Shown one piece after another: positions 1 to 64,000 of a DNA stretch of 64,000 bases. A model generated the notes under the pieces. The model saw nothing but the letters and a program-made list of their open reading frames with translations, was not told where the DNA came from and searched no databases. The first letter of the stretch is position 1. The number at the start of each line of letters is the position of its first letter. The translations under genes were made by a program, and so were the position numbers. The DNA comes from Microcoleus vaginatus PCC 9802. GTDB taxonomy: Bacteria > Cyanobacteriota > Cyanobacteriia > Cyanobacteriales > Microcoleaceae. The stretch is taken from the NCBI GenBank assembly GCA_022701275.1, contig CP031740.1, positions 1,375,001-1,439,000 of the forward strand, given 5' to 3'.

Positions 1-1097
1 AATATATCGATCGAATAAAAGCATTGCTGCAAGTTCCCGATGCCGAACTCAGGCCGGAAAATCCCCATCTGCTGTATATTGTCGAAGCTGCTGGCGGCGA
101 ATTACTAGAAGCTTTTGATGCCGTGGTGAGCCAATACCAGCAAGAAAGCGAAATCGAACAATTTGAAATCGATCTTAAACAGGTAGAACTTTATCAAGAA
201 AGTTGTGCTGCTACCGCGAAAGCAGAAGCTCAAGCTGCCGAGATCGATCGCGCACTTTACGAACTCAAACAAACTCAAGCTCAACTCCTCCACAGCGAAA
301 AAATGTCTTCGCTGGGGGCGCTAATGGCTAGTATCGTCCACGAAATTAATAACCCAGTTAGTTTTATTTATGGCAACTTGAGCCATGCCGCAATTTATAC
401 TCAAGATTTGTTGCACCTGCTGTGTCTCTATCAAGAATGCTATCCCCATCCCTGTCCCGAAATCACAGCTAAAATCGAAGAGATAGATCTTGATTTTCTA
501 GTTGAAGACTTGCCTAAAGTTATCTCTTCCATGCAAATGGGTTCCAATCGCATTCGCGAAATTGTCAAATCTATGGGCAACTTTTCGCGAACCGATAACA
601 GTAACATGAGTATGTGCGATTTGCACGACAGCATAGACAGCACCGTGTTAATTTTGCGAAACCGTCTCAATTCTCAAATAGACCGTCGCGACATTCAAGT
701 AGTTAAAAATTATGGAAAATTGCCTCCTGTAGAGTGTTATTCAGGACAGCTCAATCAAGTATTTATGAATCTAATTACCAACGCGATCGATGCTTTGGAT
801 GAGGCCTCACAAAATCAGCCCTATGCTGCGCTAAAAATTTTGATCACAACAGAATTAGCGGGGCCCGATCGCGTGAGAGTGCGGATTGCTGACACGGGAA
901 CCGGAATGACACCACAGATAAAAGAGCGAATGTTCGAGCAGTTTTTCACCACCAAGGAAATCGGTAAAGGTACCGGTTTAGGATTGTCTATTGTCTACAA
1001 AATCTTAGTAGAAAATCACCGAGGAGCGCTCCGGTGCGAGTCGGAACCCTGCAAGGGAACCGAGTTTATCATTGAACTGCCGATCCAGCAAACTTAA
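1..1097 (+). CDS. Sensor histidine kinase, 3' part (5' end outside window)
   Basis: The reading frame is open to the left edge, so the gene starts upstream; a TTG at 24 is only an internal codon. What remains is a coiled-coil linker followed by a kinase core. The H-box reads VHEINNPVSF (His about 106 counting from the codon at 24). The N-box is NLITNAIDALDE, then come DTGTGM and the G2 box GKGTGLGLSIVYKI. This is the HEINNP class common in cyanobacteria, the same type as the kinase ending at 20757. It should autophosphorylate on His and pass phosphate to a response regulator that is not adjacent. The sensory part is not visible. The next gene is convergent, so they are not one operon. Confidence 0.9.
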   Translation, partial: YIDRIKALLQVPDAELRPENPHLLYIVEAAGGELLEAFDAVVSQYQQESEIEQFEIDLKQVELYQESCAATAKAEAQAAEIDRALYELKQTQAQLLHSEKMSSLGALMASIVHEINNPVSFIYGNLSHAAIYTQDLLHLLCLYQECYPHPCPEITAKIEEIDLDFLVEDLPKVISSMQMGSNRIREIVKSMGNFSRTDNSNMSMCDLHDSIDSTVLILRNRLNSQIDRRDIQVVKNYGKLPPVECYSGQLNQVFMNLITNAIDALDEASQNQPYAALKILITTELAGPDRVRVRIADTGTGMTPQIKERMFEQFFTTKEIGKGTGLGLSIVYKILVENHRGALRCESEPCKGTEFIIELPIQQT

Positions 1098-1127
1098 GCA
1101 ATTTACTAATCATCCAAATTTATCTAT

Positions 1128-1203
1128 GTTAACTGTGTGTGGCACGGGAGTCCCCCCTGTGTTAACTGTGTGTGGCACGGGCGTCCCGCCTATATTAACT
1201 GTA
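1128..1203. repeat. Short tandem repeat, 33-bp period, about 2.3 units
   Basis: Units start at 1128, 1161 and 1194 (the last partial) and begin GTTAACTGTGTGTGGCACGG. Each full unit contains a small GC-rich hairpin (GGCACGGG-CGT-CCCGCC). It lies between two convergent genes and may help end transcription, but there is no clear T-tract. Confidence 0.75.
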
Positions 1204-1222
1204 GTTAAAATTTACACATATC

Positions 1223-1576
1223 CTAGTCTAATTCTAGCTTCAAAGTTGGCAACAGCTTTTCTAAATTTCTGAGAGATTTCTGTTGCCAAGGAATATCATT
1301 TGAACCCAATACCAAAAGTTGAATCGTTTTCTTTTTGCGGACGCTAATGACAAATTTAGACAGCATACTGATACCAGAACTGTTAACAAATTCCAATTGT
1401 TTTAGGTTCAAGGTAATAGTAGAAGGTTCGCCATTGGCGACCTCATCTAACAATTCGGCTATTGGTGCATACTCTGCAGGGCCGCTCAGGCTGAGTTCGC
1501 CTTGGAAAGTGACTGTGACTGATTCTGCATCGTAGTGAATGCTGTAATCTTCACCTTTAATTTCTTGAATGCCCAT
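1223..1576 (-). CDS. STAS-domain protein (anti-sigma factor antagonist-like)
   Basis: 117 residues, a single STAS domain of usual size. The region around the phosphorylation site reads LEFVNSSGISMLSKF, the family NSSG/DSSG loop in which a serine is phosphorylated by an anti-sigma kinase and dephosphorylated by a PP2C phosphatase. It sits on the same strand as a GHKL ATPase (1643-2251), an adenylate cyclase and two PP2C proteins (3675 and 11074). That is the full component list of a partner-switching system. The family role is established; that these proteins are actual partners is inference. The ATG at 1576 gives MGIQEIKGEDY, a normal STAS start. Confidence 0.8.
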   Translation of the reverse strand: MGIQEIKGEDYSIHYDAESVTVTFQGELSLSGPAEYAPIAELLDEVANGEPSTITLNLKQLEFVNSSGISMLSKFVISVRKKKTIQLLVLGSNDIPWQQKSLRNLEKLLPTLKLELD

Positions 1577-1642
1577 TGTGATTTTTTTTCCTGACTAAAA
1601 TATTGCAATCGCACAAGAGAGTAAATATTGAAATGCTAGAAA

Positions 1643-2251
1643 CTAGACCCTAATTTGAACCACAGTTGTAACAATGATGGTATCACTATCTGGTCTGCGA
1701 TCGAATTTCCAACCTATCTTAGCTGAATAGTCATTAATCATCGTCAGCAATCCCAATCCCGAGGTATCGCTTTCAGATTCCGCATTCTTCTCAAGCTGCT
1801 GCAAATAAAGTTCATTTGGATCGGAAGCCATAATTTCTTGAATAAACTCCTTCAACTTATTTGCGCCTTGTGCATTCACACTATTACTGGCAAAAATTAC
1901 CGCCGTCACCTCTGTTTCACCAATAAAGTGTATGCCAAATTTGACCTTATAATTAGTATCATCGTTGTTAAATTTTATCGCATTTTCTAACAGTTCGTTG
2001 GCTACGTAGCTCACAGCTCCCTTACTTTCTTTTATGCGTTTCTCGCTGCTAGCATCCTCCTCATCCACCGGTAGAAAGCTAGACAAATAATCGGCTACAA
2101 AATGAGCTGAAAGCCTGTTATTGCGCCAGCGCTGTTTGATGGGGCGAGAACTGGGGGTAAATGTAAGTTCTAGAGAGTCGTGTTCAGGAGGAAATTCTTC
2201 AATGAATTCTCCAAAAATTTGTGTCATTGTTTTTAAGCTTCCAGATGTCAT
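1643..2251 (-). CDS. GHKL-type ATPase, anti-sigma-factor kinase-like (DUF6272-like)
   Basis: 202 residues from the ATG at 2251, which has GGAGGGAGAG just upstream; a longer frame to 2311 would overlap the next gene and is less likely. An N-box-like segment NELLENAIKFNND and a glycine-rich DTSGLGLLTMIND support an HATPase_c fold with no HisKA region. Such stand-alone ATPases act as serine kinases on STAS proteins in partner switching, and one is encoded 66 bp downstream. The protein has no membrane segment. The kinase activity and its partner are inferred from fold and neighbours. Confidence 0.72.
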   Translation of the reverse strand: MTSGSLKTMTQIFGEFIEEFPPEHDSLELTFTPSSRPIKQRWRNNRLSAHFVADYLSSFLPVDEEDASSEKRIKESKGAVSYVANELLENAIKFNNDDTNYKVKFGIHFIGETEVTAVIFASNSVNAQGANKLKEFIQEIMASDPNELYLQQLEKNAESESDTSGLGLLTMINDYSAKIGWKFDRRPDSDTIIVTTVVQIRV

Positions 2252-2282
2252 GATTTCTCTCCCTCCAATTGATGTATTAATG

Positions 2283-3518
2283 TCACTTCTGGGTGAATTT
2301 CCACACGCCATTCCAGTTAGCAGGAATACTCTTTTCTAACAGCGATTGGATGCGTTTTAGGTAAAGTTGACTGGGCTTGTCATCTGGATTTAGGGCTACT
2401 ATCTGTTCAAAACAAACTATGGCTTTAGCAAAATTTCCCTGACAATATTCTTGGAGTCCTTCCTCAAATATAGGCAAAGTGTGAATTTTAAGCGCTCGCA
2501 CGGGTTCTACTTCAACATCTAACACCTCACAAACTGTAATGGCTTCTTGTCTACCTTTGACAATAGCCCGATCCAAAAAACGGATATGATACTTTTCGGG
2601 TTGACTCAAACGTTGTACCGCATCTCCAGAAATTAATAAAGATACGCCATAATACTTAGTCAAACCTTCCAGACGAGCAGTGAGATTGACATGATCTGAG
2701 AGCGCATCTGCTTGCATCCGATTCGCGTCTCCAATAATCCCAACCATCGTATCACCCACATGGATACCAATGCCGATCTTCAGCGGTATATCCCCATTTA
2801 TGTTACGGCTTTGATTGTATTTCTGCAACTGCTCCAATTTCACAATTCCTGCCTGAATAGCATCATCCACGCCATCAGGAAAAACTGCCATAACTCCATC
2901 TCCAATATACTTGACAATAAAACCGTTGTGCTTACGAATTTCGGGACTAATTTGCTGTAAATAGTTATTGATGAAGTCAAAGTTTTCTTGAGGAGTCATT
3001 TGCTCCGCCATCGTGGTGAACGACCGCATATCGGAAAACATAATTGCCATTTCTTTGCTCACGTGATCTCCAAGCTGGAAATCACCCATGCTCTGCTTGC
3101 CGAGAAATTGGAGAAATTCATCGGGAACGAAACGTCCGTAAGCCTGCAAAAGTTTCTCTAATTCTTGTTCCCGCGCTTTCACCGTTTGCACCATATGGGA
3201 AAATACCTGTGCCAGTTCTCCCAGTGCATCACTGCGTGCTGCCACATCTGACAATATCTGGGGTTGAAAGCTATTGTTTTTTACAGCAATAGCTGCATCT
3301 ATAACCTTTTTTACCTGCTCGATATAAGTCTGCATCTCTCGGTTTTTATGACGGATCTGGTTTTCCAGATCCGTGGAGTGTTGGGTAATAATTTCTACTA
3401 AGGTTTCATAGCTATTTTTTTCATCCTCGACTTCCTCAAGTTTTTGGCTCAACTCCTGTAGCTGGGTATGGAGTTCTTCGGGAGATTTAGATGGTGCTAC
3501 ATTTATTTGTGGTTTCAT
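2283..3518 (-). CDS. Class III adenylate/guanylate cyclase with N-terminal coiled coil and C-terminal helical repeat
   Basis: 411 residues. Residues 10-125 are strongly coiled coil. The cyclase domain spans about 150-335, with metal-binding Asp163 (FSDMRSFT) and Asp207 (YIGDGVMAVF), Lys203 as a candidate adenine-selecting residue, and the transition-state segment VNLTARLE. A short TPR-like tail (about 365-405) follows. It should make cAMP from ATP in the cytoplasm; cGMP is less likely given the Lys. It lies 32 bp upstream of the GHKL ATPase on the same strand, so the two are probably co-transcribed with the STAS gene. No membrane segment or classical sensor domain is visible. Confidence 0.85.
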   Translation of the reverse strand: MKPQINVAPSKSPEELHTQLQELSQKLEEVEDEKNSYETLVEIITQHSTDLENQIRHKNREMQTYIEQVKKVIDAAIAVKNNSFQPQILSDVAARSDALGELAQVFSHMVQTVKAREQELEKLLQAYGRFVPDEFLQFLGKQSMGDFQLGDHVSKEMAIMFSDMRSFTTMAEQMTPQENFDFINNYLQQISPEIRKHNGFIVKYIGDGVMAVFPDGVDDAIQAGIVKLEQLQKYNQSRNINGDIPLKIGIGIHVGDTMVGIIGDANRMQADALSDHVNLTARLEGLTKYYGVSLLISGDAVQRLSQPEKYHIRFLDRAIVKGRQEAITVCEVLDVEVEPVRALKIHTLPIFEEGLQEYCQGNFAKAIVCFEQIVALNPDDKPSQLYLKRIQSLLEKSIPANWNGVWKFTQK

Positions 3519-3674
3519 AATTTATACTTCCGAATCTGGAAGCGCAAAATTGTTTGACTTCCTCGCTGTAAATTATTATAACTTACAGGTGCGGAACTCG
3601 AAATCCTGTTTCTGCTTCGATGCTTGAACACTAAATCCAAGACCCCTCGTAGAAACCGGGTTGACGACGGTCAA

Positions 3675-6600
3675 TCATAAATTATGCACAATATTTCCCT
3701 GTTGCTTCAATACTAGCAAAGTAATGTCATCAAAAACCTTTTGTTTTCCAATAAATTTTCGCAAATCATCGATGGTGGCTTCCTTGATTTGTTCGGCGCT
3801 CAAATGCCAGTTTTGAGAAACCACTTCACAGAGTCTTTCGATACCGTAGAATTTTTTGTGCATATTTCTAGCTTCGGGGATGCCGTCAGTATAAAGCACC
3901 ACCCCGTCCCCCGGCTCTAAGTCTACTAAAACATGGCTAATCCAATCGGAAATATCCTCATCTAAGCCGATGGGAAATCCCAAATCTATTGTGTCTATCC
4001 GCTGGATTTGACCGCCTTTCCTGACCACAAGAGTTTCCTCATGTTGACCGCTGATACTAATTGTGCTATCGGCGTAGTTGAGCAAAGCTAGGGTCATATT
4101 TTTGTCCGAGTTCATGCGCTGGACATTTTTATAAATAGTGCGGTTGAGGGTATCTAAAAAGCGAACCGGGTCTATTTCTTGAACTTCTTTCAAAGCGCGA
4201 ACAGCAGCTTGAGTCATTACCATCAAAATGCCGCTTTCTAGTCCGTGTCCGGTGACATCACCAATGCAGACCGTAACCACCCCGTCAGTACAAAGTACGT
4301 CGTAGTAATCGCCACCAACTTCCTCTGCTGGTTCCATAAAGCCAGCGATATCTAACTCTGCAATTGCAGCTAATTCCGCAGGTTTGGGCAGAATTAACTG
4401 CTGCATTTGTTTGAGGATATCGAGTTCGGCACTCATCCGCAGATTTTCGGTTTTGAGACGTTGGTTGAGGGCAGAAATTGCCTGATTCGCTTGGGCTAGT
4501 TGGGCTGTACGTTCTTCAACTTTATCTTCTAGAGTTTGATATAGCAGAGCATTCTCCAGCGAAATAGCTGCTTGGGAAGAGAGAATTTTTAAGACTTCCA
4601 ATCTGTCAGGAGTAAATGCACCTGGGGCGAGACTATTTTCTAAGTACAAAATGCCGATCGCTTTACCTTGGTTAACTATGGGAGTACACAATACAGATTT
4701 AGGTTGGTGCTGAATAATGTAGGGGTCGGCCGCAAAGATATTTTCAGTAGCAATATCATTAATTACCAAGGTTTCTCTGGTACGCCAGACGTAGTTAATG
4801 GCAGTGATGGGAAGATGTTGACTTTGAGAAAGGGGAATATTCGGCAAATAGCAGCGCTCGTCTAAGCATTTAGCAACAATCGATAATTTGCCAGCTCTTT
4901 CTAAGATGATAGAGCCTTTTGAGGCTCCCGCATTTTGGGTCAAAATGCGGATCAAAGTTGATAGCAATTCCTCGACGTTTATTTCTCCAGATATGGCTTG
5001 AGAAGCTTTAATAACTGTTGCCAAGTCCAGCCTATTGCCAATATTATTGCCAGTAGAGGTTAGGGGTTCGACTATAGTTTGATCGATTGTATCTCCCGCA
5101 TACAAACTTGTTTTTTGTTCGAGAATTTGGTAGAGTAATTGGGGATATTTTTGTTCTAAATCATGAATTTTTGCTGGAGCTCCCCAGCGAGCATAAGCGT
5201 AGTAAGCGTCCGTTAGATAGACGCGGGCAATTTTATCTTTGCCTAATTCAAGGTAGAATTTAGCTGCCAATTCGCCTGCTAGTGCTTCTTCTTGGAGGTA
5301 TTGGTTTTTTTTTGCCGTAGCAATGGCGCGATCGTACAAATCCATTGCTTCGAGCCTGTGTCCCAATACTCGTGCTATTTCTGCGGCTACTAAGTCATAC
5401 TTGTGCTGATAATTCATCGGTGCATGGAAGGCCCAAGTTTGCATTTTTTCCTGCTTGGCTGCAACTTGGTTCAAGTATTGTTCTTGAGCGATCGAATCAG
5501 CATGGGGATACAGTGCCACCAGGGCGAGGGAATGGTAAAAATTGTACTGGGGAACCATCATCAACGAGCCGACACCCGCGACATATTGCTCTGCTAGGTG
5601 GGCATTTTCCACAGCCCGATCGCGATCGCCAAACAAATAATTCACCACCAATTTAGCAAAATAAACCCCAAAGATGGAAGAGACATTATTTGCTGCCAGC
5701 AAAACTGGTAACATTTCATCTTCATTAAAACTCTCGCCCACTAACCGACAATTGTCCTCAGCTAATCCTTGTAAGTTTAATGTAAGTTGTCGCCAGATTT
5801 TAGTATAATAAGTCTGATATTCTTGTTTGGAATTCAGCATTAGCTCGAGATACTGTTCGTATTTTGTATCTACAGAGCTTAACTCTTCGCCGCTAAAAAA
5901 GCTGTAGATGCAAAGATACATAGCCGAATAGCAAGCATACTCGATATCGCCAGTTTCTAAACCGCTTTGGACTGCTGATACCAAAGACGCTATGCTCGAT
6001 CGACTCGGTTCTTTCCAATGTCTCACGCAAGCATTGTACACCATCACAACTTTCGAGTGAAATTCTTGGGATGGGAATTTATCTAATACCTGCAAAGATA
6101 GTTGGCCGTATTGATAGCCTAATTCAATTTCTCCGATTACTTCACAGATTAAACTGCAACAAGCATAGGCATAACTAGCCGGTGCAGAGTTCCCATATTT
6201 GCTACAAATATGTGCCATTGTAAACACAACGGCTGGGTAAAGTTCTGGACTAGCTAGATAAGCGGCAGAAGCGATCGCACATAAAATCCTCAAAGCAGCA
6301 ATTTTATAAGGATCATTAATTTCGGGCAAATTAGCTAAGGCAGATATCTCTACTGTAGCGGGAAGTTTTGTTTCCAAAGAAACACCCAGCATTCCCAAAG
6401 CTTGCAATCCCGTATCTACTGCCGATTTCATCTGATTTTGAGCAATATAAGACTGAATTTTCGCTTCGTAAACTCTGAATTGATCGAGGAGATTGTGCGC
6501 TCGACATAGAACTATTTCCGCCAGTTGGTGCGACAAATCGAACTTGGTATTCAAATATTCGGCTTCAACCGCTTCTACATAGAGATCGATCGTTAAGTCG

Positions 6601-9125
6601 TATAAATTTGTCCAGCTATCATCTGCTACCAGGTTTCTGCCGATAGTTAAATAATCCACAGCAGCAGCATAAGCTGTAGAATTTTTAGCTTTACGTCCCG
6701 CAATTAAGTTCAAGGAAGCTAGTTGATTTCTTTCGGTGCGATCGACAATTAATTCCACTCCAATATTCAAGTGGTTGACAATATCAAATATTCGATCTTC
6801 TTTTTCATCTTCTGGGGTATTACTCAACAACAATCTGCCAATTTTTAGGTGAGTTGACTGTTTTGCCTCATCGGGAATCAAAGAATAAGAAGCTTGTTGA
6901 ACGCGATCGTGCAAAAATTTGTAACTGGGCAATTGACAATCGGCAACAGCTAATGGTGTAGACTCTCCATCATCTGCAAAAAATTTGTAAACTTCACTTT
7001 GCGGTAAAATTAGACCTTCTTGCAATGCTTTCCATAAATCAGCCGCAGTATCTATTTGAGATTTTTCACAAACAACGGCTAAGGTTTCTAAATCAAATTG
7101 ACTGCCAATACAAGCAGCTAGTTGTAAAATGTTTTGAGTAGTTAGCGGCAATTTTTGCAATTGAGTCGCCATAAATTCCACGACATCATCGCTGACTGCC
7201 AATTCTCTAATTTTAGTAATATCGCACTGCCAACCACCCCTTTGTCCCCCATCCAACGGGGTAAAATCGAAATAGATTAACTTATCTTCATGCAGCTTTT
7301 TGAGGAATTGATTGCTAAAAAAAGGATTGCCTTTAGTTTTTTGAAAAATCAATTCTGTTAAAGAAATCGAGCGAGACTGCGGACAACTTAAAGCATCAGC
7401 AACTAGACGATTTAAGTCAATTTTTGAAAGTGGCGCGAGAGTAATTTGATTAATTATAGGGGCTGGGCGCTCAATACTGCGATTTGGTAGATTGCGAATC
7501 TCTGATAAAGTCAGCATTAAGGGATGAACGCTGGAAACTTCATTATCTCGATAAGCGCCAATTAGCAGCAAATGTTGACCTTCTGATTCGCCGAGCAACA
7601 ATTGCATTAGTTTCAGAGATGCTGAATCTGCCCATTGTAAATCATCTAAGAATATCACTAAGGGGTGATTTTTGGTAGCAAAGACACGAATGAACTTTTG
7701 AAATAACAGATTGAAGCGATTTTGTGCAGGACTGGGTTCTAATTCCTGGACAGGAGGTTGCTGGCCAATCAGCAGTTCTAATTCTGGGATAACATCAATA
7801 ATTACCTGAGCATTATCGCCTAAAGCCGATAAGATTTGGGCTTGCCACTGCTGAACTTGAGTAACACTTTCTGTCAGTAATTGCTGCAGGAAACTTTGCA
7901 AAGCTTGTACCCAAGCTGAGAAGGGAATATCACGCCTGAATTGGTCGAATTTCCCTTTGATAAAGTATCCCCGCTGCTGGACGATTGGTTTGTGAACTTC
8001 GTTCACCACAGCGGTTTTGCCAATCCCGGAAAAGCCTGCTACCAACATGATTTCGGTAGTAGCTCTAGGGGGGAGTTTCTGAGGCTCTCGGCTGCTACTA
8101 GGGGAAACCTCCAAATCGGCGGCTGCGAAATTTTCTTGGGGACAAGCGACCCGCTGGAAGGCTGCGAATAGGGCCAAAACTTCGCTTTCTCTGCCGTAAA
8201 GTTTTTCTGGAATGACAAAGCGTTCGGAAATGTCTCTGCTGCCTAATTCAAACAGTTGAATAGTGCCATGATCTGAGTATTCTTTTAAGCATTTTTCTAA
8301 ATCGTGTTTGATGCCACCAACTGTTTGATAGCGTGCTTCGGCTGTTTTCGCCATCAGTTTGAGCACTATGTCATTCAATACTTGGGGGATGACAGGATTG
8401 AGGGCGATCGGGTGAATTGGCTGGCGAGCAATGTGAGAGTGAACCAATTCCATCGGATCGTTAGATTGGAATGGCAATTGTCCTGTCAACAGTTCGTAAA
8501 AAGTTACTCCTAGTGAGTAAAAATCGGTGCGGTAGTCAATCCCACGATTCATTCTTCCAGTTTGTTCGGGAGACATATAAGCTAATGTCCCTTCTAAGAT
8601 GTTGGGATTTTTAATTTGTGGATTTTCTCGAGGTAAAAGCGAGGAAATACTAAAGTCTATTATTTTAACTTCTTGAGTTTTAGGGTTAATTATAATGTTC
8701 TGGGGTTTGATATCTTTGTGAATAACTTGGTGGTTATATATTGATTCTAAACAAAAGCAGATTTTAATGGCTATTTGTAAAAAATTTTCTAGGCTAGTGG
8801 TAATTGTGTCCTTGAGGTTCCAAGCATCATTGGTGATGTATTCTGCTAGAGAAATTCCGCCAAAATCCTCCATCACTAAGGCAAAACCGTTACGGTATAC
8901 TTCCAGACTTAAGTGTTTGACAATACCGGAATTTTCAATATTTTTGGCAATGGTGTACTGATTGCGAAACTGCACCAGTTCGCTGAAAGTGGGATACTCT
9001 GATTTGAGCAGTTTGATGACGACTGGTTGATTGTCTGATTCAGAAAAACCTCGGTAAACCAAGGTTCTAGAGCCTGAGTAGAGTTGTTCGATCGCCCGGT
9101 AGCCGGGAATTGATATCAGGGTCAT
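3675..9125 (-). CDS. Giant Ser/Thr protein kinase - AAA ATPase - TPR-like - GAF - PP2C (SpoIIE) phosphatase
   Basis: 1816 residues from the ATG at 9125 (MTLISIPGYR); the frame extends 18 codons further but family members start here. Protein kinase about 8-280, with Lys38, HKD at 136-138 and DFS at 157-159 in place of DFG. AAA/STAND ATPase about 305-640, Walker A GFSGIGKT at 364-371 and Walker B LVIFLDDLQWAD. A long helical repeat region follows, then a GAF domain about 1355-1500, a coiled coil, and a PP2C/SpoIIE domain in the last 240 residues (EVGGDYYD, GDVTGHGLESG, DGIPEA, FDDITLL). Most cyanobacterial relatives end in a histidine kinase; this one ends in a phosphatase. The PP2C half is nearly identical to that of the gene at 11074. 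A likely target is the STAS protein at 1223. Confidence 0.9.
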   Translation of the reverse strand: MTLISIPGYRAIEQLYSGSRTLVYRGFSESDNQPVVIKLLKSEYPTFSELVQFRNQYTIAKNIENSGIVKHLSLEVYRNGFALVMEDFGGISLAEYITNDAWNLKDTITTSLENFLQIAIKICFCLESIYNHQVIHKDIKPQNIIINPKTQEVKIIDFSISSLLPRENPQIKNPNILEGTLAYMSPEQTGRMNRGIDYRTDFYSLGVTFYELLTGQLPFQSNDPMELVHSHIARQPIHPIALNPVIPQVLNDIVLKLMAKTAEARYQTVGGIKHDLEKCLKEYSDHGTIQLFELGSRDISERFVIPEKLYGRESEVLALFAAFQRVACPQENFAAADLEVSPSSSREPQKLPPRATTEIMLVAGFSGIGKTAVVNEVHKPIVQQRGYFIKGKFDQFRRDIPFSAWVQALQSFLQQLLTESVTQVQQWQAQILSALGDNAQVIIDVIPELELLIGQQPPVQELEPSPAQNRFNLLFQKFIRVFATKNHPLVIFLDDLQWADSASLKLMQLLLGESEGQHLLLIGAYRDNEVSSVHPLMLTLSEIRNLPNRSIERPAPIINQITLAPLSKIDLNRLVADALSCPQSRSISLTELIFQKTKGNPFFSNQFLKKLHEDKLIYFDFTPLDGGQRGGWQCDITKIRELAVSDDVVEFMATQLQKLPLTTQNILQLAACIGSQFDLETLAVVCEKSQIDTAADLWKALQEGLILPQSEVYKFFADDGESTPLAVADCQLPSYKFLHDRVQQASYSLIPDEAKQSTHLKIGRLLLSNTPEDEKEDRIFDIVNHLNIGVELIVDRTERNQLASLNLIAGRKAKNSTAYAAAVDYLTIGRNLVADDSWTNLYDLTIDLYVEAVEAEYLNTKFDLSHQLAEIVLCRAHNLLDQFRVYEAKIQSYIAQNQMKSAVDTGLQALGMLGVSLETKLPATVEISALANLPEINDPYKIAALRILCAIASAAYLASPELYPAVVFTMAHICSKYGNSAPASYAYACCSLICEVIGEIELGYQYGQLSLQVLDKFPSQEFHSKVVMVYNACVRHWKEPSRSSIASLVSAVQSGLETGDIEYACYSAMYLCIYSFFSGEELSSVDTKYEQYLELMLNSKQEYQTYYTKIWRQLTLNLQGLAEDNCRLVGESFNEDEMLPVLLAANNVSSIFGVYFAKLVVNYLFGDRDRAVENAHLAEQYVAGVGSLMMVPQYNFYHSLALVALYPHADSIAQEQYLNQVAAKQEKMQTWAFHAPMNYQHKYDLVAAEIARVLGHRLEAMDLYDRAIATAKKNQYLQEEALAGELAAKFYLELGKDKIARVYLTDAYYAYARWGAPAKIHDLEQKYPQLLYQILEQKTSLYAGDTIDQTIVEPLTSTGNNIGNRLDLATVIKASQAISGEINVEELLSTLIRILTQNAGASKGSIILERAGKLSIVAKCLDERCYLPNIPLSQSQHLPITAINYVWRTRETLVINDIATENIFAADPYIIQHQPKSVLCTPIVNQGKAIGILYLENSLAPGAFTPDRLEVLKILSSQAAISLENALLYQTLEDKVEERTAQLAQANQAISALNQRLKTENLRMSAELDILKQMQQLILPKPAELAAIAELDIAGFMEPAEEVGGDYYDVLCTDGVVTVCIGDVTGHGLESGILMVMTQAAVRALKEVQEIDPVRFLDTLNRTIYKNVQRMNSDKNMTLALLNYADSTISISGQHEETLVVRKGGQIQRIDTIDLGFPIGLDEDISDWISHVLVDLEPGDGVVLYTDGIPEARNMHKKFYGIERLCEVVSQNWHLSAEQIKEATIDDLRKFIGKQKVFDDITLLVLKQQGNIVHNL

Positions 9126-9378
9126 AGTTACTATAGTAGATCTTAAAGGAAGAAGGCAAAAATCGATGGAGCGATGCAATTGGGGGCACTGGTTTCAGCG
9201 ATTCAGAACGTACTTACCACCGCTCAGGTTGCTAAATCCTAGTAAGCTTTTAGTTTAAGGAATATAAAAAAGTTTGCGATCCTTAGTGATTAGTTTACTA
9301 CAGCCCGCAAGGTTTAGGGAAGATTTGACAAAAAAACAATGATCGATAGCTAACCGATCGCGAATCACATCAATTGTG

Positions 9379-10910
9379 TTAAAAACCTTTGAAGCGCTTG
9401 CTTTGTAGGATCGATCGCCTGGTAAAGTCACATTTGGGATATTCAGGGTCCTGTTGGTTGAATTCCGGACAAATTTCTTGGTATATAGCTATTTTTTTAT
9501 TGTCGGAAATAGAGTTAGGGAAATTTGCGTTTTGGTTCTTGACTACTGCTGCGAATTCCGGATATAGTTCGTCTTGCTCGACTCGCGGCTGGTCGTAGAA
9601 AGCTTTGATGGCTGGTAGCGATCGCCGGGGTGGCGTACCGCTATCTAAATCTTCGCTAAAAGCAATCCAGAGTTTGGTATCAACGCTGCTCATGTAGTCG
9701 ATAAACTTGACAGCATTAGCCTGACAATCTTGATTGTTACATCGAGAAGAATTCACAGCTAAAGTATCAGCAAAAACCAATGGTTTAAGTTCCTGACCAT
9801 AGGGAGCTGGTGTTGCAAAAAGAGGTAGCTTTTGGGTATCGGACAAGCGGATATAGAAAGACTTTTCCGAAAAGCCAATAAAGCTGCTGACCCCTGCTAA
9901 AAAGTCCTGGTATCCCGCGTTGGGATCTTGATTATAGTAGTTGTTGACACAGCTATTTGTACCATTGACTGCACATTCCGAAGACATTTCTACTAAAGTG
10001 TTCATTACCTGCGGAACGAGCGGTTTTTCCAAAGCTTCTGTCACTTGCTCAAACCCCAACAAGTCTGTATAGCCATCCAAATAAAAGCCGATCGCATTCC
10101 AGTCACTGTTAAAATTGGCAATTAATCGCGGTTTGACGGGTGGTTTGTGAGATAAATAATTAATTAATCCCGGCACTGATTTAACTTGCAAAATATCCCG
10201 GTCTCGCCCGAATAAAAAATATGAGCACAGCCAAGTAGGAAAACCGTAGAGTTAATTGTTGTAAGTTGATGCTTGTAGACCTACTTGCCAAAACTTGGAA
10301 GTTGATATTGCTTGGGAAGCTGGAAGAATCAAATGGTTATCCACTGCATCACCTAACATTAAGGTATCAAGTTCAACTAAATCCAATCCATTTTTACCCA
10401 GAATATTCGGTAAATTGCTGTAGGTATAGGTGTCATATTCTAAATCTTGAGTCATTACTGCATTGAGCAAAACCTGGGGATTTTTTTGTTGAAACTCATT
10501 AACAATCCGCTGTACCATCGGCTGAAAATTTGCTTCTGGTGTTGTCGGTAAATAGGGGTACAACAATACCGATAAAGTCTGCTGGGCTTGATCGGTGAAA
10601 CATAAATAGCGATCCGGACTATTGGGGGTGACGTTCAGATTGTCAACATTGTATGCCGTACACTCCACGCGATCGACGTTTGCGTCGAGCAATCCTGTGG
10701 GTTGAGTGCAAGAGTTTGGCCGGAGGAGAGCAATATCCTCTGCATATTTTGCTTAACTGTGTTGCGAATACCACCAGAAGCATCACAAGTAATTGACTGG
10801 TTAGTAGAATTGTGAACGGAAATCTGACCTGCATTAGCAACTCCGGGAAACAGAGTTATTACTGCGATAGTTAATAAGATTGACAGTAGTCGAAAGAGGC
10901 TGTTTGTCAT
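9379..10910 (-). pseudogene. Thiaminase I-like secreted protein gene, broken by one frameshift and one nonsense codon
   Basis: Three pieces read as one gene. The 5' part (from 10910) has a signal peptide ending VANA. A one-base loss in a C-run (plus strand G-run 10699-10701) shifts the frame into a part containing LLYPYLP and GLDLVELD. An in-frame TAA at 10252-10254 (one step from CAA) then interrupts LQASTYNN-stop-LYGFPTWLCSYF. The rest contains FIGFSEKS and LVFADTLAVNSS. The order of these motifs matches thiaminase I (thiamine pyridinylase), including the Cys in the YG-P-LC segment that is the catalytic residue of that family. Assignment is by eye. Either it is a real pseudogene or, less likely, the two lesions are assembly errors. 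Confidence 0.65.
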
Positions 10911-11073
10911 TAATTTATAGAGTAGAATAGATCTTTAATTACTAATGCGGTAGAGCCAGCGTTTTATAAAAATTTATTCATATTTTTATCTCAAACACAG
11001 CAGATGATACTAAATATCTTTTTTTAGAAGAGCAGCGATGGGTGAATAAAGCAAGAAGGAAAACAAACGAAAC

Positions 11074-13200
11074 TTAATCCTTTTTCTTGAGAACAAGCAA
11101 TGTAATGTCATCAAATACCTTTTGTTCTCCAATAAATTGTCGCAAATCATCAATGGCAGCTTCCTTAATTTGTTCGGCGCTCAAATGCCAGTTTTGAGAA
11201 ACCACTTCACAGAGTCTTTCGATACCGTAGAATTTTTTATGTATGTTTCTAGCTTCGGGGATGCCGTCAGTATAAAGCACCACCCCGTCCCCAGGTTCTA
11301 ATTCTACTAAAATATGGCTAATCCAATCGGAAATATCCTCATCTAACCCGAGCGGAAATCCTAAATTTATGGTGTCTATCCGCTGTATTTGACCACCTTT
11401 CCTAACCACAAGAGTTTCCTCATGTTGACCGCTGATACTAATTGTGCGATCCGCATAGTTGAGCAAAGCTAGTGTCATATTTTTGTCGGAATTCATGCGC
11501 TGGACATTTTTATAAAGAGTGCGGTTGAGGGTATCCAAAAAACGCACCGGGTTGGATTCTTGCATTTCCTGAAGAGTGCGGACAGCAGCTTGAGTCATCA
11601 CCATCAAAATGCCGCTTTCTAATCCGTGCCCGGTGACATCACCAATGCAAATCGTGACAACCCCGTTAGTACAAAGTACGTCGTAGTAATCACCGCCTAC
11701 TTCCGAGGCTGGCTCCATAAATCCGGCAATATCTAAATCTTCAATGGCTGCAAGTTCAGCAGGTTTTGGCAGAATCAACTGCTGCATGTGTTTGAGCATA
11801 TCGAGCTCGGAGCTCATGCGGAGGTTTTCCGCTTTCAGACGCTGGTTGAGAGCAGCAATTTGTTTAGTGGCTGTGGCGAGTTCAGAGGTACGTTCTTTGA
11901 CTTTATCTTCTAGCGTTTCAAAGGATTCTTGCAGTTGTCTCGCCATGCTGTTAAAGGAATTTGTTAAGGTTTCAATTTCCAAAATCCGGCTGGAATCAAC
12001 GTTCTGGTTGAGAGCACCACCTGCTAGATATTCTGAAGCTTGAGCAATTTGATTCAAAGGGCGAGTAATCCAGCTAGCGGTGAAGATACCCACTCCGACA
12101 GAGACAATGAGAGCCACAATACACAGCCAAATGGTCTGGCGAGTGTTAGCATAAATTTGCGCCATAAAGTCCACTTCAGGAACTACTACTACACTCAGCC
12201 AATTGAGGCCGTACTTGTCAGTTAGCGGAGAAACTTGGATAAATTGCCGCTCACCGTTCAGCTTAAAGTCAAGTTGAACAGTTTGATTGATGTCTTCCAA
12301 ATGCTTAAAGCGATCGAGCAGATAAACCACACTTTGACGCATCAGCGGGTTGCTGCTTTCCTGTGCTTTTATCCGCTTTGTATCTTTGCCTGTTCCAACC
12401 GAAAGAGGCTGTTCTTTAACCGAGGTTGCTATTAATTCACCCTGGGGTTCAATGATAAATACTTGACCGGAATTACCCACCCTTAAGGTTTGCAGGAAGT
12501 GGCGAATTTGATCTAGTCCCATCTGGCAAGTCAGGACGCCAATTAGTTTGCCCTTGGCATCGTAATAGGGTATACTCGCATTAATTTGCAGCGTACCGTA
12601 GCCAAAATTAATATAAACTTCACTCCAAGCTGCCTGTTTCTTCTCAACAACAACTCTGTAAAAAGGGCGCGTGCGAACGTCATAATTGGGCGTGGTTTTG
12701 TCAATTTTTGTCGGGTTTCCATCAGCGTCCAGGTTGTAAAATATCAAGTCGCCACTCCCGGGACTCAGTTGCTGGGCAAGCTGAGGTTGTTCAAGCCCAA
12801 CCAGCCGATTTACCCAACCCACACGCAGATACTGACCTTTTTCGTTGGCAATTCCCGCGTAACCGATCGAATTAAATTGCAGAACTTGTTTCCAAAAATA
12901 GGGTCGAGCTTGCTCCAAATCGTCAAAGTTCAACACCCCCAGACGTAAAGCATCCTGATTGATCTGATTCACGAGTGGCGGATCTTCCAGATAGGTTTGG
13001 ACACGTTCGTAAACTCTCGCACTCACTTCCTGCCGCAACTGATTAACAATATCGTTGACTATCTGCTCTCCGTTTCTGTAAGAGAGATAGCCAACGCAGC
13101 CAACAGCAGCCAAAATTTGGAGTACAAAGGGAACTACCAAGACATTGCGGAGACGGAATTTGCCCGATCTGGAGACGATCGCACTTTTTTCTGAAACCAT
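11074..13200 (-). CDS. Membrane sensor phosphatase: Cache - HAMP - coiled coil - PP2C (SpoIIE)
   Basis: 708 residues from the ATG at 13200, which has GGGAG 11 bases upstream; a GTG at 13212 is the alternative. One membrane segment near residues 20-40, a periplasmic double-Cache-like domain to about 330, a second membrane segment, HAMP, coiled coil, then a PP2C/SpoIIE domain with EVGGDYYDVL, GDVTGHGLESG, DGIPEA and FDDITLLVLK. The PP2C part and the preceding linker are nearly identical in protein and DNA to the end of the gene at 3675, pointing to a recent duplication or gene conversion. It probably senses a small extracellular ligand and dephosphorylates a STAS-type antagonist; ligand and substrate are unknown. 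Confidence 0.88.
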   Translation of the reverse strand: MVSEKSAIVSRSGKFRLRNVLVVPFVLQILAAVGCVGYLSYRNGEQIVNDIVNQLRQEVSARVYERVQTYLEDPPLVNQINQDALRLGVLNFDDLEQARPYFWKQVLQFNSIGYAGIANEKGQYLRVGWVNRLVGLEQPQLAQQLSPGSGDLIFYNLDADGNPTKIDKTTPNYDVRTRPFYRVVVEKKQAAWSEVYINFGYGTLQINASIPYYDAKGKLIGVLTCQMGLDQIRHFLQTLRVGNSGQVFIIEPQGELIATSVKEQPLSVGTGKDTKRIKAQESSNPLMRQSVVYLLDRFKHLEDINQTVQLDFKLNGERQFIQVSPLTDKYGLNWLSVVVVPEVDFMAQIYANTRQTIWLCIVALIVSVGVGIFTASWITRPLNQIAQASEYLAGGALNQNVDSSRILEIETLTNSFNSMARQLQESFETLEDKVKERTSELATATKQIAALNQRLKAENLRMSSELDMLKHMQQLILPKPAELAAIEDLDIAGFMEPASEVGGDYYDVLCTNGVVTICIGDVTGHGLESGILMVMTQAAVRTLQEMQESNPVRFLDTLNRTLYKNVQRMNSDKNMTLALLNYADRTISISGQHEETLVVRKGGQIQRIDTINLGFPLGLDEDISDWISHILVELEPGDGVVLYTDGIPEARNIHKKFYGIERLCEVVSQNWHLSAEQIKEAAIDDLRQFIGEQKVFDDITLLVLKKKD

Positions 13201-13260
13201 TGTTAAAAACACTCCCAGCGGGCAGTTTACAGTAGGTTGATTAACTTTTCAAATGCTGCC

Positions 13261-13595
13261 CTAAATCGGAATAACGACGCCGCGAACATCTTTGGCAGCT
13301 TCCAAACCAAAAAAGTAAATTACTTGAGCTAGAGATTCAGGTTTCACCCATTAGTGAGCCTTTTCCGAACCCATTAACGATGGATTTGTCGGAGTATCAA
13401 TCACACGAGGGAGGACAGTATTAGCAGTGATATTAGTACCTTTTGTTTCATCTGCGATCGCCTTTGTGAGCGCCACCACTCCAGCTTTAGCAGCAAAGTA
13501 AGCCACCCCTTGTCCAATCGGCTGTCCGCCGCCACGCGAAGCGACAGTCACAATTCCCCCATTTTACCCGTCAAAAATACTTGTTTGCTTTTCAT
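13261..13595 (-). pseudogene. Short-chain dehydrogenase/reductase remnant
   Basis: A start MKSKQVFLTGK (the usual SDR beginning before the glycine motif) jumps, out of frame, into GIVTVASRGG and the active-site segment YFAAK of the YxxxK type. It then runs to an in-frame TAA after MGSEKAH and resumes as WVKPESLAQ through KDVRGVVIPI to a final stop. About 110 codons between the nucleotide-binding start and the active site are missing. It cannot make a working enzyme. Confidence 0.75.
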
Positions 13596-13864
13596 GATTT
13601 ATAAGTAAGTAGGTACAAATAAATATAACATGGGGAGACGGCGGGTTTTGCAGTAGTAAACTCGCTGCTGCTATAGATTCTAACTAAACGCGCCCCTACA
13701 ATTTCCGATTTTCTATTCAGATTTTTTCCGATGACCTATTTACCTTTTTGGATAGATTAAGAGCAACTGACAATGTTATCATATCCACAACTGAACAAAC
13801 ATTAACCAATCTGCGAGCATCAGCCTGCATCAGCGGTTAAAATAAAAAAAAATACCAAACAAAA

Positions 13865-14224
13865 ATGCAAATTACTCAATCCCTGCACAGCGCCATACTC
13901 ATCTCCAACCTGGAAAAATCCCAACACTTTTACAGCACCGTACTAAGACTGCAAAAAATCGATCGAGACTTAAAATTTCCCGGAATCTGGTATCAAATCG
14001 GCGACTTCCAGCTCCACTTAATTTTAGGTGCAACAATTATCCCAGATGCCGTGGACCATGCCAAATGGGGACGCAACCGACATCTAGCATTTTCTGTTGC
14101 TAACTTAGAGGCAGCCAAACAGCAGTTAATCGCTCACAATTGCCCGTTCCAAATGAGCGCGTCAGGTCGATCGGCATTATTTACCCAAGATCCCGACGGC
14201 AACATCATCGAACTCAGTGAGTAA
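13865..14224 (+). CDS. VOC (glyoxalase/dioxygenase superfamily) protein
   Basis: 119 residues, one VOC module pair. Typical features are the N-terminal SLHSAILISNLEKSQHFY, a central HLAFSVANLEAAKQQL and the C-terminal TQDPDGNIIELSE, whose Glu is usually a metal ligand. Substrate cannot be read from the sequence; relatives include glyoxalases, dioxygenases and fosfomycin-resistance-type enzymes. It ends 3 bp before the recombinase-like gene, so the two are probably co-transcribed, an unexplained pairing. Confidence 0.82.
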   Translation: MQITQSLHSAILISNLEKSQHFYSTVLRLQKIDRDLKFPGIWYQIGDFQLHLILGATIIPDAVDHAKWGRNRHLAFSVANLEAAKQQLIAHNCPFQMSASGRSALFTQDPDGNIIELSE

Positions 14225-14227
14225 CAG

Positions 14228-15508
14228 ATGAAAATCATCGCTTATTCTTACACCGAACCGCTACTGGAAGCAGCACCCGCACCGGAAATTTGGGGTCAAG
14301 AAGTCGATCGCACCTATCAAGACTTAGGGGGGCGGCAACAACTTCAGCAACTCCTCAAAGACTGCCAAAGAGAACCAGTCAAATACTTATTAATTCAGCG
14401 GTTTGAAGAACTAGGCGACACATTGCAGCAAGTGTGTTCGCACCTCGCCCAACTCGAAAACCTCGGCGTCGAAATCATCGTACAAGCAGAAACAGAACCG
14501 CGAAACCGCAAAAACTTGCTGCAAATACTCGCAGAAATCCAGCGCAGCCAACACAGCCGGAGTATTCGCAAAGGACACGCGCGCAACCGCATCAAATCCC
14601 GCATTCCACCGGGTAAGGCTCCTTACGGCTACCGGCGCGGCAAAGATTGTTATACGATCGATAAAACCACCGCCCCCACCGTCAAAGACTTTTTTGAACA
14701 CTTTTTAATTTACGGTTCCTTGCGAGGTTCCGTGCGGTATTTAGCCAAGAAATACAACAAAAAAATTTCTGTAAGTACCGGCCGCCGCTGGCTGACAAAC
14801 CCCGCTTACCGAGGCGATTTGGAATATCAAAACGGCAAAGTAATTTCTAACACCCACGTCCCGATTATTTCCCGAGAAGAAGCCGCCCAAATAGACAGAT
14901 TGCTGCGCCGCAACCGCTGCCTTTCTCCTCGCAGCGCTAGCGCCCCACGTTCCCTCGCAGGTTTAGCAATTTGTGCAGAATGCAAATCGCCCATGACAGT
15001 TGCCAAAGTCACCTCCTACCGCAAAGAAAAAGAATACCTTTATTTGCGACCGATTACCTGTCCAAAACAGCCTAAATGTAGCGGCCTTTCCTACGATGAA
15101 GTATTGCAATTAACCATCGCCGGTATTTGTCGGGATTTACCCGATGCTGTTGCTGGCTTGCAAATGCCGAATATGAATGGAATTAAAGCAGGAATTGTCA
15201 GGGCGATCGCATCAAAACAAGAAATCCTAGAGCAACTTCCCGCCCTAATTGACAGCGGCATTTTAGACACGGAAACGGCAGAGTTTAGAGCCTACAAAAT
15301 CCGCACCGAAATTGCCGAACTGCAAAGCAAATTAGCGCAACTACCCCCAGTAAATTTGCGAGAAACTGCCCAAACAGTTTCCCTTCCCCAATTTTGGCTC
15401 GATTTATCAGAATCAGAACGCAGGTTTTACTTTCGAGAATTTATCGATCGCATTGAAATCGTCCGGGAAAATACAACTTGGAAACTGCAAATTATTTTCA
15501 TTTTTTAA
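14228..15508 (+). CDS. Large serine recombinase homologue (XisF-like), apparently catalytically degenerate
   Basis: 426 residues. The segment from about 105 onward (RSIRKGHARNRIKSRIPPGKAPYGYRR) and the following Recombinase domain (NPAYRGDLEYQNGK) are typical of large serine recombinases. A zinc-ribbon-like region has CAEC and CPKQPKCSG, followed by a coiled-coil tail. The N-terminus reads MKIIAYSYTEPLLE where active enzymes have an Y-x-R-x-S core, so the nucleophilic serine is not in the expected place. The usual DRLxR helix reads RFEELGDTL. It may be a DNA-binding protein derived from a recombinase. No att sites or element boundaries were seen nearby. Confidence 0.75.
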   Translation: MKIIAYSYTEPLLEAAPAPEIWGQEVDRTYQDLGGRQQLQQLLKDCQREPVKYLLIQRFEELGDTLQQVCSHLAQLENLGVEIIVQAETEPRNRKNLLQILAEIQRSQHSRSIRKGHARNRIKSRIPPGKAPYGYRRGKDCYTIDKTTAPTVKDFFEHFLIYGSLRGSVRYLAKKYNKKISVSTGRRWLTNPAYRGDLEYQNGKVISNTHVPIISREEAAQIDRLLRRNRCLSPRSASAPRSLAGLAICAECKSPMTVAKVTSYRKEKEYLYLRPITCPKQPKCSGLSYDEVLQLTIAGICRDLPDAVAGLQMPNMNGIKAGIVRAIASKQEILEQLPALIDSGILDTETAEFRAYKIRTEIAELQSKLAQLPPVNLRETAQTVSLPQFWLDLSESERRFYFREFIDRIEIVRENTTWKLQIIFIF

Positions 15509-15626
15509 CGATTAGCTCGACCTTCATCCGTAGCTCCTAGGTTAGATCCCCCAATTCTTAAAGAAGTGGAATATTTGGGTACTAGATTAGTTCACTAGGA
15601 GTGGAATTAGTTTTACAAGCATCGGT

Positions 15627-16775
15627 TTAGACCGCTGAATTATCTTTTTTACCTTTTAGCCAATAGGCGCTCATCTCTCCTTTTCCTTTAATCGTGATCG
15701 CACCTCTTTCCTCAAATAAATACCGCTCTTTTAACAGTTCGTAAATAGCCGTAGTAACTTGAATATATCCCGGTAATCCTTGACATTCCATCCGAGAAGC
15801 AACATTAACAGTATCTCCCCACAAGTCATAGATAAATTTTTTAGTGCCAATTACGCCAGCAACTACGGGTCCTGTATGAATGCCAATCCGAATTTGAAAT
15901 GGTTCGCCTCTGTCAGTTTGAAAATCAGCGATCGCTTCCTGCATATCCAAAGCCATATTGGCGATCGCTTCTACATGATCTGCCCTCGGCACAGGCAACC
16001 CCCCCGCTACCATATAAGCATCTCCAATTGTTTTAATTTTTTCCAAACCGTGTTTTTCAGTTAGTTGGTCAAACCTGGAAAAAATCTCGTTCAGTACATT
16101 TACCAATTCTAGAGGTAACATTCTAGCAGCAATAGATGTAAAATCGACAATATCGGCAAAAAGAACTGTTGCTGAATCAAACCTCTGAGCAGGAGAACCC
16201 TCGCCCTTTTTCAAATTTTCAACAATCGCTGCTGGTAAAATATTCAGCAATAAATGATCGGACTTGGTTTGAGCAAGCCGTAAAGCTACCTCCACCCCTT
16301 GTCGGTCTTTAATTTCGTTTTGCAAACGTTCGACAAGTTCTTTGAATTGCTTCGTTTGCTCTTGAAGTAACTGTTGTTGACTTTGAATGGTTAACTGATT
16401 TGCCACTCGTGCCAATACTTCTTTAGCGTGAAAAGGTTTAGTAATATAGTCAACTCCTCCCACATCAAAGGCTTTCACCTTATCTAAAACGTCATCTAAG
16501 GCGCTTAAGAAAATCACGGGAATGGAACTGGTTTTTGGTGAAGCTTTCAACTTTTCACATACCTCATATCCATTCATGTCTGGCATCATCACGTCCAGCA
16601 AAATTAGAGTCGGCGGAAACTCCAGCACTGTCGCGATCGCCCTTTGCCCGTTCAGCACTTTACGAACCTGATACCCTTGTTCGGTCAAGATTGTAGATAA
16701 AAGCCGGACGTTATCGGGCTTATCATCAACTACTAAAATGTTGGCTTGAATGGTAGGATATTGATTGCTGTCCAT
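15627..16775 (-). CDS. Response regulator - class III adenylate cyclase
   Basis: 382 residues from the ATG at 16775 (a GTG at 16787 is possible). The receiver domain covers about 12-130 with phospho-acceptor Asp61 (LILLDVMMPDMNG), DD at 17-18 and Lys in TKPF. A coiled coil leads to a cyclase domain about 205-370 with FADIVDFT, KTIGDAYM and YDLWGDTVNVASRME. The Lys and the Asp before LWGD are the adenine-selecting pair, so ATP is the likely substrate. It lies downstream of the two ethylene-receptor-type kinases on the same strand, 175 bp after the hybrid kinase, and could be a phosphorelay output for one of them; that link is inferred. Confidence 0.88.
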   Translation of the reverse strand: MDSNQYPTIQANILVVDDKPDNVRLLSTILTEQGYQVRKVLNGQRAIATVLEFPPTLILLDVMMPDMNGYEVCEKLKASPKTSSIPVIFLSALDDVLDKVKAFDVGGVDYITKPFHAKEVLARVANQLTIQSQQQLLQEQTKQFKELVERLQNEIKDRQGVEVALRLAQTKSDHLLLNILPAAIVENLKKGEGSPAQRFDSATVLFADIVDFTSIAARMLPLELVNVLNEIFSRFDQLTEKHGLEKIKTIGDAYMVAGGLPVPRADHVEAIANMALDMQEAIADFQTDRGEPFQIRIGIHTGPVVAGVIGTKKFIYDLWGDTVNVASRMECQGLPGYIQVTTAIYELLKERYLFEERGAITIKGKGEMSAYWLKGKKDNSAV

Positions 16776-16950
16776 GCGAGGGCTCACGGTAGTTTTTTAA
16801 GCTCAAAGATATTAACACTTAATAATTCGCTCTCCCTCCAAACGAAACAGTATAAATTTTGATTTTCTCTCCTACAAAGAGAGGGCAGGGAGAGGTTGGG
16901 GGGGGCAAAAGTTAAGTCTTTTTTAAATAGGAGATGCCCCTAAGTAGAGA

Positions 16951-19900
16951 TTAGTTGGAAACTGGTACTCTAATCATCATAAGTGCTGATTGCGCTAGCT
17001 CTATAATATCGTCAAACAGGAAATCGTCCACTAAAGTAGTTAAAACTTGTGCGGCTACAGCAAATTCTCTAGGCAATTCCTCAATCAACTTAAGAATTTT
17101 ATCGTCGCAACATTCATGAGCAGCATGAGATATCTTCTCCACCCACTCAGGAGGCATTTGACCGAGTTGTAACTCAACAGATTGATTGCTAGTCACGCCG
17201 CTAATTTCGCTTTCATTTTCTAGTGGTGCCTCCACAGATTCCTCGTAAAGGTAGCGCACTCCTAAAAGTTCTTCCATCTTCGCAAATAATATCTTTGCCT
17301 CGAAGGGTTTACGCATGAAATCATCGCAGCCTGCTCCTAAAATAGTTTGTCGTTCCTCTTCAAAAGCGCTAGCAGTAAGAGCAACTATTACAGTTTGTTT
17401 TCCGAGAGGATGAGCTTTAATTTTTCTGGTGGCTTCATAGCCATCCATGACAGGCATCTGCATATCCATCCAGATCAGGTGCGGTTGCCAATCCTCCCAT
17501 ACAGCAATCGCTTCTTGACCATCTCTAGCTTCTCGCACGAGGATGCCTAGTGGTGACAATAATCTGTCTATGACTAGGCAGTTATCGGCGCGATCGTCAA
17601 CAACCAAAATCCGGTATTCTGGTTGATTCGGCGCTAAACTAATTACTTTTTTCTGCGGTTTAAGGATTTTAATCTCGCTTGGAGCGGCAAGACTGATTTG
17701 AATATCAAATGCAAACTTACTTCCCAACTCTGGTGTACTGCTGACAGTAATATCTCCTCCCATCATTTGTACAAATTTGCGGCTAATTGGTAAACCTAAT
17801 CCAGTCCCCTGTTGAGATTTTTGACCTGTTTTTGTTTGCTCAAAGGGTTCAAATAACTTATTCATTTCTTCTGCGGCAATGCCAAGGCCCGTATCTTCAA
17901 TTTCAAACTGAAGGCGTAACACTTCCGGGTGAAGGTCATGCGCGTCTACACAATCACAGTGTGCCAAGCTTTCGGACTGATTAAAACCAGTGCACCATCC
18001 GGGTTTTCTTTGTATAGCTGCGGTTTCAACGGCTAAGCTTTCGGAATGTTCACAACCCGCGCCGACAAGTTTTGTTTGTGTGTCCGAAAACTCTGCGGTT
18101 TCAGCCCCCAAACTTTTTTCTACCTTCTTTTTCACTCGCAAAGTAACGCTACCCATCTCTGTAAACTTGATCGCATTTCCTACAAGATTAATCAAAATTT
18201 GCCGCAACTTACCTTCATCTCCACTAACAAAGTCCGGTACACCGTCACCCACTTCAAGATTTAGCTGCAATTTCTTAGATTTAGCTTTTAATCGAAACAT
18301 TTCTTCTAAGGTTTTTAGCAAGCGCATTAAATTAAAACTGCTTTCATTAAGCTGACTTCGGCCGGCTTCAATTTTGGACATTTCCAAAATGTCATTAATC
18401 AGGGCAAGCAAGTGTTCACCGGCGCGATTAATAATTTCTAGGTGCTGTAGGTGTTGATTGTTGAGAGATGAATCGCGCACCATCACCTGACTAAATCCGA
18501 GAATGGCATTCAGGGGAGTCCGCAGTTCGTGGCTCATAGAAGAAAGGAATTCGCTCTTGGCGCGGTTAGCTGTATCAGCAGCTACGACAGCTTTTTGTAA
18601 TGCTGTTTCTGCTAATTTGCGTTCCGCAAGTTCTGTTTTAGCTTGTTCAAAAAGGGTGGATTGCTGAATAGCAATTGTTAGCTGCACGGAAATTTGCTGG
18701 AGAGATTCTATCTCAGAAGAGTTCCAATGCCTTTGACTGCGGCAGTGATGAGCAATGAGTAGCCCCCATAGTTTTTCACCTTGTAAAAGGGGAACGACTA
18801 GGTTAGCTTTAATTTCCAACTCCCTTAGTAAATTAAGGTGGCACTCTGAAATACCTGCCGTATAAATATTGTCGATCGCGCGGACGTGTCCCTGCTCGTA
18901 AACAGAGACGTAGCGTTCTCGAAAACAAGGGTCATTAATGTCAATCCCCAAAATCGGCATCGTACCGACGGCTATCGACTCGACGGCTATAAATCCACTC
19001 CAATCTGGATTAAAGCGGTAAATAACTGTTCTATCAGTTGACAAAAACTGGCGGACTTCTTCCACAGCCATTGCCAGCACTTCTTCTAGGTTAAGAGAGG
19101 AGCGAATTCGCTCTTGAATGGAATTCACTAGCCGCTCCCTTTTTACTTGTTGCTGCAAGGCTATTTCCGCCTGTTTGCGAGCAGTAACATCTACTCCATA
19201 ACCAACGCACTCCACAGGTAGGCCAGCAGCATTTTTGACTAACTTTATCTCGTCGTAAATCCAGCGATAACTGCCGTCTTTGTGCCGTTCGCGGTATTCG
19301 TAAGAAATCGATTCTTTTTCCAAGAGTTTAGCGAATGAAGTAGCAACAATTTCTCTATCTTCTGGGTGAATCAGGCTATGCCAATCAAGGGAACCATCAA
19401 GAAATTCTCGCGCTTCATAACCCATGATTGAAACAATATTATCGCTGACAAATGTTACGTCATAATTTCCCCCTAATTTGCAGCTAAAAATCACCGCCGG
19501 AGTAGTCGCCAGCAAATATTGCAAGCGTTCGGTGACAGAGCGCAAGTTTAACTCAGCTTGTTTGCGATCGCGAGCTTCCATTGCTAAAGCTGCAATCTGT
19601 GCCACATAGCTAGCGAAGCTTTGTTCGTCGAGCGTCCAATTCCTCAGCGTTCCCTGATGTTCTAAACAAATTACACCCGCAATTTGTCCTTGATGGCTAA
19701 TAGGAACATCTAGCATCGACGAGATGTTTAAAGGAATCAAATAAGATTCGCTAAATTCTTGGGTGCGCGGATCGGTTTTGGCATCAACCACTGCGATCGG
19801 CTGTTCTGTATTCAAAGCTTGGAAATAGCTAGGATAGTCAGCAACTTTCAGTTGTGCATCCTTACTGTGTTGATGGGGCGTCAGTTCGTAGAGGTCGGCA

Positions 19901-20649
19901 CAGCACATTCCGGATTTATCTTCTTGATAAAACCAAATACTTGCCCGCTCAACATTCAGAGTACGGGTTGCCATTTGTGTAATCTCTCTCAAAGCCTCGC
20001 TGATATTTCCCTCGTAGATACTAGAATTTTTGGCTAATTCTAGCAATCCATTTTGTTGTTCTGTTAACCTAGTTTCTCGTTCGCGCAAAGCAGATTCAGC
20101 AGCTATTTTTTCTCTAATTTCCCCTTCTAAATAACCGTTGATTTGTCTCAACTCTGCGGTGCGCTCTTCCACTTTAACTTCTAAGTCATCATAAGCACAG
20201 CGCAAAGCTAATTCTGCATCTTCACGTACGGCGATTTCACACTGCAACTTGCGATTTATTGTCTCTAAGTCTTGCGGGGTTTTTAAAGATAAAAGCTGTG
20301 GCAATACTGTTACCATCGAGGCTGCTGTGTAGCAGGAAACCAGTGCAGTAATTCCTTTTTCAATCCCCGACAGCCAATAAGCGGAATGCCACAACGTCCA
20401 AATTTCTAGCAAGTGACCCGTGCCGCAGAGAACAATAAATGCACCAAATAAAGCAAATATTCCTAAAAAAGGAACATCGCGCCGCTTGAAGATAAAATAA
20501 ATTAGCATCGCCGCAATTGAATAGTAGGCGATCGCCATTAAAAAGTCCCCTGTTACGTGCAGCCAAACTAAAGGTGTTTGCCACAGATAGCAATGACCGT
20601 GAGGCATATACTGAGTTGGGGAAAAGATATTTTTGAGTGATTCCCACAT
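16951..20649 (-). CDS. Hybrid histidine kinase with ethylene-binding membrane domain and DXCF cyanobacteriochrome GAF
   Basis: 1232 residues. Three membrane helices (about 25-120) match the plant ETR1 ethylene-binding domain: Asp35, Tyr42, Cys75 and His79 have the spacing of ETR1 Asp25, Tyr32, Cys65, His69 (Cu(I)/ethylene site). Then GAF about 205-355 and PAS about 375-495. A second GAF (about 510-665) carries DPCF at 573-576 and ECH with Cys603, the two cysteines of DXCF cyanobacteriochromes. Kinase core: His707 (SHELRTP) and G-box QGTGLGLPIS. Receiver: Asp1062. A 70-residue tail follows. The architecture resembles Synechocystis Slr1212 (Etr1/UirS) with extra GAF and receiver modules. It should read ethylene and blue/violet-range light; ligand and bilin binding are inferred from residues. 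Confidence 0.88.
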   Translation of the reverse strand: MWESLKNIFSPTQYMPHGHCYLWQTPLVWLHVTGDFLMAIAYYSIAAMLIYFIFKRRDVPFLGIFALFGAFIVLCGTGHLLEIWTLWHSAYWLSGIEKGITALVSCYTAASMVTVLPQLLSLKTPQDLETINRKLQCEIAVREDAELALRCAYDDLEVKVEERTAELRQINGYLEGEIREKIAAESALRERETRLTEQQNGLLELAKNSSIYEGNISEALREITQMATRTLNVERASIWFYQEDKSGMCCADLYELTPHQHSKDAQLKVADYPSYFQALNTEQPIAVVDAKTDPRTQEFSESYLIPLNISSMLDVPISHQGQIAGVICLEHQGTLRNWTLDEQSFASYVAQIAALAMEARDRKQAELNLRSVTERLQYLLATTPAVIFSCKLGGNYDVTFVSDNIVSIMGYEAREFLDGSLDWHSLIHPEDREIVATSFAKLLEKESISYEYRERHKDGSYRWIYDEIKLVKNAAGLPVECVGYGVDVTARKQAEIALQQQVKRERLVNSIQERIRSSLNLEEVLAMAVEEVRQFLSTDRTVIYRFNPDWSGFIAVESIAVGTMPILGIDINDPCFRERYVSVYEQGHVRAIDNIYTAGISECHLNLLRELEIKANLVVPLLQGEKLWGLLIAHHCRSQRHWNSSEIESLQQISVQLTIAIQQSTLFEQAKTELAERKLAETALQKAVVAADTANRAKSEFLSSMSHELRTPLNAILGFSQVMVRDSSLNNQHLQHLEIINRAGEHLLALINDILEMSKIEAGRSQLNESSFNLMRLLKTLEEMFRLKAKSKKLQLNLEVGDGVPDFVSGDEGKLRQILINLVGNAIKFTEMGSVTLRVKKKVEKSLGAETAEFSDTQTKLVGAGCEHSESLAVETAAIQRKPGWCTGFNQSESLAHCDCVDAHDLHPEVLRLQFEIEDTGLGIAAEEMNKLFEPFEQTKTGQKSQQGTGLGLPISRKFVQMMGGDITVSSTPELGSKFAFDIQISLAAPSEIKILKPQKKVISLAPNQPEYRILVVDDRADNCLVIDRLLSPLGILVREARDGQEAIAVWEDWQPHLIWMDMQMPVMDGYEATRKIKAHPLGKQTVIVALTASAFEEERQTILGAGCDDFMRKPFEAKILFAKMEELLGVRYLYEESVEAPLENESEISGVTSNQSVELQLGQMPPEWVEKISHAAHECCDDKILKLIEELPREFAVAAQVLTTLVDDFLFDDIIELAQSALMMIRVPVSN

Positions 20650-20756
20650 AATATTTGCTATTTGGAGATAATCTTGATGTGAACGATGCCTAAGCTAGGG
20701 AAAAAAGTAAAATAGATGCAAAATTGTAGCTGGATGCGGAATGAGTTATTAACGCC

Positions 20757-22310
20757 TCAATCCAGCTTTTTCATAACAGTTTGCTTCTGGAGTAGGGGGC
20801 GATCGCCAAATTGCGAGCGCAAAGGAATTTCAATGATAAACTCAGTACCTCTGCCAACCTCGGAAATGCAGCGCAAATAACCTTCATGGGCTTGAATAAT
20901 CTGATAAGCAATTGCCAAACCCAGCCCGGTACCAGCACCGATAGGTTTGGTCGTATAAAATGGATCGTAAATTTTAGCGATCGCATCATAATCTATGCCA
21001 GGGCCATTATCAGCAATGTGAATCTGCACCCACTTGCCATCAACTAAAACCGTGCGGATGCGAATTTTTAGCAGTGGGCAATAGGTATTTTGTAAGTTGT
21101 CGGAGAAATTATTTTCCCAATAGCCGTTGCTCGAATATCCCTGATGTACAATCTGTTCTAAAGCATCAATAGCATTAGAACAAATATTCATAAATACTTG
21201 GTTAATCTGCCCAGCGTAGCATTCTAATTCGGGCAAATCTCCATACTCCTTAATCACTTGAATCGGCGGACGTTTTGGTTCTTCTTTCAAGCGGTGCTGC
21301 AAAATCATTAAAGTGCTGTCGATCCCTTCATGGATATTTACTTTCTTCATATCAGCTTCGTCTAAACGGGAGAAAGTGCGTAAAGATTTAACAATGTCCT
21401 TAATCCGTTCTGCTCCAATTTTAATCGAAGCAAAAAGTTTTTGCAGGTCTTTTAAAATAAAATCGAGTTCGATAGTGTGAATCTTGTCTGCAATTTCCGG
21501 CGCCGGAGTGGGGTAATAAACTTGATAAGCCTTAATCAATGCCAAAATATCTTTAATGTATTCCTCAGCCGGAATCAGATTGCCATAAATGAAGTTAACA
21601 GGGTTATTGATTTCGTGAGCAACCCCAGCTACCATTTGCCCCAAAGAAGACATTTTTTCAGTTTGCACGAGTTGAGCTTGGGCGTTTTTGAGCTGTTGCA
21701 GAGTTTCCTCTAGCTGCTGAGTTCGTTCCCGTAGTTTCGCTTCCGAGTGCCGCAATGAATTTTCAGCCAAAGAGCGATCGCGATTTTCCTGTTGCAAAAG
21801 TTCATTGGTTGATTCTAAAGCGATCGTCCTCTCAATCACCCGTTTTTCCAATTCTAGCATTAATTTCGAGAGTGCTTCTTGAGCTTGTTTGCGATCGCCA
21901 ATCTCATTTTGTAAAGCTAAATTTGCCACCGCTAATTGAGCGGGACTGGGGATAGCCAAGATTTTTGGGATTAGTTCCACCAGCACTGCTGCTGTAGATA
22001 GCGAAATCAGCGCTGTAATCCCTTTAAGAAAACCAGAGAACCAATAATTAGGATGCCACAGCGTCCATATTTCCATAATATGGGTAATACCGCAGCAGAT
22101 AATAAAAGAGCCAAACAGCATGAAAACCCAGTCAAAAGGCACATCTTTCCGTTTTTTGACAATATAAATGAGGGTCAGGGGTATCAAAAAATAAGCGACG
22201 GCAATCAAACCATCGGACAAAACGTGTAGCCCCACTAATCCCGGCTTCCACAAGTAGCAATGACCGTGAGGAATAAAATAATTAGGGAACATTGTATGAA
22301 CCATTTGCAT
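20757..22310 (-). CDS. Histidine kinase with ethylene-binding-type membrane domain
   Basis: 517 residues. The N-terminal three-helix domain has Asp33, Tyr40, Cys73 and His77 (CCGITH), again with the exact spacing of the ETR1 copper/ethylene site. A coiled coil (about 125-215) joins it to a HEINNP-type kinase core with His232, the N-box NICSNAIDALEQ and GAGTGLGLAIAYQI. No receiver, GAF or PAS domain is present. It lies 107 bp upstream of the hybrid kinase on the same strand; both begin with a closely similar PHGHCYLW segment and presumably arose by duplication. The two may be co-transcribed. The start could also be the second or third Met (22304 or 22292). Confidence 0.88.
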   Translation of the reverse strand: MQMVHTMFPNYFIPHGHCYLWKPGLVGLHVLSDGLIAVAYFLIPLTLIYIVKKRKDVPFDWVFMLFGSFIICCGITHIMEIWTLWHPNYWFSGFLKGITALISLSTAAVLVELIPKILAIPSPAQLAVANLALQNEIGDRKQAQEALSKLMLELEKRVIERTIALESTNELLQQENRDRSLAENSLRHSEAKLRERTQQLEETLQQLKNAQAQLVQTEKMSSLGQMVAGVAHEINNPVNFIYGNLIPAEEYIKDILALIKAYQVYYPTPAPEIADKIHTIELDFILKDLQKLFASIKIGAERIKDIVKSLRTFSRLDEADMKKVNIHEGIDSTLMILQHRLKEEPKRPPIQVIKEYGDLPELECYAGQINQVFMNICSNAIDALEQIVHQGYSSNGYWENNFSDNLQNTYCPLLKIRIRTVLVDGKWVQIHIADNGPGIDYDAIAKIYDPFYTTKPIGAGTGLGLAIAYQIIQAHEGYLRCISEVGRGTEFIIEIPLRSQFGDRPLLQKQTVMKKLD

Positions 22311-22799
22311 TAAATCAACTCGGTTATTGGCTAATTTTTTTTAAGAGAGGGTTACAGGAGAATAAAAAAATGTGCTAGCACAAAAAGAAGAATTATGCTT
22401 TTGGACTTAACACTTGTGATGAGTATATGCAGCGAGACGAAACTACATTTAATTAAGTTAACATCAATCTACTAAGCTTTAGCAAAGCCAACTGTCACAT
22501 CTTTAATTGTGACTTCACGGCCAACTGTGACACCTGCATGACATTTTAGCCAACCAGCGAGAAAAACTGAACACTGCTTGCTACCTGAAAGGGAACCCCG
22601 CCAGCACCTCTTGAAGGGTTAGGGCGCTCAGTGACCACTGAATCCTTTATTGATATTGGTGCGCTTCGGTGAGATTTAACGCATTTGACCTGTTACCCCA
22701 TGAGAGAAATGTCGCTATAGGCTCGCGTCCCAATCAAAGAGGCGATCGGCTTTACAGCCAATTATAAGTGATAATATCAACGATACACTCACGGGATAA
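22311..22799. other. Intergenic region between divergent genes, no gene seen
   Basis: 489 bp separating the start of the ethylene-type kinase (minus) from a decayed AAA gene (plus), so both promoters must lie here. Visible structure: a small inverted repeat GTCACA-N8-TGTGAC near 22494-22513 and a second CCAACTGTGACA copy about 30 bp further on. No tRNA, hairpin with T-tract or plausible small gene was found. Confidence 0.5.
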
Positions 22800-24131
22800 T
22801 TGCAAATTATGACGATAGATGAGTTACTACAGCTAACTCGTGTCCGATTGCAAAAAGATTTATATCCCGTACAAGCAATCATACTCCGCCAAGTTTGGGA
22901 AGGAAAGACTTATACAAGCATCGCCTCTACCTCTAATTACGGAGAGAATTACCTGAGAAACATCGCCTCGTCCTTGTGGCAATCCCTCTCTAACATCTTG
23001 CAGACACCTATTAGCAAATCTAATTTTCGCTCCTCAGTAGAATCGCGTTCCCTGAGCGCAGACGAACGAGAATTAATTGAAGAATTCACCCGCAGCCAAT
23101 GCCTAGCAACACCTTTAGAATTTCCCGGGCCTCCAGTACCCCTCGGTTCCCCATTTTATATCCATCAGCCGCTAATTGAAGAACTCACCTATCGAGAGAT
23201 TAGTAAAGCCGGAAGTGTGCTGCGGATTAAAGCTCCCAGGAAGATGGGTAAAAGTTCGCTCCTGCGAAGGATTGTAGCTCGCGCGACTTCTCTTGGCTAT
23301 CGAACTGTAAGTTTAGATTTTCAGCAAGCCGAGGAAGCTGTTTTAGACAACCTAGATAAATTTTTACGATAGTTTTGTGCCAACATCAGCCGTCACCTAG
23401 AATTGCCACCTCTGTTAGATGATTATTGGGATGAAGGCATGGGTAGCAAAGTAAGCTGTGCTATCTATTTACAACAATATATTTTAGACACAATAAATAC
23501 TCCTCTTGTCTTAGCTTTAAATGAAGTCAATAGGATTTTTGAGTCTCCAAAAATTGCCAGAGAATTTTTGCCGCTCCTGCGAAGCTGGCCTGAAGAAGCA
23601 AAGCGGATTGAAACTCTAGGCAAACTGCGGTTAATCGTTCTTCACTCCACAGAAATTTATATTCCTTTAAAGCTCACTGAATCGCCTTTTAATGTCGGTT
23701 TACCGCTGCAATTGCCCTATTTTACAGAAGAGCAGATACTTGCTTTAGCGCAGTGTCACGGACTGGATTGGACAGATAGCCCCGATGCCGATCGACTCAT
23801 GGCAATGGTGGGGGGACATCCTTATCTGGTGTGGCTAGCTCTTTACCACCTCTGTCAAAATAGTTTAACGCTAGATCAGCTACTACAAAAAGCTCCCACA
23901 ATAGCAGTAATTTATAAATATTATTTGCGGAGTTTTTGAGTGACATTGCAAGAGTATCCCGAACTTGCGGTTGCACTTAAACAAGTGGTATAATCGGAAG
24001 ACGGAGTGGAATTAGATCCGATAGTAGCTTCTAAGTTAGTTAGTATGGGGCTAATTCATATCGATAATAACCGCTGTACGCTGAGCTGTGAGTTGTATCG
24101 CCTATATTTTGCTTCGCACAACTTTATTTAG
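22800..24131 (+). pseudogene. vMAP-type HTH plus AAA-like ATPase gene with three in-frame stops
   Basis: One continuous frame of 444 codons interrupted by TAG at 23370-23372, TGA at 23937-23939 and TAA at 23991-23993. The first 65 residues resemble the vMAP N-terminal domain of vWA-MoxR-associated proteins (MTIDELLQLTRVRLQ, TSIAS, YLRNIASSLW). Then comes an AAA-like domain with P-loop RKMGKSSLLRR. Family members end as here (LYRLYFASHNF). Because the frame is intact apart from three point stops, inactivation looks recent. Such ATPases occur in predicted conflict or signalling systems; function is not established. The short pieces between stops are unlikely to be functional. Confidence 0.8.
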
Positions 24132-24246
24132 CTCGAGGTTTGAGAGTTTATTTGCGTAAGTTATATTAGAATGAAGCGATCGCACCACATCCTCACCTCT
24201 CAAGAAACTCACTAGATACTTACATTTAAATTAACCCATAAACGGC

Positions 24247-26263
24247 ATGACCAAGGTTACATACCAAATTGGAGGCAGTCTTGCTAGTGATGCACCTACC
24301 TATGTGGAACGACAAGCAGATATCGAACTTTATGAAGCCTTAAAAAATGGCGAATTTTGCTACATTCTCAACTCCCGACAAATGGGCAAATCTTCCCTTA
24401 TCGTTCGCACCCTGCACCGACTGCAAGCAGAAGGATTTCAATGCAGTACCATTGACATGACCCGCATCGGCAGCGAAAACATTACTCCTTTACAGTGGTA
24501 CAAAGGAATCGTTGGGATTTGTGGCGCAGCTTTAATTTATTAGGAATAATTAATTTAAAAACTTGGTGGAAAGAACAAGAAGAAGTTTCTCTCCTGCAAA
24601 GATTGAGTCAGTTTATTGAAGAGATTTTATTGACCCGATTTGCGGAAGAGCGAATTTTTATATTGGTCGATGAGATTGATAGTATTCTCAGTTTAAATTT
24701 TCCGGTAGATGATTTTGCCTTGATTCGTTTCTGCTACAATCAACGAGCTATCAATCCAGAATATACCCGCATTACCTTCGCAATTTTCGGAGTAGCTACA
24801 CCCAGTGATTTAATCGCCGATAAAAATCGGACACCTTTTAATATTGAAGTGGCGATCGATTTGTCAGGATTTAGCTTAGAAGAAGCGCAACCATTAGCGA
24901 AAGGGTTAGAAAATGTCATAGCCAATCCGCAGGCAGTTCTCAAAGAAATCTTAGTTTGGACTTCAGGACAGCCATTTTTAACGCAAAAAATATGTGAATT
25001 AGTAGTAAAAATAGCGGGTAATCCCACAGGGGTGATTTAAAAATACCACCGGGAACCGAGGGAGTTTTTGTGGAATCGTTGTTGAGAGAAAACATCATCA
25101 ATAAATGGGAATCGCAAGATGAGCCAGAGCATTTAAAGACAATTCGCGATCGCATAATTGGCAACGAACAACTCACTGCCCGTAGCTTAGGCATCTATCA
25201 AAACCTCTTACAATGTGGTGAAAGTGAAGCGGATGATAGTCGAGAGCAGATCGAACTGCTGTTATCAGGTTTGGTAGTAAAACAACAAGGTTTTTTAAAG
25301 GTAACTAACCCGATTAATCAAGCAGTTTTTCACCTACAATGGGTAGAAAAACAGTTAGAGCAACTGCGTCCTTATTCCCAAGCTTTCAACGCTTGGATCG
25401 CTTCAAAACAAACCGATGAATCGCGATTGTTGCGCGGACAATCGTTAAAAGACGCTTCCTACTGGGCCCAGGGAAAAAGTTTGAGCGATTTGGATTATCA
25501 CTTTTTAGCCGCTTCTCAAGAATTAGACAGGCTGGAAGTGCAGCAAGCGCTGGAAGCAGCGAGGCTCACAGAAGTTGAAGCCAGACTCACAGAAGAACGC
25601 AAGCGGTTAGTTTTAGAGCAAGAGACAGCGAAGCGGCAGCGAAGATTTCTTGGGGCGCTGAGTGGATCACTGATAGTTGCGATCGCATTTGGCATCCTCG
25701 CCCTCTGGCAATATCGTCAAGCCGTTACCAGCGAAAGTCAAGCCCTCACCTCCTCCTCCGCAGGACAATTCGCCTGCCAACAGCGATTAGACGCTCTCGT
25801 AACTGCCATCAAAGCCAGACGTAGGCTCGACAGTTTCCCTAGTTCCAGCCTTCAATTGCAATCTCAAGTTCAACAAGTGCTGCAACAAGCCATCTACGGA
25901 ACAGCAGAATTCAATCGCCTGTCGGGTCATCCCAGTGGGGTTTTAGCACTTGATGCCAGTCCAGACGGTCAACTCATCGCTACAGGTAGCAACGACCAAA
26001 CGGTCAAGCTTTGGCAGCTCGATACAGAAATAACGATGCTAACGGGACATGAGGGGAATGTTTGGGGGGTGGCGTTTAGTCCCGATGGTAAACAAATTGC
26101 GTCGGTTGGGGACGATCGCACAATCATTCTGTGGGATGTGGAGCGCATTCTCAAACTCGATGAACTGGCTTATGCGTGCGATCGCGTCCGAGATTATCTG
26201 CGAACAAATACCGATGTGAAGGAGGAGGATAGACATTTGTGCGATCGTATTAAAACGGAATAA
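24247..26263 (+). pseudogene. AAA-like ATPase - WD40 gene, two frameshifts and a shortened propeller
   Basis: The 5' part has an AAA-like P-loop ([12 protein letters not shown]). A frameshift near 24505 (after PLQWYKGIV) moves to the frame [10 protein letters not shown], which includes the Walker B-like FILVDEIDS. A second frameshift near 25025 leads to GDLKIPPGTEGVFVESLL, a linker, a membrane-like segment (GSLIVAIAFGILALW) and only two WD40 repeats before the normal-looking C-terminus CDRIKTE. Relatives carry a full propeller, so repeats were deleted too. It is adjacent to another dead AAA gene on the same strand. Confidence 0.8.
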
Positions 26264-26369
26264 TATCCAGTCCGCTTTATTAGGAATAATAGATTAATAT
26301 GTGTGGGCTAGAGCATCATAAGATTAGAGGATATTTATCCTGCTGGGCTACTTTTTATTGAAATATGCT

Positions 26370-26506
26370 ATAATACTAAATCCGGCTTAATTACTCCCTT
26401 TATCTGTCAGTCTGCGGAGGCGCACTTCGTGTGTTTAGTAGCGGTTTCAACCACCGAATGATACGCAGAATGATAAAGGGAGTAGCTAACCTGGATTTGG
26501 TATAAT
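26370..26506. repeat. MITE-like inverted-repeat element next to an RTX gene stop codon
   Basis: 35-bp arms (26370-26404 and 26472-26506) match at roughly 29 of 35 positions when one is reverse-complemented; the inner ends TACTCCCTTTATC / GATAAAGGGAGTA are perfect. A nested TCTGCG/CGCAGA pair lies inside. The right end is 2 bp from the stop codon of the DUF4347/RTX gene. No coding capacity. It could be a miniature mobile element used as a terminator. Confidence 0.65.
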
Positions 26507-26508
26507 AA

Positions 26509-29500
26509 CTACAGAGTAATGAAATCGGTAGCAGTGAGAATACCGGGGGTAATACCGTTAAGCTTCGCCAACAATTGATTGGTGTCCGTCACAGTAATCA
26601 AAGTTTGATTGTTGCTGGAAGTAATACTGAGTTGATTAAAACTCAAACCCGAATTCAAGCCAATTAAATCCTCTCCATTGCGGAAATCATTAATGATGTC
26701 GCTACCCAAACTTTGATTTAGGGAAAACACATCATTTCCCGAACCACCAGTCAAAGTATCGTCCCCAACATCTCCGGAAAGGAAATCGTCCCCAGCACCG
26801 CCGCTGAGAATATCATTACCTTTGCCGCTGTAGAGGGTATCGTTACCGATGTCGCCACAGAGCACATCGTTGTCATTGCCACCGAAGAGCAAGTCGTTGC
26901 CCTCACCGCCATCGAGACTGTCGTTTTCTTTGCCGCCGTAGAGGGTGTCATTTCCCCCCTCGCCAAAAATCAGGTCTGCACCTTCATTGCCAAAGGCAAT
27001 ATCGTTGCCGTTTCCGGCATTAATTGTGTCATTTCCTAAGTTGCCTAAAATGTAGTCATCGCCATCTTCACCCAGCAAGATATCGTCATCTTTACCGCCG
27101 AAAATGCTGTCGTTACCAACGCCGCCGGCAACTGTATCATTGCCGAGATCTCCCCTCAACAAGTCGTCGCCCTCGGCATCTACCACAGTGTCAGGATCTT
27201 TGCCAGCGTAGATGGTATCGTTGCCAGCGCCGCCAGAGATGAAATCGGTGCCTTCATTGCCAAAGATTGAATCGTTATCTGCCCCGCCGTCAATGTTGTC
27301 ATTGCCGCCCATACCGTAGAGAGTATCGTTGCCGGTAAGTCCATTAATCGAGTCGTTGATGCCGCCACCCATGATGAAATCGGTACCTTCGCCACCGTTA
27401 ATAGTTTGTTGGACGGGGTTGGGGGTGATGGTGGCAGGATCTAGTTGCGGGGCGTTGAGGCTATCGAGTAGGCAATCATCTACGGCCGGAGTGGGAGTCG
27501 GCGCGGGTGTCGGTGTCGGCGTTGGTGTGGGAGTCGGTGTTGGTGTGGGAGTCGGTGTTGGTGTGGGAGTCGGTGTTGGAGTTGGAGTCTCAGTTGGAGT
27601 TGGAGTCTCAGTTGGAGTTGGAGTAGGAGTAGGAGTCGGCGTCGGAGTCTCCGTGGGAGTCTCCGTGGGAGTCGGCGTTGGAGTCGGCGTTGGAGTCGGC
27701 GTTGGAGTCTCAGTTGGAGTCGGCGTCGGAGTCTCAGTTGGCGTGACTGTAGCGTTAAATTCGTAAGCGCCAATATCCACGATCGCACTTCCGTTATTAT
27801 CACCATCTTGAGGGCGACTCACACCGCGCTGATCCGCAGCCGGCGCGCCCGCACCAGTACCGGTATCAATTGCCGGACTTCCTGTTAGCAGCGGCAGCAC
27901 GAAAGCGCCGTTAATATTTTCCAAAGGGCCAAGTAAGGGGTCTGCGATCGTAATACTTGCCGTAACATTACTATCATTAGGATCTCCCACGGTCAGTTTA
28001 GCGGGAAATTGAAGATTGTTTCCCCCATCGATGAGCTCCCGTCCAGTGTGCTGCCTATTTTTAAAAGGATTACTTGCCGTATTCCTATCAAAAATCGAAT
28101 TCTTGACAGTAATTGGCGATTTCACACGATCGTTAAAAGTAGCAATACCTCCCGAATATTCCCCAGCGATATTTTTAGCAAAAGTCGAATTGACGATATT
28201 AGTCGAAAAAGAATCTCTGTTGCCAACAACCATTCCTCCACCCTGCTTAGCAGCGCTGTTGCCGGAAAATGTACTGTTAACTACGCTGATGTTTCCATTT
28301 TCACCCAACCACAAGCCGCCGCCGTTATCATCGGCTGTGTTGTTGGCAAAGGTGGAGTTTGTCACTGTCAAATCGACATTGCCGTGGCGGACGCCACCGC
28401 CGGAGCCTCCCGACCCCGCTGCATTTTTGACAGCTTTGTTGTTAATAAAAGTGCTATTTTCCAAGACCACTTTATCTTGCAAATAACCAAACAAAAAGGC
28501 TGCGCCTCCTTCTCCTGTCCCGATATTGCCATCAAAAACGCTGTTGCGGATACCAATATTTCCGGCAACAGGGCCGGGGGTTGCATTGGGGCCCGAAGCA
28601 TTAGCCCCATCGACGTAAACTGCCCCGCCAGGGCCTTTATCTGTGCGGTTGCCTGTGAATTTAGAGTTTTCGATCGTCATAGTACCCAACAGGTTATTAA
28701 CAGCCCCGCCGTAGCTGCCTTTGTTGTTGGTAAATTCGCTATCTTGGATAGTCAGAACACCGCCGCTTTTAGTGGCTATCGCGCCGCCCCCCCGTTCGGT
28801 ATTGTTAGCTAAAGAACCGTCATTGTCGCTAAACTTGCTGTTAATTACATTGGTCGTGCTGCGAAAACCCGTGTAAATGCCGCCAGCAAAACCCGCAACA
28901 TTATTATTGACTTGGCAATTTTCTAAAGTTAAAGTGCTGTTACCTCCCGTTTGAATGCCACCACCGGCGCTAGTTGCCTCATTATTCGGATCGGTTCCAG
29001 AAACTTTGCCGTTGGCAATAATCAGGTTTTTTAGAGTAACATTTGTTGCACCTTCTGTGCGGATTACCCGCGAAGTATTGTTGCCACTGATGGTTAAATT
29101 GGCTGCACCAACGGCATCAATTGTCAAGTTTTTGTTGATGACCAGTTGACCGGAAGTGAGAGTAATTGTTTGGCTGGCAAGAGTGGAGGCAAATTGAATG
29201 GTATCGCCGGCCACAGCCGTGGCGATCGCATCTCTCAATGAACCCGGCCCGCTATCATTACTGTTAGTAACGGTAATGGTGGCTAAAGCCCCTTGATAAT
29301 CCGCCATTGCGTCTGGAGTCAAGGCTAGCGGTGCTTCAATATCACCCTTGGCAAACTCCAAATTCCAGTTACCTCCGCGGCCAGTGCGATCGCTAGATGC
29401 CGCAATATCAGCCCCGGTTAACTCGCCCAGGCGATCGACAAAATCGCTTCCCGAACCCGCCGCAACATCACAACCGTAAAGCACAATATCTGCTTTGTCA

Positions 29501-29841
29501 CTCAGCGCATTTCGCCACTCTTGCAACTGGCTTTCATATTGTGACAAATTATCCGAATTCAGCGTTGCAGAACCTAGCTGCAAGCTGCCAGAATTGCCGT
29601 GAGAAAAAACGTGAACTTGGTCTACAGTTTCCCCCGCAGCAGAAATTGTTTGCAGTTTCGCAGTAATTTGCTCGACTCCGTTACCATTTTTATCTAAAAT
29701 GATTATCTCTGTACCGGGAAGCACGCCACCCGCAAGAGTTTGATAGTCATCTAAGCCGGAATCAATGAAGAGAAGAGATTTAGAACCAGCATTGCGGAGA
29801 ACAGATTGTGAATCCATGTTGGTGGCAAAAGTTGAACTCAT
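26509..29841 (-). CDS. Large secreted protein: DUF4347 - beta-helix - choice-of-anchor Q - Thr/Pro linker - RTX repeats
   Basis: 1110 residues. DUF4347 at about 22-185 ([32 protein letters not shown]). A parallel beta-helix of short repeats (NSTFSGNSA-type, about 190-640) ends in a choice-of-anchor-Q-like block ([27 protein letters not shown]). A Thr-Pro-rich linker near 700-790 is followed by about a dozen nonapeptide Ca2+-binding repeats (GGxGNDxL) and a C-terminal segment typical of type I secretion substrates. No N-terminal signal peptide, as expected for type I export. Probably a surface or extracellular protein. Its last 950 bp are nearly identical to those of the paralogue at 30618. 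Confidence 0.88.
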
Positions 29842-30617
29842 TTCGCATACCCATGAGAATGTTTACTATTTGCTGGTAGATTCACCTTGAAAGCAGAAGG
29901 CTAAAGATGCAGAAGGCAGTAGGCAGAATTAAAACCTCGGTGATCCGTCGGAGAGATTAAAATTTAGGGGAAAAGTTTAATTTTATCCCTAAGTGAAATC
30001 CGAGACTTGTCTCCCTAATCAGCTTAAGCTGTGTGAAAATTGCGATTTTTTGAGCAATTAACTGCAGAGAATGTAATGTAAATAGTCCGGCACGGGGAAC
30101 CTCTCTATGTAGATTTGCCCTGCACATTCTTAGCCAGATAAGTAGTGCATCAAAGCATTTGAAAGCCTTGGTTAGGGAAAATCCCAAAAAAATTTTATGG
30201 GTTCCAAATTTCTGACAATTTCTCTAGCTAGTACCTGATACATTCACCTTCGCGGAAACCAGGAAAATTGCCTAAAAATTTGATTAATTTAACTTTTTTT
30301 ATACCTGGCAAAAAGTTCCAAAAAATCTGAAATTTAGTTGTTGAGAAAGCTTGTTTTATTCGGGCGCTGCTTATGGCTAGCCAGCTCAGGAGTGCAAGAG
30401 ACGGATGTGCATCATTCTACGTGTGGGCGATCGGCAATAAACAAGATTTATTACCGATCGCTGTTAAAAAGAATCAGATCGAGCGCTCCTCTTCGTTAGC
30501 GCAGCCCGCCCCTACGGGGGCTGCGCTAACGTTTTCCACCAAATTTCAGGAGTTTGAGAGCTTTCTTCACCACTTCTAAGCGGGCTTGCTGCTTATAGCG
30601 CACTCTACCCGAGGTAG
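29842..30617. other. Intergenic region between two RTX paralogues
   Basis: 776 bp. It should hold the promoter of the downstream (minus-strand) gene at its left side and the 3' flank of the other at its right side. The only strong structure is the 14-bp-stem hairpin at 30494-30531. Short open frames present do not look coding. Confidence 0.5.
30494..30531. terminator. Perfect 14-bp hairpin, possible terminator
   Basis: CGTTAGCGCAGCCC pairs perfectly with GGGCTGCGCTAACG around a 10-base loop; TTTTCC follows on the plus side. It lies about 90 bp beyond the stop codon of the minus-strand RTX gene. No long T-tract on the minus side, so the terminator role is tentative; it may be a repeated palindrome. 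Confidence 0.5.
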
Positions 30618-33600
30618 TTAGATTGTTACCTGAGTGAAATCGGTAGCGGTGAGAATACCGGGGGTAATACCGTTAAGCTTAGCCAACAATTGATTGGTGT
30701 CCGTCACAGTAATCAAAGTTTGATTGTTGCTGGAAGTAATACTGAGTTGATTAAAACTCAAACCAGGATTCAACCCAATTAAATCCTCTCCCTTGCGGAA
30801 ATCATTAATGATGTCGCTACCCAAACTTTGATTTAGGAAAAACACATCATTTCCCGAACCACCAGTCAAAGTATCGTCCCCAACATCTCCGGAAAGGAAA
30901 TCGTCCCCAGCACCGCCGCTGAGAATATCATTACCTTTGCCGCTGTAGAGGGTATCGTTACCGATGTCGCCACAGAGCACATCGTTGTCATTGCCACCGA
31001 AGAGCAAGTCGTTGCCCTCACCGCCATCGAGACTGTCGTTTTCTTTGCCGCCGTAGAGGGTGTCATTTCCCCCCTCGCCAAAAATCAGGTCTGCACCTTC
31101 ATTGCCAAAGGCAATATCGTTGCCGTTTCCGGCATTAATTGTGTCATTTCCTAAGTTGCCTAAAATGTAGTCATCGCCATCTTCACCCAGCAAGATATCG
31201 TCATCTTTACCGCCGAAAATGCTGTCGTTACCAACGCCGCCGGCAACTGTATCATTGCCGAGATCTCCCCTCAACAAGTCGTCGCCCTCGGCATCTACCA
31301 CAGTGTCAGGATCTTTGCCAGCGTAGATGGTATCGTTGCCAGCGCCGCCAGCGATGAAATCGCTGCCTCCATTGCCGAAGATTGAGTCGTTATCTGCGCC
31401 ACCGTCAATGTTGTCATTGTCACCCATGCCGTAGAGAGTATCGTTGCCGGCTTGTCCGTTAATTGACTCGTTGATGCCACCGCCCATGATGAAATCGTTA
31501 CCTTCGCCGCCGTTGACAGTTTGTTGGACGGGGTTGGGGGTGATGGTGGCAGGATCTAGTTGCGGGGCGTTGAGGCTATCGAGTAGGCAATCATCTACGG
31601 CCGGAGTGGGAGTCGGTGCGGGAGTAGGAGTCGGCGTCGGCGGAGTCGGCGCAGGTGTGGGAGTAGGAGTGGGTTCGGGTGTAGGTGTCGGAGTGGGTTC
31701 GGGTGTGGGAGTAGGAGTGGGTTCGGGCGTCGGAGTTGGCGCCGGAGTCGGTGTGGGAGTAGGAGTCGGCGTCGGCGGAGTTGGTGTGGGAGTCTCAGTT
31801 GGAGTTGGCGCCGGAGTCGGTGTGGGGGTAGGAGTCGGCGTCGGCGGAGTTGGTGTGGGAGTCTCAGTTGGAATTGGCGCCGGAGTCGGTGTGGGAGTAG
31901 GAGTGGGTTCGGGCGTCGGAGTTGGCGCCGGAGTCGGTGTGGGAGTAGGAGTGGGTTCGGGCGTCGGAGTCGGCGCCGGAGTCGGTGTGGGAGTAGGAGT
32001 GGGTTCGGGCGTCGGAATTGGCGCCGGAGTCGGTGTGGGAGTAGGAGTGGGTTCGGGCGTCGGAGTTGGCGCCGGAGTCGGTGTGGGAGTAGGAGTCGGT
32101 TCGGGCGTCGGAGTCGGCGCCGGAGTCGGTGTGGGAGTAGGAGTGGGTTCGGGCGTCGGAGTTGGCGCCGGAGTCGGAGTTGGCACTGGGACGACACTAC
32201 CTCCCAATTCAAAAGAGCCGCTGTCCACGATCGCGCCTGGAATGCTGTCGCCATCTTGAGGGCGAGTCACGCCGCGCTGATCTGTAGCGGGTGCGCCGGT
32301 GGCAATCCCTTTATCAATTGCCGGGCTTCCTGTCAGCAGCGGCCTGACTAAAGCGCCGTTGAGGTTTTGCAAAGGGCCAAGTAAGGGGTCTGCGATCGTC
32401 ACACTTGTCGTCACCTTGGTATCGGTGTCAATCACCGGCCACTGAAAATTCCCTCCTTGATCGCTATATTGGGCGGTGACGTGTTGCTGAATGCCCCAAG
32501 GGTTTCCTCCGTTAGCCGCTGTATTGTTGGAAAGAATCGTGTTTTTGAGGGTGACATTATTGGCATCGGCGAAGATACCTCCACCAACCCAGCCTGCTGA
32601 ATTATCGGCGATCGTCGTGTTGAGAATGGTTGTGGGTGCACCAAGAGTCATTGCACCGCCGAGTTTGTTGAAATCACCAGCAGCAAACGCCGTGGAGTTG
32701 CCAGAAAACGTACTGTTAGTAATCGTAGTAGGGGCATTTCGCATCCACAGCCCGCCACCTTGATTGCCGGCTTTGTTGCCCGCAAAGGTGGTGTTGGTAA
32801 TGGTCAATCCCTGGTTGGTGCTGTCGCTCAAAATCGTTACCCCACCACCGTTTCCAGGATTTCCACCGTTGGGTAGCGCCAGAATTTCGTTATTTTGGAA
32901 GGTGCTCTTTTCCAAAATAACCTTGTCTTGGCTGCCGGTGAACAGATAAGCTGCGCCTCCTTCACCTCGACCTTTATTGTCTTGAAATACGCTATTGGTA
33001 ATCTTAATTGTGCCGGAAGCTTCGCTCGGATTGCTGGCTCTGTCTGTGTAAACTGCGCCGCCAAAACCCCTTAAAAACGGATTATCTTGGCCTGTTGCGT
33101 AAACGGCTGCGGTGGTATCGTTGCCGATAAATCGGGAGTTGTCAATTGTCAGCTTACCTTGAAGGCTGTTAATCGCCCCGCCGTTAATTCCTTTGTTGTT
33201 GGTGAAGTCGCTGTTGGTGACTGTAAAAGTTTTGAAACTCAAAAAGCCGATCGCACCTGCACCACGTTCATCGTTAGCGGAGGTGGCTACGTTGCCGTTG
33301 AATTTACTGTTGGTAACAGTTAGGGTATTGTTGAAATTACCGAAAATTGCGCCACCGCCTTTATCGGCGACGTTGTTGTTGAACTGAACGTTTTCTACTG
33401 TGAGGTTTACTTCGTCGGTTGTGCCGATCGCGCCACCTCGATCAGTAGTTTTGCCGTTAGTAATAATCAGGTTTTTGACAACAAAATTGGTAGCAGTCGC
33501 AACGTTTGCATTGACAAAAAAGGCGCGGGATGCGTTGTTGCCACTGATAGTTAAACCCGCTGCTGCGGCGCCGTCAATCGTGATGTTTTTGCCAACGGGA

Positions 33601-34301
33601 ATATCGAGTTGACCGCTGGTTAGAGTAATGGTTTGGCTGGCTAAACCTGGAGCGAAGGTAATTATATCGCCGGCAACAGCGGTGGCGATCGCAGCCCTTA
33701 ATGAACCCGGTCCGCTATCGCTATTGTTGGCTACTACGATCGTAGCTAAATCACCTTGGTAACTTGCCATAGCCTCGGTCTGCAAGGCTAAGGGAGATTC
33801 AATTTTGCCCTTAGCAAATTCTAAATTCCAGTCGCCGCCGCGGCCGGTTGTGTTGGTGGATGCCGCAACGTCAGCCCCGGTTAATTGACTGAATCGATCG
33901 ACGAAATTAGCACCTGTACCGCCTGCTACATCGCAGCCGTACAGCATGATGTCTGCTTGTGGGGCTAGTGAACTTTGCCACTTTTCTAAGTGGCTTTTGT
34001 ATTGCTCTATGTTATCGGAACCCACAGCGGTATTGCCTAATTGTAGGCTGCCAGAACTGCCATGAGAAATAATGTGAACCGAGTCTAGCGCCCCCTTAGT
34101 AGAGGCGTATTTTTCCATCTCGGAGGTGATTTGTTCGATGCCGTTTTTGGTGCGATCGAGTATTACTACCTGCTGTCCCGGCAGCACTCCCGCTGTCATT
34201 GACTCGTAATCTTCCACGCCGGAGTCAATGAAGACTAAGGAGCGCATTGGTCGTTTTTCAAAAGAAGATTGTGAGTTAATTTGAGCGAATGTAGAACTCA
34301 T
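30618..34301 (-). CDS. Large secreted protein: DUF4347 - beta-helix - Thr/Pro linker - RTX repeats (paralogue)
   Basis: 1227 residues from the ATG at 34301 ([11 protein letters not shown]), with GGAG 8 bases upstream and matching the paralogue's start; the frame is open 18 codons further up. Same order as the gene at 26509: DUF4347 ([21 protein letters not shown]), beta-helix repeats, the choice-of-anchor-Q-like ending ([19 protein letters not shown]), a much longer linker of [14 protein letters not shown]-like units (about 190 residues), then RTX Ca2+-binding repeats. From 30640 to about 31600 the DNA is almost identical to 26520-27480. Expected to leave the cell by a type I system; no exporter genes are in the window. 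Confidence 0.88.
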
Positions 34302-35076
34302 AGTGGAGACTCCATAAAGGGCATTATTAGTAGATACACCCCGGATTAATCTCATCAGGCTTATTTAATTATATCTTAACACCACATTGAGAAATTGTAC
34401 ATTTTTAGAATTTTTTTGTTTTATTATTTATTTGTATTCCCATATACCTGTTGGCGCATTTCTCGAAGGGAAGTTTTGGCCACTACCGCTGGGAATAGAT
34501 AGCAAATTTTATGGGAATATTCAAATACATCCCGGTGTTACATACAATTCTTTTCAACTTTATGTGGCTAAGAGTAGCCTTCTCTTAGGTATTAGAAAAT
34601 GGTGCACTAATTTTCCATTCCCTCAATTTTATTAATTATATTTAGGAGTTTTTAGGGGACTGTGATATTTTACGTGTATGCACAAGGTAGTACGGATTAC
34701 CTACCTTTATTTCATTCCCTCTAAAACTGAATAATGTACATTTTTAATAATTATATATGCTTTGAAATTGCTAGATATTCGATACACCCAAATACTGATG
34801 CTAAGGGGGTTTGGCCGCATTTACTAAGAGTAAAAACTCTGATATTAAATAGAGGTTAATGGCTGGGGAGCAATTTGTTTGTAGGCGGGTGCGGACACTT
34901 TGAGGACTGCCCTCGTCCCTAAAAACGGGATTAAAATTATTCAGGGGGATTTGATAGGATTGCAGGTTGAGTCCGAGCAAATCGTTGATTGCGATCGCGC
35001 CTGCCTCCCTAATTACAATTGCATTCGAGTCCAGTCGCCCTCGGTACGTTCCACACCCTCCATTAAATCACTCTCC
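34302..35076. other. Intergenic stretch upstream of the RTX paralogue, no convincing gene
   Basis: About 775 bp, AT-rich in its left two thirds. It must contain the promoter for the minus-strand RTX gene. A plus-strand frame at 34387-34635 encodes 82 residues without any recognisable feature or good ribosome site and is not called. The right part (from about 34860) is compositionally closer to coding DNA and may be the decayed 3' part of the truncated DUF4347 gene. Confidence 0.4.
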
Positions 35077-35481
35077 TTAATTAGCAAACAGTCGATCGCG
35101 CCCACCGCCGTTGCTGAGTGTATCACTATCTCGATCGGCATAACACGAACCAATGCCGCTGTTTTGAGTCAGAGAACTATGCGATTTTGGCAATTGACTT
35201 TTGTATGGTTCTAGGTAATCTGAAGTGAAGATAACAGAGCCTAATTGCAGTTGACCCGAGCTTTCCCTAAAAGTTGTGCGAACTTTGTCAATCTCTCTAA
35301 GGATAGAGGCATATTTTTGAAGTGCCGAGGTAATTTTCTCGATGCAGTCAGATTCCCCAGCCAAAATTCCGGAAACACAATATCCACCGTTATTAATGCT
35401 GGAGTCCTTGAATACAAAGCTTTTGGATGGGGGATTTGCGTATTCCGAGGCGGGAGTCGTTTCCCTTAAAGAAGTCAACAT
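35077..35481 (-). pseudogene. Truncated, degenerate DUF4347 paralogue
   Basis: 134 residues from the ATG at 35481, which has a strong GGAGG site 8 bases upstream. The sequence follows the two RTX paralogues: SFVFKDSS for LVFIDSG, ILAGESDCIEKITSALQKYAS, SGQLQLGSVIFTSDYLEPYKSQL. It then breaks into SCYADRDSDTLSNGGGRDRLF, which looks like DUF4347 joined to a scrap of RTX repeat. The conserved SHG histidine is replaced (FRESSG) and the GCDVA block is lost. The intact ribosome site suggests it may still be translated. Confidence 0.65.
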
Positions 35482-35834
35482 ATTCCGTCCTCCAAAAGTG
35501 AGTTGAGCGCTAGATAAACCCCTGGGATCAGACCGCCAGAAGCTGCCAGCTACCTTGTTTATTTCGCTCATTCTTATTTAACCTATCTCTTAGTTTCCCC
35601 TATTTCTGCAGCACTGCCATCCGCGATCGCACGGAATTTACATTCTGCGTGTTTTCCCTGACTTCCGGCAAACGCGCAATTACCTATCGATCCGATATCC
35701 TATCCGTGATACCACTTTAAAAAAAAAATCCAACTGTAAGCCGGTGCTTCAAACCTCGATAGTCTGCACTCATTCCCCTATCTAAAATCTAAAGGGGTAT
35801 GACAGTTAGCTGATTGGCCTCGCAACTGCACCGC
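35482..35834. other. Intergenic, nothing recognised
   Basis: 353 bp between two minus-strand genes. It contains the promoter and ribosome site of the truncated DUF4347 gene (GGAGG just upstream of 35481) and otherwise no hairpin, RNA gene or repeat that I can support. Confidence 0.4.
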
Positions 35835-37322
35835 TCAAGATTCTGTGGAAGATGGCGGTTTTTTCCCTGCATTGCGAATATTAATAATCTTGTTGAGCGC
35901 CTCAAACCAAAAAGCAGCCCCCATAGAAATAGCTACGCCGCTCAATATCCAACCAAACAATTTTGCCATCAACGCCGGCCACAATAAATTGCCCTGCTTA
36001 TCTCTATCTAAGCTGTTCTGTTCGCTCCATCCAAAAGGCAGAGCTACCTGATCCAAAGCTCGATCGACATCCTTTTGAACTTGTGTCAGACTGCTTAAAT
36101 TATTTGATTTAGTCTTAGCATTGTTTGCCACCAACTGCTGAGCATACAAGTTAACATTCGATCGCAGCATCGAATCCTTCGACAGCCGATCAATAATATT
36201 AATGGTATCAGCATTAGCAGCGACAGCAATCGCAGTTCCGAGCAAAATAGCCACCCCTCGGGCATTCCGCTTGTAAACCCCAGAAGCACGCTGCATCGAT
36301 TGGTCAAACCAAATTTCAATTTCTTGCTGAAACCGCTGCAACTGCTCTTGAGTATCTCCCCCGCCTTTTTCAGCGCGCTGCGCTAAAAGATAAAGGCTGC
36401 GTTTCAAAGAGTCTGGCATACTGTCCAAGGTTTGTTGAATTTGTTGGTAAATCGGACTGTCCTCTTTTAGCTCCATAATTTCGCCTACCGTATCTTGACT
36501 TTTTTTAACAGTATTTAACAGATTGCTCAAACTCGGTTGCAGTTGCCCTAGCAGCGCCGCCCGCTCAAATTTGCTGTCAAAACGAGCCTTAACAAATGCC
36601 ATATGCCTCTGAAAATCTCTCCCTGCCAGCTCGGCTTCAGGCAGATAAACCTGAGAGTCCTTAATATAAAATCCCAGCTTTTCCGACATCCTATCCAAGC
36701 TGTTGTTCAAACTTACCAACTCGTTTTTATAATCTTCAATAACTCGATTAAACTCCGCAGTCAGCCAGCCAAATTCTTGCTCGATAATCGGTTTAGTAGA
36801 GTGCGGCAGATTCAGACTCTCTCCTATCCTTTTAATTTGTGCCAACTGTAAATTCTTAAATCTTTCTAATCTCGTTTTAGAAATAGAGCTGAGCAAACTA
36901 GAAATCTTTAAAGTATCCAAAAGGCTAGCAGAAAAACACTCGGCTGGAATATAAGAAGGTCCACTGGATTTATTGCCGAAAACATTTTTAGTACCCGTAA
37001 CTCCGTGGTAAAAATCTCCCATGCGGTGCGTAACAGAACGGAATCCCTCGGATAAAAGCCCTTTCGCGCCCTGATTCAAATCCTTGATCATGGGATTGGT
37101 GTAAATCGAATTTGCCAATTGTCCGACTCGCTTAAATTGCATGGGATCTTTCGCGCCTTCGCTGCCACCAGAAATCAGCACTTCGATCGACTTCTTTAAA
37201 TGTTCCGCGCGCCACTGCAAAACAGTAGCAATCAGTTCCTGAATTTCCGAAGCTAGCAAGCTTAAAGTCAGGTAGATAAAGACTAAGCCAATGATAATAT
37301 CTATAATTACAGGCAAGTTCAT
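35835..37322 (-). CDS. Unrecognised membrane protein, 495 residues
   Basis: Not assigned to a family. An N-terminal membrane segment (about 5-25, IIDIIIGLVFIYLTLSLLA) is followed by SEIQELIATVLQWRAEHLKKSI, a feature I associate with other cyanobacterial hypothetical proteins. The middle (150-350) is long-helical and charged, likely coiled coil. Two further membrane segments lie near 355-375 (VAILLGTAIAVAANA) and 455-475. The helical part would then face the cytoplasm. It stands alone, divergent from the glycosyltransferase gene with 74 bp between them. No catalytic motif was seen. Confidence 0.75.
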   Translation of the reverse strand: MNLPVIIDIIIGLVFIYLTLSLLASEIQELIATVLQWRAEHLKKSIEVLISGGSEGAKDPMQFKRVGQLANSIYTNPMIKDLNQGAKGLLSEGFRSVTHRMGDFYHGVTGTKNVFGNKSSGPSYIPAECFSASLLDTLKISSLLSSISKTRLERFKNLQLAQIKRIGESLNLPHSTKPIIEQEFGWLTAEFNRVIEDYKNELVSLNNSLDRMSEKLGFYIKDSQVYLPEAELAGRDFQRHMAFVKARFDSKFERAALLGQLQPSLSNLLNTVKKSQDTVGEIMELKEDSPIYQQIQQTLDSMPDSLKRSLYLLAQRAEKGGGDTQEQLQRFQQEIEIWFDQSMQRASGVYKRNARGVAILLGTAIAVAANADTINIIDRLSKDSMLRSNVNLYAQQLVANNAKTKSNNLSSLTQVQKDVDRALDQVALPFGWSEQNSLDRDKQGNLLWPALMAKLFGWILSGVAISMGAAFWFEALNKIINIRNAGKKPPSSTES

Positions 37323-37396
37323 GGTATTTTCCTAGTCGCAAATAACTGCTGTCTAAGTTTACCTTCAGTTTGGGACGCTCAAAACTCTCTTAACTT

Positions 37397-39058
37397 ATGT
37401 CAGAAATCTTTCCATTCCTGGGCCACAAACCGAAAAATCGCTGGAATGACAACTTTACAGACAAAGTGTGGATGCTGGCTTTTCTGTTGGCTGCAGTGCT
37501 GATTTTCGGGCTGAATCTGGGCGGCGTGGCTTTGCGGGATTGGGATGAAGGCATTGCAGCGCAGGTAAGCCGCGAAATTTGGCGCGGCAACTTAAATTGG
37601 CTGTATCCGACGATCGACTCAATGCCTTATGTCAACAAACCGCCGCTAGTACACTGGCTAATCGGGCTGTGTTTTGCAGCAGGCGGTGTCAGCGAATGGA
37701 CGGCGAGGTTGGTACCGGCGATGCTGACAGCCACTTCAGTGCCCTTGCTTTACGCCATTGGCAGGGAGTTGTTTCCCAGACGGTCGATCGCCATTTTTTC
37801 TGCCTTCGTTTATCTGACGCTGTTACCGGTGGTGCGGCATGGACGTTTGGCGATGTTGGATGGGGCGGTTTTGTGTTTTTTGCTGGGGGCGATGTGGTGT
37901 TTGCTACGATCGCGCCGGGATTTGCGCTACGCTTTGGGCGCGGGGATTGGGTTCGGACTCATTTGCCTGACTAAGGGCGTGATGTTGGGGCTGCTGTTGG
38001 CTGCTGTTGGCTGTATTTTTTTGGTTTGGGATACCCCGCGACTCCTCACTTCTGGGTATCTTTGGGGCGGATTGGCGATCGGAACTTTGCCAGTAGCTGC
38101 TTGGTATTTTGCCCAATGGCTGCACTACGGCCAATATTTCATCCACACTAATTTAGTTAACGAATCTTTCCGGCGCATTTCGGAACCTGTGAGCAGTCAC
38201 AGAGGCCCGCCTTGGTATTATCTTTTAGAAATTTTAAAATTAGCTTGGCCCTGGCAGTTATTTTGGCTGCAAGGGCTGCGTTTGAGTTGGGAAAATCGCA
38301 GTTTTCCCGGGCCAAAATTAGTATTGGTTTGGACGGGAGTATATCTGCTGGCTATTTCTGTGATGAATACTAAATTACCGTGGTATGTTTTGCCAATTTA
38401 TCCAGCTTTTGCTCTTGCAGTTGGCAGTTATCTCGCTGAAGTTTGGGAGCAACTGTGGCTCCCGCCAGAGCCGGTCAAAGAGGAAGCAGAAGAACGTTTT
38501 GATGCTATTTCTTTGTTGCCTCATCCCGCGATTTTGGCAGTGCTGGCTGTAGTTGCTGTCGTCGGTTGCGTGTACTTCAGTGGCTGGGTACCGATCGGGG
38601 GACAAATTATGGCTCCCGAGCGTGATTTGCAGTTAATGCTGATGGTTGTAGCTTTGACAATGACAATGGCTGCAGTGTTGCTGCACCGCAAAGACCGGCA
38701 GTTTATATTAGTTTTAATTTGGGGAACTTACCTGACGCTATTGGTATTGGTGGCTTCAGATAACTGGGTTTGGGAACTGGCGGAGGATTATCCCGTTAAG
38801 CCGATCGCCGAAATTGTCCGCACAGGAACTCCGGCGGGTCAACAAGTGTTTACTTCTCACCGCTTGGGCCGTCCATCGCTGAATTTTTACAGTGAACGCC
38901 AAGTTATTGTCGCCGACGCGCCGACGCTCAAACAGAAATGGCAATCTCATCCTCCACCTTATTTTCTGTTAGAAAAACCAGTTTTCAAACATTTAGGTTT
39001 GCAGAATGCTGAGATTGTCAAAACAGCGGACGATTGGGTTTTGGTCACTCGAAAATAA
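37397..39058 (+). CDS. ArnT/PMT-type membrane glycosyltransferase (GT-C fold)
   Basis: 553 residues with about ten hydrophobic segments. The first periplasmic loop has RDWDEGIAAQVSREIW, the acidic motif of GT-C enzymes, followed by YVNKPPLVHWLIG, the KPPL-W motif of lipid-linked-sugar transferases (ArnT, dolichyl-phosphate-mannose mannosyltransferase relatives). C-terminal soluble domain from about 460. It should transfer a sugar from a polyprenyl-phosphate carrier to lipid or protein on the outer face of the plasma membrane; acceptor and donor are unknown. Its last seven codons and stop lie inside the 561-bp unit that is duplicated downstream. Confidence 0.85.
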   Translation: MSEIFPFLGHKPKNRWNDNFTDKVWMLAFLLAAVLIFGLNLGGVALRDWDEGIAAQVSREIWRGNLNWLYPTIDSMPYVNKPPLVHWLIGLCFAAGGVSEWTARLVPAMLTATSVPLLYAIGRELFPRRSIAIFSAFVYLTLLPVVRHGRLAMLDGAVLCFLLGAMWCLLRSRRDLRYALGAGIGFGLICLTKGVMLGLLLAAVGCIFLVWDTPRLLTSGYLWGGLAIGTLPVAAWYFAQWLHYGQYFIHTNLVNESFRRISEPVSSHRGPPWYYLLEILKLAWPWQLFWLQGLRLSWENRSFPGPKLVLVWTGVYLLAISVMNTKLPWYVLPIYPAFALAVGSYLAEVWEQLWLPPEPVKEEAEERFDAISLLPHPAILAVLAVVAVVGCVYFSGWVPIGGQIMAPERDLQLMLMVVALTMTMAAVLLHRKDRQFILVLIWGTYLTLLVLVASDNWVWELAEDYPVKPIAEIVRTGTPAGQQVFTSHRLGRPSLNFYSERQVIVADAPTLKQKWQSHPPPYFLLEKPVFKHLGLQNAEIVKTADDWVLVTRK

Positions 39059-39171
39059 GTGATCGTGTGTGCCCCAATTCTCGTAGGGCCGGATTTCACC
39101 AACCATCTATGTCAGAAACCAACAATATAATAAACCCGCCCCCACCCAACGACTGAGAATAGTTATATTTT

Positions 39172-39195
39172 GCCCCGATTATGGGGCTTTTTTTT
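39172..39195 (+). terminator. Rho-independent terminator of the glycosyltransferase gene
   Basis: GCCCC-GATTAT-GGGGC followed by eight T residues, about 115 bp after the stop codon. A strong classic terminator for plus-strand transcripts. Confidence 0.85.
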
Positions 39196-39646
39196 GTGCT
39201 TGTTAATTCTTCGCAACTAGGATTGATTGCAGAAATTTGAGTTGTAAAAGTTTGTCTTTGGAGTTTTCCAGAGCTTAAAAATTTAGAGATTTTGGCACTA
39301 CAGAAGGCTCTGATTTTTTAATTTCTGTTTGCGGTGTCGGGTGGAGTCGAAGCCTCCTTCGATTCCGCATTAATAGAAGACCTCGACAAAATTTGTCTTA
39401 GCTACCTATTTCTAGGCAGTGCCGACTTAAATTTAAGTGCCGTAACCCTTCGGCTGGGGGGATAGGACGATGCCTTAGGGACGGCTTTCTATGCGGTAGA
39501 GGCGTCCCCCAAAATTAGACTATTAGAAATCTAGTCTTTTGTCAACAGCTATTTATGGTTTCCCTTAAACTGTCGCATTAATAGAAGAATTCCACTGGGT
39601 TTTGGTAACTCGAAAATAAGCGATCGTGTGTGCCCAAATTCTCGTA

Positions 39647-39703
39647 GGGGCGGGTTTCACCAACCATCTATGTCAGAAACCAACAATATAATAAACCCGC
39701 CCC
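39647..39703. repeat. Palindromic intergenic repeat, arms GGGGCGGGTTT / AAACCCGCCCC
   Basis: 11-bp perfect arms around a core containing ACCATCTATGTCAGAAACCAAC. A decayed-arm copy lies 561 bp to the left (39086-39142) and a related copy with 16-bp arms sits at 50396-50460. All three lie just after gene 3' ends or in copies of such a region. This looks like a small dispersed repeat family. Confidence 0.65.
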
Positions 39704-39732
39704 CACCCAACGACTGAGAATAGTTATATTTT

Positions 39733-39756
39733 GCCCCGATTATGGGGCTTTTTTTT
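39733..39756 (+). terminator. Duplicated terminator (second copy)
   Basis: Identical hairpin GCCCC-GATTAT-GGGGC plus eight T residues, exactly 561 bp after the first. It would stop any plus-strand readthrough before the CRISPR array. Confidence 0.8.
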
Positions 39757-40200
39757 GTGCTTGTTAATTCTTCGCAACTCGGATTGATTGCAGAAATTTG
39801 AGTGGTAAAAGTTGGTCTTTGGAGTTTTCCAGAGGTTAAAGATTTAGAGCTTTTGGCACTACAGAAGGCTCTGATTTTTTAATTTCTGTTTGCGGTGTCG
39901 GGGGGGGTCGAAGCCTCCTTCGATTCCGCATTAATAGAGACTTCGACTAAATTTGTCTTAGCTACCTATTTCTAGGCAGTGACAATGTAAGTTGCTACAC
40001 AGTGACAATGTAAGTGGCGTAACCCTTCGACTGGGGGATAGAACGATGCCTTAAAGACGTTATTCTATGCGGTAGAGGCGTCCCCTAAAGGCATCCCCCC
40101 AAAACTACACTATTAGAAATCTAGTCTTTTGTCAACAGCTATTTATGGTTGCCCTTAAACTGTCGCATTAATAGAAGACTTCCACTAATTTTGTTTTAGC

Positions 40201-41274
40201 GTTTCCATTCAATTAGTTTCCCCAACGAGTGGGGAGATATCAAAACCCAGTCCTTAAAAGATTTCAATCGGCTGGTAATGTTTCCATTCAATTAGTTTCC
40301 CCAACGAGTGGGGAGGCAAAATCAAACTAAGTTATGTCTTTCTAAGTCTAAAGTTTCCATTCAATTAGTTTCCCCAACGAGTGGGGAGTAGAGAAGTACA
40401 ACACATAATTCGAGTTTTGAAAGCACATGAACTAGCGTTTCCATTCAATTAGTTTCCCCAACGAGTGGGGAGTTGATTGTGATCGCATCATTTACATCAG
40501 CAAAGATCACCGCAAGTTTCCATTCAATTAGTTTCCCCAACGAGTGGGGAGTCTTCGTTCCCCGGTCTTTGTCGGTTGTGCTCGTGGCGTTGATGCTGCT
40601 TTGTTTCCATTCAATTAGTTTCCCCAACGAGTGGGGAGTTGAAAATTATCGAAATGCTTGAAGGAGCGGTCAAACTGTTTCCATTCAATTAGTTTCCCCA
40701 ACGAGTGGGAAGTCCGATCAAGATTTGTGAAAAGTCCCGACGGATTGGCATTAGTTGGGCGGATGCGTTTCCATTCAATTAGTTTCCCCAACGAGTGGGG
40801 AGTCTTTCGATCCTCGTGAAAAATGGGCGTACCAGATATTCAAGTTTCCATTCAATTAGTTTCCCCAACGAGTGGGGAGTAAAACAAGCCCTAATCAATA
40901 GGGTTCACAGATTGCGACTAGATATGTTTCCATTCAATTAGTTTCCCCAACGAGTGGGGAGTTGCTAGCGGTTTTTCCGCTAGTAGCTTCCGTCTGGGAA
41001 ATTGCAGATGCGTTTCCATTCAATTAGTTTCCCCAACGAGTGGGGAGTATGGCGCAGATACGCAAGTCAATGATCGAGAATACTACACTACAGTTTCCAT
41101 TCAATTAGTTTCCCCAACGAGTGGGGAGTGGGGATTACAAGTTTCGTGGTGAGTGGTTGAAAAATGAGTTTCCATTCAATTAGTTTCCCCAACGAGTGGG
41201 GAGTACACTTGGATCGTGATGGATGTCGCCGGAGCAAAGTTTCCATTCAATTAGTTTCCCCAACGAGTGGGGAG
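40201..41274 (-). CRISPR. CRISPR array, 14 repeats of 36-37 bp, 13 spacers
   Basis: Repeats start at 40201, 40280, 40353, 40438, 40516, 40603, 40677, 40767, 40844, 40926, 41012, 41093, 41168 and 41239. On the plus strand they begin GTTTCCATTCAATTAGTTTC and end CAACGAGTGGGGAG. All are identical except the one at 40677 (GGGAAG). Spacers are 35-54 bp. A T follows 12 of the 14; the two leftmost have A or G, so the left end is probably the older end. On the minus strand the repeat ends AATGGAAAC, typical of a cyanobacterial crRNA 5' handle. The array is therefore taken to be transcribed leftward, like the Cmr operon. Orientation is inferred. Confidence 0.95.
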
Positions 41275-41574
41275 TCCTCCACATTAAACCTCATACAGCG
41301 CAAGATGTCTACAGGCAGTTTGCGAGGGGGTCGAAAATTTTCCTGACTAACGCCGCCCATCTCCGGCTCAAAATAGCTGAAACCCTTGTCCAGCAATATA
41401 TCGAGGGGGTCAACCGCAGAATCAGTATTTTAGCGATTTGCGTACCCCCTCGCAAGTTTCAGATAATCACAGACTTCGGCAACTCAGTAATTGATGGGCC
41501 CACACCCCAAGTTTCCTCCTGACTCAAAGTATGGCGCGACACCGGATAAAAGCGGATGCTGCGATATATCAATT
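41275..41574 (-). promoter_or_regulatory. Probable CRISPR leader with perfect 12-bp inverted repeat
   Basis: 300 bp between the array and the last operon gene. TTGCGAGGGGGT near 41321-41332 and ACCCCCTCGCAA near 41444-41455 are perfect inverted copies, and a third related GAGGGGGTC lies near 41403-41411. Such blocks resemble leaders of other cyanobacterial arrays as I recall them. If the array is read on the minus strand, this is the leader; a promoter sequence could not be fixed. No coding sequence. Confidence 0.55.
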
Positions 41575-43149
41575 TTAGGTTGGAATGTTGTTAGGGTCGA
41601 TCGCCTCTACTAATTCCTCATGCACTTTCGCCATCAAACTAGCTTCTTCAAGCGATGTAAATTCTTGTAGCAAATCTGGTTTGGCAATAAAATTCATGCA
41701 GCTTAAAATCCGCTGTTTCCACTCATCTTTATTTTGAGTATCCCAAGCAGCAAAAACCTCTGATTCTTGTAAACCTTCTAGACGATGAAAGCAATTATTG
41801 CGTTCTTTTTTAGCAACTTCCCAAACAGTTTTAATGTCGGGATGGTTTTGCCAATCAGGTCGAGCTTGTTTTAGCAACTCATAAAGTTGATCGCCATACA
41901 GTCCTAAACTGCGCCATTTTTGAAAGTTTTTTTGCAGATTTTCAGAGAGTGCATTTAAGTAGTTAGGTAATTCTTGACAAATGGAAATCTTAATTTGAAG
42001 TCCATAGGTTGGATGTTGAACGATGTGAGAACGAAAACGCTTTTCCGCCCATTTAATAATCGAGCCTTCAGCAGCACGGAAGCTATGAAATAACGCATCA
42101 ACCGTACTGCCTTGTTCCAAGCGAATCCAAGCGAGATAGATTGATTCATATCCTGACTGATACCACGGAAAATTATGGACTGGTAACAATTTGCGATCGG
42201 CTAAAATTTTCTTGAATTTTTGAAATTCAGCAAAATTCCACTGTTCACCTGCATCTAGTAAATCTTTGATGCGTTTCTCTTTAGGATTATTTGGAGCTAT
42301 TTTAGTCAGCCCTAAAATATCGCGAACACCTGCATAGTCATGCCGCTCCAAAAGTGCATTTGCTTCCTGTAGTTGAATAGCTCCGAGATAAGTAGAACGA
42401 GGTATCTTACGAGTTTCTAGATTATACTCATTGCTAACTAAAAACTCGACATTGTTTCTAAACCGTGCCAAGGTGACAAACTGTACAGCCGATGAAATTG
42501 CTGGAGTTCCTGCTTGATGGCTAACATATACCGTCTTAATTTCTTCATTTTTGATTTCTTCACCATCAAACTTAAAACTGTGTAGCTTTTCACGAACCAA
42601 GTCGAGAACGTAGTTCCAATCATCTAGTCCTTTATCCGCAGATGTCGGAGACAAAAAAACTGGTTTGCATTTTGCTTCCGGGAATTTCTCCTGAAAATAC
42701 CTCTTCAAAATAGGCTCCAACTTGCAGGTATCTTGCCAGTAAGCACATTTCGGTTTCCGTCTCGCTTTGTTATCTTTGAAAATCTCAGATTGATCTGTTA
42801 GTATAATAGCGATCGCATCTGGGTGAGATATTTTGAACTCTCCCAGAAAATTATCTAGCAGGGGAAAGGTTAAATACGACCAAATTTCATCTTGTACTTT
42901 CAAAGAACTTGACTCATAAACCGTCCCCAAAGCTCTTGCTTCAATCCGGTAAGACTCATCACTCTTATTAGAAGATGTCTTGGGTACAAAAATTAGATCG
43001 TGGCACTCTTCCTTAATCGCCTCATCATACCATTCAGACCAAACCTTATCGCTTCTTTGCTTCTCAGTTAGGCCCTTTTCACGATTTATTTGCTCGCTCT
43101 CAAGTTGCACATCACTGCTACCGATTGTGACAATCCAAATATTCATCAT
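41575..43149 (-). CDS. CARF-HEPN ribonuclease, Csm6/Csx1-like CRISPR effector
   Basis: 524 residues from the ATG at 43149, which overlaps the upstream stop codon (ATGA). The N-terminal half is a CARF-type Rossmann domain starting MNIWIVTIGSSDVQL, with the ligand-loop segment SHQAGTPAISSAVQF (209-223, counting from MNIW). The C-terminal half is helical with a HEPN R-x4-H motif, Arg449 to His454 (RNNCFH). In the family, cyclic oligoadenylate made by Cas10 binds CARF and switches on HEPN RNase activity. It is last in the cmr operon, nearest the array. The exact subfamily (Csm6 or Csx1) could not be decided. Confidence 0.85.
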   Translation of the reverse strand: MMNIWIVTIGSSDVQLESEQINREKGLTEKQRSDKVWSEWYDEAIKEECHDLIFVPKTSSNKSDESYRIEARALGTVYESSSLKVQDEIWSYLTFPLLDNFLGEFKISHPDAIAIILTDQSEIFKDNKARRKPKCAYWQDTCKLEPILKRYFQEKFPEAKCKPVFLSPTSADKGLDDWNYVLDLVREKLHSFKFDGEEIKNEEIKTVYVSHQAGTPAISSAVQFVTLARFRNNVEFLVSNEYNLETRKIPRSTYLGAIQLQEANALLERHDYAGVRDILGLTKIAPNNPKEKRIKDLLDAGEQWNFAEFQKFKKILADRKLLPVHNFPWYQSGYESIYLAWIRLEQGSTVDALFHSFRAAEGSIIKWAEKRFRSHIVQHPTYGLQIKISICQELPNYLNALSENLQKNFQKWRSLGLYGDQLYELLKQARPDWQNHPDIKTVWEVAKKERNNCFHRLEGLQESEVFAAWDTQNKDEWKQRILSCMNFIAKPDLLQEFTSLEEASLMAKVHEELVEAIDPNNIPT

Positions 43150-44891
43150 TGCTCCTCTCCCCACAGTAGGTTAAATCCATCAGGTTGGGTATTCAGAAAA
43201 TCCAAAAAATCATTTGACTCCCTTGAACCATCTGGAAAGAGCGCGATCAGTTCCAAATAGCGAGGAGTTGGTTTAATAATCGGCTTTCTCGGATTTTCAG
43301 GATTGTTTTTAACAACGATCAAAGGGTAAAGCCGATGCCAGATCAGACTAATTTGCTTAAGGCTTCCTGTTACAGATGATGGATAAATTGAGCCTTCTCG
43401 CTGAATGCCTGGTATTTTTTGTTGGTATGGTTCGTGAAACCAGCGCACGGCCGCACTTTCATCAGTATTGTCTGCAATTCGACCCCAAACCTGAACATTA
43501 CTTGGATGCCAAGCTTCTCGCCAATCTTTTGCCCATTCAGTTTGTCGTAGCGGCTTGTTTTGAGATTGTATCCACTCTCTAGCTATTTGTCGGACTCTCT
43601 CTAAAAATTCACCTACCTTCTCTAATCGGCTAACCTGCACATTTCGTGATTGTGTATTCTCTCCTAACCATTGCCAGTGACAACCAATCAATGCTTTGTA
43701 GTTATTTTCGTAATATTCTTCAAAAAATTTGCGGTGATCCACTCGCCGCCATGATTTACCAAATCCTCCCATAACCATTGCAAACTGCATTAACTTGCTA
43801 ACCAACTTTTTCAGAAGAGATTCTTGTTCGGGGTCAGATAATGGTTTAGCTAAAAACCAAATCAGTTCTCCCTCAACTTCGCAGGCAGGTTGAGCATACT
43901 TCCCAGAACCAAAAGATTTTATCTCTAATTTAGAAGCATGAAATTGGAACCCTAGCAACCCGACAGTTGCTTCTTTTTGCTGGATACCTCCAAACAAGTT
44001 CTGTACTAATTCTTCGGCGGTTTTACTATCTGTTAGGCCGCCAAAAATCCTTAAGGCATGACCGCGCAGTGCAGATCGAAAAATGTTAGGACGAAACTCT
44101 CCCGTACCATCAATCCGTTTAGCAGCTTGTCCTTGTCCTTTGAGTTTTGCCCGATAAACAATCGGGTGAGAAGTTTTGGTAATTTGTCCGTAACCTGTAG
44201 AGACTTTTGAACCTAATCCGGCCGCGATGGCTGCTTCCCAAATTTGCCAAATTTGCTGCCACCGATCCGATGATAGCGGTTTAGAACAGGAGATAGCAAA
44301 TCTTAGGGTCGGCTGGTAAAGAGAAACTTGAGCATATGCACTCTCCCCTCTTGGTTTCTCATCAGTATCGCGAGTCATAACTTGCCAACCCTGTTGAGGA
44401 TGAACTAAGTCTAGTAAGCCTTGTGTCCAATCATTAGTAGGATAAGCGCCCTGAAACCGCAAAATACCTGGTGTAATTTCAGACTCATCGCCGCAATAAT
44501 TATTACAGGTTCCTAGCGGTATATCACCTGCTTTTTCCGCTTGTTCGCAAGCTTGGCGAAACGCTCCTTTCATACTGCTACCAGGATAAAAGGGCATCCC
44601 TGAAGCACCGATTACAGGACGAAGCATTCCATCATCTTGCCCGCCATTGGTGAGAAACCGCCAAGAGATTTGATAAGATTTTGCTCCGTATGTCTCAGTC
44701 TGTACGTCTTGTGCATCTTCCGCAGAAATAAACTCAGCTTTGTCAGTCCATTCATCTGCCCACCTTTCAACATCTTGTTGTTCGCCTGCCCTTTTCTTGT
44801 CAGGGTCAAGATATTGCAGTTGCGATCGCCCCTGCACCTGTGCCCGAAACATCATGGGAATCTTTTTGTGTGCATTAGGAATCAATTTCAT
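43146..44891 (-). CDS. Two-RAMP Cmr protein (Cmr6-like plus Cmr1-like)
   Basis: 581 residues, about twice a normal Cmr6. The first half has the RAMP glycine loop PFYPGSSMKGAFRQ (about 104-117) and GLGSKVSTGYGQI, as in Cmr6. The second half has FRPNIFRSALRGHALRIFGG and FGGFGKSWRR-like segments, as in Cmr1. No separate cmr1 or cmr6 gene is present, so this protein probably fills both positions in the complex. Its ATG overlaps the cmr5 stop (ATGA). The Cmr6/Cmr1 split is by eye. Confidence 0.75.
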   Translation of the reverse strand: MKLIPNAHKKIPMMFRAQVQGRSQLQYLDPDKKRAGEQQDVERWADEWTDKAEFISAEDAQDVQTETYGAKSYQISWRFLTNGGQDDGMLRPVIGASGMPFYPGSSMKGAFRQACEQAEKAGDIPLGTCNNYCGDESEITPGILRFQGAYPTNDWTQGLLDLVHPQQGWQVMTRDTDEKPRGESAYAQVSLYQPTLRFAISCSKPLSSDRWQQIWQIWEAAIAAGLGSKVSTGYGQITKTSHPIVYRAKLKGQGQAAKRIDGTGEFRPNIFRSALRGHALRIFGGLTDSKTAEELVQNLFGGIQQKEATVGLLGFQFHASKLEIKSFGSGKYAQPACEVEGELIWFLAKPLSDPEQESLLKKLVSKLMQFAMVMGGFGKSWRRVDHRKFFEEYYENNYKALIGCHWQWLGENTQSRNVQVSRLEKVGEFLERVRQIAREWIQSQNKPLRQTEWAKDWREAWHPSNVQVWGRIADNTDESAAVRWFHEPYQQKIPGIQREGSIYPSSVTGSLKQISLIWHRLYPLIVVKNNPENPRKPIIKPTPRYLELIALFPDGSRESNDFLDFLNTQPDGFNLLWGEEQ

Positions 44892-45313
44892 TGACGACCC
44901 TCCCGAACTTTATAGCGTTGCGTCCACCACACAAGACAATCGCACAATTGAGTCAAAACTGCGATCGCCACTCGCTGATCTTCCACAGGCAATGCCCAGA
45001 GACTTTCAGACATCGCCTGAATTTCTCTAGTCGGAATCTTGCCATTACTATCAGGATGTAAAGGCTCGTTGGGAATTGTCACCCCTCCCTTCTCCATGAT
45101 TGTTTCTAGAGCGTCCCAGGTTTCTTTCCAGAAAATTGATTTGTTTTCTTCTTTACCTTTAAGTCGCAAGTGCTCGCCCCAAAAGCGCTCTAACCCATAA
45201 GCTACAGCCATTCGCATATTATGGGACTGGTTGAGGGATTTTGGATCGCGCTCCCGTGCGTTGAGCACTAACTTTTGAGCAGCGCGATCGAGTTCGTAAG
45301 ATTTCCAACCCAT
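44888..45313 (-). CDS. cmr5: Cmr5, small subunit of type III-B complex
   Basis: 141 residues from the ATG at 45313 (TAATG overlap with the cmr4 stop); the longer frame to 45346 is unlikely. All-helical, beginning GWKSYELDRAAQKLVL, with the family's helical bundle and a C-terminal Trp pair (VWWTQRYKV). Its place between Cmr4 and Cmr6-like genes supports the call. It should form the inner filament of the complex with Cmr4. Confidence 0.85.
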   Translation of the reverse strand: MGWKSYELDRAAQKLVLNARERDPKSLNQSHNMRMAVAYGLERFWGEHLRLKGKEENKSIFWKETWDALETIMEKGGVTIPNEPLHPDSNGKIPTREIQAMSESLWALPVEDQRVAIAVLTQLCDCLVWWTQRYKVREGRQ

Positions 45314-46143
45314 TACTGATAATCTCCTGAAAGCGATACAAGACAACGACCAAAACCAATTGATTCCAAACCGCCGAAATATAACTCTGATGAATTCTCA
45401 TTTTCACCAAAGGGTTTCCAATCGGTTTGCTTCAACGCGATCGGAAATACTAAAATACTTCCTTCTGGCAAAGCTTCAGTATTGAAAAAAGCACCACCAT
45501 CAACTTTTTTTTCGTTGGGTTTTTCTTTCGATCCCAATTTGACGCGACTCTGGCGATACAGTGCCATATCGTGCAGCATCGCAATATCGTTATCGTGAAC
45601 CACGACTAACTTATTAGCATCTAAATCTGTCGTCTCCGCGGGAATCCAAGCTGATAAATCCTCCTCATGCTCAATTTCAAGAAACCCTAGATTGAAAAAG
45701 AGAATTTTGCCTCGGTCTTTCATTGGCCGACCCTGTAAACCTTTCTGTGCCGTGTAAGGTTCAGGAATATCTGCTGTCACGCCTGCAATGCGTTTAAACC
45801 GTTTCAACAGTAGAGGGCAACTTACCCAAACTACAGGCTGGCCAGGACAGAACACCGGGAACCAAACCAGTGAAGCATATTCAAACTTCACAAGTGCTTC
45901 GGTTGTCCCGCCATCCGAACGACCATCAACGGCTTCATGTCCGTACCATATTTGTTCTTCGCCCGGTTCCCTATCTCTCAAATCTGCGCGAAACCGTCCC
46001 CGAATAGAACTGCCTGGAATAATCCCTGTTTGCGTAAACTGATCGCGAAAAATCAGGTTGAGATTGCCCGTTTCTTCCCCTGCGGTTGCCCCAACATGGA
46101 CAGGTGCAAGGGTTTCAATTACTCCGTAAGCTTTGCGGTACAT
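45313..46143 (-). CDS. cmr4: Cmr4, backbone RAMP subunit of type III-B complex
   Basis: 276 residues. N-terminal APVHVGATAGEETG, then GIIPGSSIRGRFR, the RAMP loop, and a C-terminal GGLESIGFGRCLV glycine loop. In studied Cmr4 proteins an Asp in the loop between these (the VVDxPIxRE segment) cuts target RNA. Here that stretch reads GNLNLIFRD, with Asn or Leu where the Asp is expected. The start overlaps the cmr3 end by 25 bp. If the residue is truly absent, the complex would bind but not cut RNA. Confidence 0.85.
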   Translation of the reverse strand: MYRKAYGVIETLAPVHVGATAGEETGNLNLIFRDQFTQTGIIPGSSIRGRFRADLRDREPGEEQIWYGHEAVDGRSDGGTTEALVKFEYASLVWFPVFCPGQPVVWVSCPLLLKRFKRIAGVTADIPEPYTAQKGLQGRPMKDRGKILFFNLGFLEIEHEEDLSAWIPAETTDLDANKLVVVHDNDIAMLHDMALYRQSRVKLGSKEKPNEKKVDGGAFFNTEALPEGSILVFPIALKQTDWKPFGENENSSELYFGGLESIGFGRCLVSLSGDYQ

Positions 46144-47261
46144 TGCGGTAATCCTTGAATATCAATGGGTAAACACAAACCACACCCCAAATGTTTGAGG
46201 TGAAATCCTTCTTTTGGGAACCACTCGTCTGGGAAATCCCACCAAGTAAGTTCGAGGGGATGTTTGAAAACATAAACGCTTCCTGCTGGAACGGCGTAGC
46301 GTCCCCGGCTGAGTCGCCCGGTTTTTTTGGCATCGCAGCGCGAGCCCTCACCTTCTGTTTCTTCCTCTTTCCTGGAATGACCGATGCGATAGCGGTAGGG
46401 AACTGGTTTATCGGTCAACATTTTGAGTCCTTGCCGAGGAAAACTGGGATGGTGAGGGTAACGGTAGGATAATTTATTCGACCCCCAGACTCCAGGTGCA
46501 ATCAGAGCAAAGGCTTGTTGAATCTTATTCTTAGAGTTAAGTAATCGATTGATTTTGTGTTTTTCTGAGATCAAGTGACTTTCAATTTCCACCAGATGTC
46601 CTTCACCGCCCAATCGATACCACCCATTAGGTATTTCATAGTTAGATAGATATACTAAACAGTAATCTTCAGGAATCTGCACGGCGCTTTCTAAGAAAAG
46701 TCCGTTCTTTTCGACAACGTGACGCTCCTGGGCCTTGATTTTGGGATGCAGAAAGGAGACAAATTCCCACGGTGCTTTGGCGATCGCTTTTCTTTCTCGC
46801 AGTTCTTCGGCGGGTAAATTCCAGGCATCAATCGACTGCCAACTATATTCTGGTTTCAAATCTTTGTTCTGGCGCTCCCACTGATGCTGACCCAGACACC
46901 ATTTATCCTCATCTGCTCGAACAATCCCTGGTTCATCAGATTTCTTTTTCACAAAAACCCATTCATCATCCTCTTTTTCAGCAATTACTTGATGCCAGGG
47001 AATCGGCACGTAGAATTGTTTAGGTGTATCCTGTTTTGCCCAAAAAGGGCCTGAAATTACGAGGTGATCTCTAAGCTCTTGGTGAGAAGCAAACTTCTGT
47101 TCGCGATTGGCATTCAAAAACAGTCCAGCGATCGCGGCGCTATCCGGTGGAAACTTACTACCCGATCGCCCGACTAGATTCTCTGGAGACAGAAAAGCTC
47201 CCGCACTGCCATACATGAATCCCAAAGGGGAAACCGTAATTAAATATTGGAATTTTGACAT
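46119..47261 (-). CDS. cmr3: Cmr3, crRNA-handle-binding RAMP subunit
   Basis: 380 residues from the ATG at 47261 (MSKFQYLITVSPLGFMYGS), overlapping cas10 by 22 bp; an ATG three codons upstream is possible. N-terminal RAMP domain with FLSPENLVGRSGSKFPPDSAAIAGLF, the Cmr3 pattern, and a C-terminal glycine-rich stretch (GRLSRGRYAVPAGSVYVF). Family members bind Cas10 and the crRNA 5' handle. Its position directly after cas10 agrees. Confidence 0.85.
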   Translation of the reverse strand: MSKFQYLITVSPLGFMYGSAGAFLSPENLVGRSGSKFPPDSAAIAGLFLNANREQKFASHQELRDHLVISGPFWAKQDTPKQFYVPIPWHQVIAEKEDDEWVFVKKKSDEPGIVRADEDKWCLGQHQWERQNKDLKPEYSWQSIDAWNLPAEELRERKAIAKAPWEFVSFLHPKIKAQERHVVEKNGLFLESAVQIPEDYCLVYLSNYEIPNGWYRLGGEGHLVEIESHLISEKHKINRLLNSKNKIQQAFALIAPGVWGSNKLSYRYPHHPSFPRQGLKMLTDKPVPYRYRIGHSRKEEETEGEGSRCDAKKTGRLSRGRYAVPAGSVYVFKHPLELTWWDFPDEWFPKEGFHLKHLGCGLCLPIDIQGLPQCTAKLTE

Positions 47262-48967
47262 AGCTGCCATCCCACTAGAACAAGGTCATCGATCCAATTC
47301 ACGATCGCAGAGTCAGAGTTATCCCCTGCCAAATCGATCCATTTCCTTTCTTGCTTAAACTTCTCTCCGGCGTTATCGAAATATAAATTGAATAGAGCAA
47401 GAGCTAGTTCCTTGTTGATAGAAAGCTCTTCCATTTCTTGAAGTCTAATTGCATGACGCGCTTTTAGTTGCGCCCAATCGTTGTAGATGTGAGTCCAGTT
47501 GGGTTTTTCTCCCCAAGTTTTACCATCTCGATCGCGATAAATCCTCAACACATGAAGATAGTCCCAAGGACAAGTCCACTGCACAAATTGACCGCTGTTA
47601 AAAACTACTCGAAGTGTAACCCGATCGCGCCCCAAACTTTTTGCCCGTTTTTCCGCCTCCCGACAGTGTTGCAAAATATCTCGCTGTGGAACCTGATGCC
47701 CCGCCCAAACAAAACCTACACTATAGGTAAAATCTAGATTAAATTCCTGCTTAATTGTGTTTTGATGATCTTTCCAGTGGTCTTCTAGGGTTAACAACCA
47801 ATTCAAAGCCTCTATCGGTTTCACTTTCTCAGGCTTTTCTTGTGTATCAGTTTTCTCACTGTAAAGCACTCCGAGAAAGTCATCGCCACCAGCATAGATG
47901 ACACGACCTTTACCTTGAGGAAATAAATCTTTTTTATTCTGAAAACCTTTTCCCCAATTCCTCATTAACTCAGTGAAGCTTTTGAGGTCATGTTCTTGCT
48001 TGTTTTCATCATTTTCAGGGCGCGTGGCAAGTTCTTTAAGCTTATCTCCAACCTTGTCGCCATCGCCCATAAACCAGCCTGTCCAGTATCCGGCTTCACG
48101 ATTAATATCTTTGAACTCTGGGTCATCTGGTTTCTTCTTCAGTTTCTCGATACCGATGTCATCAGCGATTTTGTCGTAGGTGACTAAACGCTTCACCAAT
48201 TCTGGAATACTCAGACGCTCGTTAAATGCAATATATTTCCCAATATCATCAGGCTTAGATTTCTCATATTCTCTCAAGTTTTCCAGCGATAGGCTTGGTT
48301 TCCCAACCCTGTAATCTGGGTTGTCCAGCAGCCAAGACAATCGGCGATAAAAAAGTTCTTGATCTTCTTGTTCTTGTCTTGTGAGCGATCGCCCTGGTTC
48401 TTTTGACTCTTTACCTAGTTGATGCCATGCGATCGCATCTGTCCCAGTCAGACTCGAACTCTCACCCATCCAGTTGATAGCTGTCCAATCTCGCTTTAGC
48501 TTGCGAGTCTCCAAGTCATCCATTGCCTTTTTGATGGCTTCTTTTTCAGATTCACCGTATCCCCAAAAAATTTCCCAGGTATAGCTTCCCCATCGTTCCC
48601 ACTCTCCTTTTTGTCGGCCTTTTTTATCTTCTGTTTGTGACCAGTAATATTGGCCTTTTGGGATGTCAAGATTGTCTTCTATCCACTCGCGGCAAACCTT
48701 TAAGATTTCTTGCCATTCTTTTAAGAGAGTATTTTGGACATCATTGCGCTCAAATTTTCCCTTAATGAGAATTCGGTTTGGCATTCCTTCTTGTATAGTA
48801 GGCAATCCAGGGGAAATCACCTTAAGTCCTAAAGACTCTGCTTTTTGTACAAGCTTAAAACTCAAAAAAGATAAAATCAGCGAGGCCCCATACAAATCTC
48901 GGAGTTTGCGGGATTTCTCGATAAAGCCTTGAACGGGTGCAAAGGCGATCGCAGTGTATGCAGACAT
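47240..48967 (-). CDS. cas10: Cas10 (Cmr2), HD-less type III-B large subunit with GGDD cyclase motif
   Basis: 575 residues from the ATG at 48967 (MSAYTAIAFAPVQGFIEKSR); the frame is open 10 codons further. The usual N-terminal HD nuclease domain is absent: the protein starts directly at the Cmr2 N-terminal fold. First palm has GDGDKVG at 301-307, the second has GGDD at 360-363 (IYAGGDDFLG), the active site for cyclic oligoadenylate synthesis. A helical C-terminal domain follows. It is the first gene of the operon and pairs functionally with the CARF-HEPN protein. DNA cleavage is not expected. Confidence 0.88.
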   Translation of the reverse strand: MSAYTAIAFAPVQGFIEKSRKLRDLYGASLILSFLSFKLVQKAESLGLKVISPGLPTIQEGMPNRILIKGKFERNDVQNTLLKEWQEILKVCREWIEDNLDIPKGQYYWSQTEDKKGRQKGEWERWGSYTWEIFWGYGESEKEAIKKAMDDLETRKLKRDWTAINWMGESSSLTGTDAIAWHQLGKESKEPGRSLTRQEQEDQELFYRRLSWLLDNPDYRVGKPSLSLENLREYEKSKPDDIGKYIAFNERLSIPELVKRLVTYDKIADDIGIEKLKKKPDDPEFKDINREAGYWTGWFMGDGDKVGDKLKELATRPENDENKQEHDLKSFTELMRNWGKGFQNKKDLFPQGKGRVIYAGGDDFLGVLYSEKTDTQEKPEKVKPIEALNWLLTLEDHWKDHQNTIKQEFNLDFTYSVGFVWAGHQVPQRDILQHCREAEKRAKSLGRDRVTLRVVFNSGQFVQWTCPWDYLHVLRIYRDRDGKTWGEKPNWTHIYNDWAQLKARHAIRLQEMEELSINKELALALFNLYFDNAGEKFKQERKWIDLAGDNSDSAIVNWIDDLVLVGWQLCQNSNI

Positions 48968-49215
48968 AAATTCAATTTTAAGGCGGGCAATGCCCACCTG
49001 AATGCTGCTGGTAGTCTCCCAAGTAGCTAACTGCTTAAGCCCTACTCAACTCAATATATCAGCCGAGCCAGCTTCATGTCTCCAAATTCACAATATTTAT
49101 AAAACTCTTTTCAAAAGCTAAACTGTTGCAAATAAAGGGTTTCAGTTATTTGTATATTTTTATGTCAATATTGTCTTTTACTTGACTTTTCCGGAAGTTA
49201 CCCGATACACCCCTC
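48968..49215. promoter_or_regulatory. Divergent promoter region of cmr operon and WYL regulator
   Basis: 248 bp between two divergent starts. A perfect TTGACA (minus strand, near 49160-49165) is a candidate -35 box for the cas operon, though no good -10 follows at 17 bp. An imperfect inverted repeat TAAACTG (49119-49125) / CAGTTA (49143-49148) could be an operator for the adjacent WYL protein. Both are tentative. Confidence 0.4.
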
Positions 49216-50394
49216 ATGGCCAAAAAACCCACCCCTCATCACTACGCCGACAAACTAACGTTCGATCGCATCATGCTTCTAATCGCCACATTAGTAAACC
49301 ATCCCGGAATCGGACACTCGGACACCGAAACATCGGACAGTAAATATCACGATGCTTTGCTAGAAGTGCAATCTCAATTGCAGAAAATTGCCGCCGAATT
49401 CAGCATCGAATTTCCCGAAAACTATCCCGCAACTCCCACAATTCGCAAAGACTTAGAAACTTTGCGCCGCTACGGAATCCTGGACAAACGAATGTATCGC
49501 TTCGGCTACTATCTCGGTACTGGCGCAATGACTCGCGAAGAACTACTATTCGCATTTCAAGCAATAGCATCTCAAGCCAAATATCAGGGAAATCCCCAAG
49601 CCCGCCAAATTTGTGAAAAACTCACTAAACTGTTGCGCGGACTAGATATCGAACTCAAAGGTCAATTGTTTTATCCGGTTCGCGAACACCTAAATCGCGC
49701 GATTATTTACACCGATCCTGTAGAAATGCTCGATCGCCAAGAATATCGGAATACCCTATTTCACAAACTAGACATTGTAGAAACAGCAATTGTTCGGGGT
49801 CAGGCGATCGAACTTTACCGTCAAAGCGATTATTACGGTAAAGGCAAAGTCGGTTTCCGGCGCATCTGGCCCCTGCAACTGATCTATCACGATATCGCCT
49901 GGTACCTGATTTGCGAATCTTGCGACAGCGGGCATTTGAGCGTAGAACGGGTGAATCGCTTTACTGACTGCTGCGAAATAATCGATGCAGAAGGGCGCGG
50001 TATAGCCGTACAGGAACAGCGTTTGAAAATAGCTCAAAAGTTGTTAAAAAACGGCTGGGGGCTGTTCTTGGGCAATCCAGAGCAACAGCAGGCTGAATTG
50101 GGCGGTACGCTGAAGTTGGAAAAAGTGAAGGTACGGTTTTTTGAGAAAGTGGTGGGATTTATTTTAGAGGGCGATCGGCGGCATCCGCGACAAAAGATTA
50201 AAGAAGGCCCGAGGGATAGTTTTGGCAAAGTGGCTTATGTGGATTATCAGATCGATTTGCCCGATCGCTCCCTCAACGAATTCAGTCTGTGGGTGAACAG
50301 ATATATGGATAGCGCCCAAGTGCTTTCCCCGCCGAGTTTGGTAGAAAAACACCGACAAGCAGCGAGAGATTTAGTCGATCGATACAGCTTGTAA
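49216..50394 (+). CDS. WYL-domain transcriptional regulator, divergent from cmr operon
   Basis: 392 residues. The N-terminal 100 residues hold a winged-helix-like region (PATPTIRKDLETLRRYGIL). The middle has a WYL domain (VRGQAIELYRQSD, IWPLQLIYHDIAWYLICE, with the WYL triad seen as WYL), then a WCX-like C-terminus. WYL proteins bind nucleotides or nucleic acid and often regulate CRISPR loci; Synechocystis Sll7009 is a studied example next to a type III cluster. Placement back-to-back with cas10 suggests control of this operon and of itself, which is inference. Confidence 0.85.
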   Translation: MAKKPTPHHYADKLTFDRIMLLIATLVNHPGIGHSDTETSDSKYHDALLEVQSQLQKIAAEFSIEFPENYPATPTIRKDLETLRRYGILDKRMYRFGYYLGTGAMTREELLFAFQAIASQAKYQGNPQARQICEKLTKLLRGLDIELKGQLFYPVREHLNRAIIYTDPVEMLDRQEYRNTLFHKLDIVETAIVRGQAIELYRQSDYYGKGKVGFRRIWPLQLIYHDIAWYLICESCDSGHLSVERVNRFTDCCEIIDAEGRGIAVQEQRLKIAQKLLKNGWGLFLGNPEQQQAELGGTLKLEKVKVRFFEKVVGFILEGDRRHPRQKIKEGPRDSFGKVAYVDYQIDLPDRSLNEFSLWVNRYMDSAQVLSPPSLVEKHRQAARDLVDRYSL

Positions 50395-50395
50395 T

Positions 50396-50460
50396 CGTGG
50401 GGGCGGGTTTTATCCACCATCACTGTCTAAAACAAACCATTTCAAAAACCCGCCCCCACG
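50396..50460. repeat. Palindromic repeat with perfect 16-bp arms
   Basis: CGTGGGGGCGGGTTTT (50396-50411) and its exact reverse complement (50445-50460) around a 33-base core. The core resembles that of the repeat at 39647-39703. It begins 2 bp after the WYL gene stop codon and could act as a bidirectional terminator between the convergent genes. Confidence 0.7.
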
Positions 50461-50504
50461 CACGAAGAATAGTTAATTAGGACTTGTTAACGATCACTTG
50501 TTAA

Positions 50505-53500
50505 TTATTCTGTCATTGTTTCGCTGTACTGCCTTTCTATTTTCAACGCCGTTTCGACTCTTTGATACTCGGCCTCAACCTGTTCTAAAAGCGCGCAGGC
50601 CGGATCGGGTAAAGGCTGGTTAGCATTCGTTCCCATGCGGCCCATGATTTCGAGTTCCTCGCACAGCTCAAACAAGCGAAAAGCACCGAGAGTACCGCTA
50701 ATCGACTTTAAAGAGTGAGCCGATCGCCGCAAAGCCAGCGGATCGGCGTTGCTCAGGGCCATAGAGATGCCTTGCAGCAGTTCGGGAGCTGTTTCGAGGT
50801 AAATCTCGATCGCCTCGTCCAAAGCTTCCACTTCTCGCAGTCCCTCTATAATCTTGGCACTCAGGGAATCGTGGCTCTGTGACAAAGCCCGATCGAGATT
50901 TGATGCACCCCAATCGACGACTGTCGGCGAATTGGGAATTGTCAGTTGTGGATTTCCTGCAACAGCCACATTCGATCGCACTTGTAATTCACTCGTTCCT
51001 CCGATCTGTTCCGCCGGGGCATCCAAACAAACGATCGGCTGCAGGCGATCGAATGCGGAGTTGGATCGAGATTTACACCCGATCAAAGCTCGCACCAACT
51101 GCTCAATGGCGATCGGCTTGCTCAAATAGTCGTCCATCCCCGCAGCCATACACTCTTCGCGATCGCCCTGCATCGCATTTGCTGTCATCGCCACAATCCA
51201 AGGTCTCGTCGATTTTCGATTTTCGATTTTCGATTTTCGATTGTTAGATTCCTCCTCAGTCAATTTTGGATTTTGGATTCGGGATTTTCGATTATTAGAT
51301 TGCTCATCTGTTGCGGAAACTTTTGATCCTCCCGTGGGATTTTTGGTCGAGTCTAGATTATTAGATGGCTCATTTGTTACGGAAATTTCTGATTCTCCCG
51401 TGTGATTTTCTAAGGTTAAATCTGCTGAAAATTGCTCGCGGATGCGGCGGGTAGTTTCCAATCCGTCCATTTCCGGCATTTGCACATCCATCAGCACCAC
51501 ATCGTAAGGCTGGCGGCGCAAAGCTTCAAGCACTTCGATACCGTTTCCCGCCACATCCGCCCGATACCCCATCCGCTGTAAAATTTGCAAAGCCACCTTC
51601 TGGTTCACCAAATGATCGTCAGCCAACAGAATCCGCAGGGGTAAGTCCTCAGCCAGCACGGGTATGCTTTGCAAGAAAGGCCCGCTAGTGCGCTGCCCTT
51701 TAAATTCAGTTGTCTGTTCTCCAAAAATATTGATTAAAACATTGTAAAGCTGAGATTGTTTGATGGGTTTATTCAAAAAAGCAGCAAAATCCATCTCCAT
51801 AGCAGGAGAGTTAATTTCTTGCCTGCCGATCGAAGTTAGCATCACTAACGGCAACTTTTCGCAATCAGGATACCGGCGAATTTGCGCAGCTAAAGCTAAC
51901 CCGTCCATTTCCGGCATTTGCATATCCAAAACTGCCAAGTCAAACATCTCTTTAGCAGCCAGCCAATCTAAAGCCAAATGAGCCGAAGCTGAAGCCCTAG
52001 CCACCATTCCCCAAGACTGAGCTTGGAGAGTCAAAATTCTGCGGTTGGTAGCATTGTCATCGACAATTAAGACTCGCTTGCCAGCTAATTCAGGTTGAGA
52101 ATTGCTCAAGCTAACTGGTAAGCAACTGTTGCAGGCAGAAACGATCGTACTGAAATAAAAAGTAGAGCCAACGGATTTCGTATTTTGGCCGATCGGCTTG
52201 TTGCTGAGTACAGATTTGCCATAGCCATATTTTTCGGCAATTTCGCAAGATTCTCCCCATCCTAAATCAAAAACTGCGGATCTAAAATCGGCAGGAGGAT
52301 TGCCCGCGACACTACCCATACTTTCCACCCACATCCGGCCGCCCATCATTTCGGCCAAACGCTTGCTAATTGCCAAACCCAATCCGGTACCGCCGTACTG
52401 CCGGCTCGTTGAAGAATCAACCTGGCTGAAAGATTTAAATAGCCGATCCATGCGATCGCTCGGAATGCCGATACCGGTATCTTTGACCGCAAAATGTATT
52501 TCGTATGCTGGGTTAATTACTACCGGTTCGCCATTAATTGCTGGCGGTTCTTTAGCGTTAGCCGCTGACACTGAAATCTTTTTGGCAGTCACCGCAACCA
52601 CCACTTCTCCAGCTTCGGTAAATTTAACCGCATTACTGAGCAAGTTGATTAAAATTTGCCTCAAGCGGGTGCTATCGCCGATCGCCGTTGCGGGTACTGC
52701 ACGATCGATCAAGTAACCCACTTCCAGTTTTTTTTCTGCCGCCTTGGCAGCTACCAAGTCTAGAGATTCCTCAATGCAAGTGCGGATGTCAAACGGATGT
52801 TCCTCCAAGTCCAATTTGCCCGACTCAATTTTCGAGAAATCTAGAATATCGTTGATCAGCGTCAGCAAGGCATCGCCGCTGCTGCGGATAGTTTCTACAA
52901 AATCGCGCTGTTCGCGAGTTAAGGGGGTATCCAGCAGCAAACCGGTCATGCCGATGACTCCATTCATCGGAGTGCGAATTTCGTGGCTCATGGTGGCTAA
53001 AAATTCGCTTTTGGCTCTAGTAGCCGCCAGTGCTTGATCGCGAGCTTTTGCCAAATCTACGTCTGTTTGCTGGCGTTCGAGTTCGCTTCCCACCCACTGA
53101 GCCATCAGTTTCACCAACTCTCTGTCTACAACTCGGAACGGTTCTGTCACAGGAGTCGGAGAAAAGAAGCACAGAGTGCCGTAAACTTCACCTGCCACCG
53201 TGACAGGAATGCCCATGTAAGCTTCGATTGGGAAAGCTCGATCGTCCCTGTTGAAGGAAAAACCCGAAAATCTTACCGACTCAAAGTAAATCGGTTCTTT
53301 TGCCATTGCCGTAGCGACGCAGAAGGTTTTTTCCAGATCGTAGATTTGTTCTTTGACGATCGACCCGTCGGGACACTCAACAGCCATTATTTGATAGTTG
53401 TCGCCTTGAATGCGGGACAAAATTCCCACGGACAGGCCTAAATGTCGGCATCCCATTGCCAGCAGTTCTTGGAGGCGCAAATCAAAGGTAGAGAGGTGGT

Positions 53501-55070
53501 TGAGCGGGTCTGTACGAGGAGCCGAAGTCACTTGGTACAACGCTTTTATTGCAGCTTCGCTTTCTCGCAGTTCTTGTTCTGTTTGCTTCCGCACGCTGAT
53601 GTCGCGGGAAATGCCGATAATTTCTTGAACTTCGCCGGTTTGGGGATCGCTGATCGTGCGACCGGTGGTTTCAAACCAAATGTATTTGCCGTCTTTGCGG
53701 CGGATGCGGTAGCTGACGGTGTAAGTAACTGGGAGCGCCAGGACTTTCCAGTGAGCTTTGGCGATGGTTTCTAAATCGTCGGGGTGAAAATAATCGTTGG
53801 GGACGCGGCCGATGAGTTCCGAAGGTTCGTATCCCAGCAAAGCCCGGCTGGCTGGGGAGACGTAAACAAACACGCCTTTGGGATCGTGTCTGGTGATCAT
53901 GTCGGTTGAGTTTTCGGCCATCAACCGATAGCGGTCTTCGCTTTCATTACGTTCGAGTTGAGAATTGCCCAATGCTTCTAGCATTCGGTTAATGGCGTCG
54001 GCCAAGCTTGAGAGTTCATCTGCTCCGGCCATATGAACTCTCAAGCTTGGGTCGCCGTTGGCTGCGATGTTGCTGACGCTGGTGCTCAAGGAAGCCAATC
54101 TCGCCAAGACTAATTTTTCTAGCAACAGCAGGGTGATCGCGCTAAATATTAAACCTACTGCCAGTATTGATAAGGTAAACAGCTCCAAGGTAGCCTGACC
54201 TTGGCGGGAGATGATGCGATCTGTCTCTACCCGCAGCAGCAACGCTAGGTTGCCGTGGATGTCGCGAATCAGGGCGTATCCTGCGACGAAGGTGTCGCTG
54301 AGTGGCTCGACTAAAATTTCTACTGATTTGAGGTGGGAAATTTTGAGTTTGAGATTTTCCAAATCCTGCCTCGATGGAGCCATCGCCTTGGCGCCGTGCG
54401 CGGAGTAGTTCGTGGCTCCCACTTTAAAATCCAAACTCGGCAATCTAAAATCTACTGACAGGTGAGTTAGTTTTGAAAGCAAACCGATTTCGCTGCTGTC
54501 GAGATAGCGTCCCACGATCAGCATCCCGCGCGGCGGGCCTTGGGCGTTGCTGTTGAAAATCGGCTTTGAAGCAATCAGCAGCGTGGCTTCTGGCAGGGTG
54601 AGGACGCCTGTTTTGGCGGCGGGGCGATCGCCAGAACCTGTCGAGGAGTCCAGCAGCCCCTCGGTCAAGTGCTGTTTTAAGCTTTCGGGAATTGGGATTT
54701 CGGTTTTGGATTTCAGGTCGAAACCTTTGCTGAAGATCGTCTTACCGTTGGAGTCCAGCAGCACCAATAAGTTTAGTCTCAAGTAAATAAATGTCGAATC
54801 GACGAAATTTGACTTGACAAAATTTTCGTTCCGTGTTTCGACGAAAGAGTAAGTATCGTCCCACTCGGCGTAATCTTGGGCGCTGGTGTCTAAATTCGAC
54901 AAGTCATCATCTAATGCGTCCAAAGCCCGTGCGACATCCTGGCGGACGTACTGTGCCTCCAGGTTGTGAAAATCATGCAGCAAAATAGTTGATGCAGTGG
55001 CATAGAGAACCACAATCAGGCTGATCAGCGCTGCACCGATGATTAATAGTGTTTTTTTTCGGAGTTGCAT
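50505..55070 (-). CDS. Hybrid sensor kinase: CHASE4 - HAMP - PAS - GAF - HK - REC - REC - Hpt
   Basis: 1521 residues. Membrane segments at 8-30 and 293-318 flank a CHASE4-like periplasmic domain (about 45-190, DDDLSNLDTSAQDYAEWDDTY). Then HAMP (320-370), PAS (380-490), GAF (525-665), HisKA with His696 (SHEIRTP), HATPase with TGIGIP and GGTGLGLAIS, receiver 1 with Asp1049, receiver 2 with Asp1195, and an Hpt domain with His1452 (AHSLKS). Every phosphorelay residue is present, so a full His-Asp-His relay in one chain is possible. The HATPase domain (about 917-967) and receiver 2 (about 1215-1289) hold low-complexity insertions. Ligand unknown. Confidence 0.9.
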   Translation of the reverse strand: MQLRKKTLLIIGAALISLIVVLYATASTILLHDFHNLEAQYVRQDVARALDALDDDLSNLDTSAQDYAEWDDTYSFVETRNENFVKSNFVDSTFIYLRLNLLVLLDSNGKTIFSKGFDLKSKTEIPIPESLKQHLTEGLLDSSTGSGDRPAAKTGVLTLPEATLLIASKPIFNSNAQGPPRGMLIVGRYLDSSEIGLLSKLTHLSVDFRLPSLDFKVGATNYSAHGAKAMAPSRQDLENLKLKISHLKSVEILVEPLSDTFVAGYALIRDIHGNLALLLRVETDRIISRQGQATLELFTLSILAVGLIFSAITLLLLEKLVLARLASLSTSVSNIAANGDPSLRVHMAGADELSSLADAINRMLEALGNSQLERNESEDRYRLMAENSTDMITRHDPKGVFVYVSPASRALLGYEPSELIGRVPNDYFHPDDLETIAKAHWKVLALPVTYTVSYRIRRKDGKYIWFETTGRTISDPQTGEVQEIIGISRDISVRKQTEQELRESEAAIKALYQVTSAPRTDPLNHLSTFDLRLQELLAMGCRHLGLSVGILSRIQGDNYQIMAVECPDGSIVKEQIYDLEKTFCVATAMAKEPIYFESVRFSGFSFNRDDRAFPIEAYMGIPVTVAGEVYGTLCFFSPTPVTEPFRVVDRELVKLMAQWVGSELERQQTDVDLAKARDQALAATRAKSEFLATMSHEIRTPMNGVIGMTGLLLDTPLTREQRDFVETIRSSGDALLTLINDILDFSKIESGKLDLEEHPFDIRTCIEESLDLVAAKAAEKKLEVGYLIDRAVPATAIGDSTRLRQILINLLSNAVKFTEAGEVVVAVTAKKISVSAANAKEPPAINGEPVVINPAYEIHFAVKDTGIGIPSDRMDRLFKSFSQVDSSTSRQYGGTGLGLAISKRLAEMMGGRMWVESMGSVAGNPPADFRSAVFDLGWGESCEIAEKYGYGKSVLSNKPIGQNTKSVGSTFYFSTIVSACNSCLPVSLSNSQPELAGKRVLIVDDNATNRRILTLQAQSWGMVARASASAHLALDWLAAKEMFDLAVLDMQMPEMDGLALAAQIRRYPDCEKLPLVMLTSIGRQEINSPAMEMDFAAFLNKPIKQSQLYNVLINIFGEQTTEFKGQRTSGPFLQSIPVLAEDLPLRILLADDHLVNQKVALQILQRMGYRADVAGNGIEVLEALRRQPYDVVLMDVQMPEMDGLETTRRIREQFSADLTLENHTGESEISVTNEPSNNLDSTKNPTGGSKVSATDEQSNNRKSRIQNPKLTEEESNNRKSKIENRKSTRPWIVAMTANAMQGDREECMAAGMDDYLSKPIAIEQLVRALIGCKSRSNSAFDRLQPIVCLDAPAEQIGGTSELQVRSNVAVAGNPQLTIPNSPTVVDWGASNLDRALSQSHDSLSAKIIEGLREVEALDEAIEIYLETAPELLQGISMALSNADPLALRRSAHSLKSISGTLGAFRLFELCEELEIMGRMGTNANQPLPDPACALLEQVEAEYQRVETALKIERQYSETMTE

Positions 55071-56074
55071 GGCGTCGCCCTCCTCACGGTGCTAATAGGC
55101 AACTAGCCAGGAGAGGTTTGAGACGTAGGTTGTTTAGCATTGGCGATCGCAGGGCCTGCGTGTTTGGACTGTTCTGGGGTGACTTGGCAAAGCCCTTGGT
55201 ATTTCCAAGGTATCCGGTATGTTGCCCCCCACAGTCAGTGTAGTATTTTCACAGCTTTAGTTCCCTATTATGCACAACCTATGACCTACAAGTTATAACT
55301 TGACGATCGGCATCTTCAAAGGAAACGGGCGATCAAACTCAAAACAGTTCGCGTTTGATACTGACGCAGCCAGGGAGGCGGGCGGGGGAGCATCTCACTT
55401 TTTCACAGCCAAGCTAGAAGAAATTGGAGTTTTGAGGCAGGAGGCAGGAGGCAGAAGGAAAGAGGAAGAAGCAAGCAGCCAGAAGAAGTGTTTTTACAAA
55501 TATTTTTACAAATATCAGATGCTCCCGGCGGGCGGTTGGTAGAACATGCGTGCTGGGTTGAGAACCCTCACTATTATTGTACCTAAAAATATTCAGGAGA
55601 GAGCGGACTGGCGCGCCGAGTTGGGCCTGCCAAAAGGTTCTCATTCCCATAGCTGTTTTAATTTTTGTCGTTCTATAGCAATCCTTGCAGGAGTAGGGGA
55701 ATAAGCTCAAAAGCCTATCCAGCCTAGAAGCTTGAACCGCGTTCAAAAATTGTCATAGCAGAGGCAATGAATATCCGGCGACTTTTCATTTATTACATCC
55801 GCAAATAAAATATACAACAATCAAAAAAATTAGTTTTTTACTTTTCTATTTTGAATTAATCAAAACTGCTAATTAAGATTTATAAAGTCACAGTTTGCAC
55901 TCCTCAACAAACGGGTAGGAACGGGTTTACCCATAACATTATTCAACAGTACCAACAAATTAATACAAACCCGTTCTCACTTGCCGATCAAATCCTTTAC
56001 TAACATTAGTGCCTGATATCAGTTTCTACTGATATCAGGCACTATCTGCAATCCGATCGCAACTTGAGTCTTTT
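55071..56074. other. 1-kb intergenic region with palindromes, no gene seen
   Basis: The right end of the region holds the 3' flank of the repeat protein gene and the left end the promoter of the CHASE4 kinase (both on the minus strand). Visible features: a purine-rich GGCAGGAGGCAG-type stretch near 55430-55480, an inverted pair GAACGGGTTT (about 55919-55928) / AAACCCGTTC (about 55968-55977), and the hairpin at 56009-56042. Open frames here lack coding character. Confidence 0.5.
56009..56042. terminator. Perfect 15-bp hairpin downstream of the repeat protein gene
   Basis: GTGCCTGATATCAGT pairs perfectly with ACTGATATCAGGCAC around a 4-base loop, 32 bp beyond the minus-strand stop codon at 56075. 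There is no T-tract, so it may stabilise the mRNA end rather than terminate. Confidence 0.6.
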
Positions 56075-59000
56075 TTACCGGATGACGGCTAAAGCACCGG
56101 CGCCGGCAGCTGCGGCGGCCGAGGAAAGAGCCGTGAAAAACAGCCACCAAGAGGCAACTTCTGCTGCTTTCCGGGTTTCTTCGGCTTGTTTTTCGGCTTG
56201 CAGTTTGATGCTTTCGAGGCGAAGCTGCGCCTCTTGCTGCAAGCGTTCTGCTCTTTGCAAGACGCTGTTGCGGCTTCTTTCAATTTGGTCGATCAAGCGG
56301 TTGGCATCTGCTTCGGAAATGTCCTCGCGGGAACTCATTAATGCTACTAAAGTATCGCGGTTGAAATGACCCAGCCGATCGCGCAAAGCGTCAAATCCGG
56401 CTTGCGGATCGTCAAATAACTTCCGCACGTCCCGCGTAATGCCTTCGTAGTTGAGTTCAGGGCGATCGAGCGAATTGAGGTAATCCCGAATTTTTCCGAG
56501 AATCCCGTCAATTACCGACTGAATACCCTCCTGTATTTTCTGAATTTGCATTGCGAACTCGTCACGCACCGACAAAATTCCATCGACAATGCGATTTGCT
56601 TCTGCTTCAGAAATATCCGGCCGCTGAGACAGCAGAGAAACAACTGTAGCTCGATCGATGTGTGACAAGCGCTCGCCCAAACTGTAAGCGCCGACTTTCG
56701 GGTCATGCAGCAGCAGTTGCAAGTCGCGCTTGATGGCGTCGGGATTTAATTCATCCTTGCCTGTATTACGCAAATAATCTTGTAAAACACTCTGAAAATC
56801 CTGCACTTGGCTTTGCATCCGCTTTGCCAAACGGCGCGGCGCTTTCACAATCGAGCCCAGGGTTTCCTGCACTTGGTCGATAATTTGATTGACTTGTTCC
56901 TCGCTCAAATCTTGTCTCTGAGAAAGCAGTTTCACCAAAGTATCGCGATCGACTTGAGACAGGCGGCCCCGCAGTGCTAAAGCTCCTTCTTTGGGATTTT
57001 CCAGCAGTTTTGTCAAATCCCGCTTAATCCCTTCTGGATTGAGTTCTGATTTGCCTGTATTGCGGAGGTAATCTGCAAGGGCGGTTGTTGTATTGTCGTA
57101 CTGATCCTTAGCTTTTTCCGCCAACTTTTGCGGCGTATGCACCGCGCTGTGCCAATTTTCTTCAGTGCTGTCGAGAAGCTGATTTACTTGGTCTTCGCTG
57201 AGGTCTTTCCGCTGAGATAGCAATTTTACCAAAGTTTGGCGATCGAACTTAGAAGCTCTAGCTCTCAGCGCCCACATTCCCGCTTCCGGGTTGTCCAGCA
57301 GCGTTTTCAAATCGCGCTTGATGCCTTCGGGATTGAGTTCTTCTTTGCCCGTAGACTTCAAGTATTCTTGCACTCTTTGCCACTGGTTGTCTAGTCGGGC
57401 TTGCGCTGCTTCTTGCAGACCTTTAGCATCTGCTAAAACTACATCTCGCGTCCTTTCCAACTCTTGAACAATCTGTTCTACTTCCTGGAATCCGAAGTTT
57501 TCGCGACCTCGGAGAATTTGCACGAAACTGTCGCGCGTGTAAGGAGAAAGCCGATCGCGCAACTGTTCGTAACTAGCGTCGGAATCCTCTAAGATTTTTT
57601 TGAAAGCGCTCCCGATACCTGCTGCTGTCAGTTCTTCTTTCGGCGTCAGCTTCAAATAAGTTTCTACCCGCCACTGCAAATCGCGAGATTTTTCTTGCTC
57701 CTCGGCAAAGATCACGGTTTGTAAAACGCGCTGTCTAATTGCTTCTAATTCCTGGGAAATTTGTTTAATTTTGTCTTGGGTAAAAACACCTCTACTAGCC
57801 AGGATTTCGGCAAAATTAGACTGTTTTAGTTTTTCTAATTCGCGGCGCACAGTTCCTGGATCGGCCGTAGGATCGTAGAGAACGTCCCGAAATTCGCGCT
57901 CGATGGCTTGGGGGTTCATCTGCCACGAATAAGTGTTGAGTAGGTAGTTTTCTACGTCGGCACGAATTGGGCTGTAAGTTACGGGTTCGCCTTTGACTTG
58001 AGCGGTAATTTTATCAGTTTGCTGGGTAACTTTGTCTTTAGCTTCTTTAAGCTGACCGACTACTTTTTCAACATCGAAGTCGGACATATCCGTGCGACCC
58101 AATACTATTCCCATTAAAGCATTGACTGCCATTGTCGTTGCTTGGTTCATCATGGTCGGGCTTTGTCCAGAATTTTGACCACCGCCCAGATTGCTGAGGG
58201 CTTTTTCTACCCTACTTGCTAATGTATCTGAGACCAAATCTCCCGATTTTGCAGATTTGAGATAGTCTACTAATTGGGCAATGCCGTCTGATTGCTGCCC
58301 TTGTTTTCCTACTTGTTTCCAAGCATCTTGAAGTTGGTCTACAATCCGGTTTACGTCGCGTTTTGATAAGTCAGATCGCGAACTTACTAAATCTACGAGA
58401 GTTTGCCGATCGAGATTCGGCAAATTTTCGCTGGCAATGGTTTTTAGTTGCGGATCATTAAGCAATTTTTCAAACTCGCTACGCATCCCTTTGATGTCTA
58501 ATTCCGGCGGTTTGAGGCTTTGGATGTAGTCTTCGACGTTTTCGCGCAAGCTTGTGGGGTCGATCGCGCTACCCAGTTCATGACCCACTGCTGCTGCTGC
58601 TGCTTTGGCCGTGGCGACGACTTGGTTGCTGGCTGCTTTTGCGCCGATGGCCGAGGCTGCGGTGCCGACAATGGCTTGAAAGCCTGATGTGGCGGTGTTG
58701 ACGACGGAACCGATCAAGGAACCGACGGTGGTGGAACTCACCCAAACAAGCATTGAGAAATAGGTTGCCCACACGACTAAACCGACGATCGCACCTAAAC
58801 CGGGACTGCTAATCAAGCTGAGCTTAACTGCTAGCAAGCAAGCGAAAAATAAAGCGATGGTGACGGTGATTAGCGTCCAAGTACCTACCTTTCGGCCGAT
58901 GTGGCGGACTGGGGAGCTGCCACTATCCGAGTGGTGACCGTCGTCGTCGTGGGATTGTCCCATGTACGAAAGGCCCGCGGCTACTGATAAATTTGTTAGC

Positions 59001-59179
59001 AATAGTTGGAAAGCGCAGGCGAGTACCACTCCAGCTATCAAGGCGATAAAAAATTGCGGCCCGGAATAGAGGAGTGCTGCGTCTTCTGCTGTGTTTGTAG
59101 TAGTCTGCTCTACTGGCACTTGGGCCAGCCAGAACCCGATGTTATACAGTTGTGGATTTATTGGCAAATTTTGATACAT
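56075..59179 (-). CDS. Membrane protein with seven ~74-residue helical repeats, function unknown
   Basis: 1034 residues. Three membrane segments near the N-terminus (about 43-70, 101-123, 128-150) and one at the very end (about 1010-1033). In between lie seven clear repeats, plus one decayed, each beginning like DYLRNTGKxELNPEGIKRDL and ending like LVKLLSQRxDLSEEQVNxIIDQ. The repeats become more alike toward the C-terminus. No catalytic motif. The layout suggests a long helical arm between two membrane anchors, perhaps a scaffold or membrane tether; this is speculation. It stands alone with no operon partner. Confidence 0.78.
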   Translation of the reverse strand: MYQNLPINPQLYNIGFWLAQVPVEQTTTNTAEDAALLYSGPQFFIALIAGVVLACAFQLLLTNLSVAAGLSYMGQSHDDDGHHSDSGSSPVRHIGRKVGTWTLITVTIALFFACLLAVKLSLISSPGLGAIVGLVVWATYFSMLVWVSSTTVGSLIGSVVNTATSGFQAIVGTAASAIGAKAASNQVVATAKAAAAAVGHELGSAIDPTSLRENVEDYIQSLKPPELDIKGMRSEFEKLLNDPQLKTIASENLPNLDRQTLVDLVSSRSDLSKRDVNRIVDQLQDAWKQVGKQGQQSDGIAQLVDYLKSAKSGDLVSDTLASRVEKALSNLGGGQNSGQSPTMMNQATTMAVNALMGIVLGRTDMSDFDVEKVVGQLKEAKDKVTQQTDKITAQVKGEPVTYSPIRADVENYLLNTYSWQMNPQAIEREFRDVLYDPTADPGTVRRELEKLKQSNFAEILASRGVFTQDKIKQISQELEAIRQRVLQTVIFAEEQEKSRDLQWRVETYLKLTPKEELTAAGIGSAFKKILEDSDASYEQLRDRLSPYTRDSFVQILRGRENFGFQEVEQIVQELERTRDVVLADAKGLQEAAQARLDNQWQRVQEYLKSTGKEELNPEGIKRDLKTLLDNPEAGMWALRARASKFDRQTLVKLLSQRKDLSEDQVNQLLDSTEENWHSAVHTPQKLAEKAKDQYDNTTTALADYLRNTGKSELNPEGIKRDLTKLLENPKEGALALRGRLSQVDRDTLVKLLSQRQDLSEEQVNQIIDQVQETLGSIVKAPRRLAKRMQSQVQDFQSVLQDYLRNTGKDELNPDAIKRDLQLLLHDPKVGAYSLGERLSHIDRATVVSLLSQRPDISEAEANRIVDGILSVRDEFAMQIQKIQEGIQSVIDGILGKIRDYLNSLDRPELNYEGITRDVRKLFDDPQAGFDALRDRLGHFNRDTLVALMSSREDISEADANRLIDQIERSRNSVLQRAERLQQEAQLRLESIKLQAEKQAEETRKAAEVASWWLFFTALSSAAAAAGAGALAVIR

Positions 59180-59578
59180 AGTATATTCCTCGTTAAGCAG
59201 TGGGTGCGCGCGCTCATTGGCGCAAGTTAACCAATGTATAGTTTTAGACTCATGCCCCCACTGGCAAGCATCGCCTTATTGACGAGCTAAAGCATCCCCC
59301 TACAGTTGGAAGTGTAGAAATATGTCTGCGGCCGGCTGTCACTTTAGGAATATTTGTGCTATGTAAATTGGCAGTTGTGAAGTTGTTAGTTCTCAGGTAT
59401 GAGTAAGGTGCGCTGCGGCGCATCCGAGATAGATGGTAGTAATGGTAAGTCGGATTAAAATAATCGCAGAGGAAAATCTTTGGTTGATCGATATTAAGAG
59501 TCGGCACAGAAGCCCAGACAAATTGTTCAGAATTCATCAACCAATGCCATAGCAAATTAGCTTTCAAGGAATTCGATA
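59180..59578. other. Intergenic between divergent genes, no feature recognised
   Basis: 399 bp holding the promoters of the repeat-protein gene (minus) and the FAD protein gene (plus). No hairpin, repeat or RNA gene was recognised; a minus-strand frame of 116 codons across it lacks coding features and overlaps the FAD gene. Confidence 0.4.
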
Positions 59579-60964
59579 GTGCAGCGAGAAAGTCATGCAA
59601 TTATTATTGGCGGCAGTTTAGCAGGACTGTTGGCCTGTAAAGTATTAGCAAAACACTTCGACCGAGTAAGTATTGTTGAACGAGATTTTTTTTCTGAACA
59701 ACCGGCACCTCGCCCCGGGATTCCTCAATCCCGTCACCTTCACATCCTTTTAAATCGGGGGAAAATCATCCTAGAAGAGTTGTTTCCCGGCTTGGAAAAC
59801 GAACTGGTAGCTGCTGGTGCTCCTAGGTTAAATCCGAAGTCGATCGGGTGGTTTAGTCCGGCGGGTTGGGCCCCGCAATTTAGCCCGGATCTAAATGATT
59901 TAATTATGTTCAGTCGGGATTTACTGGATTTGCAAATTCGCCGTCGGTTGGCTGAAAATACGAACGTGCATTTCCTCGAAGGAGGCACAGTAACGGGGTT
60001 GCTGACGAATGCCTCGCGTGCGGAGGTTGCTGGCGTGTCGGTGCGTTTTCGCGATCGCCACAACCCGGCTAACATCCATGCAGAGAATTTGTATGCAGAT
60101 TTAGTAGTCGATGCTAGTGGCAAAGTTTCCAAAACACCTCAATGGTTGAAAAGTTTGGGCTATGAACCTCCGCAAGAAACCGCTATCAATGCTTTTGTCG
60201 GCTATGCCAGCCGCATCTATGAAGGCAGCGGTAAATTGTCAGACACTGCGCCAGTATTTGTGTCAACCGCACCGCCATTTCGCACCCGTGGCGGTGCAAT
60301 TTTTCCGATCGAAGGCCATCGCTGGCTGGTGGGTTTCGCCGGGGGCGATCGCGATTATCCCCCTGCAGACGAAGCAGGTTTTCTAGAATTTGCCCGCAGT
60401 CTGCCAACCCCGACAATTTATGATGCGATTAAAGAGGCAGAAGCCATCACTCCAGTTTATAGCTATCGAGGTACAGAAAACCGTTGGCGCCACTACGAAA
60501 GCCTCGCCCGCTACCCTGAAAACTTAATAATTATCGGTCATGCAGTTTGCGCTTTCAACCCAGTTTATGGCCAGGGAATGACGGTTGCTGCGCTGGATGC
60601 TCAGATGCTAGATAAATGTTTGCAAAAGCAAAGAAAGCGGTATCCAGAAGGCGAGTTAACAGGCTTGGCGCGACAATTTCAACAAAAACTAGCAAAATTA
60701 CACACTATTCCTTGGACGTTTGCCATCAGTCAGGATTCCCGCTATCGAGGAAGTACAGGTGCTAAACCAAATTTGGGAACGCGGCTGATTATTGAGTACA
60801 TGGAGTTGGTGCTAAAAGCGCTTGTAGATGATGCTAAAGTTTGTCAAGCTTTTTTGGAAGTTCTGCACATGATTGAGTCGCCGGCTGTACTTTTTCATCC
60901 CAGTATTGCGGTTAAGGCGATCGGGCAATTAGTCACCGGAAGTCAGAAGGCCGAATTAAGATAA
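59579..60964 (+). CDS. FAD-dependent monooxygenase/geranylgeranyl-reductase-like protein
   Basis: 461 residues from a GTG at 59579. The N-terminal dinucleotide fold AIIIGGSLAGLLACKVLAKHFDRVSIVERD binds FAD (GGSLAG replaces the usual GxGxxG). A DASG segment (about 180) and the FAD-ribityl motif IIGHAVCAFNPVYGQGMTVAALDA (about 318-341) are typical of group A flavoproteins. The GD motif is changed to GH. Substrate unknown; candidates are aromatic or isoprenoid compounds. It stands alone. Confidence 0.85.
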   Translation: MQRESHAIIIGGSLAGLLACKVLAKHFDRVSIVERDFFSEQPAPRPGIPQSRHLHILLNRGKIILEELFPGLENELVAAGAPRLNPKSIGWFSPAGWAPQFSPDLNDLIMFSRDLLDLQIRRRLAENTNVHFLEGGTVTGLLTNASRAEVAGVSVRFRDRHNPANIHAENLYADLVVDASGKVSKTPQWLKSLGYEPPQETAINAFVGYASRIYEGSGKLSDTAPVFVSTAPPFRTRGGAIFPIEGHRWLVGFAGGDRDYPPADEAGFLEFARSLPTPTIYDAIKEAEAITPVYSYRGTENRWRHYESLARYPENLIIIGHAVCAFNPVYGQGMTVAALDAQMLDKCLQKQRKRYPEGELTGLARQFQQKLAKLHTIPWTFAISQDSRYRGSTGAKPNLGTRLIIEYMELVLKALVDDAKVCQAFLEVLHMIESPAVLFHPSIAVKAIGQLVTGSQKAELR

Positions 60965-61026
60965 AGAGTTTATACAGAATCCGGTTAGTTTTGCCAATTC
61001 TATTTTTTCCCCGCCGGGGAAGGAAG

Positions 61027-61062
61027 ATAAACCCAGATGAAATCCTATTCATCTGCGTTTAT
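61027..61062 (+). terminator. Hairpin after the FAD protein gene
   Basis: ATAAACCCAGATGAA pairs with TTCATCTGCGTTTAT with one mismatch around a 6-base loop, about 62 bp past the stop codon. Followed by only a short T-run, so termination is likely but not certain. Confidence 0.55.
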
Positions 61063-61069
61063 TTAACCT

Positions 61070-61196
61070 GATATGATGTCCGCTAGAACCTGCCTGATAA
61101 AAGTGGTTTGTAGTGAGGGCTGAAGTCCTCATACTTTTATGAGGAAGCACGTGGTTACTACAAACTTATAACGGTTATTTTAGCGGACATGATATC
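61070..61196. repeat. MITE-like inverted-repeat element at the stop codon of an RTX gene
   Basis: 16-bp ends GATATGATGTCCGCTA (61070-61085) and TAGCGGACATGATATC (61181-61196) match at 15 of 16 positions. Nested inside are GTAGTGAGGGCTGAAGTCCTCA and a GTTTGTAG/CTACAAAC pair. 127 bp, no coding capacity. Its right end reaches into the TGA stop codon (61195-61197) of the minus-strand RTX gene. Confidence 0.7.
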
Positions 61197-64000
61197 AAAA
61201 TGTTCGGAAATCGTTGACAGCAATTAGGCTGGCGGTGACTCCCGTTAACGAAGCAATTACTTCTCCACTTCCCTTTAATTTAATCAGCGCGCTATTATTG
61301 TTCTGACTTATTTCTAACTGGTTAAAACTCAGCCCCCCCGACAATCCTATGAAATCCTGACCTTTGACAAAATCAGAGATAATATCGAATCCGCGATCGA
61401 CACCTAAGACAAAAGTATCGTTGCCCAAACCTCCGATCAGGCTGTCATCCCCTAAATCTCCCGACAAGAAATCATCGCCAACGCAGCCGAGTAAGGTGTC
61501 ATTATCTTCACCGCCGTAAATTGTATCGTTTCCTTCGCAGCCGTCGATTAAGTCCTTATTCTCGTTGCCGCTGAGGAAGTCATCTCCTGCACCGCCGCAC
61601 AAAGTATCGTCTCCGAGTTGTCCGAAGAGAGTATCATTGCCTTCGCTGCCTAGAATTAAATCCTGAGCTTTTCCGCCCAATAGGATATCGTTTCCTTTGC
61701 CACCGTCGATAAAATCATTACCTCGATTGCCAAAGATTAAGTCATTATCTTCTTTGCCGTTAATTGCATCGTTGCCCTCATTCCCAAAGATAATATCTTC
61801 ACCAAAACCACCAAGAAGGATGTCGTTTCCTTTGCCACCAAATAAGAGGTCGTCTCCTTTGTTGCCGTCAATGAAGTCATTGTCTTCATTGCCGTTGAAA
61901 ATATCCTTAAATTCGCCACCAAATAGGTTGTCGTTGCCAGTTAAAGCATCAAAGATATTGGGACTGTTGCTGCCAAAATATGCGTCGTTTCTGGGAGTAC
62001 CAATTAGAAGACCGGGACGACTATTGATAATAGTATCAATTTGTTCGTTGGGTTTGTTGAGATTGGGATACTCAATTTGATCGCAAATGCACTCTGTATC
62101 CGGAATGTTAACAGGCGTAGGCGTGGGTACGGGTGCTGGAGTCGGCGTGGGTACTGGTGTTGGAGTCGGTACGGGTGCTGGAGTCGGCGTGGGTACGGGT
62201 GCTGGAGTCGGCGTGGGTACGGGTGCTGGAGTCGGCGTGAATACGGGTGCAGGTGTTGGCGTGGTTACAGGTGCAGGAGTTGGCGTGGTTACGGGTGCAG
62301 GTGTCGGCGTTGGAGTTGGTGTGGCTGTGACGGAGGCCGCTATGGGGAAATCAAAAGGATTTTCGTCACTATCATCATTGACAAGTTGCAGCGTACCTGT
62401 TTTATTTCCTGCTGCTGTCGTATCTACTTGAATTTGGAAATTAGCACTCGCGCCGGCGGCAACAGTTGCAGGTAAGGTTCCGACACTGCTAAATCCGGTT
62501 GGTAAGGTAAGGTTGCTGAGGTTTAAAACTGCTGTACCGAGATTTTTGACGGTAAAGGTTTTGTTGAGAGTCGTGCCAACTATCACGCTACCAAAGTCGA
62601 TCGCACTTGTACTACCATCAACAATATCCGTAGTTCCGTCTAAGACTTGGATTTCTGGTAAGGGCGTGGCTGTGACTGTGGCTGAAATCGCGAAATCAAA
62701 GGGATTTTCATCGCTGTCATTATTGACAAATTGCAGCGTACCTGTTTTATTTCCTGCTGTGGCTGTATCTACTTGAACTTGCACATTTGCACTACCGGAG
62801 GCGGCGACAGTTGCAGGGAAATTTCCAACTAAGCTAAATCCCGTTGGTAAAGTCAGGTTGCTGAGGTTTAAAGCTGCTGTACCGAGATTTTTCACGGTAA
62901 AGGTTTTGTTGAGAGTCGCACCGACTGTGACACTACCAAAGTCGATCGCACCTATCGTACCATCAGCAATATCCGTTGTACCGTCTAATACTGGAATTTC
63001 TGGTAAGGGAGTAAAGTTGATCGCACCTATCGTACCATCAGCAATATCCGTTGTACCGTCTAATACTTGAATTTCTGGTAAGGGAGTTACGTCGTTATCG
63101 GTGTTAGTCACCGCGACATTTGCTGGATTAACTCCGTTGTAATTAGTGTCGGTACTGGTAGCAGCGGCGGTGACAATGTTATAGGCTTTATTCCCATCTA
63201 CTAGATTGTCATCAACTCCCGTGGCGGTGACTGTTTGGGCGACATTCCAATTAGCTGAGGTGAAGGTTACTGAAGTTGGGGAAACTGTACCTTCGGCGGT
63301 GTTATCGCTGGTTAAAGCTACAGTCACATCTGCCGTAGGTTGTGTGTTGAGTTGGATGGTAAAAGTTGCTGTTCCTCCGGCTTCTGTGGTGTTTCCACTA
63401 ATTGCTGAAACTTTAAAGCCTGCGATGTCGTTATCTGTGTTAGTCACCGCGACATCTGCTGGATTAACTCCGTTGTAATTAGTGTCGGTACTGGTAGCAG
63501 CGGCGGTGACAATGTTATAGGCTTTATTCCCATCTACTAGATTGTCATCAACTCCCGTGGCGGTGACTGTTTGGGCGACATTCCAATTAGCTGAGGTGAA
63601 GGTTACTGAAGTTGGGGAAACTGTGCCTTCGGTGGGGTTATCGCTGGTTAAAGCTACAGTCACATCTGCCGTAGGTTGTGTGTTGAGTTGGATGGTAAAA
63701 GTTGCTGTACCACCGACTTCTGTGGTGTTTCCACTAATTGTGGAGATGGTGAATCCTGGGGAGTCGTTATCGGTGTTAGTCACCGCGACATCTGCTGGAT
63801 TAACTCCGCTGTAATTAGTGTCGGTACTGGTAGCGGCAGCCGTGACGATGTTGTAGGCAATATTCCCGTCTGCTACTAAGTCATCTACTCCCGTAACGGT
63901 GACTGTTTGGGGAGTATTCCAGTTAGCCTTCGTGAAAGTTAAACTGGATTTATCTACAGTACCTTCAGCGATGTTACTGCTAGTTAATCCCAGAGTGACA
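61195..64000 (-). CDS. Large RTX protein with Calx-beta-like and choice-of-anchor D repeats, 3' part
   Basis: The frame is open through the right edge, so the 5' end is missing. Visible from the edge: three Calx-beta-like or similar extracellular repeats of about 112 residues (TFTIQLNTQPTADVTVALTS, WNVAQTVTATGVDDNLVDGN). Then two choice-of-anchor D/ASH-like domains (IDFGSVTVGATLNKTFTVKN), a Thr/Pro/Val linker, an acidic CICDQIEYPN segment, and about 20 RTX Ca2+-binding nonapeptides ending in a type I secretion tail like those of the genes at 26509 and 30618. Likely a very large surface adhesin-like protein. Confidence 0.85.
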   Translation of the reverse strand, partial: VTLGLTSSNIAEGTVDKSSLTFTKANWNTPQTVTVTGVDDLVADGNIAYNIVTAAATSTDTNYSGVNPADVAVTNTDNDSPGFTISTISGNTTEVGGTATFTIQLNTQPTADVTVALTSDNPTEGTVSPTSVTFTSANWNVAQTVTATGVDDNLVDGNKAYNIVTAAATSTDTNYNGVNPADVAVTNTDNDIAGFKVSAISGNTTEAGGTATFTIQLNTQPTADVTVALTSDNTAEGTVSPTSVTFTSANWNVAQTVTATGVDDNLVDGNKAYNIVTAAATSTDTNYNGVNPANVAVTNTDNDVTPLPEIQVLDGTTDIADGTIGAINFTPLPEIPVLDGTTDIADGTIGAIDFGSVTVGATLNKTFTVKNLGTAALNLSNLTLPTGFSLVGNFPATVAASGSANVQVQVDTATAGNKTGTLQFVNNDSDENPFDFAISATVTATPLPEIQVLDGTTDIVDGSTSAIDFGSVIVGTTLNKTFTVKNLGTAVLNLSNLTLPTGFSSVGTLPATVAAGASANFQIQVDTTAAGNKTGTLQLVNDDSDENPFDFPIAASVTATPTPTPTPAPVTTPTPAPVTTPTPAPVFTPTPAPVPTPTPAPVPTPTPAPVPTPTPVPTPTPAPVPTPTPVNIPDTECICDQIEYPNLNKPNEQIDTIINSRPGLLIGTPRNDAYFGSNSPNIFDALTGNDNLFGGEFKDIFNGNEDNDFIDGNKGDDLLFGGKGNDILLGGFGEDIIFGNEGNDAINGKEDNDLIFGNRGNDFIDGGKGNDILLGGKAQDLILGSEGNDTLFGQLGDDTLCGGAGDDFLSGNENKDLIDGCEGNDTIYGGEDNDTLLGCVGDDFLSGDLGDDSLIGGLGNDTFVLGVDRGFDIISDFVKGQDFIGLSGGLSFNQLEISQNNNSALIKLKGSGEVIASLTGVTASLIAVNDFRTF

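Follow-up and report, generated by a model that had tools for sequence, protein, structure and literature searches.

A predicted ethylene- and light-sensing hybrid kinase of Microcoleus vaginatus is conserved beside a receiver-controlled cyclase

The window analysed here is a 64,000-nucleotide stretch of the genome of Microcoleus vaginatus PCC 9802 (contig CP031740.1), a genome of 6.70 Mb in a single contig. It encodes on its minus strand a hybrid histidine kinase, for which an earlier sequence-only reading had given the correct open reading frame, coordinates and strand; the frame is intact over 1232 amino acids. The kinase gene lies between a cyclase gene and the gene of a second kinase with an ethylene-binding domain (EBD), as follows (window coordinates):

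15627..16787, minus strand: receiver-class III (adenylate/guanylate) cyclase, 386 aa (Pfam Response_reg and Guanylate_cyc), 163 nt downstream of the kinase
16951..20649, minus strand: hybrid histidine kinase, EBD-GAF1-PAS-GAF2(DXCF)-HisKA-HATPase-REC, 1232 aa (open reading frame list and Pfam)
17278..17610, minus strand: receiver (Response_reg), aa 1014-1124 (Pfam)
18361..18561, minus strand: HisKA with HELRTP box, aa 697-763 (translation and Pfam)
18667..19092, minus strand: GAF2, predicted DXCF cyanobacteriochrome (Pfam GAF), aa 520-661 (Pfam and matches to solved chains)
18841..18843, minus strand: Cys603, canonical bilin cysteine (ECH) (residue read and conservation)
18925..18927, minus strand: Cys575, second (DXCF) cysteine (residue read and conservation)
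19201..19455, minus strand: PAS domain (PAS_3), aa 399-483 (Pfam)
19576..20007, minus strand: GAF1 (Pfam GAF_2), aa 215-358 (Pfam; matched only weakly and generically by the cyanobacteriochrome profile)
20284..20571, minus strand: EBD (ETR1_N), aa 27-122, with Asp35, Tyr42, Cys75 and His79 (Pfam, E 1.9e-36)
20757..22310, minus strand: second EBD histidine kinase, 517 aa, no GAF, 107 nt upstream of the kinase

The HATPase domain of the 1232-aa kinase was also matched by Pfam, and a variable insertion within this region (aa ~855-915) might affect kinase activity.

Scanning of genome contigs gave 76 distinct loci, and these, together with stretches of further genomes, yielded 168 EBD open reading frames, some contigs being included twice. 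The orthologous family of the window kinase comprised 27 rows, 23 of which, the window included, were distinct in GAF2 (L119, L120, L203 and L204 repeat L017, L025, L028 and L019, respectively, and were not counted as distinct). The closest named relatives at the kinase locus were mostly Microcoleus, and in the GAF tree the family was separate from a group of ~810-840-aa proteins (L187, L194, L199 and L202). Comparison of the window with six relatives gave a dN/dS of 0.15-0.33 over the entire kinase, and both the EBD (0.15-0.33) and GAF2 (0.12-0.29) are under purifying selection. Close pairs were looser in the receiver (0.09-0.82, the nearest of them showing few changes) and in the C-terminal tail (0.26-0.97).

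The ETR1_N match of the kinase scored 124.6 bits against a Pfam cut-off of 27. Asp35, Tyr42, Cys75 and His79, which had been named earlier as keeping the exact ETR1 spacing, were all read directly from the translation at those positions, and Ile72 is likewise present. The spacing itself presumes the ETR1 numbering Asp25/Tyr32/Cys65/His69, the EBD having been compared through the Pfam ETR1_N model. A search of the EBD against solved structures found no relative (best E 0.027, not meaningful), and hydropathy at a threshold of 1.6 marked only aa 32-84 within the domain, where the expected third helix was not seen. ETR1_N was matched seven times in this genome.

GAF2 holds the two cysteines that had been noted before, Cys575 in a DPCF motif (INDPCFRERY; D573-P-C575-F) and Cys603 in ECH (GISECHLNLL; C603-H604). 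Its best solved relative was the cyanobacteriochrome-type chain 6oap (E 2.6e-50), and in the alignment with 3vv4, a chain of the two-cysteine type (E 9.8e-34), DPCF fell on DPCF and ECH on ECH with no gap between them. Cys575, Cys603 and His604 were invariant in all 23 distinct orthologous GAF2 sequences; because 90 of the 167 columns of the alignment were also invariant, this alone is weak. The X of DXCF, however, varied among P, S, N, T, Q and D while both cysteines stayed fixed, a pattern that indicates that their conservation is not due to chance. The domain is accordingly classed, from its motifs, as a predicted two-cysteine DXCF cyanobacteriochrome. The genome carries a gene of the bilin-reductase family (PF05996, 256 bits), and typical DXCF domains are described as switching between blue and green forms (PMC11284453).

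GAF1 was considered as a second photoreceptor and rejected, since the cyanobacteriochrome profile scored it at only 19-25 bits, whereas GAF2 reached 248, and no canonical cysteine was found by eye in the matching stretch. It is present in 10 of the 23 distinct orthologs (the window, L008-L015 and L118) and absent from the other 13 (L016-L026, L028 and L031), in which aa ~195-355 are missing and the remainder is kept. GAF1 may be ancestral and have been lost in some orthologs, because the Argonema protein L034 also carries it.

The gene neighbourhood had not been used in the sequence-only reading, and both neighbours point to the output. A receiver-cyclase lies directly behind the kinase on the same strand at all 23 distinct loci whose sequence extends far enough downstream (the window, L008-L012, L014-L028, L049 and L118; repeats of the same contig were left out), so that a conserved pair of hybrid kinase and adjoining receiver-controlled cyclase is present throughout. 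This set includes L027, whose EBD is broken, and L049, which holds only the kinase end and belongs to the same MAG as L031; L013, where the contig ends after the first ~100 aa of the cyclase, and L031, which ends too early, stand outside the count. A single shared transcript is uncertain, because kinase and cyclase lie 163 nt apart in the window. In L052 (Laspinema) and L055 (Oscillatoria S11), a kinase-receiver half 51-52% identical to that of the window protein stands under an unrelated sensor of 2.4-2.6 kaa without an EBD (Ser/Thr-kinase/AAA/GAF/PAS), and a cyclase 61-63% identical follows immediately. L040 is a more distant and weaker case (kinase half 39%, cyclase 41% identical). Conversely, L034 keeps the EBD and GAF1 at 73% identity but joins them to a different GAF and a different kinase, and the ~8 kb downstream hold no such cyclase. 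The cyclase thus travels with the kinase half and not with the EBD, and its persistence through a sensor swap is the behaviour expected of a cognate pair.

On the other side, the second EBD kinase has all four key EBD residues. It is found upstream at 12 of the 22 distinct loci where the sequence on this side is informative (the window, L008-L013, L015-L017, L025 and L118) and is absent from L014, L020-L024, L026-L028 and L031; L018, L019 and L049 were too short to count. The two neighbouring EBD proteins might form mixed dimers.

Taken together, these observations led us to a reading that we regard as probable, namely that the kinase takes in ethylene through the EBD and violet/blue light through GAF2, and signals to cAMP by way of two receivers, its own and that of the cyclase. 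The kinase would be anchored in the membrane, where its ETR1-type EBD, by homology, would bind ethylene through copper; GAF2 would carry a bilin on Cys603, and its reversible linkage to Cys575 would produce a violet/blue-to-green photocycle. The single kinase would respond to both inputs, and phosphate would pass from it into its own receiver and then, most likely in view of the conserved pairing, onward to the receiver of the neighbouring cyclase. This cyclase is presumably, by its motifs, an adenylate rather than a guanylate cyclase. Ethylene and short-wavelength light would thus act jointly on the level of cAMP, the likely output of the combined signal, and not on that of cGMP. UV-A and blue light are described as raising cAMP and motility in Synechocystis (PMC3546692), which was counted for the reading. 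Counted against it, besides the 163-nt gap and the HATPase insertion, were that gene adjacency is no proof of phosphotransfer and that the receiver within the kinase might merely absorb phosphate as a sink. In Geitlerinema phototaxis, an ethylene effect is described in white/red light and none in blue/green light (PMC6682694), so that a simple rule of ethylene acting together with blue light is not favoured.

A rival explanation keeps the dual sensor but gives it a different true partner, either a transcription factor or a protein of a phosphorelay, in the way that UirS acts on UirR and LsiR; the neighbouring cyclase would then be a bystander. In favour of this explanation, it is common for hybrid kinases that end in a receiver to signal through a separate phosphotransfer protein. 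Slr1212, too, is described as acting through UirR and LsiR (PMC3546692). Against it stand the adjacency of the cyclase at 23 of 23 distinct loci and its retention beside the same kinase half under the swapped sensor of L052 and L055, and we therefore consider a bystander cyclase rather unlikely. The light-and-ethylene kinase driving the cyclase can also be questioned at its ethylene input, as the EBD could serve mainly as a membrane anchor or sense something else, such as peroxide or a metal, with light as the real input. Bacterial EBDs do differ: a residue of the key four is absent in 14 of the 170 rows aligned (in a single row solely by truncation), and this genome contributes two of those 14. 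In L027 the EBD is broken and the rest of the protein is kept. In the window kinase, however, the four residues are intact, none of the 14 exceptional rows belongs to its orthologous family, the domain is under purifying selection, and the EBD of SynEtr1 is described as functional (PMC6682694); an EBD without an ethylene role is thus unlikely here. That GAF2 is free of bilin in vivo and its cysteines do other work is highly improbable, given that its closest solved relatives are cyanobacteriochrome-type chains and that neither the two cysteines nor the histidine of the CH pair varies among the 23 distinct sequences.

ETR1_N was traced to 89 of 386 sampled cyanobacterial genomes. An EBD together with a two-cysteine GAF was present in at least 35 of the 130 EBD proteins examined and in at least 32 of the 386 genomes; these 130 proteins comprise 128 in L113-L237 plus the two of the window, as open frames of ~580 aa or more among the matches listed. 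All 64 rows of canonical-Cys, bilin-type GAFs on EBD proteins (59 distinct sequences, window included) were two-cysteine, with 38 DXCF, 26 insert-Cys and no single-Cys domains. Four weak rows below 50 bits (L149, L209, L210 and L214) had been dropped before alignment, and rechecking of three of them (L209, L210 and L214) gave no aligned motif; the aligned rows L073 and L074 are without the canonical Cys. The insert-Cys EBD kinases, e.g., L156 (EBD-GAF-HisKA-HATPase-REC), form another branch of the GAF tree. A background of 85 GAF domains from 60 regions in 6 of the same genomes, a non-random set chosen by hand among the matches listed (206 matches, 8 genomes) with a profile that favours two-cysteine types, held 37 DXCF, 5 insert-Cys and 27 single-Cys domains and 16 without the canonical Cys, that is, 42 two-cysteine among 69 canonical-Cys domains. 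On the GAF tree, parsimony needs no fewer than 8 switches between rows with and without an EBD, but the well-supported branches force only two in DXCF and one in insert-Cys, so the chance of the all-two-cysteine pattern ranges from 0.61^3 = 0.23 to 0.61^8 = 0.02. Exclusive joining of EBDs to two-cysteine cyanobacteriochromes is therefore suggestive only and without significance, because the independent origins are too few. A literature search of titles and abstract openings found no paper on an EBD with an insert-Cys domain; in the accessible text of one insert-Cys paper (PMC5240096) the word 'ethylene' occurs once.

These results lead us, tentatively, to a broader picture, in which a single kinase reading ethylene and violet/blue light drives a dedicated cyclase as a cAMP switch gated by gas and light, and the exclusive joining of cyanobacterial EBDs to short-wavelength cyanobacteriochromes of the two-cysteine kind, from two different subfamilies, represents a recurrent sunlight detector. 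Ethylene may arise from the action of sunlight on dissolved organics (PMC6682694). For the cAMP response of Synechocystis, a review describes a BLUF protein and Cry-DASH, both candidate photoreceptors, as apparently not involved (PMC3546692). With a light-and-ethylene kinase genetically tied to a receiver-controlled cyclase, a link from photoreceptor to cAMP becomes directly testable with two neighbouring genes, and so does the role of ethylene in cyanobacteria. If true, the pair would be a natural two-input means of setting a cyclic nucleotide.

Among known systems, the CyaC-type phosphorelay adenylate cyclases are receiver-controlled class III cyclases with kinase and cyclase in one protein; the window cyclase is also of the receiver-class III type, whereas kinase and cyclase are here two adjacent genes. 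The chain 3vv4, which we take to be a TePixJ-type DXCF cyanobacteriochrome, has a two-cysteine arrangement identical to that of GAF2, but it is annotated as a chemotaxis protein and the window protein is a hybrid kinase with an EBD. The TePixJg structure is named as 4GLQ in PMC11284453. Insert-Cys cyanobacteriochromes, EBD-fused in 26 rows, likewise use a second cysteine, described as giving near-UV to violet forms; it lies in an insert loop and not in DXCF, and they are not the type of the window protein (PMC5240096).

The closest parallels are one published and one predicted receptor, and a novel EBD-cyanobacteriochrome fusion was rejected in view of Slr1212, GeiEtr2 and the combination in at least 32 of 386 genomes. 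SynEtr1/UirS/Slr1212 of Synechocystis, correctly cited in the sequence-only reading as combining the same inputs, is described as a receptor for ethylene and UV-A/blue-green light (PMC6682694, PMC5812497, PMC3546692), and the window kinase shares with it an EBD, a two-cysteine cyanobacteriochrome GAF and a histidine kinase in one chain. The dual gas and light input is well supported in the window kinase by sequence and conservation, and such hybrid light/hormone integration had been proposed earlier for Slr1212 (PMC3546692, PMC6682694). The published descriptions of Slr1212 mention no receiver (PMC6682694, PMC5812497, PMC3546692), and its described partners are the AraC-type UirR and the PatA-type LsiR and not a cyclase (PMC3546692); no neighbours of these types were found beside the window kinase, whose adjacent genes are the receiver-cyclase and the EBD kinase. 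The claim that the window protein adds a GAF and a receiver thus holds against Slr1212 as described, but the added GAF is not of the bilin type, 13 of the 23 distinct orthologs are without it, and a receiver already occurs in GeiEtr2 of Geitlerinema PCC 7105, a predicted ethylene-light receptor of 1025 aa (EBD-PAS-PAC-GAF-kinase-receiver; PMC6682694). As described, GeiEtr2 has the domain order of the GAF1-less ~1036-aa orthologs, e.g., L017; it differs from the window kinase in being without GAF1 and in its neighbours, a diguanylate cyclase-domain protein and starch phosphorylase (PMC6682694). A search of titles and abstract openings found no EBD-cyanobacteriochrome kinase described as tied to a cyclase. 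The pairing of EBD and cyanobacteriochrome and the receiver of GeiEtr2 were hence already known, and what is new here is the putative cyclase output and the gene neighbourhood.

In the tree of sampled GAF domains, the nearest relatives of GAF2 (the DXCF cyanobacteriochrome GAF of the kinase) among proteins lacking an ethylene-binding domain (EBD) were L272 and L273, two paralogs from its own genome. That these closest sampled non-EBD relatives share the genome of GAF2 hints at GAF shuffling between proteins.

Two places concern the kinase and its orthologs:
Window about 17905-18087, minus strand: insertion in the HATPase region of the kinase (aa ~855-915), differing among orthologs.
L027 about 7900-8380: broken EBD of a kinase ortholog.

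Besides the window, 22 distinct loci of the family reach that region; 7 of them have a stretch resembling the insertion (L008-L011, L013, L016 and L024), and none was found in the remainder. At L027, the frame shifts past the EBD and the segment as far as the PAS domain is absent; the PAS-GAF2-kinase portion and the cyclase gene were retained. In the window itself, a series of short ORFs at 22800-26263 (plus strand) resembles, on visual inspection, disrupted ATPase/WD-repeat genes.

The genome of PCC 9802 encodes seven proteins with the ETR1_N domain, L113-L117 and those in the window. The EBD alignment revealed that the key Cys is replaced by Gly in L116, and that the key Cys and His are replaced by Trp and Lys, respectively, in L117; with these ethylene-binding residues lost, two of the seven look like non-binding variants. 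A second bilin-reductase-family gene is represented in the same genome by fragments that contain internal stops (C1:1934402-1935436), and the intact bilin-reductase-family gene is located elsewhere.

Fusions of EBDs with insert-Cys cyanobacteriochromes were also observed, in large proteins from many cyanobacteria (L156, L157, L159, L161, L162, L167, L169-L171, L174, L182, L190, L195, L197, L198, L200, L215, L219 and others). According to its Pfam domains, L156 is a hybrid kinase with a receiver at the C-terminal end.
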